Positions 1-44,102 of a stretch of DNA of 44,102 nt are shown in pieces; positions within the stretch are counted from its first letter, which is position 1; each line of letters opens with the position of its first letter. Under the pieces are notes generated by a model that searched no databases, had not been told where the DNA came from, and was given only the letters and a program-made list of their open reading frames with translations. Origin of the DNA: Desulfobulbaceae bacterium (GTDB taxonomy: Bacteria > Desulfobacterota > Desulfobulbia > Desulfobulbales > Desulfobulbaceae). Both the position numbers and the translations under genes were made by a program. The stretch is from contig JAFLKR010000033.1 of assembly GCA_019163135.1 (NCBI GenBank), positions 1 through 44,102 on the forward strand, written 5' to 3'.

Positions 1-1
1 T

Positions 2-370
2 CCCACTGCCCACGCCTATGCCCTGCGAAACTTAAAAGCCAACCGGAAGATAGCCGGCGTCCGTTTCCTTGAGGGCGATGTCGCCCAGGTACTGCCGAAG
101 CTTGACCGCAAATTTGACCGGATCCTCGTCGTCCTGCCCCATGGGGGTGAAGTCCTGCTCCCTTTTGCCCTGAACGCGCTCAAGCCAGGCGGGCATCTTC
201 ATTTCTACGACATGCAGGCCAAGGATTGCCGCAGCGCCACACTCGCAAAGGTAGAGGCCACCTGCCGGGAACAAGGCCGACGGATACAACCCGACGGAAT
301 GGTACGTTGCGGGCACTGCGGCCCGACCTTGTACCGAATCTGCCTGGACGCCGTGATCAATGCCAGTTAA
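2..370 (+). CDS. Trm5-like class I SAM methyltransferase, 3' end only
   Basis: The reading frame is open from the window edge and ends with TAA, giving about 122 C-terminal residues; the start lies outside the window. It begins in a P-x-A-Y-x-x-L-x-x-N segment, followed by FLEGDVAQVL (the acidic end of a Rossmann strand), then RILVVLPHGG and LKPGGHLHFYD. In the Trm5/TYW2 class of tRNA guanine-N1 methyltransferases these positions hold the SAM-site Asp, the N/LPP-type catalytic loop and the penultimate strand. The C-terminal 40 residues contain a C-x2-H/C-G-C-like segment (RCGHCGPT), which is less usual. I infer an RNA methyltransferase; the exact substrate cannot be read from a fragment. The next gene follows after about 130 bp on the same strand. 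Confidence 0.75.
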   Translation, partial: PTAHAYALRNLKANRKIAGVRFLEGDVAQVLPKLDRKFDRILVVLPHGGEVLLPFALNALKPGGHLHFYDMQAKDCRSATLAKVEATCREQGRRIQPDGMVRCGHCGPTLYRICLDAVINAS

Positions 371-499
371 GCAAGCGCGGAACCGGGTTGGTACACTCTT
401 CGCTTTATTTGCATCTCTTGGCTGCCTGTGCTATCTTCGCCCCACTAAAGGGCCTATCTGCAGCAGACCTGCCCCAACCCCTCATCAGGAGAAAAACCG

Positions 500-1084
500 A
501 TGGACACCACCGGTTATGTGAAAAAACAGACCCTGTATCTAGCGATGGTCGCGGCCCTGATCCTCGGCTTCCTCGGTGGCGTGATCTATTCCGTCTACCG
601 CACTCCGGCTGGAGATATGCAGCCGCAGGCAACCAATCAATCGCAAGAAGCAACCGCAGCTCTTGCTTCCCTGGAAAAGGCCACCCGGGACAACCCCTCC
701 AATGGCCAGACCTGGGTGGACTTGGGACACGCCTATTTCGATACCGGCCAGGCCAAGCAGGCCATTGCCGCCTATGTCAAAGCGCTGGAACTTGAACCCG
801 AAAACCTCAATGTCATGACCGACCTCGGGGTGATGTACCACCAGGACAATCAGCACGCGAAGGCCATCGAACTTTTTGACCAGGTCCTGAAACTCGATTC
901 CAAACACGAACAGGCTCGGTTCAACAAAGGCGTGGTGGTGCTGGTCGGATTCAATGACCGTAAACGGGCCATTGCCGAATGGAAAACACTGGTGGAGTAT
1001 CATCCCATGGCGGCGGCCCCTTCCGGAAAAATGGTGGCCGATCTAATCGAACAACTGGAGAAAGAAGATCAAACAAAAAAATAG
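500..1084 (+). CDS. Membrane-anchored tetratricopeptide repeat protein
   Basis: The 194-aa product has a short cytoplasmic N-terminus, one transmembrane helix at about residues 10-30 (LYLAMVAALILGFLGGVIY) and then at least three TPR units between about residues 50 and 160, with the usual W/L-G-Y-A-P spacing (for example AYFDTGQAKQAIAAYVKALELEP). TPR arrays are protein-protein scaffolds; with a single N-terminal anchor this resembles the CcmH/NrfG-like or YfgM-like class that acts at the periplasmic face. The start is supported by a ribosome binding site (AGGAG, 8-9 bases upstream). A weak hairpin follows the stop codon directly. The partner protein is unknown and the neighbours give no clear clue. 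Confidence 0.85.
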   Translation: MDTTGYVKKQTLYLAMVAALILGFLGGVIYSVYRTPAGDMQPQATNQSQEATAALASLEKATRDNPSNGQTWVDLGHAYFDTGQAKQAIAAYVKALELEPENLNVMTDLGVMYHQDNQHAKAIELFDQVLKLDSKHEQARFNKGVVVLVGFNDRKRAIAEWKTLVEYHPMAAAPSGKMVADLIEQLEKEDQTKK

Positions 1085-1103
1085 GGCCTGATCGAAGCCC
1101 TTT
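1083..1103 (+). terminator. Weak hairpin after the TPR gene
   Basis: AGGGC and GCCCT can pair around a 9-base loop, followed by only three T. It overlaps the stop codon of the TPR gene. The stem is short, so this is only a possible terminator. Confidence 0.25.
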
Positions 1104-1201
1104 GCCGACGAGCGCCGGCGAGACCTGCGGCTGTGCCTCATTTATCAATTGCCCTGATGGAACGCATCGCCGCAATTGACGGTGGATGCCCGGTTTCCCG
1201 C

Positions 1202-1230
1202 TTGACAGCCTTTTTTATCACCTTTATATT
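1202..1230 (+). promoter_or_regulatory. Sigma-70-type promoter for ilvB
   Basis: A perfect -35 box TTGACA (1202-1207) and TATATT (1225-1230, 5 of 6 to consensus) are separated by exactly 17 bases. Transcription would start near 1237, leaving a leader of about 85 bases before ilvB. I found no leader peptide rich in Ile/Val/Leu codons and no clear attenuator hairpin in that leader, so the usual enteric attenuation is not evident here. Confidence 0.8.
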
Positions 1231-1323
1231 TTTGACTCTTACATTCTTTTTTGTACAAAAGTTTATTTCTTGATCGCAACAGCCATCCTGAGTGGGACCT
1301 TAAACCAAAGAAAGGAATACTTT

Positions 1324-3030
1324 ATGAGTAAAATCACAGGTTCACAAGCCATTATCAAATGTCTGCAGGAAGAGGGCGTGGAACTCCTGTTCGGATATCC
1401 CGGCGGTGCGGTCATCGAACTCTACGACGAACTGTGTAAGAGCGGCATCCGCCACATCCTGGTTCGCCACGAACAGGGCGCTGTGCATGCGGCCGACGGG
1501 TTTGCACGGGCCACCGGCAAGGTCGGCGTTGCCCTGCTGACCTCCGGCCCCGGAGCCACCAACGGGGTCACCGGCATTGCCACCGCCTACTGCGATTCCA
1601 TTCCGATCGTGGTGCTGACCGGCCAGGTGCCACGAGCTCTGATCGGCAACGACGCCTTCCAGGAAGTCGATATCGTCGGCATTACCCGGCCCTGCACCAA
1701 GCACAACTATCTGGTCAATAATCCCGAAGATCTGGTGCCGGTGCTGCGCGAGGCCTTTTATCTGGCAGCCTCCGGCCGACCTGGCCCGGTGCTGGTCGAT
1801 CTGCCCAAGGACATCATAGCCTCGATGATTTCCTATCCGCCGAAAAAGAAAGAGCCGATCAAGATGCAGACCTACCAGCCCAATACCGATCCGCATCCGG
1901 GCCAGGTGGAAAAGGCCTGTCGTGCCTGCATCAAGGCCAAACGACCGGTGCTCTATGTCGGCGGCGGGGTCATCCTCTCCAACAGCAACGAAGAACTCAC
2001 CCAGCTGGCCCGGCGGCTCAACATCCCGGTCACCATGACCCTGATGGGCCTGGGCGGTTTCCCGGGCACCGATCATCTGTCGCTGGGCATGCTCGGGATG
2101 CACGGCAGTTACGCCGCTAATATGTCAGTGGCCAAGAGCGATCTGCTGATCGCCGTGGGCTCCCGTTTCGACGACCGGGTCACCGGTCGCCTCGACGCCT
2201 TTGCGCCGCTGGCCAAGATCATCCATATCGACATCGACCCCACCTCGATCAGTAAAAACGTCGGGGTTGACATTCCGATAGTCGCCGACTGTAAGCTGGC
2301 CCTCCAAGCCATGAACTGCTGGCTGGATAAATCCAGCGAATACAAAGCCGAGGAGGTCACCGAACTTCATCGCCCTTGGGTTGAACAGGTCAAAGAATGG
2401 GACGCCAAACACCCTCTGGCCTACATGGAATCCGGCGAGATCATCAAGCCCCAGTACGTCATTGAAAAACTGCACGAGCTCACCGGTGGCAATGCAATTA
2501 TCACCACCGAGGTCGGTCAGAATCAGATGTGGGCCGCCCAGTTCTACAAATTCAACCACCCCCGCCGACTACTGACCTCAGGCGGACTCGGCACCATGGG
2601 CTATGGCCTGCCCGCGGCCATTGGCGCCCAGATGGCCTTCCCCGAAGCCACGGTGATCGATGTGGCTGGCGACGGCTCGATCCAGATGAACATCCAGGAA
2701 CTGGCCACGGCCAGGGAATGCGGGGCACCAGTCAAGATCGCCATTCTCAACAACAACTACCTCGGCATGGTGCGGCAGTGGCAGGAACTCTTCTACAACC
2801 GCCACTACGCCTCCACTGTGATGGAGGTTACCCCGGATTTCGTCGCCCTGGCCCAGGCCTACGGCGCGGTCGGCCTGCGTGCCAAGACCAAGGCCGAAGT
2901 GGTACCCGTCATCAAGGAAGCCTTGGCCACTAAAAATCTGGTAATTATGGACTTCTCCATCCACCGGGAAGAAGGCGTTTTCCCGATGGTGCCGGCAGGC
3001 AAGGCTACCACCGAGATGCTCCTGGTTTAG
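1324..3030 (+). CDS. ilvB: Acetolactate synthase, large (catalytic) subunit
   Basis: This 568-aa protein catalyses the first shared step of branched-chain amino acid synthesis: two pyruvate give 2-acetolactate, or pyruvate plus 2-oxobutyrate give acetohydroxybutyrate. The N-terminal ThDP-binding domain shows FGYPGGAVIELYDEL and the catalytic Glu in VRHEQGAVHAADG; the central FAD-type domain follows; the C-terminal domain has the ThDP/Mg motif GDGSIQMN...NN. The length matches the family. I chose ATG 1324 because it follows AAAGGAA at 8 bases and gives the usual MSKITGSQ start; a longer frame from 1186 would cover the promoter. The regulatory subunit ilvN lies 85 bp downstream, so both subunits are probably co-transcribed. 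Confidence 0.97.
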   Translation: MSKITGSQAIIKCLQEEGVELLFGYPGGAVIELYDELCKSGIRHILVRHEQGAVHAADGFARATGKVGVALLTSGPGATNGVTGIATAYCDSIPIVVLTGQVPRALIGNDAFQEVDIVGITRPCTKHNYLVNNPEDLVPVLREAFYLAASGRPGPVLVDLPKDIIASMISYPPKKKEPIKMQTYQPNTDPHPGQVEKACRACIKAKRPVLYVGGGVILSNSNEELTQLARRLNIPVTMTLMGLGGFPGTDHLSLGMLGMHGSYAANMSVAKSDLLIAVGSRFDDRVTGRLDAFAPLAKIIHIDIDPTSISKNVGVDIPIVADCKLALQAMNCWLDKSSEYKAEEVTELHRPWVEQVKEWDAKHPLAYMESGEIIKPQYVIEKLHELTGGNAIITTEVGQNQMWAAQFYKFNHPRRLLTSGGLGTMGYGLPAAIGAQMAFPEATVIDVAGDGSIQMNIQELATARECGAPVKIAILNNNYLGMVRQWQELFYNRHYASTVMEVTPDFVALAQAYGAVGLRAKTKAEVVPVIKEALATKNLVIMDFSIHREEGVFPMVPAGKATTEMLLV

Positions 3031-3115
3031 GAATCTCCGGGCGCCAAACCGTTGACCGGCAAATGCTGCCGGCAGACTTGAACTGACATCCACCGTCGAA
3101 CAGGACCTCACGACT

Positions 3116-3598
3116 ATGAAACATACCCTTTCCGTCTTACTGCGCAACCGACCCGGCGCCCTCTCCCGCGTTACCGGACTTTTCAGTGGCCGGTGCTTCA
3201 ATATCGAAAGCCTCTGTGTCGCTGAAACCTTTGACCCGCAGGTTTCCTGCCTGACTGTGGTCACCCACGGCGAGGCGTCGATCATCGAGCAGGTCACCAA
3301 GCAATTACACAAACTCATTGATGTCATCAAGGTCAACGACGTCAGCGAAGGTGAATTCGTCGAACGGGAGATGGCCCTGATTCGGGTCAAGGCCGAAGCC
3401 GGCACCCGAGCCGAGGTGCTGCGGATCATCGATATCTTCCGCGGCAAAGTGGTGGACGTCAGCCCCACCTCGTATGCGCTGGAGGTTACAGGTTCCGAAT
3501 CCAAGATCAAGGCGGTGATCGACATTCTCCGGCCAATGGGCATCAAGGAAATCGTCCGAACCGGAAAAATCGCCATGGCACGTGCGCCAAAAAAATAA
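3116..3598 (+). CDS. ilvN: Acetolactate synthase, small (regulatory) subunit
   Basis: The 160-aa protein begins with an ACT domain (residues about 3-76; LLRNRPGALSRVTGLFSGRCFNIESL) that binds valine or another end product for feedback control, followed by the ALS_ss C-terminal domain (residues about 80-155) that activates the large subunit. The length is typical of IlvN/IlvH. It lies 85 bp after ilvB on the same strand. The ribosome binding site before ATG 3116 is weak, but no other start gives the conserved MKHTLSVLLRN beginning. Confidence 0.96.
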   Translation: MKHTLSVLLRNRPGALSRVTGLFSGRCFNIESLCVAETFDPQVSCLTVVTHGEASIIEQVTKQLHKLIDVIKVNDVSEGEFVEREMALIRVKAEAGTRAEVLRIIDIFRGKVVDVSPTSYALEVTGSESKIKAVIDILRPMGIKEIVRTGKIAMARAPKK

Positions 3599-3679
3599 AA
3601 CAGCCCGCTCACCGGCACGCACGCCATCCAGGCGCGCTGTGCATTTAACGCAGCCGGTATCCTTTTCCTTGGATTTTCC

Positions 3680-4360
3680 ATGCAGAAAACTGAAGTTCCC
3701 ATGGCCTGCGAAGGTTACCCCTTTATTCTGTTCAGCGGTTTTACCACCCTGATCCTCAGCCTGCTCGGCCTCCCCATCCCGGCGCTGTTCGGCCTGCTGC
3801 TTACCGGCTTTGTCACCTATTTCTTTCGCGATCCTTCACGGGTGCTGCCGGAGGAAGTTGGGGCGTTTGTCAGTCCGGCCGACGGTAAGGTCATTGTGGT
3901 ACGCGAAATTGATGACGACCGCTATCTCCAGCAGCGGGTGCAGAAGATCTCCATCTTCATGAACGTCTTTAATGTCCATGTCAATCGCATTCCCCTGGCG
4001 GGGACCGTTGAACGCGTCGTGCTGTCACCAGGCAAATTTTATGCTGCGGACAAAGACAAAGCCGTCCTCCATAACGAATCCTGTGCGGTTACGCTGACCA
4101 CCCCGGACCAGCAGCGTTATACCGTGGTGCAGATCGCCGGCTTGATCGCCCGCCGCATTGTCTGTCGGGTGGAAAAAGGCGACCAAGTAGTCACCGGGCA
4201 ACGATTCGGATTAATCCGTTTCGGTTCCCGGCTCGACCTGTACCTGCCGCTGTCCGCCCGAATACTGGTCAGTGAAGGACAGGTCGTCACGGCCGGTGAA
4301 ACCGTCCTCGGTATCCTCAACCCGGCCAGCTCGAAAAACACCGATGAATCCGTTGCCTAA
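3680..4360 (+). CDS. psd: Phosphatidylserine decarboxylase, short (Psd-A) type
   Basis: The 226-aa protein makes phosphatidylethanolamine from phosphatidylserine at the inner membrane. An N-terminal hydrophobic hairpin (residues about 15-48) is followed by FFRDPSR, SPADGKV and the conserved FMNVFNVHVNR block. The self-cleavage site is Gly182-Ser183 in RFGSRLD; the Ser becomes the pyruvoyl group. This short form is the one common in delta-proteobacteria and archaea, in contrast to the longer E. coli enzyme with LGST. Start choice is uncertain: ATG 3680 has no good ribosome binding site and ATG 3701 (MACEGYP) is an alternative. The next gene pssA makes its substrate. Confidence 0.95.
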   Translation: MQKTEVPMACEGYPFILFSGFTTLILSLLGLPIPALFGLLLTGFVTYFFRDPSRVLPEEVGAFVSPADGKVIVVREIDDDRYLQQRVQKISIFMNVFNVHVNRIPLAGTVERVVLSPGKFYAADKDKAVLHNESCAVTLTTPDQQRYTVVQIAGLIARRIVCRVEKGDQVVTGQRFGLIRFGSRLDLYLPLSARILVSEGQVVTAGETVLGILNPASSKNTDESVA

Positions 4361-4381
4361 CCCCGCACTGTATCGTATAAT
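4353..4381 (+). promoter_or_regulatory. Candidate promoter for pssA
   Basis: TTGCCT (4353-4358; 4 of 6 to consensus) and a perfect TATAAT (4376-4381) are spaced by 17 bases, overlapping the end of psd. Transcription would start near 4388, giving a leader of about 140 bases before pssA. This would allow pssA and the genes after it to be expressed apart from psd. Confidence 0.5.
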
Positions 4382-4529
4382 AATTATTTATTCGGTGGGC
4401 GGACAGCCGGAGTTGCTTGGCTTAATCACCGCCAACAAGCCAAGTCGCGCCAACTGCAGGTTTCATTTATTCGCGTCCCCGCATTCGATTACAGACAAAC
4501 AGACTATCTCCTTTCATTAAGAGCAGACC

Positions 4530-5282
4530 ATGGAAACCGCCCCATCCAATCGTTTTTATATTGTCCCCTGCATGCTAACCATCTGCAGCCTGTTCAGCGG
4601 CTTCTATTCGATGGTCTCGTCGATCAACGGCCATTTTCTCGCCGCGGCGGTCGCCATCCTGGTGGCGGGAGTGTTTGATGGCCTCGACGGTCGGGTGGCG
4701 CGAATGACCGGTTCGACCTCGACCTTCGGCATGGAACTCGATTCGCTCTGCGATATGGTCGCCTTTGGAGTGGCGCCCGGCCTGCTGGCCTATCTCTGGG
4801 CCCTCACCCCATACGGTCGTTACGGCTGGCTGGCAGCTTTTCTTTATGTGGCCGCCACCGCGCTCCGCCTGGCCCGGTTTAATTCCCAGAGTGTAGCCAG
4901 CCCAAGTCATGATTTTACTGGTCTGCCCTGCCCGGCCGCCGCCGGCCTGATCGCCACCGCCGTCATGTTCAGCAGCGACGTTTTTCACACCACCGAATCC
5001 GTCAAGCATATCTCCCTGGTTGTCTTAGTCTATCTCCTCTCCTACCTGATGATCTCCACCCACCGGTACTCAAGTTTCAAACACGTCGACACCCCTAAGG
5101 AAAAACGCTTCCAACTGATTGTCGGTCTGATTTTGCTGTTAATTTTTCTGGCCAGCGATCCCGAAAAAACGCTGTTCCCCGTCGTCCTCCTTTATGTTCT
5201 TTCCGGCCCAGTCATGGCCTTCAAAAACCGGTTTTCCAGAAAAAAAGCCCAACCCGTCAGCCAGGAAAACTTGCCGCTCTAA
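4530..5282 (+). CDS. pssA: CDP-diacylglycerol-serine O-phosphatidyltransferase
   Basis: A 250-aa multi-spanning membrane enzyme that condenses CDP-diacylglycerol with serine to give phosphatidylserine, the substrate of the preceding Psd. The CDP-alcohol phosphatidyltransferase signature D-G-x2-A-R-x8-G-x3-D-x3-D is complete at Asp53, Gly54, Ala57, Arg58, Gly67, Asp71 and Asp75. About six to eight hydrophobic segments follow the family pattern. It is the short, membrane-integral type II enzyme (as in Bacillus), not the peripheral enteric type. A 169-bp gap separates it from psd and holds a promoter-like sequence. Confidence 0.95.
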   Translation: METAPSNRFYIVPCMLTICSLFSGFYSMVSSINGHFLAAAVAILVAGVFDGLDGRVARMTGSTSTFGMELDSLCDMVAFGVAPGLLAYLWALTPYGRYGWLAAFLYVAATALRLARFNSQSVASPSHDFTGLPCPAAAGLIATAVMFSSDVFHTTESVKHISLVVLVYLLSYLMISTHRYSSFKHVDTPKEKRFQLIVGLILLLIFLASDPEKTLFPVVLLYVLSGPVMAFKNRFSRKKAQPVSQENLPL

Positions 5283-5313
5283 TCCGCTCACCGGACTTTC
5301 GGATTCTACTCCC

Positions 5314-5898
5314 TTGCGCATCACAGGCGGCAACGCGCGCGGTCGTAAACTGGCTGCGCCCAAACCGGGGAAAGCCTTCATCCGGCCGACCTGTGATCGA
5401 GTTCGAGAAGCCCTGTTTAATATCCTGGGCGACCAGATAGCGGGCCGGTATGTGCTCGATCTTTTTGCCGGGACCGGAGCGATCGGCATTGAAGCCCTTA
5501 GCCGAGGGGCAGCCTTCACCTTATTTATCGACCAGTCCCTTGAAGCTGGTCGCTTGATCGAAACCAACCTCCGCACCTGTTGTCCCCAACCGACTGCCGC
5601 CTTTGTCCAACTCGACCTGACCACAGCAAACCACCTGCAGTCCCTGCTCGCCAAAGTACCGGAGGCGTCCCGGTTCGACCTGGTATTCATGGATCCTCCA
5701 TACCAGAAAAATCTAGCGGAACAGGTACTGACAATGGTAGAGAAGTCCGATATCCTTGCCGCCAAAGCCCTGGTAATTGTTGAGGAACAACGGCGTGTCA
5801 ACTTGCCCGCCGAAATCGGCAGCTTGACCGTCTTTGATCAGCGCCGGTACGGAGAAACGGGGCTATGGTTCTATGGGCGCAAACCCGCTACGATCTGA
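5314..5898 (+). CDS. rsmD: 16S rRNA (guanine-966-N2)-methyltransferase RsmD
   Basis: The product (194 aa from a TTG start) shows MRITGGNARGRKL at the N-terminus, the SAM-binding segment VLDLFAGTGAIGIEALSRGA (residues about 48-67) and the catalytic DPPY at 127-130, all typical of RsmD, which methylates G966 of 16S rRNA. TTG 5314 is chosen because it matches the standard RsmD beginning and clears pssA, which ends 31 bp before; an in-frame ATG at 5194 would overlap pssA by 89 bp. The stop is 4 bp before coaD, a very common rsmD-coaD pair. Confidence 0.93.
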   Translation: MRITGGNARGRKLAAPKPGKAFIRPTCDRVREALFNILGDQIAGRYVLDLFAGTGAIGIEALSRGAAFTLFIDQSLEAGRLIETNLRTCCPQPTAAFVQLDLTTANHLQSLLAKVPEASRFDLVFMDPPYQKNLAEQVLTMVEKSDILAAKALVIVEEQRRVNLPAEIGSLTVFDQRRYGETGLWFYGRKPATI

Positions 5899-5902
5899 AA
5901 TT

Positions 5903-6430
5903 ATGAACGAAACAGTTGCACCAACCGAACCCATCGGCGCCCGAGACACCCCCGCTGTGGCTCTCTACCCCGGAACCTTTGACCCGATCACCAACGGCCA
6001 TATCGATATTATCAAACGGGGACTCCACCTATTTGACAAGATCATCGTCACCGTCGCCGTCAACGTGCAAAAAACGCCGCTCTTTTCTTTGGAGGAACGA
6101 TGCGACCTGATCCGTGAATGTTTCAGGACACTTGACGGTCGGGTCGAAGTCGGTTGTACTGAGGGATTGATCGTCGATTATGCCCTCAAAAACAACGCCC
6201 ATGCCATCATCCGTGGGCTACGGGCCATCTCGGATTTCGACTACGAATTCCAGTTGGCCCTGATGAACCGAAGACTGGAACGTTCGGTGGAGACGGTCTT
6301 TCTCATGACCGGTTTCCGCTGGATTTACATCAGTTCCACCGGGATCAAAAACGCCGCCCGTTGCAAGGGCAATATTACCGGCCTGGTGCCGGCGCATGTC
6401 GAACTGGCGCTGAAGGAAAAATTTGCCTGA
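5903..6430 (+). CDS. coaD: Phosphopantetheine adenylyltransferase
   Basis: Coenzyme A pathway enzyme (175 aa) that joins ATP and 4'-phosphopantetheine to form dephospho-CoA. The nucleotidyl-transferase motif GTFDPITNGH is at residues 24-33 and the C-terminal ISSTGIKN segment corresponds to the ISSS/T-x-x-K/R motif. The N-terminus carries about 18 residues before the first beta-strand, longer than in the usual 160-aa enzyme. ATG 5903 sits 4 bp after rsmD; upstream in-frame ATGs lie within rsmD. Its TGA overlaps the ATG of the Rieske gene (ATGA), so translation is probably coupled. Confidence 0.95.
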   Translation: MNETVAPTEPIGARDTPAVALYPGTFDPITNGHIDIIKRGLHLFDKIIVTVAVNVQKTPLFSLEERCDLIRECFRTLDGRVEVGCTEGLIVDYALKNNAHAIIRGLRAISDFDYEFQLALMNRRLERSVETVFLMTGFRWIYISSTGIKNAARCKGNITGLVPAHVELALKEKFA

Positions 6431-6885
6431 TGGGCGCACCGGTAGCCGGTAAAAAGCATCCTGTTGCCACCGCCCCCGGTCGCCGCAACCTGTTGCTGCG
6501 CGGCGTGCAATGGATCGCCGCCACTGTTGGTCTCCTCTTTCTCTATCCCCTGCTCCGCTTCACCGCCTTTCGGGTCCCTCCCAAACCCCGCCTGGTCGAA
6601 GTACCGGCACCGCTGCCCTTAAGCGGTGTGCACACCAGCCACGATTTCATCCTCTTCGGGACAAAAGAAGGCGCCACCGCAGTCTCCAGAATTTGTACCC
6701 ATCTCGGTTGCCGGGTCAACTATCAGCAAGACAAAGAGTATATCGAATGTCCCTGTCACCAAAGCCGTTTCACTCCGGCGGGTGAACGAATAGCCGGACC
6801 TGCCCAAAAAAATCTGCCCATCTACGACGTCACCTTGAAAAAAGATGCCGATGGCCGGGTCATCTCGTACGTGGTTCAACTCTAA
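6430..6885 (+). CDS. Rieske [2Fe-2S] protein of a cytochrome bc-type complex
   Basis: A 151-aa protein with a twin-arginine-type N-terminus (GRRNLLLRG, residues 17-25) followed by one membrane helix (about 26-45), then a periplasmic Rieske fold. The cluster motifs are CTHLGC (Cys89, His91, Cys94) and CPCHQS (Cys107, Cys109, His110): Cys89/His91/Cys107/His110 would hold the cluster and Cys94-Cys109 form the usual disulfide. It overlaps coaD by one base-pair step (ATGA) and the cytochrome b gene by one base (TAATG). The two form a quinol-oxidising core; no cytochrome c subunit gene is adjacent, so the electron acceptor is unknown. Confidence 0.93.
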   Translation: MGAPVAGKKHPVATAPGRRNLLLRGVQWIAATVGLLFLYPLLRFTAFRVPPKPRLVEVPAPLPLSGVHTSHDFILFGTKEGATAVSRICTHLGCRVNYQQDKEYIECPCHQSRFTPAGERIAGPAQKNLPIYDVTLKKDADGRVISYVVQL

Positions 6886-7757
6886 TGGACGCTGTCGCTG
6901 AGAAAAAAAGCTCCCTGTTGGTACCGTTGCGGTGGTTGATCGCCTATCCTTGGGGCGCTGGCGCGCTGATCAGCCTATACCTTTCGATTATCTCGGGGAT
7001 TGTGGTGGCCCTGCAGTTCAATGGGATGGAACCCTTCTATTCGACCACCACCATCGAACTGGTGGTGCCTTACGGCTCCTTCTGGCGGGCCCTGCACTAC
7101 TATTCCAGCCAGGTCTTTTTCCTGCTGCTGCTGGTGCATCTGGGGATAGTGATGTGGAAAAATGAGATGGACTACAAAAGGAGGGCCTGGATACGGCTGT
7201 GCGCCACCGTTCCCTGTGGGGTGATGCTGCTGTTCACCGGTTATGTGCTCAGGGGGGACGCCACCGGTGAGGCTGCAGGCGCCATCGCCGAACACATTTG
7301 CCTGTCGGTACCGCTGATCGGGCCGGGGCTCAATGATCTTCTGTTCGACCTGGCCGACAGCGGGGTCAACAAAGTGTACGTCCATCACGTCATCGGCCTG
7401 GTGGTGCTCGGGGGGATGGCAGTCTGGCCTCACCTCAGACGCTACACCGCCCGCTGGCGGGATCACCTTGTCCTGATCCTGCTCACCATTTTGGTGTCGG
7501 TAATGCTCACCGCACCGATGGAACCGAACCGCTTCGGCCTGCTGTTCATCGCCGGCCCTTGGTTTTTCCTCGGCCTCCAGGAACTGCTCCGCTATCTGTC
7601 ACCGTTTATCGCCGGCGTGGTAACCCCGCTGCTGCCGCTAGCCCTGTTGTTCTGGCTGCCGAAGACTAAAACTGCCCGCGTCTACGCGCTGCTGGCAATC
7701 CTCCTCTGGCTCCTGATCTACGCCGTCCTAACCTACCTGTGCCTGCAACGGATCTGA
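6885..7757 (+). CDS. Cytochrome b (b6-like) of a quinol-oxidising complex
   Basis: A 290-aa integral membrane protein. The two pairs of heme-axial His are His71/His85 (13 residues between) and His168/His183 (14 between); the 14-residue second spacing is that of b6-type proteins. The C-terminal part (residues about 195-290) contains two to three more helices corresponding to subunit IV, so this is a compact fusion shorter than mitochondrial cytochrome b (about 380 aa). Where the Qo motif PEWY is expected the sequence reads GPWF (224-227), within a segment otherwise like P-x-x-P-x-x-x-x-x-P-E-W-Y-F-L. It overlaps the Rieske stop codon. The gene ends 26 bp from a convergent glycosyltransferase gene. 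Confidence 0.9.
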   Translation: MDAVAEKKSSLLVPLRWLIAYPWGAGALISLYLSIISGIVVALQFNGMEPFYSTTTIELVVPYGSFWRALHYYSSQVFFLLLLVHLGIVMWKNEMDYKRRAWIRLCATVPCGVMLLFTGYVLRGDATGEAAGAIAEHICLSVPLIGPGLNDLLFDLADSGVNKVYVHHVIGLVVLGGMAVWPHLRRYTARWRDHLVLILLTILVSVMLTAPMEPNRFGLLFIAGPWFFLGLQELLRYLSPFIAGVVTPLLPLALLFWLPKTKTARVYALLAILLWLLIYAVLTYLCLQRI

Positions 7758-7783
7758 AACCGCTGCCCCAACTCGTCCAATAT

Positions 7784-9241
7784 TCAATCGACCCGCAGCA
7801 AAGACAAACGCTCCGGGGCGAGAAAACGATCCAGCAGCACTTCGCCATCAAGACTGCCGAGCGGGGTGATGGCCGAGGCCGTCACCTGCCGGTACACCTC
7901 CTCGACCGCTGCCCCGTATTGGAACAGATTATGATGGGATTGCAACCGACTTTGATTGTCTTCGACCACGGTCAAAAGATTGTCCGGATCGGGCAAGGTA
8001 GCGGGGCTGATACCGGCACCCTGCTCGAAATCCTGCGCCAAGCGGTGAAGAATTGCCTCCTGCAAGGGTTCGTCAAGCCGGCCAAAATCGACCCGATCAT
8101 CATGAATCCAGGTGGCCAGCACCCGTGTCAGATCGCCAGTGGCGGGACTTCGGCCATAGGCAGCCAGATTGCTTTGCAGTCCGTCCCGGGCCGCGGCAAT
8201 CAGCCGATCACGCCCTATCCAGGCCAGGGGGATTTCGAGCCGGTCATAGCTCCAGGGCAGCACGATGCCTTCCTGCTGAAAGCCGGCGGTTATCTCCGGG
8301 AGATTGCGGCCGCATACCGGTGTGCCGACCAGCCAGGGTTCCAAGAAGGCCATGCCGAACCCCTCGGCCACACTGGTGGTGACCACCCCGCTGGCCTGAC
8401 GGAGCAGATCGATAAAACTACAGCCCGGACAACCCGCCATTTCAAAGGCCACCGGCAGCCGGAGTTCTGTGGCGATCTCTTTCCAGCGGGCATAGCGGCC
8501 CCACTCCGCCGGATTCTCCGGTCCCGAGGTGGTCGCAAACCGAGTGCCCGTTGGGGCCAGGATCGACCAGAGGAGAAATTCACCCAAATTTTTCCGGCGG
8601 ATGGCCCGGGTCGGGTAGAGCCATAAGGGCGTAGCGGCTGGCGCGGCCATCGGTTTTTTATCCGCCACCTGCCCAAGGTCCACCGGATTGGGCAGCAGAT
8701 GGAGATGGTGGCAGGCAAGCCCGGCACCCTGCAGATATCGGCTATCGCGCTGGTTGAGCACGGCGTAATGGAGATGATCGGCTTGGGGGTAGAGCAGTCG
8801 GGACAAGGTTCGGGTCTCACCGTCGGCCATTCGGGCCAACATCACCCGGTAGTTGCCGGGACGGCCGTCTTCGGCAAAGTCATGAATCTGAAAGAGCATA
8901 CGTTCCCCCGCATCGGCGAGGTCAATCAACGCCGCCGGCAAGACCAGACTCTTGCCCAGGCTGTGATTGTGCACGTGCCAGACATCAGGGGCGCCGCCCA
9001 GCGCTTCACGTGCCGCAGCCCGCATCTGCAGCGCCAACTCAGCCGGGGTGATCGCCGGACGGTCCCCTTCGTACTGCAGACCGGGCACAACCCGGAAGGC
9101 ACCCGGAAAATTAAAAACCGGCGGTTTGCCGGTAAGGACCACGGTCGCGAGGCCTCGGGCGCTGAGGGCATTCTGCTGATGGCAGACAATCCTGGTCACT
9201 CCGCCAAACTGAAGATGATAATGGACAATGGCGATCCGCAT
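7784..9241 (-). CDS. GT-B fold glycosyltransferase (family 4-like)
   Basis: The 485-aa product starts MRIAIVHYHLQFGGVTRIV, the Gly-rich first loop of GT-B enzymes, and has the nucleotide-sugar E-x7-E motif (EGFGMAFLE) with preceding SVA and following GTPVCG. ATG 9241 is chosen because GAAGGG lies 9 bases upstream; an ATG at 9268 would overlap the previous gene. It starts 17 bp after the GpgS-type gene and is presumably co-transcribed with it. In organisms that make mannosylglucosylglycerate a GT4-like mannosyltransferase acts after GpgS, and this is my best guess; the sugar donor and acceptor are not shown by the sequence. No matching phosphatase gene is nearby. Confidence 0.85.
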   Translation of the reverse strand: MRIAIVHYHLQFGGVTRIVCHQQNALSARGLATVVLTGKPPVFNFPGAFRVVPGLQYEGDRPAITPAELALQMRAAAREALGGAPDVWHVHNHSLGKSLVLPAALIDLADAGERMLFQIHDFAEDGRPGNYRVMLARMADGETRTLSRLLYPQADHLHYAVLNQRDSRYLQGAGLACHHLHLLPNPVDLGQVADKKPMAAPAATPLWLYPTRAIRRKNLGEFLLWSILAPTGTRFATTSGPENPAEWGRYARWKEIATELRLPVAFEMAGCPGCSFIDLLRQASGVVTTSVAEGFGMAFLEPWLVGTPVCGRNLPEITAGFQQEGIVLPWSYDRLEIPLAWIGRDRLIAAARDGLQSNLAAYGRSPATGDLTRVLATWIHDDRVDFGRLDEPLQEAILHRLAQDFEQGAGISPATLPDPDNLLTVVEDNQSRLQSHHNLFQYGAAVEEVYRQVTASAITPLGSLDGEVLLDRFLAPERLSLLRVD

Positions 9242-9258
9242 TGCGTAAGTCCCTTCGG

Positions 9259-10299
9259 CTACTGCCATGTTCCGGTTACGACCATGGGGCGTATTCCCAG
9301 ACGGCGTCGCGAAATAACCTGCGGCACCAATCCTCGCTTCTCCCGGTAGGCCGCCACTTCGCGCATCGGCGGTCGCTCCTGCTCCACTATCTCAAAGCGT
9401 TCCTGATGGTACTGCCCATCCTCCAGGTAGAATTGCTGCAGACCGGCGTGTGCCTGCGGGGCCTCGAGCAAAATCCCCCGCTGCTGCAGCCGTCTGCCCA
9501 GCACCTGCAAAACCGCATAGGACATCCGCCCAAGTTCCCGGTTGGTCCGACTGCGATGATGCCGCTGCTCCAAGTCTGTCTGACCAAAAACTCCGAGCCC
9601 GTAGGTGGCATGGACATCAATAAGGTGGGCGGTCTCCACCCCGTAGCCTACTGGAAAAGCCAGCCGCTCCAGGATGTGCCTGCGCACGGCATACTCACCG
9701 GAAAGCGGCTGAATCATGGCGGTCAGTTCGGGGAAATAGAGCGAAAAAAACGGGCGGATCAGGATTTCCGTCACCCGGCCGCCGCCCAGGGCACCGTCGA
9801 TGCCGTCACGGCAAACCGGCCGTTCATAGAACGACTTGACATAGCCAAGCTCTGGACGGTGTAACAGGGGACCGACCAGCCCGGTGACGAAACGAGGGTG
9901 CATGTTGGTGATATCGCCATCCAAGAAGATAATAATATCACCCTTGAGTTGATAAATAGCCTTCCATAAATTTTCGCCCTTTCCACAATAATGGCCCATA
10001 TCCGGGAGGATATCCGCAGCGCGGTATACATCGGCACCCGCGGCAGCCGCCAACGTCCGGGTTTGATCCATGCTGCCAGAATCGATCACCGCAATCTCAT
10101 CGAGCAGGGGATAATGCTCCTGCAACTCGGCACGCAACTGCGCCACCACCTGCGCGATGGTCCGGGCCTCGTTCAGAGTCGGGATGCAGAGCGAGAGGGT
10201 CAATTGCCCCTCGTTCTTCCGCCGAACGAGCTCCGCCACATCGGTAAACTGCCCGTGATGGAACGTATTGGTTTCCAGCCATTGGCCAGGTTTATCCAT
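9259..10299 (-). CDS. gpgS: Glucosyl-3-phosphoglycerate synthase (GT81-like)
   Basis: The product (346 aa) is a GT-A glycosyltransferase: LCIPTLNEARTI opens the nucleotide-binding domain, IDSGSMDQT follows, and the metal-binding D-x-D is in FLDGDITN. The segment VKSFYERP and the C-terminal HLIDVHATYGL..Q-x-DL-x-x-R-x-H block are those of GpgS/MpgS-type enzymes, which transfer glucose from a nucleotide sugar to 3-phosphoglycerate. The product would lead to glucosylglycerate, a solute used under salt or nitrogen stress. I start at ATG 10299 (MDKPGQW); a GTG at 10338 has no ribosome binding site. The strong promoter at 10444-10473 drives it, and the GT-B gene follows in the same operon. Confidence 0.85.
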   Translation of the reverse strand: MDKPGQWLETNTFHHGQFTDVAELVRRKNEGQLTLSLCIPTLNEARTIAQVVAQLRAELQEHYPLLDEIAVIDSGSMDQTRTLAAAAGADVYRAADILPDMGHYCGKGENLWKAIYQLKGDIIIFLDGDITNMHPRFVTGLVGPLLHRPELGYVKSFYERPVCRDGIDGALGGGRVTEILIRPFFSLYFPELTAMIQPLSGEYAVRRHILERLAFPVGYGVETAHLIDVHATYGLGVFGQTDLEQRHHRSRTNRELGRMSYAVLQVLGRRLQQRGILLEAPQAHAGLQQFYLEDGQYHQERFEIVEQERPPMREVAAYREKRGLVPQVISRRRLGIRPMVVTGTWQ

Positions 10300-10379
10300 A
10301 ACACCCCGCAAGGTAACCCCGCTTTGCACTAGTGACACAAGGGAAGTGAGAATCAGGCGTTAAAGCCGCAGCCTGTTAC

Positions 10380-10396
10380 GGCCCCACGTCGGGGCC
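10380..10396 (-). other. GC hairpin in the gpgS leader
   Basis: GGCCCC and GGGGCC pair perfectly around a 5-base loop, about 80 bases before the gpgS start and within the leader expected from the promoter at 10444-10473. No T-run follows on the minus strand, so it is not a standard terminator; it may affect mRNA folding. Confidence 0.35.
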
Positions 10397-10443
10397 AGCA
10401 ACTTGTAAAAAATAAAAAACCATAATAAATTTCAGTTAGTTCG

Positions 10444-10473
10444 ATTATATTGGCTCTGGATTGCCAAAGTCAA
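10444..10473 (-). promoter_or_regulatory. Strong sigma-70-type promoter for gpgS
   Basis: On the minus strand TTGACT (complement of 10468-10473) and a perfect TATAAT (complement of 10444-10449) are 18 bases apart. Transcription would start near 10437 and run 138 bases to the gpgS ATG. The box sits in an AT-rich 288-bp gap (10300-10587) between the ABC1-kinase gene and gpgS, so the two glycosyltransferase genes can be transcribed independently. Confidence 0.75.
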
Positions 10474-10510
10474 GTTATGGTTTGCACGCACAGGCTATAA
10501 TTGGATTAGC

Positions 10511-10528
10511 GAATTTTTTAAAAAATTC
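10511..10528. repeat. Perfect 18-bp A/T palindrome
   Basis: GAATTTTTT followed by its exact reverse complement. It lies 60 bp after the ABC1-kinase stop codon and 38 bp upstream of the gpgS -35 box. It could be a weak hairpin ending the ABC1 transcript or a bent-DNA/operator element for gpgS. Confidence 0.5.
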
Positions 10529-10587
10529 AGCCGTCCCCCTTTTCAGCTTTTTCACCTTTTGGGAATCGGCCAGAACCGGCGGAGCCT

Positions 10588-12285
10588 TTACATCCGGCCA
10601 TGGCGGATGATGGAGAGCAGCAACCAGAACCCCATGATGCCGGCCACCAAAAAACCGATCAGGCCGATGATTGGAATACTATGCCAGTGTGGGGGAATAT
10701 CGGAAAGAATGATCAGGGAACTGCCGACGATCAGGGCTGCCAAAACAATGGCAAAGGCAATGCGGTTGGACACCCGGTCGAGGGCGGCACCGAGTGCTTT
10801 CAGCCCCCGGTGCTCGAACTCGAGCCGCATTCGGCCGCTACGGAGCTGATAGAGAATCGTGCGTAACTCCTCCGGCAGATCGCGCAGCAGATGGATGTAG
10901 GCACTGCCGGTCAGCGAGAGTTCCTCGGCAATGCGGCCGGGCTGCATCCGCTCGAGCCGAATCCTGCGCATGAAAGGCTTAGCCAGACGGATCAGTTCGA
11001 GTTTGGGATCGAGCATCAGGCCGACGCCCTCGACGGTGGTCAGGGCCTTCATCATCTGGTAGAGACTGGGCTTGAACGAAAGTTTGTGCCGGGTGACCAG
11101 GTCAAGCAGATCCTGGAGAATTTTTCCGGCCTCCAATTCCTCTAAAGGTCGATAAAGATACATATCCATCAAACTACCCAGATCGCTAGCCAGACTTTCA
11201 CGGTCCACCTCGCCCAGTTGGATGGTCACCTTGAGCACGCCGCTGACGATCTTGCGTTCATCACCCGCCACCAGATCGAGCACCAGATTGGTGAAGTCCT
11301 CCCGGTCTTTGCGCGACAATCGTCCCATCTGGCCGAAATCGATGAAACAGACCACATTGTTTGGCAGGATGAAAATATTACCCGGATGGGGATCGGAATG
11401 AAAAAAACCATGAATGAAGATCTGCTCCATCACCAGATTGGCCCCGCGCTCGGCAATCAGGGTGAGATCATACCCCTGCTCAGCCAGGACCTCGACCTTG
11501 GAAGACTTGATCCCGAGTACGTATTCCATCACCAGGACACGGTCGGTGCTTAATTCCGGGTAGACCAGCGGCACGTGGATGGCAGGGTTGCCTTCGAACT
11601 GGCGGCTGAATCGCTGAATATTGGCCAGTTCGATCGAAAAATCGATCTCCCGGCTGAGGCTGCGGGCGAACTCATGAACAATGGCCGAGGGCCGGTGCCC
11701 CTGAACCTCCTCGAGGTACTGCTCCATCAGATCGGCGATATGGGCAAGGATCTCGAGATCAACGGCGATGATATTCTCGATGCCGGGCCGTTGCACCTTG
11801 ACCACCACCTCGGCCCCGCTGTCGAGACGGGCCCGGTGTACCTGGCCGATTGAGGCGGCGGCCAGGGGCTCGGTGTCGAAGTAATGAAAGATTTCCTCCG
11901 GGGCACGCCCCAGTTCTTCCTGGAAAATAGTATTGACCTCTTCCAGGCTGAAAGGCGGAATATCATCCTGGAGTTTGGCCAGTTCATCGAGGAAATCAGC
12001 GGGAATCAGGTCAGGACGAGTGGAGAGCAACTGCCCCAGCTTAATGAACGTCGGCCCCAACTCTTCAAAAACCATCCGTAAGCGCTCGGGTCGGGAAAGG
12101 CGGACGACTTGCTCCCGCGGCTTACGGTTGATCATCTGCAGCCCGGATTCCAGGTACTGATCGATGTGCAGACGATCAACCAGATCGTTGAAGCCGTATT
12201 TGAACAAAACCCGCAAAATCCGGTGATAGCGGTTGAGGTGCCGGTAGGTCCGACCGATAGCCCCGAGCTTCCTGATGCTGAACAT
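10588..12285 (-). CDS. ABC1/AarF (UbiB-type) atypical kinase with two C-terminal membrane helices
   Basis: The 565-aa protein has the complete UbiB-family set: KxGQ at residues 82-85 ([16 protein letters not shown]), the Ala-rich nucleotide loop [11 protein letters not shown], the lysine in [19 protein letters not shown] (catalytic loop) and the DFG of FIDFGQMG. Two membrane helices end the chain (about 505-525 and 535-558). UbiB members are ATP-dependent proteins needed for quinone synthesis or export; in a menaquinone-only anaerobe the substrate is not known. The gene follows the phasin-like gene by 8 bp, a clear operon pair. Confidence 0.92.
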
Positions 12286-12293
12286 GCGAGGTG

Positions 12294-12602
12294 CTACTCG
12301 CCTTTTTCCCGGTTTGTAGCCACCTGCAGTTCCTCGATCTTGCGCTGGAGTTCCGCTAGTTCATCTTTAGTGGCCAGATTAAGTTGATTAACCCGGTCCT
12401 CGACCCGTTTATTGATCCAGAGATCAAGCTGATCCTTGGCCTTTTCCGACTTGCGCAGCAGGTCATCGACAAACTGCCTGCCCTCCTCCTGAGACAGCTT
12501 CCCTTTTTCAATCAGGTCGCCCTTCAATTCCTCGATCTTCTCCTTGGTGAGAAAAGCTGCACCGATACCTGCGTACAACACATTCTTCAGCATCTCTTTC
12601 AT
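12294..12602 (-). CDS. Phasin-like small helical protein upstream of the ABC1 kinase
   Basis: 102 aa from ATG 12602, which follows GGAGG at 5 bases; a GTG at 12614 would start within that ribosome binding site. After a short apolar N-terminus (LKNVLYAGIGAAFLTKEKIEEL) the protein is highly charged and almost wholly helical, with a coiled-coil C-terminus (LAELQRKIEELQ). This is the pattern of the PhaF/PhaI phasin-like and MICOS-like small proteins that often precede UbiB-family genes. I infer a membrane- or granule-associated accessory to the kinase. No PHA synthase gene is in the window, so a storage-granule role is not supported. Confidence 0.75.
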   Translation of the reverse strand: MKEMLKNVLYAGIGAAFLTKEKIEELKGDLIEKGKLSQEEGRQFVDDLLRKSEKAKDQLDLWINKRVEDRVNQLNLATKDELAELQRKIEELQVATNREKGE

Positions 12603-12679
12603 GGTCGCCTCCACTTAATAAAAAAAATACGCGTGAAAAACCTGTTCAAACTATACGACACAGTCCCTGGCGTTGCATC

Positions 12680-13162
12680 CTATTCTTTATCAATATCCCG
12701 GTGATAGACCTGCGGTGCCAGTCCTTTGCCCTCAAGGAGAACACGCAAGTGCTCAACCAAGGCAACGCTGCGGTGTCGACCGCCGGTGCAGCCCACAGCC
12801 AGAGTGACGGTCTCCCGGTCGCGGGCGGCATATTCATCGAATAAAAAGCCCAGCAACGGTTCCAACAGTGCGAGGAACTGCACGCCGGTCTCATTTTTGA
12901 GCACATAGTTGGCCACCTGCGGTTCCTGACCAGTATGAGACTTCAACTCTGGTACCCAATGCGGATTAGGAAGAAAACGGACATCCCAAACCAAATCTGC
13001 CTGGGGATAGCCGTGTTTGAAACCAAAGGAATACAGGGTGATGTTCAAAATCGCCTCATTACCGGCACCAAAAAAGATTGCGTACAAGGTTGCCTCAGAT
13101 TGCTGAGACGGTGAAAGCGGTCGGTTGTTGAAAACAATGACCGGGGATGCAAGAGGACTCAT
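12680..13162 (-). CDS. Free-standing RapZ C-terminal-like domain
   Basis: The 160-aa product matches the C-terminal half of RapZ: FGFKHGYPQADLVWDVRFLPNPHWVPEL, then TG-x-x-P-x-V, and the signature VGCTGGRHRSVALVE. In E. coli RapZ this half holds the metabolite (GlcN6P) and sRNA-binding surface; the N-terminal P-loop kinase-like half (GxSGxGKS) is absent here. A full RapZ is about 285 aa. The gene starts 26 bp after the OmpA-type gene and ends 77 bp before the phasin-like gene. The ATG at 13162 has a poor ribosome binding site, consistent with translation coupling. Function as a nucleotide-sugar or RNA sensor is inference. Confidence 0.85.
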   Translation of the reverse strand: MSPLASPVIVFNNRPLSPSQQSEATLYAIFFGAGNEAILNITLYSFGFKHGYPQADLVWDVRFLPNPHWVPELKSHTGQEPQVANYVLKNETGVQFLALLEPLLGFLFDEYAARDRETVTLAVGCTGGRHRSVALVEHLRVLLEGKGLAPQVYHRDIDKE

Positions 13163-13188
13163 CCGGCACGTTGCATGCTCTAAGGACG

Positions 13189-14100
13189 TTATCTTTTTAT
13201 AACTTCCACCCGCCGATTGAGGGCCCGCCCCTCTTCCTTGCGGTTATCGGCCACGGGCTTGTCCTGCCCTTGTCCCACGGCGGTCATCCGATCGGCGGCA
13301 ATCCCTTGCGCAGTCACGGCCGCCACGACCGCTTTGGCCCGATCCTCGCTGAGTTTTTTATTGCTTTCCGGAATCCCGACATTGTCCGTATGCCCCTCAA
13401 TGTTCACTTTAAGGGCGGGCAGGCTCTTCAACAGGGTGGCAATCTGCTCGACACTGCTTTGGCTCTCAGGCTTGATATCTGACTTGCCGGTATCGAATTG
13501 AATGTAAAAGGTCAGGAATCCATCCTTATTCAGCTGTCGCTCCAACTCGCCCACACTGACATCCTGCTTCATTTCCTCTTTTTCAACCATCAGCAGCATG
13601 TAATCCTGGTAGCTTTCGCTAGCACAGAGATAAATCCAGAATTCACTCCCTCCTTTGGTCAAAGTCATGGTGGTATAGCGATCGAACTGGATGCCGCCCG
13701 GCGCTTCCGCAAGATATTTCTCAGCAGTTCTCGGCAGTGACGGAAAAAGGTTGCCGTCATAATCGCCCAGGACGGTGCCGCCAGCCTTCTTCACCGCATT
13801 CTGGAAATTACGGATAACCTGCAGGGAACTAGCGGGAGTGGCGCCTTCTTTGAGTTTGTAACTGACAGTGAAAATTTTTCCTTCCACGTTGATATAGTCT
13901 TCGGGGTTGACCCATTCTTTGAGTTCCGGCTTCGGAAAGGCGACAGCATCAAATTCCGTTTTTGCGCACCCGTAGAGGTCAAAGTTGGCCATCCTGCTGA
14001 ACAACGGATGATCCTTGCAACCTTCTTTGTCGGCTGCCCATGCCGATGCTCCGCCATACAGGGTTATGAACATGACCGCCAAAACCAAAATCCGTCTCAT
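13189..14100 (-). CDS. OmpA-family outer-membrane/periplasmic protein
   Basis: 303 aa with a clear signal peptide (residues 1-22, cleavage after SAWA). The central part (about 25-185) is a secreted alpha/beta domain with two Cys near its start (GCKDHPLFSRMANFDLYGC) that could form a disulfide. The C-terminal OmpA domain (about 195-303) shows FDTGKSDIKPES, EGHTDNVG, NKKLSEDRA and NRRVEV; the Asp of GHTD and the Arg of NRRVE bind diaminopimelate of peptidoglycan. The ribosome binding site AAGGG supports ATG 14100. It probably ties the outer membrane or a periplasmic complex to the cell wall. It may head a transcript with the RapZ-like, phasin-like and ABC1 genes. Confidence 0.9.
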   Translation of the reverse strand: MRRILVLAVMFITLYGGASAWAADKEGCKDHPLFSRMANFDLYGCAKTEFDAVAFPKPELKEWVNPEDYINVEGKIFTVSYKLKEGATPASSLQVIRNFQNAVKKAGGTVLGDYDGNLFPSLPRTAEKYLAEAPGGIQFDRYTTMTLTKGGSEFWIYLCASESYQDYMLLMVEKEEMKQDVSVGELERQLNKDGFLTFYIQFDTGKSDIKPESQSSVEQIATLLKSLPALKVNIEGHTDNVGIPESNKKLSEDRAKAVVAAVTAQGIAADRMTAVGQGQDKPVADNRKEEGRALNRRVEVIKR

Positions 14101-14160
14101 GAAGCCCTTCTCAATCGTAATTAAAAAGTAATCCTTCTTATCATCTATCTATTCAGCCTG

Positions 14161-14189
14161 ACTATAACGAAAAAGGCGACCCTGGTCTA
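14161..14189 (-). promoter_or_regulatory. Candidate promoter for the OmpA-family gene
   Basis: On the minus strand TAGACC (14184-14189) and TATAGT (14161-14166) are 17 bases apart in the 155-bp gap between the ClC and OmpA genes. The -10 box is good, the -35 box moderate. Confidence 0.4.
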
Positions 14190-14255
14190 GTAGCGAAATC
14201 ATCAACAGAGTGGCTGGGGGTAGCCCTTGGGGATCGGACGACCGGTCAGCCAAAA

Positions 14256-16037
14256 TCAACTCGCCGAGCAGATCATACGGATGGACTCGGCGCGTTCATT
14301 GATGCCGCGCTTGAGCATCTCGTGGTTGTAGGCGGTGATGACATCCTGGCGCTTGAGCATTCCCAAAACCCAGGGCTCCTCAATGCTCTCCACCACTGGA
14401 ATCTCATCGATCCCCTTGATGTCAAAAAGTTTCATTGCCTCATACAGGTTAGTGTCCGGGGTGAGCATGATGACATCACGGGCACAGATGCCCCCCACCA
14501 GATGACAGACACGTTCCTCCTCGCTGTGGAGGATGGTTTTGACATCCTGCATGGAAACCACCCCGACCATTAGCCCTTTTTGGTTGATCACCGGAAAATA
14601 AAAGCTATTGCTGGCAAAACGAAACAATTCGAGCAGGTGATTGATATTGGCGTTCTCACTGATAAAATTTACATCCTCGGTAATCGCCTTGCCGACCTTG
14701 ACCGATTTCATGATCGCAACCTCCCGCCCCTCATGGATATCGATACCCTCGCGGGTGAAATCAACGGTGTCGATGGAATCGTCGTAGAGCCAGGAGGCGG
14801 TCACCGTGCCGAGAACCGCGGTCAGCATCACCGGAACGATGATCATATAATTGCCGGTCATCTCAAAGAGGAGAAAAATGGCGGTCAGGGGCGCATGGGT
14901 GGAGGCGGCGAGAAAAGCGCCGATGCCGACCGTAGCGTAGGCGCCGGCGGTGGCGGTGTATTCGGGAAAAAGGTAGTGCACGATTCCGCCATAGGCCCCG
15001 CCAAGGACTGCGCCGATAAAGAGCGAAGGGGCAAAAACTCCGCCTGCGCCACCGGACCCCAAGGTGATAGCGGTAGCAACGGACTTGAGTATAACCAGGA
15101 CCATCATCCGCCACACCAGGGTTTCCCCTGCCAGAGTTTTGGCCATGTATTCGTAGCCGTTCCCCATGATCTGGGGAAAAAAGATCGCGATGCTGCCGAC
15201 CAACAGGGCGCCCAGGATCGGTTTCAATTGGGGATGGAGTTTGAGCCGCACAAACCAGTCGCGAACCGCATAAAAAAATCGAATATGGAGCACGGCGGTT
15301 ACCCCGACAATCACCGCCAGGACCGTATAAAGCGGCAATTCGACAAAGGCGTTGACAATAGTGTAATCCGGGATGGGAAAGGCGGGAACAGTCCCGTAGT
15401 AGGCGCGAGTGACTACAGTGGAGAGCGCCGAGGCAATCACCAGGGCGGAGAAAGAGGAGATTTCGTAGGTACCCAGGAGGACGATTTCTGCGGCAAAAAA
15501 CACCCCGGCCAAGGGAGCATTGAAGATGCCGGCGATGCCAGCGGCGCAACCGGCGGCGATATAGATCTTCATCCGCTTGCCTGAAACCCGGAAGCGCTGG
15601 CCGACCTGCGACCCCAAGGCTCCGCCGATCTGGGCGACAGGCCCCTCCAACCCGGCCGAATTGCCAGAACCGATGGTCAAGGCGGTCGCAACGATCTTGA
15701 TAAAAATATTGCGCGCCCGGATCACCCCGTTTTCGAGGTTGACCCGCCGCAGAAAATTGGTGAATCCATAGCCGTTGACCTTGCCGGGGAAGGCCAGCGA
15801 GAGCGGGATGAGCAGGGTGACGCCGAGCATCGGCAGCAACGGCAGCAGTAGTCGTCGCCATCCGCCCTCGGCAATACGCAGGGCCTCATACCCCCAGACA
15901 AAAATAATCTCATGGATCAAGTCAATCGCCTCGCGGAAGACTATGATGGCCAGACCGGCAATGACGCCGATAAAGGCGGCGATCATGATCATCCAGGAGC
16001 GTTCCCCTGGAATGAGGTGCTTCAGTTTGGTAAACAT
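14256..16037 (-). CDS. ClC-family chloride channel/transporter with two CBS domains
   Basis: A 593-aa protein: a ten-plus-helix ClC core (residues 1-430) and a cytoplasmic pair of CBS domains (about 450-580) that usually bind adenine nucleotides. The selectivity motif with gating Glu is GSGNSAGLEGP (123-133; Glu131 equals E148 of CLC-ec1) and the third motif is GGVFAPSLF. The first motif GSGIP is replaced by GYGFT (89-93). In FNAPLAGVFFAAEI the Glu at 184 aligns with E202 and the proton Glu (E203) aligns with Ile185, which argues for a channel rather than a Cl-/H+ antiporter. It overlaps the dgt stop by 16 bp. Confidence 0.92.
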   Translation of the reverse strand: MFTKLKHLIPGERSWMIMIAAFIGVIAGLAIIVFREAIDLIHEIIFVWGYEALRIAEGGWRRLLLPLLPMLGVTLLIPLSLAFPGKVNGYGFTNFLRRVNLENGVIRARNIFIKIVATALTIGSGNSAGLEGPVAQIGGALGSQVGQRFRVSGKRMKIYIAAGCAAGIAGIFNAPLAGVFFAAEIVLLGTYEISSFSALVIASALSTVVTRAYYGTVPAFPIPDYTIVNAFVELPLYTVLAVIVGVTAVLHIRFFYAVRDWFVRLKLHPQLKPILGALLVGSIAIFFPQIMGNGYEYMAKTLAGETLVWRMMVLVILKSVATAITLGSGGAGGVFAPSLFIGAVLGGAYGGIVHYLFPEYTATAGAYATVGIGAFLAASTHAPLTAIFLLFEMTGNYMIIVPVMLTAVLGTVTASWLYDDSIDTVDFTREGIDIHEGREVAIMKSVKVGKAITEDVNFISENANINHLLELFRFASNSFYFPVINQKGLMVGVVSMQDVKTILHSEEERVCHLVGGICARDVIMLTPDTNLYEAMKLFDIKGIDEIPVVESIEEPWVLGMLKRQDVITAYNHEMLKRGINERAESIRMICSAS

Positions 16038-17236
16038 ATCCGCTCCGGGATCTGGCAGCCGATAGCGGCCGCTTGACGCAAAAAATAGGCATCGGTCATG
16101 CCGGCGAGGTAATCGCGAACCTGCGCGGCCGGGCTATGGGTGGTCAGATAGAGGGGGGCCATGGAACCGGGGAAACCGCTGCCGGAGGCGTCGGCGTCCT
16201 CCTTTTCTATCCGCCCCAGGTAATGGGCAAACAACTGTTCGTAACAACGATGGATTTTAACAAAATCGGGCTTAAAGGCCGGGTTGGTGTAAATCCGCTG
16301 ATAGTTGAAGGCCTTCAACTGCTGCAGGGCCTGCCCCACCTCCTCGCTGAAGCCAATGCAATCGCTGGCCGGATCATCGGCAGCGGCCTTGCGAACCTGC
16401 CGACTGGCGGCAAGCAGGTCGGTGACCAGGGTATAAACGATGGTGCCGTTGCTGTCGCCGAGCAAAGCGGCGCAACGCTCGGGAATCTCTTCGCGTGCGA
16501 TGAGCCGGAGTTCAATGGCATCCTCGATGTCGCGGCCAATATAAGCGATGGTATCGGAGAGCCGGACCACGCACCCTTCCAGGGTCATCGGCACCAGCTG
16601 CAGGCCAGGATTACGCTGCTTGGCAAGAATTTCCTGGTCATGGGCGGAGAAATCCTTAGCTCGCTCCGGCCGCAGGTGCCGGCCATGGACCTCGCCGTCA
16701 TGGCAGAGAATGCCGTCCAGAACCTGGAGGGTGAGATTCCAGCCGGCACCTTTGCGTTCAAAGCGGTCAAGAAACTGTATCGACTGTATATTATGCTGAA
16801 AAGATCCCAGTCCGTGTCGGCGACAGAGGGTCGACAGGATGCGTTCGCCTTCGTGGCCAAACGGCGGATGGCCGATATCATGGCCAAGCGCGATGGCTTC
16901 GATCAGATCTTCGTTGAGTCCGAGGAACCGGCCGATGGTTCGAGCAATGCGTGAAACGATCTGCACATGCAGGACCCGATGAGTGATATGATCGTTGTCC
17001 ACCAGTGAAAAAACCTGGGTTTTGTCGATGTAGCGGGTATAGGCTTTGGAGTGGAGGATGCGGTCAGCATCCTGGGCAAAGGGCTGCCGGTGGTCTGGAA
17101 GAGATTCGGCAGTTCGGCGGACCGCGGCGCTACTACGACAGGCCAGACTACTAAATCGCGAGGGTTCAAGATCGTCGAGTTCCTGCCTGATGGCCCCCAG
17201 CCAGTTCTGATGCTGATCCAATCGTCGTGCAATCAT
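16022..17236 (-). CDS. dgt: Deoxyguanosinetriphosphate triphosphohydrolase-like HD protein
   Basis: 404 aa from ATG 17236, which follows GGGGGAAA. The HD metal ligands are seen as ITHRVLH, then ALGHDIGHPPFGHEGE, and the later Asp in RLSDTIAYIGRD. RILHSKAYTRYIDKTQVF is the dGTPase/YpdE-type N-terminal segment. The family removes triphosphate from dNTPs and controls dNTP pools; many non-enteric members act on all dNTPs with allosteric control. The gene overlaps the downstream ClC gene by 16 bp, so they share a transcript, although a functional link is not obvious. Confidence 0.93.
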   Translation of the reverse strand: MIARRLDQHQNWLGAIRQELDDLEPSRFSSLACRSSAAVRRTAESLPDHRQPFAQDADRILHSKAYTRYIDKTQVFSLVDNDHITHRVLHVQIVSRIARTIGRFLGLNEDLIEAIALGHDIGHPPFGHEGERILSTLCRRHGLGSFQHNIQSIQFLDRFERKGAGWNLTLQVLDGILCHDGEVHGRHLRPERAKDFSAHDQEILAKQRNPGLQLVPMTLEGCVVRLSDTIAYIGRDIEDAIELRLIAREEIPERCAALLGDSNGTIVYTLVTDLLAASRQVRKAAADDPASDCIGFSEEVGQALQQLKAFNYQRIYTNPAFKPDFVKIHRCYEQLFAHYLGRIEKEDADASGSGFPGSMAPLYLTTHSPAAQVRDYLAGMTDAYFLRQAAAIGCQIPERICLPN

Positions 17237-17324
17237 AATTTCCCCCAATCACCCCAAGCAAAAAGATACCCCTACCAAAATCTTAAATTCGACAAAATAA
17301 CTTCTAGGCCGGGCAAAAGCTCTG

Positions 17325-17355
17325 AAAAAGGCCGCCTCTTGCAAAACAGAGGCGG
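17325..17355 (-). terminator. Hairpin with T-run on the minus strand
   Basis: CCGCCTCT (17332-17339) pairs perfectly with AGAGGCGG (17348-17355), loop of 8. Read on the minus strand it is followed by CC and five T. It is a good terminator shape, yet no minus-strand gene lies to its right; it may insulate dgt from antisense transcription or be part of the dgt leader. Confidence 0.5.
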
Positions 17356-17392
17356 GGGCAATCCCATCTTGCCAAGGGGAGGCCCGAGAACC

Positions 17393-17421
17393 TTGTATTC
17401 CCATGCCTCGTTTCTTATAGT
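17393..17421 (+). promoter_or_regulatory. Candidate promoter for the 57-aa gene
   Basis: TTGTAT (17393-17398) and TATAGT (17416-17421) are spaced by 17 bases. The -35 box is poor (3 of 6), the -10 box good. The start point would be near 17428. Confidence 0.4.
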
Positions 17422-17455
17422 GGCTGCACCTTAAGGGTAATATCCCGCAGACCCT

Positions 17456-17469
17456 TTGTTGCGCAACAA
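17456..17469. promoter_or_regulatory. Perfect 14-bp palindrome, operator candidate
   Basis: TTGTTGC is followed by its exact complement GCAACAA. It lies between the candidate promoter and the start of the 57-aa gene. TTGT...ACAA ends are typical of operators of redox regulators such as Rex, but the inner bases differ from the Rex consensus, so the regulator is not identified. Confidence 0.5.
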
Positions 17470-17490
17470 CTCTAAACAGGACGGTTCGCC

Positions 17491-17664
17491 ATGACAGACA
17501 AAAGAAAGCCAGACCCCACCAGAGTAGCACTTCTGCGTTCCTTGCCGGTCGAAGTGAAAGAAACTATCACCGGAGAAGAAGCTGAATTATTCATGTTCAG
17601 CAACGAAATACCGGAATCGCTGTTCCTTAAAATCAAAGATTATCTGGAGGAAAGCGACGACTGA
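17491..17664 (+). CDS. Small acidic protein of unknown function (57 aa)
   Basis: ATG 17491 to TGA gives a 57-aa, mostly helical, acidic protein with no signal peptide or membrane helix. It contains LLRSLPVEVKETITGEEAEL and ends in a helix LFLKIKDYLEESDD. I regard it as a real gene because it has a promoter-like pair, a palindromic operator candidate, an AGGA-type ribosome binding site, coding-like codon use and a 9-bp hairpin 7 bp after its stop. It resembles short uncharacterised proteins with a LP-x-E...L-T-x-E-E pattern; I cannot name a family. It lies between dgt (divergent) and the POR gene (same strand). Confidence 0.7.
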   Translation: MTDKRKPDPTRVALLRSLPVEVKETITGEEAELFMFSNEIPESLFLKIKDYLEESDD

Positions 17665-17671
17665 TCCGGAC

Positions 17672-17699
17672 GCCGCCTGGAAGCCATCTCCCAGGCGGC
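17672..17699 (+). terminator. Hairpin after the 57-aa gene
   Basis: GCCGCCTGG pairs perfectly with CCAGGCGGC around a 10-base loop, 7 bp after the stop codon. The following T-run is poor (ATTC), so termination may be incomplete. Confidence 0.55.
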
Positions 17700-18290
17700 A
17701 TTCACGACCGTCCCAAATGTTTTGCGGCAGCCAACCCCCACTTTTAAAAATACTTTCCCGCCTTTCTGATGCTGCCTGCCCGCTCATCTTACCGCATCCA
17801 TCCGGCCCGCTCCAAGCAATAGCAAGCCCGTCTTCAAGCGACCTTCTGGGGTAGCAAACCCAACGCAACTGTCTAGGTTTATGGGAACGATTTAAGATTG
17901 CATAATACCATTTTTTGGTTTATCGTGGCCCATTAATTTACTGAATCCCTATTCATTATGGCTGCCGCACGGCACTGCCGGCTGAATTTTTTTTTTGTGC
18001 AGTTGAGGCTTGACCACTCCGATGGCAAGCGGGAGATTGTTACAAACCGCATGGGAACACTTCATACCCCTCGTTGCAACCGGATGACCACCGGAAGTCA
18101 TCCTCTCTCCCCTTTTATTGCCAAGGACGCAACGATGACGGCCCCCCACTTCCCGCAAGGCAACGACCAAAGCGGACTCAATATATTTTTTCGGGGTTCT
18201 TTAGAACCTTTATTGCTAGCGTTCATCTTAAACCGTTCCCGACAATAACCTGTCGGTAAACACCAACCACCGTGTAAGGAGAATGATCTT
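17700..18290 (+). other. Long leader region before the POR gene, no gene
   Basis: No convincing coding frame is present in these 590 bp. It holds three possible RNA structures: CGGC-ACT-GCCG followed 6 bases later by ten T (17970-17996), a perfect 7-bp inverted repeat GGATGAC/GTCATCC with an 8-base loop followed by a pyrimidine tract (18082-18103), and GGTTCT-TT-AGAACC (18195-18208). No strong -35/-10 pair was found; CATAAT at 17901 is the best -10. If transcription starts that early, the hairpins would lie in the POR leader and could act as attenuators. Confidence 0.4.
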
Positions 18291-21200
18291 ATGTCGCGAA
18301 AAATGGTCACTATTGACGGAAACCAGGCATGTACGCATGTAGCGTATGCCACAAGTGAAGTCATAACGATTTATCCCATTACGCCATCCTCCCCGATGGC
18401 AGCTGAATCAGACGCCAAAGCTACCGCCAAACAGGAAAATATCTGGGGTTCCATCCCGGTTATTTCCCAAATGCAGTCGGAAGCCGGCGTTGCCGGTTCC
18501 ATCCATGGTTCGCTGGGTGCCGGAGCACTGTGTACCACCTTCACCGCTTCCCAAGGTCTGCTGCTGATGATCCCCAACATGTACAAGATCGCCGGTGAGT
18601 TGATCCCGACCGTCTTCCATGTTACCGCCCGCGCCATCGCCTGCCAGGGTCTGTCCATCTTCGGTGACCACGGCGACGTTATGGCCGCCCGTCAAACCGG
18701 CTGGGCCATGCTCTGCTCCCAGGATGTTCAAGAATGTCAAGACATGGCTCTGATCGCCACCCAGTCCACCTTGGCTTCCCGCATTCCTTTCCTTCATTTC
18801 TTCGACGGCTTCCGTACCTCCCACGAGGTTATGAAAATCGAAGAACTGACCATGGATGATATCCGCACTATGGTCGATGAGGACCTGGTCATTGCCCATC
18901 GCGAGCGCGCCCTGACCCCTGACCGTCCGACCATCGGCGGTACCGCTCAGAATCCCGACGTTTATTTCACCGGTCGCGAGACCGTGAACAAGTACTACAA
19001 CGCCATTCCGGGTATTGTCCAAGGCACCATGGACAAATTCGCCGCCCTCACCGGTCGTCAGTACCATCTGTTTGATTACGTCGGCGCCCCGGATGCCACC
19101 GATGTTATCGTGATCATGGGTTCAGGCGCCTTGACCGTGGCTTCCACCATCGAGCACCTCGTTGCCGAGGGTGCCAGAGTGGGTATGGTTATTGTTCGCC
19201 TGTTCCGCCCGTTTGATCCCGCCGCCATGGTCAACGCCCTGCCGCCGACCGTTGAACGCATCACCGTTCTTGATCGTACCAAAGAGCCAGGCTCCAACGG
19301 CGATCCGCTCTATCTTGACATTCGCGCCGCGATTGGCGAGGCTGCCGAAGCCAATCCTACCATGTTCACCCCGGTTGTCCTCAACGGCCGTTACGGTCTG
19401 GGTTCTGCGGAATTCACCCCGGCCATGGTTAAATCGGTGTATGACAACATGGCCTCGCTGGCACCGAAGAAAAAATTCTGCGTCGGTCCCAATGATGATG
19501 TCACCTTCACCAGCCTTACCTACGACAAATCCTTCAACATCGAAGGATCCGATGTCTACCGGGCGCTGTTCTACGGCTTGGGTTCTGACGGCACCGTCGG
19601 CGCTAACAAGAACACCATTAAAATCATTGGTTCCGAGACCGATAACTCCACTCAGGGGTATTTTGTTTACGACTCCAAGAAATCCGGTTCCATGACCGTT
19701 TCGCATCTGCGTTTCGGTAAAAACCAGGTTGTTGCCCCGTACCTGATCAACAAGGCCAACTTCATTGCCTGTCACAACCCGGCCTTCCTTAATACCTACG
19801 ACATGCTGGCCAATATCGAAGCAGGCGGCACCTTCCTGCTGACCACCAACTTCGACAAAAACCAAATCTGGGACAGCCTGCCGTCTCTGGTGCAGAAACA
19901 ATTGATCGACAAAAAGGTCAAGTTCTTCATCATCGACGCGGTTAAACTGGGCTTAGCCCTGGGTCTGGGTGCTCGCATCAACATGATCATGCAGACCGCT
20001 TTCTTTGCGATCTCCGGCATCATCAGCAAAGATGACGCGATCAAGGCGATCAAAAAGGCGATCAAAAAGTCCTACGGCACCAAGGGCGACAAGGTCGTCA
20101 ACATGAACTACGGCGCAGTTGACGGCGCCATCGAGAACATCGTCGAGATCAAGATCCCGAAAAAGATCACTGGTCATGAGATGCCCCCGATCGTTCCTGC
20201 AGACGCTCCTGACTTCGTCAAGAACATCACCGCCAAGATGATGGAAGGTCACGGCGAGGACATCAAGGTCTCCGAATTCCCGAATGACGGCCGCTGGCCG
20301 ACCGCCACCACCCAGTGGGAAAAACGCAACATCGCGGTTACGGTTTCCCAATGGGATGCCGAAGCCTGTATCCAGTGCGGTCGTTGTTCCCTGATCTGCC
20401 CGCACGCCTGTATCCGTATGAAGGTTGCCACTCCTGCCGCTCTCAAGGCTGCCGGCGCCGGCCCCACCTTCAAGACAGCCGATGCAGTAGGAAAAGAGTT
20501 CAAGGACATGAAGTTCACCATGCAGATCTCCACCGCAGACTGTTGCGGCTGTACCCTGTGTGTCACCGTTTGTCCGGCTCGTAAAAAGGACAAAGACGGC
20601 AACAAGACCGAAGTTCGCGCACTCAGCATGATGACCAACACCGAAGAACTGCGGTTGGCTGAAGTCGAAAACTGGAAGACCTTCCTCAGGTTGCCGGAAG
20701 TTGACGAGAGCCTGATCAACATCGGCACCATCAAGGGCAGCCAGTTCAAACGTCCGCTGTTCGAGTTCTCCGGCGCCTGTGCCGGTTGTGGCGAGACCCC
20801 GTACATCAAACTGGTTACCCAGATGATCGGCGACCGGATGTTGGCTTCCAATGCCACCGGTTGTTCCTCTATCTACGCTGGCAACCTGCCCACCACCCCG
20901 TACTGCAAGCGCGAAGACGGACGTGGACCGGCATGGTCTAACTCCCTGTTCGAGGACAACGCCGAGCATGGTCTTGGTATGCGTCAAGCCGTCGACAAAC
21001 TGGCTAGCCAGGCGACCGAACTGCTCAATGCCGCCGTAACGGACAACATGGTCACCAAGGCCTTGGCCGATTCCATCCTCAACGCCACCCAGGTTACCCA
21101 GATAGAGATCGAAGCCCAACGTGGTCGGATTGCCGAACTGAAGGCTATTCTGACAGGCAATAAAGAAAAAGTTGCCAAGCGACTGTTGCATTGCGCTGAT

Positions 21201-21866
21201 TATCTGGTGAAGAAATCCGTTTGGATCATCGGTGGGGACGGTTGGGCGTATGACATCGGTTACGGCGGTTTGGATCATGTCCTTGCTTCCGGAAAGAACG
21301 TCAATGTTCTGGTCATGGATACCGAGGTCTACTCCAACACCGGCGGTCAGATGTCCAAATCCACCCCGCGGGCGGCGGTTGCACAGTTTGCAGCCGGCGG
21401 AAAGAATGCTCCTAAGAAAAACATGGGGCTGATCTTCTCCACCTTCGGTACGGTCTATGTCGCCCGCATTTCGCTCGGTGCCAATCCGCAGCAGGCTGTC
21501 AAGGCCATTCAGGAGGCCGAAGCTTATGACGGTCCGTCCCTGATCATCGCTTATGCACATTGCATCAACCACGGCATCAACATGGCCATGGGGCTTGAGC
21601 AGCAGAAGAAGGCGGTTGAGTGTGGTCACTGGTCACTGTTCCGTTACAATCCTACGCTTGAGGCTGAAGGCAAAAACCCGATGATCATCGACTCCAAAGA
21701 GCCGACCATCACCTTTGCCGATTATGCCTTGAACGAGAACCGCTACCGGATGCTGAAGTTGGCTAACCCGGAGCATGCTGACGAGTTGATGGCAGCTTCG
21801 CAGAAAGACGTGGACAAGGCTTGGAAGATGCTCAAAGGTTGGGCTAAAGCGCTTGACGTTGAGTAA
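18291..21866 (+). CDS. nifJ: Pyruvate:ferredoxin (flavodoxin) oxidoreductase, single chain
   Basis: The 1191-aa enzyme oxidises pyruvate with CoA to acetyl-CoA, CO2 and reduced ferredoxin, a central reaction of anaerobic metabolism. Domains in order: gamma-like ThDP pyrimidine domain (YPITPSSPMAE-type), CoA-contact and gamma domains, a delta domain with two [4Fe-4S] ferredoxin motifs (Cys693, 696, 699, 703 and Cys751, 754, 757, 761), and the ThDP-diphosphate domain with the proximal cluster Cys (CAGCGETP at 830-833) and GDGWAYDIG...NTGGQ. It lacks the roughly 60-residue C-terminal extension that protects the Desulfovibrio africanus enzyme from oxygen. AAGGAGAA precedes ATG 18291. It is followed by a strong terminator. 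Confidence 0.97.
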   Translation: MSRKMVTIDGNQACTHVAYATSEVITIYPITPSSPMAAESDAKATAKQENIWGSIPVISQMQSEAGVAGSIHGSLGAGALCTTFTASQGLLLMIPNMYKIAGELIPTVFHVTARAIACQGLSIFGDHGDVMAARQTGWAMLCSQDVQECQDMALIATQSTLASRIPFLHFFDGFRTSHEVMKIEELTMDDIRTMVDEDLVIAHRERALTPDRPTIGGTAQNPDVYFTGRETVNKYYNAIPGIVQGTMDKFAALTGRQYHLFDYVGAPDATDVIVIMGSGALTVASTIEHLVAEGARVGMVIVRLFRPFDPAAMVNALPPTVERITVLDRTKEPGSNGDPLYLDIRAAIGEAAEANPTMFTPVVLNGRYGLGSAEFTPAMVKSVYDNMASLAPKKKFCVGPNDDVTFTSLTYDKSFNIEGSDVYRALFYGLGSDGTVGANKNTIKIIGSETDNSTQGYFVYDSKKSGSMTVSHLRFGKNQVVAPYLINKANFIACHNPAFLNTYDMLANIEAGGTFLLTTNFDKNQIWDSLPSLVQKQLIDKKVKFFIIDAVKLGLALGLGARINMIMQTAFFAISGIISKDDAIKAIKKAIKKSYGTKGDKVVNMNYGAVDGAIENIVEIKIPKKITGHEMPPIVPADAPDFVKNITAKMMEGHGEDIKVSEFPNDGRWPTATTQWEKRNIAVTVSQWDAEACIQCGRCSLICPHACIRMKVATPAALKAAGAGPTFKTADAVGKEFKDMKFTMQISTADCCGCTLCVTVCPARKKDKDGNKTEVRALSMMTNTEELRLAEVENWKTFLRLPEVDESLINIGTIKGSQFKRPLFEFSGACAGCGETPYIKLVTQMIGDRMLASNATGCSSIYAGNLPTTPYCKREDGRGPAWSNSLFEDNAEHGLGMRQAVDKLASQATELLNAAVTDNMVTKALADSILNATQVTQIEIEAQRGRIAELKAILTGNKEKVAKRLLHCADYLVKKSVWIIGGDGWAYDIGYGGLDHVLASGKNVNVLVMDTEVYSNTGGQMSKSTPRAAVAQFAAGGKNAPKKNMGLIFSTFGTVYVARISLGANPQQAVKAIQEAEAYDGPSLIIAYAHCINHGINMAMGLEQQKKAVECGHWSLFRYNPTLEAEGKNPMIIDSKEPTITFADYALNENRYRMLKLANPEHADELMAASQKDVDKAWKMLKGWAKALDVE

Positions 21867-21900
21867 TACACAGCACCCCTTGCGGGTATTGTGAAACACA

Positions 21901-21937
21901 AAAGCCCTGCCGGGAAACCGGCAGGGCTTTTCTTTTA
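21901..21937 (+). terminator. Rho-independent terminator of the POR gene
   Basis: AAAGCCCTGCCGG pairs perfectly with CCGGCAGGGCTTT (13 bp) around GAAA, followed by TCTTTT. The flanking A- and T-runs allow it to work from both sides. Confidence 0.92.
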
Positions 21938-22008
21938 TATTGAGCGAGCGATGGTGGTCAACGGAACTTGTTAACGCTACCGCCAACGTAACTTCACCGC
22001 TAATAAGT

Positions 22009-22039
22009 AAGGGCGCCACTGGTTCCAGTTGACGCCCTT
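22009..22039. terminator. Second hairpin between the convergent POR and YkgJ-type genes
   Basis: AAGGGCG...CGCCCTT with an inner ACTGG/CCAGT stem forms a long hairpin. It lies in the 243-bp gap between two convergent genes, 70 bp after the stop of the minus-strand gene. T-runs on either side are poor. Confidence 0.45.
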
Positions 22040-22109
22040 GGGGTTTCCCTTCCGTGCAAAAATACTAAAAATGCGGCGAGACAATCACTATCACCTCGCC
22101 ATGGTGCGA

Positions 22110-23078
22110 TCAGGTATCGCTTGGTGTTCCTTTAGCGGCCTGACGCGATTTTTCCAGTAATTCACGTTCGGCCTTGAGCTCCTCATATTCCTTTTCCGCC
22201 TGCTGGAGGGCCGTATCCTGCCGACTCTTAATCTCGGCCACCTTAATTTTAATCTTTTCTTCTTTGATTTTCAAACCGGCGGCCCCAAACAGGGTATTGG
22301 CCAAATACTTAAAGGAAAAGAGCATAAGTTCGACATCGTCATCCTTGATTTTGGCGATGGTGTCCGCATCAATTTCGTAGGTATCAAGAAAAGAACTTTC
22401 AAAGACGAATTTCCGAAAGTGATCAAGATCGGTCGAAGCCATGAAAAACATGCGCTTGGCGGCTTCGCTCAGCGTGGCCTGAAGCCCGAAGGACTTGCGC
22501 CGCATCACCAAGCGGAGCCATTCTTTATTCATCTCGTCGCGAACATCAACCCCCTGATCGGCTCGCCACTCCCGGATGGTCCAGCGTTTTGGTTCTTCAT
22601 GTCCCCTGCAATGCGGTTCTTTGACAAGAAAGAAAAATTTTTCCTCTTCGGGATCATCGGTACCCCCTTCGTGGAAATCGGCCATACCCACCGGATAGTA
22701 ACGGCAGGCTGAAGGACGATCGGTGTAGACAGTGCAACCCTCCGGTGTCACGAACGGGCAACCGTTTTTCTCTCCGACCAACTTGATTTGCACCCCTGGC
22801 ATATCGGTCTTTTCCAGGTAAGTCGGTTCCGTATATTGGGTGACAAACTCATGTGCCGGAATATTGAGGCGTTTGCGCAGCACCAGAATGTCATAGGGGG
22901 TGAGGATGATTTTGATGTTATGGCAGCAAGCGGTGAAACAACTGACCTTGGGGTGGCAGGCAAACTGTAAAGATGAATCGAAGGTCAGTTTTTCCGGAAG
23001 AATATTTGACGGGTTCTTATCGGTTTCTTGTATAAAATCGGCGTCATCAACACCGACATTCTTTTGCTTGGTCATCAT
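22110..23078 (-). CDS. YkgJ-family Cys-cluster protein with coiled-coil tail
   Basis: The 322-aa protein carries the UPF0153/YkgJ Cys pattern: C-x5-C-x3-CC at residues 41-52 (CHPKVSCFTACC), Cys107, Cys115 in EGCTVYTDRPSACRYYPVG and Cys125. This set is predicted to bind zinc or an iron-sulfur cluster; the reaction is unknown for most members. Residues about 270-315 form a charged coiled coil (EEKIKIKVAEIKSRQDTALQQAE), an addition beyond the core family. GAGGT precedes the ATG; 23075 is an alternative start. The promoter region carries overlapping palindromes. Cytoplasmic, no signal peptide. Confidence 0.85.
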   Translation of the reverse strand: MMTKQKNVGVDDADFIQETDKNPSNILPEKLTFDSSLQFACHPKVSCFTACCHNIKIILTPYDILVLRKRLNIPAHEFVTQYTEPTYLEKTDMPGVQIKLVGEKNGCPFVTPEGCTVYTDRPSACRYYPVGMADFHEGGTDDPEEEKFFFLVKEPHCRGHEEPKRWTIREWRADQGVDVRDEMNKEWLRLVMRRKSFGLQATLSEAAKRMFFMASTDLDHFRKFVFESSFLDTYEIDADTIAKIKDDDVELMLFSFKYLANTLFGAAGLKIKEEKIKIKVAEIKSRQDTALQQAEKEYEELKAERELLEKSRQAAKGTPSDT

Positions 23079-23115
23079 GGGGGGTACCTCTTACTAGTAC
23101 GGATTCAAATCAAAT

Positions 23116-23133
23116 TGAGCGCTCATTATGAGC
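23116..23133. promoter_or_regulatory. Overlapping palindromes, operator candidate
   Basis: TGAGCGCTCA is a perfect 10-bp palindrome and the adjoining GCTCAT-T-ATGAGC is a second, sharing its right half: three TGAGC half-sites in 18 bp. A minus-strand -10 box TATACT (complement of 23136-23141) lies just upstream, so the element would sit on the transcription start of the YkgJ-type gene. The rest of the gap up to 23376 is AT-rich and would hold the promoter for the divergent 65-aa gene; I see no strong -35 box. Confidence 0.5.
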
Positions 23134-23376
23134 AGAGTATAAAGTTCCGTATTCTACCATGCCCTTGCCCGGTGTCAAACTCAATTGGGGGAGCGCCAAA
23201 TTTATCCGCGTTACCCTCAGGGTTTAAATTCATAATTCCCCAGAAAGTCCCTGCATTTTCCACCCGAAAGCCTTATCCTTAAAATAGGTTTATGTTATTT
23301 GCTTATTTTATGTTTTTTCAGCGCCAAACCTGCTAAGAGATACGCACATTTTTTTACTTTGGATACCTTGACCTAC

Positions 23377-23574
23377 ATGAAACGAATTTTTTCCAATCCC
23401 ATTGACCTGAGCAAGGTCAACACTTTGATTTACCATCTGCCGGATGGACCGACCTTTTCTGTGGAAATGAACGAACTGAACGGGTTCATCGATCTCGACA
23501 TAGAAATGGGCGATATCTGCGACACCTCCGATATCGATGGTGTCCTCCATTTCTTTCCCAAAGGCAATGCCTGA
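23377..23574 (+). CDS. Small acidic protein of unknown function (65 aa)
   Basis: ATG 23377 to TGA gives a 65-aa acidic product beginning MKRIFSNPIDLSKVNTLIYH, rich in Asp and with two Cys-poor beta-like segments (FSVEMNELNGFIDLDIEMG). A longer frame from 23299 would add a non-conserved, apolar N-terminus and is less likely. The ribosome binding site is weak. It lies 53 bp before the PHP gene and may be co-transcribed with it. I do not recognise a family. Confidence 0.55.
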   Translation: MKRIFSNPIDLSKVNTLIYHLPDGPTFSVEMNELNGFIDLDIEMGDICDTSDIDGVLHFFPKGNA

Positions 23575-23627
23575 GATCATCACCCCGCCCATTTTCCCCC
23601 TTCCTTTTACTCAACCCCCTGCACACC

Positions 23628-24410
23628 ATGCCTGCTCTGATTGATGTCACCATCGATGGCCATGTCCACACCCGCCTCTGCAACCACGCCAGCGGCGAAA
23701 TGGAAGAGTACGTCCAGCAAGGGGTGCAGCGGGGATTGGCGACGATCGTCTTTCTGGAACATCTGGAAGCAGGTATCCACTATCATCCAAGGAGTTGGTT
23801 GGAAGACGAATTTGTCTACTATTTTGAAGAGGGAAGACGATTGCAGCAGCGCTACCGCGGCATCATCGATATCCGACTGGGCGTTGAGACGGGATATAAT
23901 CCGGCTGCGGTCAGCCTGCTCCAGGAAAAACTTGCACTCTACCCGTGGGACCGCATTGGCCTTTCCTGCCATTTCCACCGGCACGGCGAAAGCCATCTCA
24001 ACCTGCTCAGCCGTCGCCGGGAAAGCCTGGAGCAACTGGCAGCCATTGGAGTTAATCAGGTTATCTCTGATTATTTCAATGCGTTGATTGAGGCTATAGG
24101 TGTTATCGACTGTGATGTAATCTGCCACTTGGATGCGGTGTTACGGCACTACCCAGGCATCGAGTTTAACGAGGACCACCGACGGCAAATAGAGACCCTG
24201 CTCGATGGGATACGGTCGAAAGGAGTGGCGCTGGAGATCAACACCTCGGGAATTGCATACCGCGGCTCCCCTTTTCCTGCACCTTGGATCATAAAAGGAG
24301 CCTTGCAGCGAGGCATCCCGCTCTTTGCCGGCTCCGATGCGCATCAACCGGAAGAAGTTGGCCGATACTTCGACCGACTGCCGGAATATCTCCAAGATCT
24401 CCAGGACTGA
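23628..24410 (+). CDS. PHP-domain phosphoesterase, histidinol-phosphatase-like
   Basis: The 260-aa protein shows the PHP metal motifs DGHVHTRLCNHA (His12, His14, His20), LGVETGYN, SCHFHRHGE, CHLDAV and GSDAH. This is the pattern of HisK-type histidinol-phosphate phosphatases, which act in histidine synthesis, and of related PHP enzymes with other phosphate esters. No his genes are adjacent, so the substrate is open. The start follows a C-rich stretch with no clear ribosome binding site; the upstream 65-aa gene may provide coupling. It is convergent with the HEAT-receiver gene. Confidence 0.85.
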   Translation: MPALIDVTIDGHVHTRLCNHASGEMEEYVQQGVQRGLATIVFLEHLEAGIHYHPRSWLEDEFVYYFEEGRRLQQRYRGIIDIRLGVETGYNPAAVSLLQEKLALYPWDRIGLSCHFHRHGESHLNLLSRRRESLEQLAAIGVNQVISDYFNALIEAIGVIDCDVICHLDAVLRHYPGIEFNEDHRRQIETLLDGIRSKGVALEINTSGIAYRGSPFPAPWIIKGALQRGIPLFAGSDAHQPEEVGRYFDRLPEYLQDLQD

Positions 24411-24453
24411 CTCCGCGCCCGACCGGTCTAAATGAACCGGACAGCCGCCCGGC

Positions 24454-26082
24454 TTATTGCACCTTGATGTATTTCCCCATCGCAATCCGTAGAGATTCCG
24501 CGTTAAAAGGCTTGACCAGGATATCGTTGACCCCCGCCTTCGACGCGGCTTCGTGATCCTGAATATCACTCTGGGTGGTTACCATGATCACCGGTAATAC
24601 GTCCGCCGCATAAAGCTTCCGTATCCCCATAGTCAGGTCGATGCCTGAAATCTCCGGCATATTCAAATCGGTCAACACCAACGCCGGTTTTTCCCGGGCA
24701 ATCCATTCAAGCGCCCCTGCCGGAAATTCAAAGAGGACCGGCTCAAAGCCCAACTCATGCAAGGTTGCCTTGTAGATGTTGAGAATCATCCGTGAATCAT
24801 CCACGGCGCACACCTTGATCCGGGCACTGACGTCTGCCTCGCCGCCGGAAATCTTGGCCGCAAAGGCTTCCAGCCCCTGCTGCTTGAGCAGGGTGCTGTA
24901 GTGATTTTTAATATCGCGGTGGGAATGGGGCAGATACACCAGGGCCATCTCCTGGAAATACTCCTCTTTCGCCAGACAGAGAAAAAGATTATCGACTTGG
25001 GCGTTGACAATGATTTTAACGATATGGCGGGCCTCGTCGTTTTGCGCCCGGATCATGTTTTTAATGCCGGCCGCCAGAATTTCATTGAAATTCCGGTCAA
25101 TGGCGCGGGCAGCGGCGGTGCAGACGTGATCTTCACTATCGGTCAGCCCGGAGGCCAGGGTATAGGCGCCTTTGCGCAGGGGCAGCAGCGCCAGGGCCTC
25201 ATAGGCGGCAAAGCGAACATTGGCGTTTTTGGGGAGCGTATTGAGCAGGGCCCTGATCGGCATAATCGCGCTCTCGTCACCAATGTCGCCGAGAACATTC
25301 AGGGTATGGACCAGCAGATCGCTATCCCCTTCCTTAAGATTCTCAATCAGTACCGGCACGGCCTTGACTCCGATGCGGATCAATTCATCCTTGGCATAGA
25401 TCCGCATATGGGCATAATGCGAACGCAGGGTATCGTTCAATTTATCCAACGACACCTGATCCTGGACATCGGCAAAAATGCCCAGGATGATCAGATCCAA
25501 TTCGTTGTCCGTTCCCATCCGCTCAGCCAGCCGGTGCATGGCCGTGTGGGTTCCGACTTGCCCCAGCGCCTGAATGGCCGCGATAATCAATTCACGATCT
25601 GCTGAGTATAAATAATCGGTCAGGGTGTTGATTGACTCCGGGTTGCCGATCAATCCCAGGGTTTCGATGATCAACCGAATGGCGACGTAACCAGAGGTTC
25701 CCCCCAGCAAATCGATCAGGGCCGGAGTGGCCTCTTCAAATTTCAATTCCCCGGCCAGTTCGATCATCAATGTTTTATCGGTGATCTCCAGATCAGCCAG
25801 GGATTTGAGCAGGATATCCGGGTAGGCGATCAGGTTGGAAATAAGTGTCTCCCGAATAATCGGCAACCCTGCCGCCAGTTCGGGATAGGCCACCAGCAGA
25901 TAATTCAACAGGGGGACGGTAAAACTCATCTCGCCGCGCGACAACTCATAGAGCAGCCGGTTCTGCGTCTTTTTATCGACGGTGCCAAGATGATCCAGCA
26001 CCAGACGGGCTTTGAGAGCATCGCCGGTCTGGATATTGGCTTGAATTTCTTCAATCATGTGCTCAGCATTCAACTTGGCCAT
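24454..26082 (-). CDS. HEAT-repeat protein fused to a C-terminal receiver domain
   Basis: 542 aa from ATG 26082, preceded by AGGGGTGG; an upstream frame is not conserved in character. Residues about 20-400 are a helical HEAT/ARM-like array (ALIDLLGG..VAIRLIIETLGLIG, AIQALGQVG, TLNVLGDIG, AYEALALLPL). Residues 419-542 are a CheY-like receiver: acidic pair Asp428/Asp429, phospho-acceptor Asp472 (LTDLNMPEISG), Thr502/Thr503 and Lys524 (VKPFNAES). There is no DNA-binding or enzymatic output, so phosphorylation presumably changes how the HEAT array binds a partner. No kinase is adjacent; the two-component pair lies 5.5 kb away. It follows the CoA-disulfide reductase-like gene by 35 bp. Confidence 0.88.
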   Translation of the reverse strand: MAKLNAEHMIEEIQANIQTGDALKARLVLDHLGTVDKKTQNRLLYELSRGEMSFTVPLLNYLLVAYPELAAGLPIIRETLISNLIAYPDILLKSLADLEITDKTLMIELAGELKFEEATPALIDLLGGTSGYVAIRLIIETLGLIGNPESINTLTDYLYSADRELIIAAIQALGQVGTHTAMHRLAERMGTDNELDLIILGIFADVQDQVSLDKLNDTLRSHYAHMRIYAKDELIRIGVKAVPVLIENLKEGDSDLLVHTLNVLGDIGDESAIMPIRALLNTLPKNANVRFAAYEALALLPLRKGAYTLASGLTDSEDHVCTAAARAIDRNFNEILAAGIKNMIRAQNDEARHIVKIIVNAQVDNLFLCLAKEEYFQEMALVYLPHSHRDIKNHYSTLLKQQGLEAFAAKISGGEADVSARIKVCAVDDSRMILNIYKATLHELGFEPVLFEFPAGALEWIAREKPALVLTDLNMPEISGIDLTMGIRKLYAADVLPVIMVTTQSDIQDHEAASKAGVNDILVKPFNAESLRIAMGKYIKVQ

Positions 26083-26117
26083 TCGCCACCCCTGTCTTGA
26101 AAAAATCTTTCTGCTTA

Positions 26118-27845
26118 TTATTTCGCTAACCAGTCGACACCAAGCCGACTGATCACATTTAAGCCACCACATAGTACCATGCTAGCCGATTTTCCGAGGT
26201 GGTCAAGGAAGACTTGCACCTCATAGGATCTCGTGCCGGCATTACAGATGATTATAAAGGTTTTTCCGGCCGGAAGTTCAGCATGGCGCGCCCGGATTTG
26301 CTCATACTGCAGGGCTATCCATCGGTCGACGCCATATTTCTCCACATAAGGAGCCGACTCAAGGGGATGGCGAAGATCGAGCACCGCCCAGTCCGGTTCA
26401 GTGGCCATGTCCTCCATCCACTTGAGATACCGACCGAGGTCGACCCGGCGGAGACGGTGATCGCAGAGATTCTCCGCCACATAGGCGGCAGCGTTGATCG
26501 AATCGATGGCCGAGGAAAAGGGAGGGGCATAGGCCATCTCCAACAAGCCGAAATCCTCGATGGTTCCGCCTTGGGCAATCAATCCGGCAGCCGCGTCCAC
26601 CCGGGCCGAAATCGAATCATTCATCATGCCGAAAGCCTGCAGGCCAAGGACACGGCGAGTGGCCCGGTCAAAGACCAGTTGCAGGATAACCACCGCCTGA
26701 TCCGGAAAAAAATGGGCCCGGTCAGGAGGCGAGGTCAGGGCGTAATCAGCATTAAAGCCTTCGGCCAGCGCGGTATCATAGCTGATCCCGGTTGCGGCAA
26801 TGCAACGCTCGAAGGCCTTCATGATAAACGAGCCGCAAACCCCTTTAAATAAAGAAGGCCGCCCTGCCATATTGTCGCCGACGATACGTCCTTCCCGATT
26901 GGCCAGGGAGCCGAGCGGGGCGTAGGTTTCCCGGCCGGTGATCAGGCTGGTGACCGCAATGCAGTCACCGGCGGCATAAATGCTCGGGTCCGAGGTCTGC
27001 AGCCGCTGATTAACTTTAATCCCGCCCCAGGGTGCGACATCAAGCCCTGCCGCCTTGGCCAACTCGCTGCGCGGCCTGACGCCCACCGCCATGATCACCA
27101 GATCCGCCTCCAGCGTGCGCTGTCCCGTCTGGACCCCGCAGACTTTGCCTTCGCCGTTATCAAGCAGGGTCGTAGCCGACTCCCCGGTGTAAATCGCCAC
27201 CCCTTTCTCCAAGAGATGCTGTTTGAGCATGGCGGCAAAGGGCCAGTCCACAATCCGGGGCAGGAGTTGCGGGGCCAGTTCGAGCAGCGTGGTCTCGATC
27301 CCCCAGAGGTCGGTCATGGCCTCGGCCATCTCAATACCGATCGCCCCACCGCCGATCACCACGGCCCGGCTGACCTTGCCCTGGGAAATTCGCTTGCGGA
27401 TCTCGATGGCCTTATGCAAATCGGCAATACTGAAAACCCCGTCAAGATGGGTGCCGGGAATCGGCAGATCAAACGGCTTGGCCCCGGTGGCCAGCATGAG
27501 CTGATCATAGGGCAACTCCTGCTCAACGCCGGTGTCCAGGTTCACCACCCGAACCTTTTTTTCCTTGCGGTCGATGGCCAGGGCCCGGGTCCGGGTCAGG
27601 ACATTAATCCCTTTGGCATGGTTGAAAAAAGCAGTGTCGCGGATCACATGAAAACTGGTGGCCCGCAACTCACTCTCATCGGAGACGTCACCGCTGACAT
27701 AGTAGGGAATACCGCAACCACCATAGGATATCAGACTGTCCTGATCCACCATGGTGATTTCCCAATCCGGCTGTAACCGTTTCAGACGACAGGCGGCCTT
27801 GGGTCCTGCGGCCACGGCTCCGATGATAACAATTTTTTTATTCAT
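26118..27845 (-). CDS. CoA-disulfide reductase-like flavoprotein with rhodanese domain
   Basis: 575 aa: an FAD/NAD(P)H pyridine nucleotide-disulfide oxidoreductase core (IIGAVAAGPKAA at the start; second Rossmann motif VVIGGGAIGIEMAE; AAGDC) with the single active Cys44 in YGGCGIPYYVSG, as in CoA-disulfide and CoA-persulfide reductases. The C-terminal part (about 465-575) is a rhodanese domain whose active Cys534 is in CNAGTRS. Such CoADR-Rhd proteins (for example Npsr of Shewanella) reduce CoA persulfides or polysulfide with NADH. In this setting a role in sulfur-species handling is likely. GAGGAGG precedes ATG 27845. The HEAT-receiver gene follows by 35 bp. Confidence 0.93.
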   Translation of the reverse strand: MNKKIVIIGAVAAGPKAACRLKRLQPDWEITMVDQDSLISYGGCGIPYYVSGDVSDESELRATSFHVIRDTAFFNHAKGINVLTRTRALAIDRKEKKVRVVNLDTGVEQELPYDQLMLATGAKPFDLPIPGTHLDGVFSIADLHKAIEIRKRISQGKVSRAVVIGGGAIGIEMAEAMTDLWGIETTLLELAPQLLPRIVDWPFAAMLKQHLLEKGVAIYTGESATTLLDNGEGKVCGVQTGQRTLEADLVIMAVGVRPRSELAKAAGLDVAPWGGIKVNQRLQTSDPSIYAAGDCIAVTSLITGRETYAPLGSLANREGRIVGDNMAGRPSLFKGVCGSFIMKAFERCIAATGISYDTALAEGFNADYALTSPPDRAHFFPDQAVVILQLVFDRATRRVLGLQAFGMMNDSISARVDAAAGLIAQGGTIEDFGLLEMAYAPPFSSAIDSINAAAYVAENLCDHRLRRVDLGRYLKWMEDMATEPDWAVLDLRHPLESAPYVEKYGVDRWIALQYEQIRARHAELPAGKTFIIICNAGTRSYEVQVFLDHLGKSASMVLCGGLNVISRLGVDWLAK

Positions 27846-27951
27846 GATAGTCCTCCTCGTTTTGTATTCGATAACGTTTCTAAAAAGAAATTATTCTCTT
27901 GCAGTACAGTTGCGCCACCATCATGCTGGCGCAAAAATTTTCAAGCATCTA

Positions 27952-30900
27952 TTACGGCTCGTTGCCTGAAGATTCAGCCGCAACCGGTTGCGGTGGTTTT
28001 TCGACAGCCGCTTTGATTAACTGATCGGTCACTGCAGCCAGCAAGGCCTCCTGATCAATAACGGGGGCGTCAAGGGTTCCGGCGATCTCAACCGAGACCG
28101 AGACCCCGGCTTGCAGAGATTGCTCCACCTTGCCGGCCAGCGGCGAAAGCACCGGCATCTGGAGCAGGTAGGCCAAAGATCGATCCTTCCCGACCGTCCC
28201 GCTGATCCCGATCTCGATTCCACCGGCGACCAGATGAACAGGCTTGCAGGAGACCAACCCCTCCTTGCCCGTACAGGTGACTTCCTGCTCTTTGCTCTGC
28301 AGGGTCTTGTCCTCGATGCCATTTAAGTCAAGCAACTCCCGTAGCACCTTGGTCGGCTTGAACTGGACCTTGCCCAGTCCGAGAGTTGCCTGAAAAACCG
28401 GTTGCTGCATCCCTTTTTCGTTCCGGGACCAGGAAAATTCATCGAGGCGCAAGTCAATCGTTCCTTTTGGCTTGGCGAGCGCCCCAAAAAGGGGATGCAG
28501 GGGACCCAAGATCCGGTCAACCCATGGTTGTTGCAGCACTACATCTTTTAAAATCTGACTGGAAGCAGGCAACTCCATCACCGTCCTGCGAGCGTCTAAG
28601 GTCATTTGCGGTTCAAGGGTTACCCGGCCACCGCTCAACTCGCCGTCAATGACCACTTGCAGTTTGCCCCGATTCAGTTCGACCGGAATCTCGAGTCGGC
28701 GAAGCTCAAGGCCTCGATAGCGAAGCAAGTCCACGGGCAATCGGGCGGACAGGGTCACCTCATGCAAGGCCAGTGGCCGCTTGAGCGGGCTGGCATACAA
28801 AAAACTTCCTTCCGTCTGGCCGGTCAGTAGTATTTTCTGGCCGGTGCCTGACGCCAGCAACCTGGAAAAATATTGCAGGTCCGGGGCCAAGGTTCCCTGA
28901 AGTTCCAGAGAAGCGTGGGTTCCCCGTTGCATCAGACCGGTCCCTGCTACCTGCAGCGGGGTCGTTTGCAGTTTAAAGGCTGGAATTTTCAACGCCCCCT
29001 CCCCTAAAAGATCGCCCTGCACACTGGCGTTGAATGAGAGCCGAGGGGCACCGAACCATTTTTTCTTTGCCCGAAGCAATTCGAACGGCTCCAACTGCAC
29101 GGCCAGATCGGTCAGCAACTCCTGTCCCCCACCCGATCTGGTCTTGAGGGTGGTCTGAGCCTGCCCTTTCATGGTCATATTTTCGGGAAACCAGTCCGCT
29201 GCCTTGAGGGGGTTAACTAAAAAGGCGGCATCGGATTCGGCCTGGATCTCGGTAACGACTTCACCGTGCGGTTGCCTCCAGTCGCCAAGCAAAAGACTGC
29301 CCCGGCCTCTGAGAGCAGCGGCGTTAAAGTTCAGGTGTCGCAAATCAAGACGCTGCCGCTGAAAATCGACCAGGAATATCGGCCGTTCCTGCTCGATGAA
29401 ATCCTCCAAATTTTCGGCAACCTTCAGTCCGCGAACCACAACCGATCGAGGTCTGGCAGCAATGGCATTGGCCAGCGAAACGGTGACCTGGGCCTCCTTG
29501 TGGGAATATCGACCGGCGCTTACCGCCAGTCGATCCATTCGGCCCTCCAACACCTGCACGGAGAGGCGATGGTCCTCCCAACTCCCCGAACCGTCGAAAG
29601 CAAAAAGCCCGCCCCATTTGACCAAAGGTACCGTGCCGGTAAACCCATGAAAGAAATTGTTCAGCCGTTCGAGATCAAGCTCCCCGCTGGCGGCACAGGA
29701 GGTCTGCGATTTGCCTGCCTCTGATTCGCTGTCCTGGGTGGAAAAAGAAAATTTCCCGGGCCAAAAATCAGCCTCTACCCGAAGCGCGCTCAACCCGCCG
29801 TCTTGAAAAAAAGCAGGCCGGGCCGTGGCGGCACCGGTCAAAAGTAAATCATGGGAAGGCAATACCGGGACCCCTGCCCGGTTAAGGGTCAACTGATTGA
29901 TGCCGATCCTGGTCGCGAGCTGATAGCGGCCATCCTCCTGTATTTTGGACGAACCGGCCACTGTCAGGCTGCCGTTGGCATGGTACTTAAGCGCAAAGAG
30001 TTTTCTCAGTTCCTCGGACATCAGCCCAAGGTTGGCCGTCGCCTGGAGGCTGAAATCATCAGCGCTGCCGCTGCCTTGGGCTTCAAGAAAGGGGGTGTGG
30101 GCCTGGAGGATGCGGACTGTAGTTTTATCCTGCCGGCGACCGGCCTCAATCACCAGCGACAGCGGCGTGTCCCAGAAAAAAGACTGCCCTTTATGGACGA
30201 CCGCCAGGCGTCCGGTCCGGCAGGCCGCCTTCAGCTCAAGTTCCTGAGGCGTTCCGGTTACGTCCAGGGAAAAATCAACGGTGCCCTCCCGGAACCTGGT
30301 CTGTTCATGCAGCGACAGCAGATGCGGCAACTGGGCCGCTACCACCGGCAGATTAACGGAACCCTTGGCGGCCAAGGCGGCGACGGCATGATCATAACTG
30401 CCGCTCGCCTCCAGTCGTACCGGATCGGAGGTGAGATCGAGGGCGGCCAGACGCCAACCCGTCGCAGCGTTGTGGCTGCCTTTGAAGGTAAACAGCAACT
30501 GGTCGATGGCGGGCTGGTCCGGGCCGAGAAAACCACCGGAAAGGTGCAACCCCCGAAGACTGGTTTCTCCTTGCACCTCAAAATCCTTGATCCCGGCGGT
30601 GACCACATGACCGGTGGCGGCGAGCACGCCCCTTCCCCGCGGAAGATTGCTCCTGGAAGCCGCAAGGTCGAGGAAGCCGGAAAGCTCCAGGTCTTTGATG
30701 TCCACCTCAGTTCTGGAAATCAGCGAATCAAACAGCGACTGCCGGGCCGTGGGCAGATTAATGAATCCGTGGGCACGTAGATGCCCTTCCTGCTGCGACC
30801 CTGACCGGAAAGCCAGAGCATAGTCAATGGTACCCACCGCCAGACTGCCTTTGAGATCAATCTCCCTGGCGATTTCCTGGCACCCGTTCTGACCTTGGTC

Positions 30901-31365
30901 GAACTCAACCAGCCCCTTTTGCACGGTAAATCGGCAGGTCAACCGCTCCCACCAGGCTGGCCGCCCCGCTTGCTCCGAACTCGACGCACCGACCGCAGGC
31001 CGCTCGTCTCCGGCGACACCCGCCGGCAGGGGAAAGAAGGTAACCTGAGGCTGTTCCGCCGTTATTGCACCGAGGTACTGGGGGGCTAGCAGTAACAGCA
31101 GGAGCCCTTTATCGCCGGCAAGCCTCGACGCCGTCAACCGAAAACCCCGCGCCGGATCCTGGTATCGGAGGTTCTCGCAACTGAAACCCTGCCACCACCC
31201 TAAGGAGCACGATTGTACTGTCAACGAAACCGAGAACTGCCTGCTGATGAAGCGCTGGGCATAATCGATAATCGGCGGCAGACAGAGCAGGGACGGTAGA
31301 AATAAAACCAGCGCAGCTATAGCCAGCGAGGCAGCAGTCATGGCAGACGGTCTTTTTTTCTTCAC
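27952..31365 (-). CDS. Very large AsmA-like (YhdP/TamB-type) envelope protein
   Basis: 1137 aa from GTG 31365, which has GAGGGGA 6 bases upstream; the frame extends to 31392 only through that ribosome binding site, and ATG 31341 is an alternative. A single N-terminal membrane helix (about 12-35) is followed by a long periplasmic beta-rich chain of repeated short strands with no Cys-rich or catalytic motif, and a C-terminal AsmA-type block ending near FKPTKVLRELL..LAGGIEIGISGTVGKDRS. Members of this superfamily form hydrophobic grooves that carry phospholipids between inner and outer membrane. The C-terminal tail is Pro/Ala/Glu-rich. It lies 106 bp before the CoADR gene. Confidence 0.85.
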   Translation of the reverse strand: MKKKRPSAMTAASLAIAALVLFLPSLLCLPPIIDYAQRFISRQFSVSLTVQSCSLGWWQGFSCENLRYQDPARGFRLTASRLAGDKGLLLLLLAPQYLGAITAEQPQVTFFPLPAGVAGDERPAVGASSSEQAGRPAWWERLTCRFTVQKGLVEFDQGQNGCQEIAREIDLKGSLAVGTIDYALAFRSGSQQEGHLRAHGFINLPTARQSLFDSLISRTEVDIKDLELSGFLDLAASRSNLPRGRGVLAATGHVVTAGIKDFEVQGETSLRGLHLSGGFLGPDQPAIDQLLFTFKGSHNAATGWRLAALDLTSDPVRLEASGSYDHAVAALAAKGSVNLPVVAAQLPHLLSLHEQTRFREGTVDFSLDVTGTPQELELKAACRTGRLAVVHKGQSFFWDTPLSLVIEAGRRQDKTTVRILQAHTPFLEAQGSGSADDFSLQATANLGLMSEELRKLFALKYHANGSLTVAGSSKIQEDGRYQLATRIGINQLTLNRAGVPVLPSHDLLLTGAATARPAFFQDGGLSALRVEADFWPGKFSFSTQDSESEAGKSQTSCAASGELDLERLNNFFHGFTGTVPLVKWGGLFAFDGSGSWEDHRLSVQVLEGRMDRLAVSAGRYSHKEAQVTVSLANAIAARPRSVVVRGLKVAENLEDFIEQERPIFLVDFQRQRLDLRHLNFNAAALRGRGSLLLGDWRQPHGEVVTEIQAESDAAFLVNPLKAADWFPENMTMKGQAQTTLKTRSGGGQELLTDLAVQLEPFELLRAKKKWFGAPRLSFNASVQGDLLGEGALKIPAFKLQTTPLQVAGTGLMQRGTHASLELQGTLAPDLQYFSRLLASGTGQKILLTGQTEGSFLYASPLKRPLALHEVTLSARLPVDLLRYRGLELRRLEIPVELNRGKLQVVIDGELSGGRVTLEPQMTLDARRTVMELPASSQILKDVVLQQPWVDRILGPLHPLFGALAKPKGTIDLRLDEFSWSRNEKGMQQPVFQATLGLGKVQFKPTKVLRELLDLNGIEDKTLQSKEQEVTCTGKEGLVSCKPVHLVAGGIEIGISGTVGKDRSLAYLLQMPVLSPLAGKVEQSLQAGVSVSVEIAGTLDAPVIDQEALLAAVTDQLIKAAVEKPPQPVAAESSGNEP

Positions 31366-31627
31366 GACGCTTCCCCTCTCTCCTCTCTGCAAGCCCGCAC
31401 CAAGCCGGATGCAATCGCATCAACTTGCCGCGATAACCCGTAGTTGTCAACATCGTTATGGCAACCGAGTGGGAGAAAAACCCTATGAACCTGGACAGAT
31501 CGGGGGACAACGACGGAAGGTGCCCCTCTCGGTCGGAACCTGAAAATGGCCGAGGAGGAAGCAATGTGGCCCGCAAGGCTACAGGCAGGGGACGTATGGA
31601 GAAAAAAGGGATCGCAACCGGTCAATT

Positions 31628-32224
31628 TCAGCTGATAAAATGACCGCCACGCATCATTTCGTTGAGTTCCCTCTTTTTTTTACGATAACATTCCGGACAG
31701 AAGCCGTGACTAAGATCACTGCCAGTCGCTTTGCAGACGAACTGTTCAATACTGATCCAGCGGGCTTCATCACCATCGGCGGGCTCATCGTCACGAATCT
31801 TTTTGCACTCGCTGCAGATCGAGAGCAACGATTCATAGACCCGCATCGTCTGCAACATCTTCCGGCTGGATAAAAACTTGTCGATGCGAAAAATCAGTTC
31901 CTCATGCTTGTAGGGTTTCAACAGATAATCTTCTGCGCCTAACCGGAGCGCACTGATCGCCGATTCGAGTTCGCCGTAGCCGGTGAGAATAAACACCGCC
32001 TGTTCCGGCCGCCGCTCCTTAGCCAGGCGCAGCATCTCAAGGCCGCTCATGCCCTCCATGATCAGATCGGTGATGATGAGATCATACTCTTTTTCAAGCA
32101 GGGCCAAAGCCTCTTCACCACTGGAGGCCAAATCCGCTGCATACCCATGGTCGAGCATGTCATGCCGGAGACTCTCGCGAATAAGTTCCTCGTCATCAAC
32201 TATTAAAATGGATGCCTGCGCCAT
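31628..32224 (-). CDS. Response regulator with C-terminal Cys (zinc-ribbon-like) domain
   Basis: 198 aa. Residues 4-118 form a receiver with Asp10/Asp11, phospho-acceptor Asp53 (ITDLIMEGMSG), Thr81 and Lys103 (LLKPYKHEE). Instead of a DNA-binding domain the tail has CSEC (Cys137, Cys140), Cys164 and CPEC (Cys176, Cys179) in a W-I-S-I-E-Q-F / H-G-F-C-P-E-C setting. This tail is found attached to other delta-proteobacterial receivers and PAS proteins; it could bind zinc or sense redox state. The kinase gene ends 15 bp upstream, so the two form a cognate pair. No promoter-binding output is apparent. Confidence 0.88.
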   Translation of the reverse strand: MAQASILIVDDEELIRESLRHDMLDHGYAADLASSGEEALALLEKEYDLIITDLIMEGMSGLEMLRLAKERRPEQAVFILTGYGELESAISALRLGAEDYLLKPYKHEELIFRIDKFLSSRKMLQTMRVYESLLSICSECKKIRDDEPADGDEARWISIEQFVCKATGSDLSHGFCPECYRKKKRELNEMMRGGHFIS

Positions 32225-32239
32225 ATGGTTATGCTTCCC

Positions 32240-33826
32240 TTATTGACAGTGTACACCGATCGGCAGGACAACCGTAAAAGTTGTTCCTTCCCCCATAATT
32301 GATTCCACCCGGATATCGCCCCTGTGCCCCTTAATAATACCGTAGGAAACCGCAAGCCCCAGACCGACCTCCTTGACCGCAGGCTTGGTGGTAAAAAACG
32401 GTTCGAAGAGATGCGGCAGATGTTCGGCGCTGATGCCGACACCGGTGTCCGAAAGCACGACATGCACGTGCTCGCGGTCTCTCCTGGTTTGGATGCGAAT
32501 AACGCCACCTGTTAGCGGCAGGGCCTCACTGCAGTTTTTGAGTAGATTAAGCAACACCTGCTTGATCTGATTTTCCACCCCAACAATGCTCATCGTTCCG
32601 CGTGCATATTCTTTATGCAACAACGCTTTGCGACTTTTAAGATGTTTATTGAGCAGCAACAGCACCGAATCAATCGCCCGATGCAGATCAAAGGCCTTCC
32701 TGATATCGGTAAACGGAAGATTAAACTGCTGGAGGTCCTTGATCAAACGGGTCATCCGGTCACACTCCTCCAGGGCCAGTTTCAGCAGGCCCTGGTCGGT
32801 GGGAGCCAGCCCTGATTTCCTGGCCATGCGCTCCACGACACTTCGAACCCCGCAGAGAGGATTATTAAATTCATGGGCAATCGAAGCGGCTAACGAACCG
32901 ATAGCACTCAATTTTTCCGCATGAATCAGCTGCTGCTGGGTATTGAGCAACTCGAGCGAGATTTTTTTCCGTTCCTGTCCATCGAAAAAAGTTATCCCCA
33001 TACCGCTCATCCGGCCCGCATCGTCGAGATAGGGCACGGCGCGCAGGGTGCAGACCAGATGCCTGCCATGCACTATCTTATCGATTTCCAGATAAGAGGG
33101 GGCAGCGCCTGCCAACAACTGGACATGTGGACATTCCGCTGTGCCACAAGCTTCACATCCCCAGATATCCTGCCCGGTCTTGCCGAGCACGTCCTCTGGC
33201 CTGCGCCCAAAAAAATCACAAAATGCCCGGTTAACCTTGAGCACGCGACATTCAGTCGAGAGCAGGCAAAATGGTGCCGCCAGATTAAACATCTGCTCCA
33301 GCGCATAATATGCGGCCAACTGTTCGTGCTCCGCCTGCTTTCCAGGCAACCCATGAAGTCCCGGGGACTGCGGAGGCGGTTCGTCCTGCCGTCCCCTGAC
33401 TTGTCGAGGCCGAGAACGGCTGGTGCGGGAGAGGAGCCACGGCTCTTTTTCTTGCTCGGAAAGTTCGCGGATACTCCCCTGCACCCCGACAATCCGGTTG
33501 CCGTCAAACCAAGGGGTTGCATGGACGGCGACCTGAATCAACTGGTCATCCGGTCGTACCATTTCAAGGACGATCTCCTGGTCGCGCGCTCCGCCCAAGA
33601 GCAGTTGGAAAGCCCTTGCCGCCAGGGGTTGTGCTGCAGAGACGATGAAGGCCAAGTAATGGCGCGGATTGCCGTGGGCAGGGGCGCAACCGAACATCAT
33701 GCGGCTTGCCGGGGAAAGATAGGCAATCTCACCCTCTTTGCTCAATCGAAAAAAGAGGTCCGGCGAGGATTCGACAAGGATCCTGAACAGGTCGTCACGT
33801 TGCTGCAATGGATCTTCCCTGACCAC
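32240..33826 (-). CDS. PAS-domain sensor histidine kinase with Cys motif
   Basis: 528 aa from GTG 33826, which follows GAGGAG; a TTG at 33892 has no ribosome binding site. No membrane helix is seen, so it is probably cytoplasmic. Domains: PAS 1 (about 8-120), a Pro/Arg-rich linker, PAS 2 (about 175-295), HisKA with phospho-His318 (SIAHEFNNPL) and HATPase_c (N box LLNLLKNCSEAL, DTGVGIS, FEPFFTTK, GLGLAVS). PAS 2 contains GCEACGTAECPH, a C-x2-C-x4-C motif at residues 224-232 that may bind a metal, heme or Fe-S cluster. The paired regulator follows by 15 bp. Its signal is unknown; redox is the natural guess. Confidence 0.9.
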   Translation of the reverse strand: MVREDPLQQRDDLFRILVESSPDLFFRLSKEGEIAYLSPASRMMFGCAPAHGNPRHYLAFIVSAAQPLAARAFQLLLGGARDQEIVLEMVRPDDQLIQVAVHATPWFDGNRIVGVQGSIRELSEQEKEPWLLSRTSRSRPRQVRGRQDEPPPQSPGLHGLPGKQAEHEQLAAYYALEQMFNLAAPFCLLSTECRVLKVNRAFCDFFGRRPEDVLGKTGQDIWGCEACGTAECPHVQLLAGAAPSYLEIDKIVHGRHLVCTLRAVPYLDDAGRMSGMGITFFDGQERKKISLELLNTQQQLIHAEKLSAIGSLAASIAHEFNNPLCGVRSVVERMARKSGLAPTDQGLLKLALEECDRMTRLIKDLQQFNLPFTDIRKAFDLHRAIDSVLLLLNKHLKSRKALLHKEYARGTMSIVGVENQIKQVLLNLLKNCSEALPLTGGVIRIQTRRDREHVHVVLSDTGVGISAEHLPHLFEPFFTTKPAVKEVGLGLAVSYGIIKGHRGDIRVESIMGEGTTFTVVLPIGVHCQ

Positions 33827-34259
33827 GCCGCCACTCTCCTCACTGGTCCAGGGATGAGCCCCTGCCCCGTTGGTCGTTGCTGGAAATACCAAGCGTTTAA
33901 AACGCTCTACCTTACCTGAAAAATCTGGGCATTCGCCTGTATCATCGGTTTTCTATAGCAGACAAAAAAGCAAACAGCACGACAAAAAAAGAAGGAATTC
34001 CATCAACAAATCAACCACAAACCAATCTCCCTGCGGCACAACGGTTTTGGGCTGTCCCAGGCCACCTGTACGTTTTTTTCCTTTGCCGTTATTTTCCTGG
34101 CCAAGCCTGACCGAACACTATTTGTCTGCAAAAATAGCGACGATTGGTTATATATTGACGCCATCCGACCTTTACGTCGATGGGGACGAAACGCTCTTCA
34201 TAAAAAAAAGGAACCTCGGCACCAAGGCACCTTCAATACCCCCGGAAAGGACAACAAGC
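33827..34259. other. Divergent intergenic region with a short palindrome
   Basis: No coding frame is convincing in these 433 bp between the kinase (minus) and the thioesterase (plus). AGCGTTT-A-AAACGCT (33892-33906) is a perfect 7-bp inverted repeat upstream of the kinase GTG and could be an operator. An AT-rich TTATATATTG at 34148 is the best -10-like element for the plus strand, without a matching -35. Confidence 0.4.
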
Positions 34260-34673
34260 ATGTGGAAAAAATCACTGGCACTGGCAGCATTACAATCAGC
34301 GTGCACCTCAACTTTGGTGCAGACACTGGGTATTGAATTTACTGCCATTGGGAACGATTTTATCGAGGCGCGGATGCCGGTGGATGAACGGACGATGCAG
34401 CCCAAGGGCTTCCTGCATGGTGGAGCTTCAGCCGCCTTGGCGGAAACGTTGGGCGGCGCAGGGGCCTATCTCTCTGTGGACGAAGGCATAACCTGTGTCG
34501 GCCTGGAAATAAATGCCAACCACGTTCGACCTGCGCCACGAGGATGGGTTATCGGTCGCGCAACCTGTCTGCACAAGGGGCGCACCACACAGGTCTGGGA
34601 CATTAAGATTCGGGACGAACAGAAAAACCTGGTCTGCATTGCTCGCTTGACAGTTGCGGTGCTACAAGCCTGA
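34260..34673 (+). CDS. PaaI/YdiI-type hotdog thioesterase
   Basis: 137 aa from ATG 34260, preceded by AAAGGA. The hotdog fold is shown by GFLHGGASAALAETLGGAGAYL (residues 50-71), with His53-Gly-Gly and the catalytic-type Glu62, and by GLEINANHVRPAPRGWVIGRA. This arrangement is that of YdiI/MenI and PaaI enzymes, which hydrolyse aromatic acyl-CoA; in a menaquinone-using anaerobe, 1,4-dihydroxy-2-naphthoyl-CoA is a plausible substrate. The substrate is inference. A strong terminator follows 57 bp after the stop codon, so this is a single-gene unit. Confidence 0.88.
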   Translation: MWKKSLALAALQSACTSTLVQTLGIEFTAIGNDFIEARMPVDERTMQPKGFLHGGASAALAETLGGAGAYLSVDEGITCVGLEINANHVRPAPRGWVIGRATCLHKGRTTQVWDIKIRDEQKNLVCIARLTVAVLQA

Positions 34674-34730
34674 AACCTGGCGAAACTGGCAGACCTTTCA
34701 TCGCATATATAAGTAGTTCGTTCAAAAAAA

Positions 34731-34766
34731 AAAGCACTTACTCGCAATGAGATAAGTGCTTTTTTT
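34731..34766 (+). terminator. Rho-independent terminator of the thioesterase gene
   Basis: AAAGCACTTA pairs with TAAGTGCTTT (10 bp), with CTC/GAG extending the stem inside, and a run of seven T follows. An A-run precedes it, so it can also stop transcription of the lysine-rich microprotein gene coming from the right. Confidence 0.92.
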
Positions 34767-34861
34767 AGTAACTTCAGAAGTCCACCCAAGCAGAGGGGCT
34801 ATTGCCCCTGCAGTACCATCCCGTCCCTCTTCCAGGTGTTTTTTCTTGAAAACTAACCCGA

Positions 34862-34975
34862 TCAGATTTTTTTCTTGGGCTGTTTATCGACCTTGCTCTT
34901 TTCTTTCTGTTTTTGCTTTTCACTGCTCTGTTTCTGACTTTTATCCTTGTCTTTTTTGCCGCCTTTGTCGCCCAT
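34862..34975 (-). CDS. Lysine-rich microprotein (37 aa)
   Basis: On the minus strand ATG 34975 to TGA 34862 encodes 37 residues: MGDKGGKKDKDKSQKQ at the start and QPKKKI at the end, with 15 Lys, several Gln, Ser and Asp, and only two bulky apolar residues after the start. AAGGAG lies 8 bases before the ATG, a near-perfect ribosome binding site. The bidirectional terminator at 34731-34766 is downstream. I recall similar short KGGKKDK-type hypothetical proteins in other delta-proteobacteria. The composition suggests a disordered protein that binds nucleic acid or polyphosphate. A longer frame on this strand (to 35055) is in another phase and lacks a ribosome binding site. Confidence 0.75.
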   Translation of the reverse strand: MGDKGGKKDKDKSQKQSSEKQKQKEKSKVDKQPKKKI

Positions 34976-35335
34976 GGTCTTGCTCCTTTTTCAATATTGC
35001 GTTTCAGGTTCCAGATAAAAAATACGGAATTGATCCCACGGTAGATGTGCTCCATTTATAATATACCGAATTTTTCGAAAAGAAAGAGCTGCCGTGAGTT
35101 TTTTCCCAGGAGCTACCGACGGGAAACGGTTGGCATCCCGGATAGCAAGTCGCCCCTTTCCCCCATCATGCCGGCCGCATCTTCCCCCAAGAGCATCACT
35201 TATTTCCCCCTCAGCCAGCACCACTCCGGCAACCGGATTGCGCTTTAAAAACAGCCACATCTACGGCCGCCTGAAATTGTACCCACCCGAACTTTGTATT
35301 GATTTTTCTGATTATCGGTATATAGAAGACCGATA
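34976..35335. other. Intergenic region upstream of the tRNA, no gene
   Basis: No frame here has a good start signal. The left part should hold the promoter of the microprotein gene (TATATT/TTATAA on the minus strand near 35060). The right part has ATCGGT (35314-35319) and ACCGAT (35329-35334) as a perfect inverted repeat flanking TATATA (35319-35324), which is the best -10 candidate for the tRNA; TTGTAT at 35294 is a weak -35 with a 19-base spacer. Confidence 0.35.
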
Positions 35336-35433
35336 AGACTGGTCGAGCTGGCTGGCGCCGGCCGCGGGCTTCAACCCCGTTGGGTAACCTGTGAAAAGGA
35401 AACCGTTTGGTTCGATTCCAAAACCAGTCTCCA
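35336..35433 (+). tRNA. selC: tRNA-Sec-like gene, anticodon UCA
   Basis: The sequence folds as a selenocysteine-type tRNA. Acceptor AGACTGGT (35336-35343) pairs fully with ACCAGTCT (35423-35430), 8 bp. The D arm has 6 bp, GCTGGC/GCCGGC, and a 4-base loop TGGC. The anticodon stem GCGGG/CCCGT encloses CTTCAAC with TCA at 35371-35373. A long variable arm (35381-35405) and the T arm TTTGG-TTCGATT-CCAAA follow. The 6-bp D stem, UCA anticodon and long arm are the marks of bacterial tRNA-Sec. Odd points: no G73 (T if the acceptor has 7 bp and CCA 35431-35433 is encoded; C if 8 bp), and a variable stem broken by AA/AA. It could be a diverged or decayed copy. Confidence 0.75.
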
Positions 35434-35627
35434 TCGCAACCACTAACAATTGCTCAGGGTGTCGCCCTGTGTTCCTGTTGCCAGGTGTACACTCTCCGTA
35501 CACAAACAGTTAGCTCTCGGCCGCAAGGTCATAAAATCTTTGCCGGAAATCCATCGCGCTCCGCCACCTCTGCGCCATCGTTGAAGCGGCCAAGATGCTG
35601 CGGGGAACGGTAGGGATAATGGACCCC

Positions 35628-36545
35628 TCAGGCGAGGCCAGCCGGGTTTTCCTGGGCCGCCGCTGCCATCAGATGTTCAGCAAAGGCGGCGGCAGCTGGC
35701 GGCATTGCCCTGTTCCTGCGCCGGATCAAATAAAAAGGCCGCTCTCCGGAGATATCCTCCAGCACCAGCGCCACCAGGGTGCCCCGATACAAATCTTCGG
35801 CAATGGATCGCTTAGAGAGCATCGAAAGACCGAGACCGGCCTTGACCGCCTCCTTGACCGCCTCATTGGAACCCAGCATTGCCACCTCCTGCAGATCGGT
35901 TTCCTTATACCCCTGGGTTTCGAGTATCTGGGCGGTCACCTTTCTCGTTCCCGACCCCGGTTCCCTAAAAATAAAAGGCTGTTTGAACAGGTCCGCGACC
36001 GCGAGGGGCTGCGCTTTGATCATGGAGCTGGCCGGATGCGCCACCAGGGTGAGGGTGTCCTCGAAAAGCGGGAGCCACTCCAGTCCCTTCTCGTTCCATA
36101 TCGCCCCGACCAGACCGAGATCATATTCCCCATCCATCACTTTTTTGGCTATCGCCCGAGATCCACTGATATGCACCACGGTTTTGATGGCAGGGAATTG
36201 ATCGCGAAAACTGCTGATCAATTTCGGCAGAATATACGTCCCTGGAATGGTGCTGGCGCCGATAAAGATGTTGCCGGTGAGATTGCCGTTATACTGCTCC
36301 AGAGCCTGCAGGGTTTCCTGCTGGAGGCGCAGTATTTTAACGGCATAGCTGTACAGCAGGCGTCCCACCGGCGTGGGTTCGACCTCCCGCCCCAGGCGAT
36401 CAACCAGTTTCTGGCCAAGTTCCTCTTCGAGATTGCGAATATGATCGCTCACCGTCGGTTGCGAGAGCCGCACGGCTTCAGCAGCTTTGGTAAAACTTTT
36501 CAGCTCGACAACCTTGCAGAATACATCCAGTTTTTTTATTTCCAT
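35628..36545 (-). CDS. LysR-family regulator, selenium-metabolism-associated type
   Basis: 305 aa from ATG 36545, with AAGGTGA 6 bases upstream; longer frames to 36608 lack a ribosome binding site. Winged helix-turn-helix at residues 1-60 (LDVFCKVVELKSFTKAAEAVRLSQPTVSDHI, shown in parts), then a substrate-binding domain (about 90-295; FIGASTIPGTYILPKLI, GSGTRKV). The sequence style FCKVVELKSFTKAAEA...LGREVEPTPVG...GASTIPG is that of the LysR group annotated as selenium metabolism-associated; I base this on memory of the family. Its place next to the tRNA-Sec-like gene, 195 bp away and pointing toward it, supports the idea. The target genes are not in this window. Confidence 0.85.
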   Translation of the reverse strand: MEIKKLDVFCKVVELKSFTKAAEAVRLSQPTVSDHIRNLEEELGQKLVDRLGREVEPTPVGRLLYSYAVKILRLQQETLQALEQYNGNLTGNIFIGASTIPGTYILPKLISSFRDQFPAIKTVVHISGSRAIAKKVMDGEYDLGLVGAIWNEKGLEWLPLFEDTLTLVAHPASSMIKAQPLAVADLFKQPFIFREPGSGTRKVTAQILETQGYKETDLQEVAMLGSNEAVKEAVKAGLGLSMLSKRSIAEDLYRGTLVALVLEDISGERPFYLIRRRNRAMPPAAAAFAEHLMAAAAQENPAGLA

Positions 36546-37131
36546 TTTGGTCACCTTGCTTTTCTGGAATTTAAGAGGGATCACCAACAGCCTGATACCG
36601 CGATACACGCTGCGCTCTCACCTCGACAGGCAGAAAACCTCCAGAGGGTATCAGGCACGGATGCAGGCGAAAGCTTGCTTGGCTGAACTGCTCATTGAAG
36701 CCGCAGCATACCCGCGCAGCAAGAACAGATCCCAAAAAGTATTTATTATACCGCATCGCCATTCCGGATGGGAACAAACAATCCTGCGGGTTGCCTGCAT
36801 AACTTCTCCTTGAGGAGCAGATTATACTCTCTTGCGAGAGTTAATGCGCCCTCCCCCCGTGGCCATCGCCATCGCAACCTACTGAATAACAAGACAAATA
36901 CTTATTTTCAGGGGCGACATCCTTTTGCAACCGCAGTCCGCGATTGCCCCTATGTCCGGGAAGAAGTTGACTCCGTCCCGCAGTCGCTCGGCCGTACAAT
37001 TTTCCACAACAAGAGAAAGATAATCCTACCTTCGATTTGGCTCTTGTTGCCTTGGGCAATATCAGTAATATTATAATCTGATCTTGCCCTTTCAAATCGG
37101 TTTCTAACGATGTGGAGTGTTCGGTGATTGA
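36546..37131. other. Gene-poor region upstream of the LysR gene
   Basis: No convincing coding frame. Two small hairpins lie side by side: CTCCT-TG-AGGAG (36806-36817) and ACTCTC-TTGC-GAGAGT (36826-36841); they are 260-300 bp from the LysR start and could be regulator sites. TATAAT occurs near 37070 without a good -35. A 139-codon minus-strand frame (36841-37260) has no ribosome binding site and an unnatural composition. Confidence 0.35.
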
Positions 37132-37338
37132 TACTTTGATGAAGAACAGCGTCTTAAAGACTTGTGCCCCGAGGCAATCGCTGATGAATGCGACCTCCTT
37201 TCCGGGGAGCGGATCGTCACCAACGAAAGCCCCCCCTCGTACACTGAAAAACTTGGGCACGCCCCGAAGCGCCGCTTGGTGACCGGCACCGTCTCGAACC
37301 AGTGGATCGGCGGCATCCGGGTCGGCTACATTTTTTGA
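37132..37338 (+). pseudogene. Possible remnant of a protein 3' end (68 codons)
   Basis: A frame bounded by TGA at 37129 and TGA at 37336 encodes YFDEEQRLKDLCPEAIADEC... and ends in SNQWIGGIRVGYIF. It has no start codon near its beginning, yet composition and codon use look like a real protein. The alternating last strand with terminal Phe is the usual end of an outer-membrane beta-barrel. I interpret it as the C-terminal remnant of a lost gene; a chance open frame in GC-rich DNA is the alternative. Confidence 0.35.
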
Positions 37339-37583
37339 TCAACCTTTGACTTTGCTGAAGGGGACGTTGTCCAAGGAGTTCGGACCTCTCCTCTCCGCGG
37401 GTATATCTCCCTCAGTTCTCCCCCGGTTTGATCCTTAGAGGACACCGGGATAACCAAAGGCCTTCACCCAGGTATTCCCCCCTTAAAGTTCAGGGAGCCG
37501 AAAACAGCTACCGGTCTGCCGGATGCCCACGACCCGTCATCTCGTAACGCCCACCCCATTATTCCAGAAGGAGGGAAGAACTC

Positions 37584-40325
37584 ATGGCAAAGTCAAAGAT
37601 CATCGATGTCACCGAACAAAAGCGGCTGAACGAGGCCCGCGAGTCGGGGGTCCCCTGGAAGAAATGGGGGCCGTATCTCAGCGAGCGCCAGTGGGGCACG
37701 GTTCGCGAGGACTACAGCGAGGATGGCAACGCCTGGGACTATTTCACCCACGATCATTCCCGCTCACGGGCCTACCGGTGGGGCGAAGACGGTCTGGGCG
37801 GCATCTGCGACGATAAGCAACTGCTGTGTTTTGCCCTGGCCTTGTGGAACGAGCGCGACCCTATCCTCAAGGAGCGGTTGTTCGGTCTGACCAACAGCCA
37901 GGGCAACCATGGCGAGGATGTCAAAGAGTATTACTTCTACCTTGACAGCACGCCTACCCACTCCTACATGAAGTACCTCTACAAGTATCCCCAAAGGGAG
38001 TTTCCCTACCAGGACCTGATCGAGAAAAACCGGGCTCGGTCGCGGGAAGAGTTCGAGTACGAACTGCTCGACACCGGCATCTTCGACGACGACCGCTACT
38101 TTGATGTATTCGTCGAATATGCCAAGGAAGGCCCGGAGGATGTGCTCATCCGGATCACCGTGCACAATCGCGGTCCGGAAACGGCGCGGCTTCGCCTGTT
38201 GCCGACCCTCTGGTTCCGTAACACCTGGTCGTGGGGAGAAGATAATCAAAAGCCTTGCCTGCGCGAGGCCGCCCCAGGAACGATCCAGGTCTCACACCAT
38301 GAACTCGGTGAGTATCGACTGTATTGCGACAGCGCGCCGGAACTGCTGTTCACCGAGAACGAAAGCAATACTCAACGACTCTGGGGGCAGCCCAGTGCTT
38401 CACCCTATGTCAAGGATGGGTTCCACGCCGCGCTCATCTCGGGCGAGGGTGCGGCGGTCAATCCCGCCAAAGCCGGCACCAAGGCCGCGGCCCACTATGT
38501 CCTCGATGTGGACGGCGGCGGCAGCGAGACCGTCTGCCTGCGGCTCACGGCCGCCCATCTGGACAAGGCCTTCAGCGAATTTGAGCGGATCTTCAAGGCC
38601 CGGATCGCCGACGCCGACGAATTCTACCAGCGGATTACGCCGCAGACGCTGAGCGAAGACGAGCGGAGGGTCCATCGTCAGGCCCTGGCGGGGATGCTCT
38701 GGGGCAAGCAATTCTACCACTTCGACCTGGAGCAGTGGCTGATGGAGCACAAGAGCCATCCCCTGCTCGAATCCGCCCGCAAGGATGTGCGCAACACCGA
38801 GTGGTTCCACATGCTCAATGCCGACGTCATCTCCATGCCCGACAAGTGGGAATACCCGTGGTATGCGGCCTGGGATCTGGCCTTCCACACAGTAGCCCTG
38901 TCCCTGGTGGATTTCGATTTTGCCAAGGAACAGTTGCTGCTGATGCTGCGCAATCTCTATGTCCACCCCAACGGCCAGATCCCCGCCTACGAATGGAATT
39001 TCAGCGATGTCAATCCACCGGTGCATGCCTGGGCTACACTCTGGCTGTACAAATATGAGAGGGGGCTGGGCCGGGCTGACCTGCGCTTCCTGGAACGGTC
39101 CTTTCAGGGGCTGATGCTTAACTTCAACTGGTGGGTGAACCGTAAGGATCCGGCCGGCCGCAACGTCTTTGCCGGCGGCTTTCTCGGGCTGGACAACATC
39201 GGCGTCTTCGACCGCAGCGCCCAGTTGCCCACGGGCGGCTCGCTGGAGCAGGCAGACGGCACGGCCTGGATGGCGTTCTACTGTCAGAACATGCTCGAAA
39301 TCGCCCTGATCCTGATCGAATACGACCCGATCTATGAAGAGGTCGCCTTCAAATTCATCCAGCATTTCATGTGGATTTCCTACGCCATGGACCGCATCGG
39401 TGAGCATCACGACGAGATGTGGGACGAAGAGGACGGATTCTTCTACGACCTGCTGCGGTTGCCGAATGGCCAGGCCATGCGGTTGAAGGTCCGGTCGCTG
39501 GTGGGGTTGCTGCCGCTCTGCGCCTCCACGGTGTTCGAGGCGGATTCGGTGACCCGCTATCCGAAACTGATGGAAATGATCACCCAGTTTAAGAAACGCC
39601 ACCCGGAGCTGGTTTCCCATGTGGCTCCAACCGACCAGGGATTTACTGGCTTTCAAGGTCGAAAGCTGCTGTCGATCCTCAACAAGGAAAAACTGGAGCG
39701 GGTGCTCGGCTACATGCTCGACGAACAGGAGTTCCTGGGGCCGCATGGCATCCGCTCGCTGTCGCGCTATCATCTGAAGCACCCGTTCACATTCTGGGTG
39801 GGACATGAAGCGTACAAGGTGCAGTATCTGCCGGCCGAATCGAATACCGGCATGTTCGGCGGTAACTCTAATTGGCGGGGCCCGGTGTGGATGCCGGTCA
39901 ATGCGCTGATCGTTCGGGCACTGATCAATCTGTACAATTTCTACGGCGATGAATTCAAGGTGGAGTGTCCGACCGGGTCCGGCCACTTGATGAACCTGTT
40001 TGAGGTCGCCCAGGAGCTCTCCCGCCGGCTGACAGGCACCTTCCTGCGCGATGCCGACGGACAGCGGCCAGTGTACGGTGGTTCGGCCAAGTTTCAGAAC
40101 GATCCGCACTGGCGCGACCTGATCCTGTTCTATGAGTATTTCCAAGGCGATAACGGGGCCGGGCTCGGGGCCAGCCACCAGACCGGGTGGACCGGCCTGG
40201 TCGCCCCCCTGCTGGATATCTTCGGACGCCTTGATGCCAAGACCATGTTGGATTCCGAACGTGGCCACCTCTTCGAGCGGCTTGTAAAAGAACAGGTGGG
40301 CGGGAACGCAACCGGCCATAAATAA
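37584..40325 (+). CDS. GH63-like glucosidase (MGH1-type glycoside hydrolase)
   Basis: 913 aa, cytoplasmic (no signal peptide), AAGGAGG before ATG 37584. The N-terminal 380 residues are a beta-sandwich domain with a conserved [21 protein letters not shown] opening. The C-terminal (alpha/alpha)6 barrel has [12 protein letters not shown] with the probable general acid Asp431 and [15 protein letters not shown] (763-773), typical of GH63/GH-clan G. Such proteins of about 900 aa occur in many bacteria as 'glucosidase' with uncertain substrate, probably alpha-glucosides. The GH13 gene follows after 9 bp and further glucan and polyphosphate genes come next, so a role in internal glucan or solute turnover is likely. 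Confidence 0.88.
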
Positions 40326-40334
40326 GGAGGACTT

Positions 40335-41822
40335 ATGACCGATAGACAGGCTTCATCGCTCTACCAGATCAACACCCGAGTCTGGCTGACGGAACGCTCA
40401 CGCACGCTTGGCAAGCAAGCGACCTTGGACGATATTCCGGACGCCGACCTAGATCGACTTGCCGAACTGGGATTTGACTGGCTCTGGCTGTTGAGCGTCT
40501 GGCAGACCGGCCCGGCGGCGCAGGCGATCTCGCGATCCAATCCCCGGTGGGGCCGCGAATTTGCCGAAACGCTGCCAGATCTCAAAAACGAAGACATTGC
40601 CGGCTCCGGGTTCGCCATCCAAAGCTACACCGTGCATCGCGATCTGGGTGGCGACGCAGCGCTCGCCCGCCTGCGGCAGCGATTACAGGAACGCGGTCTC
40701 AAGCTGATGCTCGATTTTGTCCCCAACCACATGGCCCCGGATCACCCCTGGGTCGACCAGCATCCGGAGTACTTTGTTCCTGGCAGCGAAACGGATTTGG
40801 CCCATGCGCCGCAAAACTACTGCCGCATGCAGACCAAAAACGGACAACTGGTGCTGGCCTATGGCCGGGATCCTTACTTTGACGGCTGGCCCGACACCCT
40901 GCAACTCAACTACGGCAACCCGGCATTACAGCAGGCGATGATCGGCGAACTGGAGCGAATCGCCGGGCAATGCGACGGCGTGCGCTGCGACATGGCCATG
41001 CTGGTCTTGCCGGAGATTTTTGAACGGACTTGGTCGATTCCGGCGCAGTCTTTCTGGCCGTGGGCTATGCAGCGAGTGCGGGAGAAGACACCGGGCTTCT
41101 GTTTCATGGCCGAGGTCTACTGGGATATGGAATGGACCCTGCAGCAACAGGGATTCGATTACACCTACGACAAACGGTTGTACGACCGTCTCCGCGCCCG
41201 GCACACCCGGCCAGTACGGGAACATCTCCACGCCGAGCTTGCTTATCAGAACAAGTCCGCCCGCTTCCTGGAAAACCACGACGAACCGCGGGCGGCGGCT
41301 ACCTTTCCTCCCGAGGTGCATGAGGCGGCAGCAGTCATTACCTTCCTCTCACCCGGGCTGCGTTTCTTCCATCAGGGGCAATTCCAGGGTCACCGAAAAC
41401 GCATCTCGCCCCATCTGGTGCGAGCCCCGGAGGAACCGATCGACCAGCGACTGGCACAGTTCTACGACCGGTTACTGGCCGTGCTGCGTGATCCTGCTGT
41501 GCGCAACGGCTGCTGGCAATTGCTCGAATGCAACCCCGCCTGGGACGGCAACTGGACTTCCGACAGCTTCGTGGCCTATTCCTGGACGGGAAAAAAAGAT
41601 GACGAAAAGCGCCTGGTAGCGGTCAACTATTCGGATCACCAGAGCCAGTGCTACGTGGCAATCCCGTGGGGTGCGCTTGCAGGACAGATGTGGCACCTGC
41701 GTGACCGGATGGGGACGGCTCATTTTAAGCGGAGCTGCGATGATTTAGCAGCGAGAGGCCTCTATCTGGACATGTCGGCATGGGCCTTTCACATTTTCGA
41801 GGTATGCACAGCGGGGGCCTAG
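40335..41822 (+). CDS. GH13 alpha-amylase-family enzyme
   Basis: 495 aa with AAGGAGG before ATG 40335. All four GH13 regions are present: DFVPNH (127-132), GVRCDMAML with nucleophile Asp219, FMAEVYW with acid/base Glu260, and ENHDEP with Asp316. The barrel is compact and there is no signal peptide, so it works in the cytoplasm. The C-terminal 100 residues form a small beta domain. The family covers hydrolases and transglycosylases; the exact activity is not shown. It overlaps functionally with the GH63-like gene 9 bp upstream, and the two are certainly one operon. Confidence 0.9.
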   Translation: MTDRQASSLYQINTRVWLTERSRTLGKQATLDDIPDADLDRLAELGFDWLWLLSVWQTGPAAQAISRSNPRWGREFAETLPDLKNEDIAGSGFAIQSYTVHRDLGGDAALARLRQRLQERGLKLMLDFVPNHMAPDHPWVDQHPEYFVPGSETDLAHAPQNYCRMQTKNGQLVLAYGRDPYFDGWPDTLQLNYGNPALQQAMIGELERIAGQCDGVRCDMAMLVLPEIFERTWSIPAQSFWPWAMQRVREKTPGFCFMAEVYWDMEWTLQQQGFDYTYDKRLYDRLRARHTRPVREHLHAELAYQNKSARFLENHDEPRAAATFPPEVHEAAAVITFLSPGLRFFHQGQFQGHRKRISPHLVRAPEEPIDQRLAQFYDRLLAVLRDPAVRNGCWQLLECNPAWDGNWTSDSFVAYSWTGKKDDEKRLVAVNYSDHQSQCYVAIPWGALAGQMWHLRDRMGTAHFKRSCDDLAARGLYLDMSAWAFHIFEVCTAGA

Positions 41823-42018
41823 GCTACAGTCATCAAAGGCGGTAAACTGGCTGAGCATACCCAAAGGTGGAGAGATCTTCGATCAAGCTGATCGGGTACC
41901 GAGAGCGGCTATCAACCAGATGACGCTTCAGGCTGTTGCAAAAGGCTTAACCGGCAAAGAACACCGGATGGATAAAGTTATCGAACGTTTTAATAAAAAT
42001 GCACGCAGGAGGCCTGTG

Positions 42019-42831
42019 ATGGGTAAAGCAAAAAAAGATCCTAAAACCACCGAAAAAACGAAACTGGATCGCAAGGAGTATGACACCGAAATGGCCAAGA
42101 TGCACGGGGAACTGGTCAAATTGCAGCAATGGGTTGTCAACAAGGGGCTCAAGGTCTGTATCGTTTTTGAAGGACGAGATGGCGCTGGCAAGGGCGGCAC
42201 CATCAAGGCAATCACCGAGCGGGTCAGCCCAAGAACCTTTCGGGTCATTGCCCTGCCCACCCCGACCGAACGCGAGAAATCACAGATGTATGCGCAGCGC
42301 TATATTCCTCATTTTCCGGCGGCGGGCGAAGTCGTCATTTTCGACCGAAGCTGGTACAACCGGGCCGGCGTGGAGCGAGTGATGGGGTTTTGCACCGATC
42401 AACAGGCCAAACGTTTTCTGGAGGTTGTACCGGCCTTTGAAAAGATGATGCTGGAATCAGGCATTATCCTGCTCAAATATTGGTTGGAAGTTAATCCGGA
42501 AGAACAGACCCGGCGCCTGACCGCCCGGATTGATGATCCTAGAAAAATCTGGAAGCTTTCTCCGATGGATCTCAAATCTTACGACCGGTGGGATGACTAT
42601 ACCCGGGCCCGCGATGAGATGTTCGCCGCCACCGACACCCCTTGGGCACCCTGGCAGGTGGTCCGTTCGGACGACAAAAAGCGGGCACGGCTGAACATCA
42701 TCAGCCATCTGCTCCACGCCATTGAGTACAAAGAGTTGAAGGGAGAAAAGATAGTGCTGCCGAAACGGAAAATCGGCAAGACCTACGAGGAAAAAGGGTA
42801 TCCGTTCAAATTTATTCCGGAGAAATATTAA
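42019..42831 (+). CDS. ppk2: Polyphosphate kinase 2
   Basis: 270 aa from ATG 42019, which follows AGGAGG at 6 bases; an upstream frame from 41920 lacks a good site. The PPK2 domain shows Walker A GRDGAGKGG (52-60), Walker B FDRSWYNRAGVERV (Asp109) and the lid Arg residues in the TPTEREKSQMYAQRY segment; DDPRKIWKLSPMD follows. PPK2 uses polyphosphate to phosphorylate ADP, AMP or GDP. Single-domain length fits class I or III. It sits between the GH13 gene and glycogen phosphorylase, both on the same strand, which ties polyphosphate and glucan use together. Confidence 0.93.
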   Translation: MGKAKKDPKTTEKTKLDRKEYDTEMAKMHGELVKLQQWVVNKGLKVCIVFEGRDGAGKGGTIKAITERVSPRTFRVIALPTPTEREKSQMYAQRYIPHFPAAGEVVIFDRSWYNRAGVERVMGFCTDQQAKRFLEVVPAFEKMMLESGIILLKYWLEVNPEEQTRRLTARIDDPRKIWKLSPMDLKSYDRWDDYTRARDEMFAATDTPWAPWQVVRSDDKKRARLNIISHLLHAIEYKELKGEKIVLPKRKIGKTYEEKGYPFKFIPEKY

Positions 42832-42839
42832 GGAGAGGA

Positions 42840-42859
42840 GGCAACGCCAGCACGTTGCC
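42840..42859 (+). other. Hairpin after ppk2
   Basis: GGCAACG and CGTTGCC pair perfectly around a 6-base loop 8 bp after the ppk2 stop. No T-run follows, so it may stabilise the mRNA end rather than end transcription. The rest of the 175-bp gap holds no gene. Confidence 0.35.
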
Positions 42860-43006
42860 CGGCCTTGGTGAACGGAACATGGAGCCCGACCGGCCTTTGC
42901 TTTGCTGTGCTGTGCCCTTTTGACTAAACTGACCGGCACCGGACTCCATTGACCGCCTTCTGATTGTTCAGTGCGTAGCGCCCCATACAGGTCTCGGAGA
43001 GATACC

Positions 43007-44102
43007 ATGCAAAAGAAGCAGTCAACCAACCATGAAACCGTTGAAAAAATCAAACGCTCCTTTGCCTTCAAACTGTTCTTCCAGCAGGGGGTGCTGGCCT
43101 TCAACGCCTCGCTCAACGATTATTATCTGGCGGTGAGCCACACCCTCCGCGATCGCATGCAGGGGTTGTTCATCAATTCGGTGGCTGCGTTGCGTGAAAG
43201 CAGGAGCAGGGTTGTCTGCTATTTCTCGGCCGAGTTTCTCATGGGGCCCCATCTGCTTAACAACCTGATCAACCTCGACCTCTATGAAGAATTTTCCCGG
43301 GCGACCGAGGAAACCGGGCTTGATCTGCAGCAGATCATTGACCATGAAGAGGAACCCGGATTGGGCAACGGCGGCCTGGGCCGGTTGGCCGCCTGCTACC
43401 TCGACTCTCTGGCAAGCCTCGAAATTCCGGCCGTCGGCTACGGCATCCGCTACGAATTCGGCATGTTCGACCAGGCCTTTGAACACGGCTGGCAGAAAGA
43501 ATTGAGCGACCGATGGCTGCAGCCCGGGAACCCGTGGGAATTCAAAAAAGCCGATTTCGCCGTGGAAGTCGGATTCGGCGGGCACACCACTTCCTCGAAG
43601 GACCCTCTGGGTCGATATCAGGTCCAGTGGCATCCAGGATCGTTGGTCAAGGGCATCCCTTACGACACGCCGGTGCCAGGCTACCGGGTCAATGCCGTCA
43701 ATATCCTCCGGTTGTGGAGCGCAGAAGCCCCGAAGAGCTTTGATTTCGACGACTTCAATGTCGGCGACTATTTCGGGGCGGTGGAGGAGAAAATCCAGGC
43801 CGAGAACATCACCAAGGTCCTGTATCCCAATGACGAGCAATTCCAGGGCAAGGTCCTCCGCCTCCGGCAGCAGTATTTTTTTGTTGCCTGTTCCCTCCAG
43901 GACATGATTCGACTTCATCGCCTCCAACATGATAACCTGGATACCTTTCACCACCATTTCGCGGTCCAACTCAACGACACCCACCCGGCCATCGCCATCC
44001 CCGAACTGATGCGGTTGTTGATCGATGTTCACGGGTACGCCTGGGACCAGGCCTGGGACATCACCTCGGCCACCTTTGCCTATACCAACCACACCCTGCT
44101 GC
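43007..44102 (+). CDS. glgP: Glycogen/starch phosphorylase, N-terminal part (cut by the window end)
   Basis: ATG 43007 (GGAGA 7 bases upstream) opens a frame that runs off the window with 365 codons. The GT35 phosphorylase N-terminal domain is clear: YFSAEFLMGPHLLNNL, EPGLGNGGLGRLAACYLDSLA, GYGIRYEFGMFDQ, KGIPYDTPVPGY and QLNDTHPAIAIPELMRLL. The enzyme splits alpha-1,4-glucan with phosphate to give glucose 1-phosphate. The PLP lysine lies in the missing C-terminal half (family length about 800-850 aa). It follows ppk2 by 175 bp on the same strand and completes the storage-polymer block. Confidence 0.95.
   Translation, partial: MQKKQSTNHETVEKIKRSFAFKLFFQQGVLAFNASLNDYYLAVSHTLRDRMQGLFINSVAALRESRSRVVCYFSAEFLMGPHLLNNLINLDLYEEFSRATEETGLDLQQIIDHEEEPGLGNGGLGRLAACYLDSLASLEIPAVGYGIRYEFGMFDQAFEHGWQKELSDRWLQPGNPWEFKKADFAVEVGFGGHTTSSKDPLGRYQVQWHPGSLVKGIPYDTPVPGYRVNAVNILRLWSAEAPKSFDFDDFNVGDYFGAVEEKIQAENITKVLYPNDEQFQGKVLRLRQQYFFVACSLQDMIRLHRLQHDNLDTFHHHFAVQLNDTHPAIAIPELMRLLIDVHGYAWDQAWDITSATFAYTNHTLL

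Follow-up and report, generated by a model that had tools for sequence, protein, structure and literature searches.

Which amino acid is carried by a tRNA that has the body and the UCA anticodon of a selenocysteine tRNA but U in place of G at discriminator position 73? The question is raised by the sole tRNA gene of the window, as the whole stretch of 44,102 nucleotides analysed here is called, which is contig 18 of a 3.64 Mb Desulfobulbaceae assembly in 217 contigs. ARAGORN places the gene at 35337-35433 (+) and calls it tRNA-SeC with anticodon TCA, and the Rfam model RF01852 (tRNA-Sec) matches 35337-35429 with 50.2 bits (E 2.6e-07 for 44 kb), which is above, though close to, the gathering cut-off of 47 bits. 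Against model R1 the score is 113.1 bits, with the window's own copy among the 11 rows used to build that model. The features of the locus are as follows.

35299..35304, +: -35-like hexamer TTGATT (TTG + 3, 15-17 nt, TATAnA pattern across homologues)
35321..35326, +: -10-like hexamer TATAGA after a 16-nt spacer (same upstream pattern)
35337..35433, +: tRNA-Sec-like gene with U73, anticodon UCA and an encoded CCA, proposed as a selC*-like tRNA-Cys (ARAGORN, RF01852, R1)
35337..35343, +: acceptor stem 5' strand GACTGGT, partner 35423-35429 (ACCAGTC); paired in 11/11 homologues
35344..35344, +: C8, which blocks an eighth acceptor pair and leaves the window copy 7/5 (alignment)
35347..35362, +: D stem of 6 bp with 4-nt loop TGGC; paired in 11/11 homologues, one pair changed on both sides
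35369..35375, +: anticodon loop CTTCAAC, anticodon UCA at 35371-35373 (sequence, ARAGORN, alignment)
35383..35404, +: long variable arm, aligned as a stem of 8 pairs, interrupted by an AA/AA internal loop
35406..35422, +: T arm, stem TTTGG/CCAAA, without a bulged A (sequence, alignment)
35430..35430, +: discriminator base U73; invariant in 11/11 aligned copies and present in a 12th (D. rhabdoformis)
35455..35469, +: weak terminator-like hairpin downstream (1 found vs 0.3, sd 0.7, expected from shuffles)

Body and acceptor end of the tRNA

A sequence-only reading of this DNA had described a 6-bp D stem with a 4-base loop, a CTTCAAC anticodon loop, a long variable arm interrupted by an AA/AA internal loop, and the lack of G73. 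All of these are borne out; the D stem is GCTGGC/GCCGGC, the variable arm reads GGT-AA-CC/GG-AA-ACC, and U73 stands in the window copy as in its homologues. In the variable-arm stem 88.6% of alignment cells are paired and four pairs are changed on both sides. One of the AA/AA positions is unpaired in 7/11 homologues and the other in 2/11; judged from the alignment, the internal loop is a mild feature. In RNA folding without the alignment, the minimum free energy structure misplaces the D arm and the anticodon arm (z -2.38, with 1 of 200 shuffles equally low).

The same reading had proposed an 8-bp acceptor stem, which does not stand. GACTGGT and ACCAGTC form seven perfect pairs, and the CCA is encoded in the gene directly 3' of U73. 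An outward eighth pair, A35336:U35430, was rejected: it consumes U73 and breaks the CCA register, and G1 is preceded by C or T, neither of which pairs with U, in 5/12 homologues, so that the pair is not conserved. Inward extension was likewise rejected for the window copy, in which C35344 cannot pair with A. Seven acceptor pairs followed by U73 are the better reading.

The 3' strand of acceptor and T stem together numbers 12 bases, against 13 in canonical tRNA-Sec. The A in alignment column 87 may take U8 as its partner, giving an 8/4 branch, or U49, giving a 7/5 branch. Each form is possible in 9/11 genus copies, and U8, able to pair with the A, is present in nine of the 11. Only 7/5 can form in the window copy (C8) and in G001 (A8), and only 8/4 in G011 and G022 (C49).

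With bacterial tRNA-Sec (selC, RF01852) the window gene shares the UCA anticodon, the D arm, the variable arm and a score over the cut-off; it differs in having U73 and not G73, a 12-nt and not a 13-nt acceptor/T strand, and a separate canonical selC in the same genome. It could nonetheless be a second true tRNA-Sec, which SerRS charges despite U73, SelA converts from Ser to Sec by way of the 6-bp D arm, and SelB delivers, the two selC genes being expressed differently. The UCA anticodon, the 6-bp D stem with 4-nt loop and the long variable arm are all selC features, and bacterial tRNA-Sec with a 12-bp 7/5 branch, the branch length of the window gene, do exist according to the available text of the Secmarker paper (PMC5330540). 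The 7/5 tRNA-Sec described in that text, however, have G73 and lie mostly near selA and selB, and its authors call G73 essential for tRNA-Sec and note that non-G73 predictions score low (PMC5330540); SerRS is also said to recognise G73, in the portion of a review at hand (PMC7609411). With U73 fixed in the genus copies as well, we consider a second tRNA-Sec rather unlikely.

Conservation, putative expression signals and the selenocysteine genes of the host

A tRNA of the window type is present in 11 of the 23 genus genomes examined, all 11 copies having been first found with Rfam; their R1 scores of 107.8-117.6 bits say little because R1 was built from the same copies. The gene is absent from 12/23 genus genomes, several of them 99-100% complete. 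Nine of the 11 carriers also have a higher-scoring tRNA-Sec match (69-73 bits), and the two without one are incomplete assemblies (72% and 84%). Both U73 and UCA are invariant across the 11 aligned genus copies, 96.5% of cells are paired, and six pairs are changed on both sides, a count that 33/500 shuffles reach, with 13 such cells, a count that 0/500 shuffles reach.

An exact pattern scan of genome contigs for the UCA and GCA kinds returned 15 loci, nine of them window-type within the genus, and eight of these nine are carriers already among the 11. Six of the nine bear Desulfobulbus in their record titles, from which the genus name is taken; they include D. alkaliphilus DSM 24258, D. rhabdoformis DSM 8777 and D. 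elongatus DSM 2908. Outside the genus the scan found the UCA kind in a Desulfococcus-titled MAG and the GCA kind in bacterium UASB270 and two Desulfopila-titled records. A search for phage-borne copies gave 0 exact matches of the family pattern in a viral contig collection.

The sequence-only reading had allowed for either a functional variant with altered SerRS/SelA recognition or a decaying copy. Conservation, compensatory changes and the promoter element described below support the former as likely. Decay of a selC copy would agree with the low Rfam score, the AA/AA mismatch in the variable arm and the canonical selC elsewhere in the genome. Against this, 11/23 genus genomes carry the same tRNA with invariant U73/UCA and compensatory changes. 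Identity of the window tRNA with the canonical selC of its genome is 56%, as opposed to 98% with the G019 copy and 82-86% with the two further genus copies compared. Structure, promoter element and U73 are all kept, whereas relatives that are degraded (G006 C418, G093 C62, G215, G216 and G152) show, by eye, altered acceptor, arm or 3' ends. A decaying copy is scarcely credible on this evidence. The candidate classification as a tRNA pseudogene was also rejected, there being no loss of structure or constraint, with the cells paired as above, two-sided pair changes and the promoter element kept.

The apparently degraded copy on G006 contig 418 (1512-1607, L144) is a second window-type copy; G006 has an intact copy as well. 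In G023 (L050) and G028 (L057) the second tRNA-Sec matches are canonical-like and not U73, and in G023 the acceptor 5' strand mismatches the 3' strand.

Transcription of the window tRNA may be inferred from its upstream region. The pattern TTG-n3, 15-17 nt, TATAnA lies 36-38 bases upstream of the tRNA in 7/12 homologous copies, against a mean of 0.09 and a maximum of 2 in 300 rounds of dinucleotide shuffles. By eye a promoter-like element is seen in 10/12 copies and is absent from G011 and G022; a generic sigma-70 promoter scan raised no flag on the tRNA upstream stretch. The window tRNA is isolated, with an upstream 267-aa ORF (+) ending at 34673 and a LysR-type regulator gene downstream at 35628-36608 (-). 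Flanking genes vary among copies: a LysR-family neighbour is common to 5/11 and the others differ, domains having been scanned in the window only.

The genes for making and using Sec are present in the host genome, and the window tRNA is additional to them. A second, canonical tRNA-Sec on contig 25 scores 69.3 bits and has G73 followed by CCA. SelA is present (616.9 bits), and SelB has one match above the family cut-off (360.8 bits), on another contig than the window; the family search found no dedicated or second SelB (selB*) in the genome. The SelD gene has one in-frame TGA (...KAAG-TGA-AAKLG...) and a molybdopterin oxidoreductase (FdhA-like) gene has an in-frame TGA as well (...ARV-TGA-HSPSV...), both frames being read by eye; the latter resembles what we take to be the FdhA selenocysteine site. 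As to what the sequence-only reading had named as counting against itself, a second canonical selC is indeed there, selA, selB and selD were found and not missing, and the covariance score lies above the cut-off by a small amount.

Among long mechanical ORFs, UGA is the stop of 25/70 in the stretches read from this genome, of 44/88 in pieces of seven other carriers, and of 7/14 in one non-carrier genome. Such common use as a stop argues against unrestricted suppression by EF-Tu. It bears on the possibility of a general opal suppressor tRNA-Cys working via EF-Tu without SECIS control, for which the strict 7/5 branch imposed by C8 would make the tRNA an ordinary EF-Tu substrate. The 12-bp branch speaks for such a suppressor, as do C8 in the window copy and A8 in one other, which exclude 8/4, although C49 excludes 7/5 in two copies. 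Free suppression would extend many proteins, and we hold this explanation to be clearly unlikely.

Two CysRS lie above the cut-off in the genome, both matching nearly the whole family model, and no CysRS* without the anticodon-binding domain was found among the genome's CysRS matches. The second is a CysK-CysRS fusion with DALR_2 and CysS_C domains (776-codon frame, 774-aa protein, contig 2, L073:7222-9546), in which a cysteine synthase (CysK) is joined to a full CysRS in one protein; the ordinary CysRS gene is elsewhere in the genome. As a candidate dedicated CysRS the fusion was rejected as not specific, since a second CysRS match with a long frame (in many cases about 780-800 aa) turns up across the order, whether or not the genome has the tRNA, the fusion itself having been read in the window genome only. 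No dedicated synthetase for the window tRNA was found in the genome.

U73 tRNAs in the order and phylum

Within the order, 36/257 genomes match R1 at E <= 1e-6, some of the matches being canonical selC, and the order tRNAs read include three further U73 kinds, here called (a), (b) and (c). Kind (a) has a GCA (Cys) anticodon and comprises class II U73 tRNAs in seven genomes of family f12 (G148, G185, G186, G194, G188, G176 and G198; L137-L143). In six genomes, all but G198, the closest gene upstream on the tRNA's strand resembles HdrD (by eye) or mvhD (by similarity); in G188 its frame is broken. The tRNA lies 40-48 bases 3' of the HdrD-like gene in four genomes and 56 bases after the mvhD-like gene in G148. 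In G185 a further HdrD-like protein opens with an apparent helix-turn-helix segment (by eye).

Kind (b), with UCA, occurs in G093, G102, G122, G221, G222, G113, G140, G239 and G240. In the eight genomes examined it follows an hdrA-like gene at a distance of 13-44 bases and is itself followed by an mvhD-like gene, and G122 looks alike; these neighbours were assigned by a Pfam scan for the G093 proteins only and by similarity for the others. Several of the loci (L051-L054, L056, L058, L149-L152; G140 twice) continue with FdhA-like and HesB-like genes, the HesB match in G093 being just under the cut-off. The HdrA, MvhD and HesB families include known selenoprotein members; in the long genes beside kind (b) tRNAs no in-frame UGA was seen at five loci (G093, G113, G122 and G140 twice). 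The hdrA-mvhD position in G093 (L145), G216 (L146), G152 (L147) and G215 (L148) holds copies in which the acceptor, the D arm or the 3' end is altered, and the tRNA at this position seems to be decaying in some lineages.

Kind (c), which combines UCA with A1:U72 and a T stem containing a bulged A (by eye), is found in G108, G075, G080 and G042. A SelB gene lies directly 3' of the tRNA in G108, G080 and G042; this gene is a second SelB in G108 and G080, and in G042 no other was found. From its sequence, kind (c) fits the UCA selC* as reviewed in the accessible part of PMC7609411.

In a phylum sample of 395 genomes at least 21 have a U73 tRNA (12 UCA and 9 GCA), a lower bound in that only part of the tRNAs from the 86 matched phylum genomes was read. 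SelB is present in 21/21 classified U73 carriers and in 353/395 phylum genomes overall, a co-occurrence too weak to carry an argument. A further U73, UCA tRNA, with acceptor GACGGGT and loop CCTCAAC, is found in G339 and G267 (L214, L223), which belong to another phylum family.

A tree of 72 tRNAs over 97 columns places the 12 genus copies, 5 other UCA and 15 GCA U73 tRNAs on one side of a branch, and 31 canonical selC, 5 kind (b) and 4 kind (c) tRNAs on the other. Support for the branch is 93/78, slightly below the tool's 95/80 mark, in a tree with a long-branches-meet warning and unsettled bootstraps. The rows comprise 5/7 further UCA, 15/15 GCA (then known), 5/10 intact hdrA-linked and 4/4 bulged tRNAs, leaving out degraded copies and the later finds G339, G267, G275 and G470; the canonical rows apart from that of the window genome, 30 in number, had been excised with a constant offset, and their ends are shifted by about 2 bases. 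The tree gives moderate support to kinship of the window tRNA with GCA-bearing U73 tRNAs, apart from canonical selC. Pairwise identity is 59-68% to six GCA tRNAs compared and 69% to one kind (b) tRNA, so that the GCA group does not stand out by identity.

This grouping counts against a second tRNA-Sec. Together with the separate G73 selC and the fixed U73, it tells against the tRNA-Sec identity claimed by the earlier reading, of which the tRNA-Sec-like, opal-reading, class II character is retained. It bears also on a mainly regulatory tRNA, or one for another amino acid such as Gly, which would agree with the want of a dedicated synthetase in the genome. U73 also occurs in tRNA-Gly, and its combination with G1:C72 is found outside Cys tRNAs too. 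The window tRNA groups with GCA (Cys) tRNAs, however, and GCA shares C35 and A36 with UCA, which leaves a regulatory role or another amino acid very unlikely.

Comparison with selC* and proposed role

Reviews of the work of Mukai et al. 2017 describe selC* tRNA-Cys with a tRNA-Sec-like shape, U73 and a GCA or UCA anticodon, a modified 8/4 branch whose T stem carries a bulged A51a and, in the UCA subgroup, downstream selB* and a CysRS* without the anticodon-binding domain (PMC7609411, available part). CysRS* and selC* have been posited as a low-selenium route (PMC9437257, likewise in the part available). The window tRNA resembles these, as there described, in its tRNA-Sec-like body, U73 and one of the two anticodons (UCA), in having a canonical selC and SelB alongside, and in sulfate-reducing bacteria as hosts. 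In contrast, its T stem has no A bulge and its first pair is G1:C72, not A1:U72; its genome has no linked selB* and no CysRS* lacking the anticodon-binding domain; and the branch of the genus copies may be 8/4 or 7/5, C8 excluding 8/4 in the window copy. Lacking these reviewed marks, the window gene is not a strict selC* member, and we infer by analogy that it may work like one.

In Desulfotomaculum nigrificans a non-canonical, tRNA-Sec-like tRNA-Cys (GCA) is reported to insert Cys at a Sec UGA via SelB and not EF-Tu (Vargas-Rodriguez et al. 2018, per the available text of PMC11415595). It has the same tRNA-Sec-like body and differs in its GCA anticodon from the UCA of the window, a comparison made by description only. 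Desulfobulbus is absent by name from the 15 papers listed out of 154 matched on this subject, and from the main text of a 2026 prokaryotic selenoproteome review (PMC13188914), a weak negative.

We favour, at a probability of about 0.6, the reading that the window gene is a functional, independently transcribed selC*-like tRNA-Cys with an opal (UCA) anticodon, which would bring Cys via SelB to UGA. In its body (6-bp D stem, 4-nt loop, long variable arm) it would have stayed a tRNA-Sec, but G1:C72 and U73 give it an acceptor end like that of tRNA-Cys, with a 12-bp acceptor/T branch in place of a 13-bp one. U73, G1:C72 and C35-A36 together fit CysRS, and U73 does not fit SerRS. A cellular CysRS would charge the tRNA with cysteine, and the only SelB of the genome would carry the Cys-tRNA to SECIS-marked UGA codons. 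Cys would then enter at Sec positions, the Cys-tRNA competing with the Sec-tRNA-Sec that the canonical selC supplies, presumably as a fallback under selenium scarcity, including for selD with its own in-frame UGA. Counted against this reading are the lack of the T-stem bulge and of a linked second selB, the genus genomes that do without the gene, the use of U73 in tRNA-Gly, and the 12-bp branch, strictly 7/5 in the window copy, which could also be taken by EF-Tu.

More tentatively, one SelB might serve both Sec-tRNA-Sec (G73) and Cys-tRNA (U73) at the same SECIS-marked UGAs, with neither a dedicated selB nor a dedicated cysS, so that UGA would be ambiguous between Sec and Cys according to selenium supply. 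The Cys tRNA could then act as a starter for SelD, restarting Sec synthesis after starvation; we offer this as a possibility short of an even chance.

Annotated tRNA-Sec without G73 may be Cys tRNAs, and such annotations call for caution. Since carriers are held in culture collections (D. elongatus DSM 2908, D. alkaliphilus DSM 24258 and D. rhabdoformis DSM 8777), a role in selenium shortage is directly testable. If true, nature would here offer a case of two tRNAs that work with a single elongation factor and between them decide whether UGA is read as Sec or Cys.
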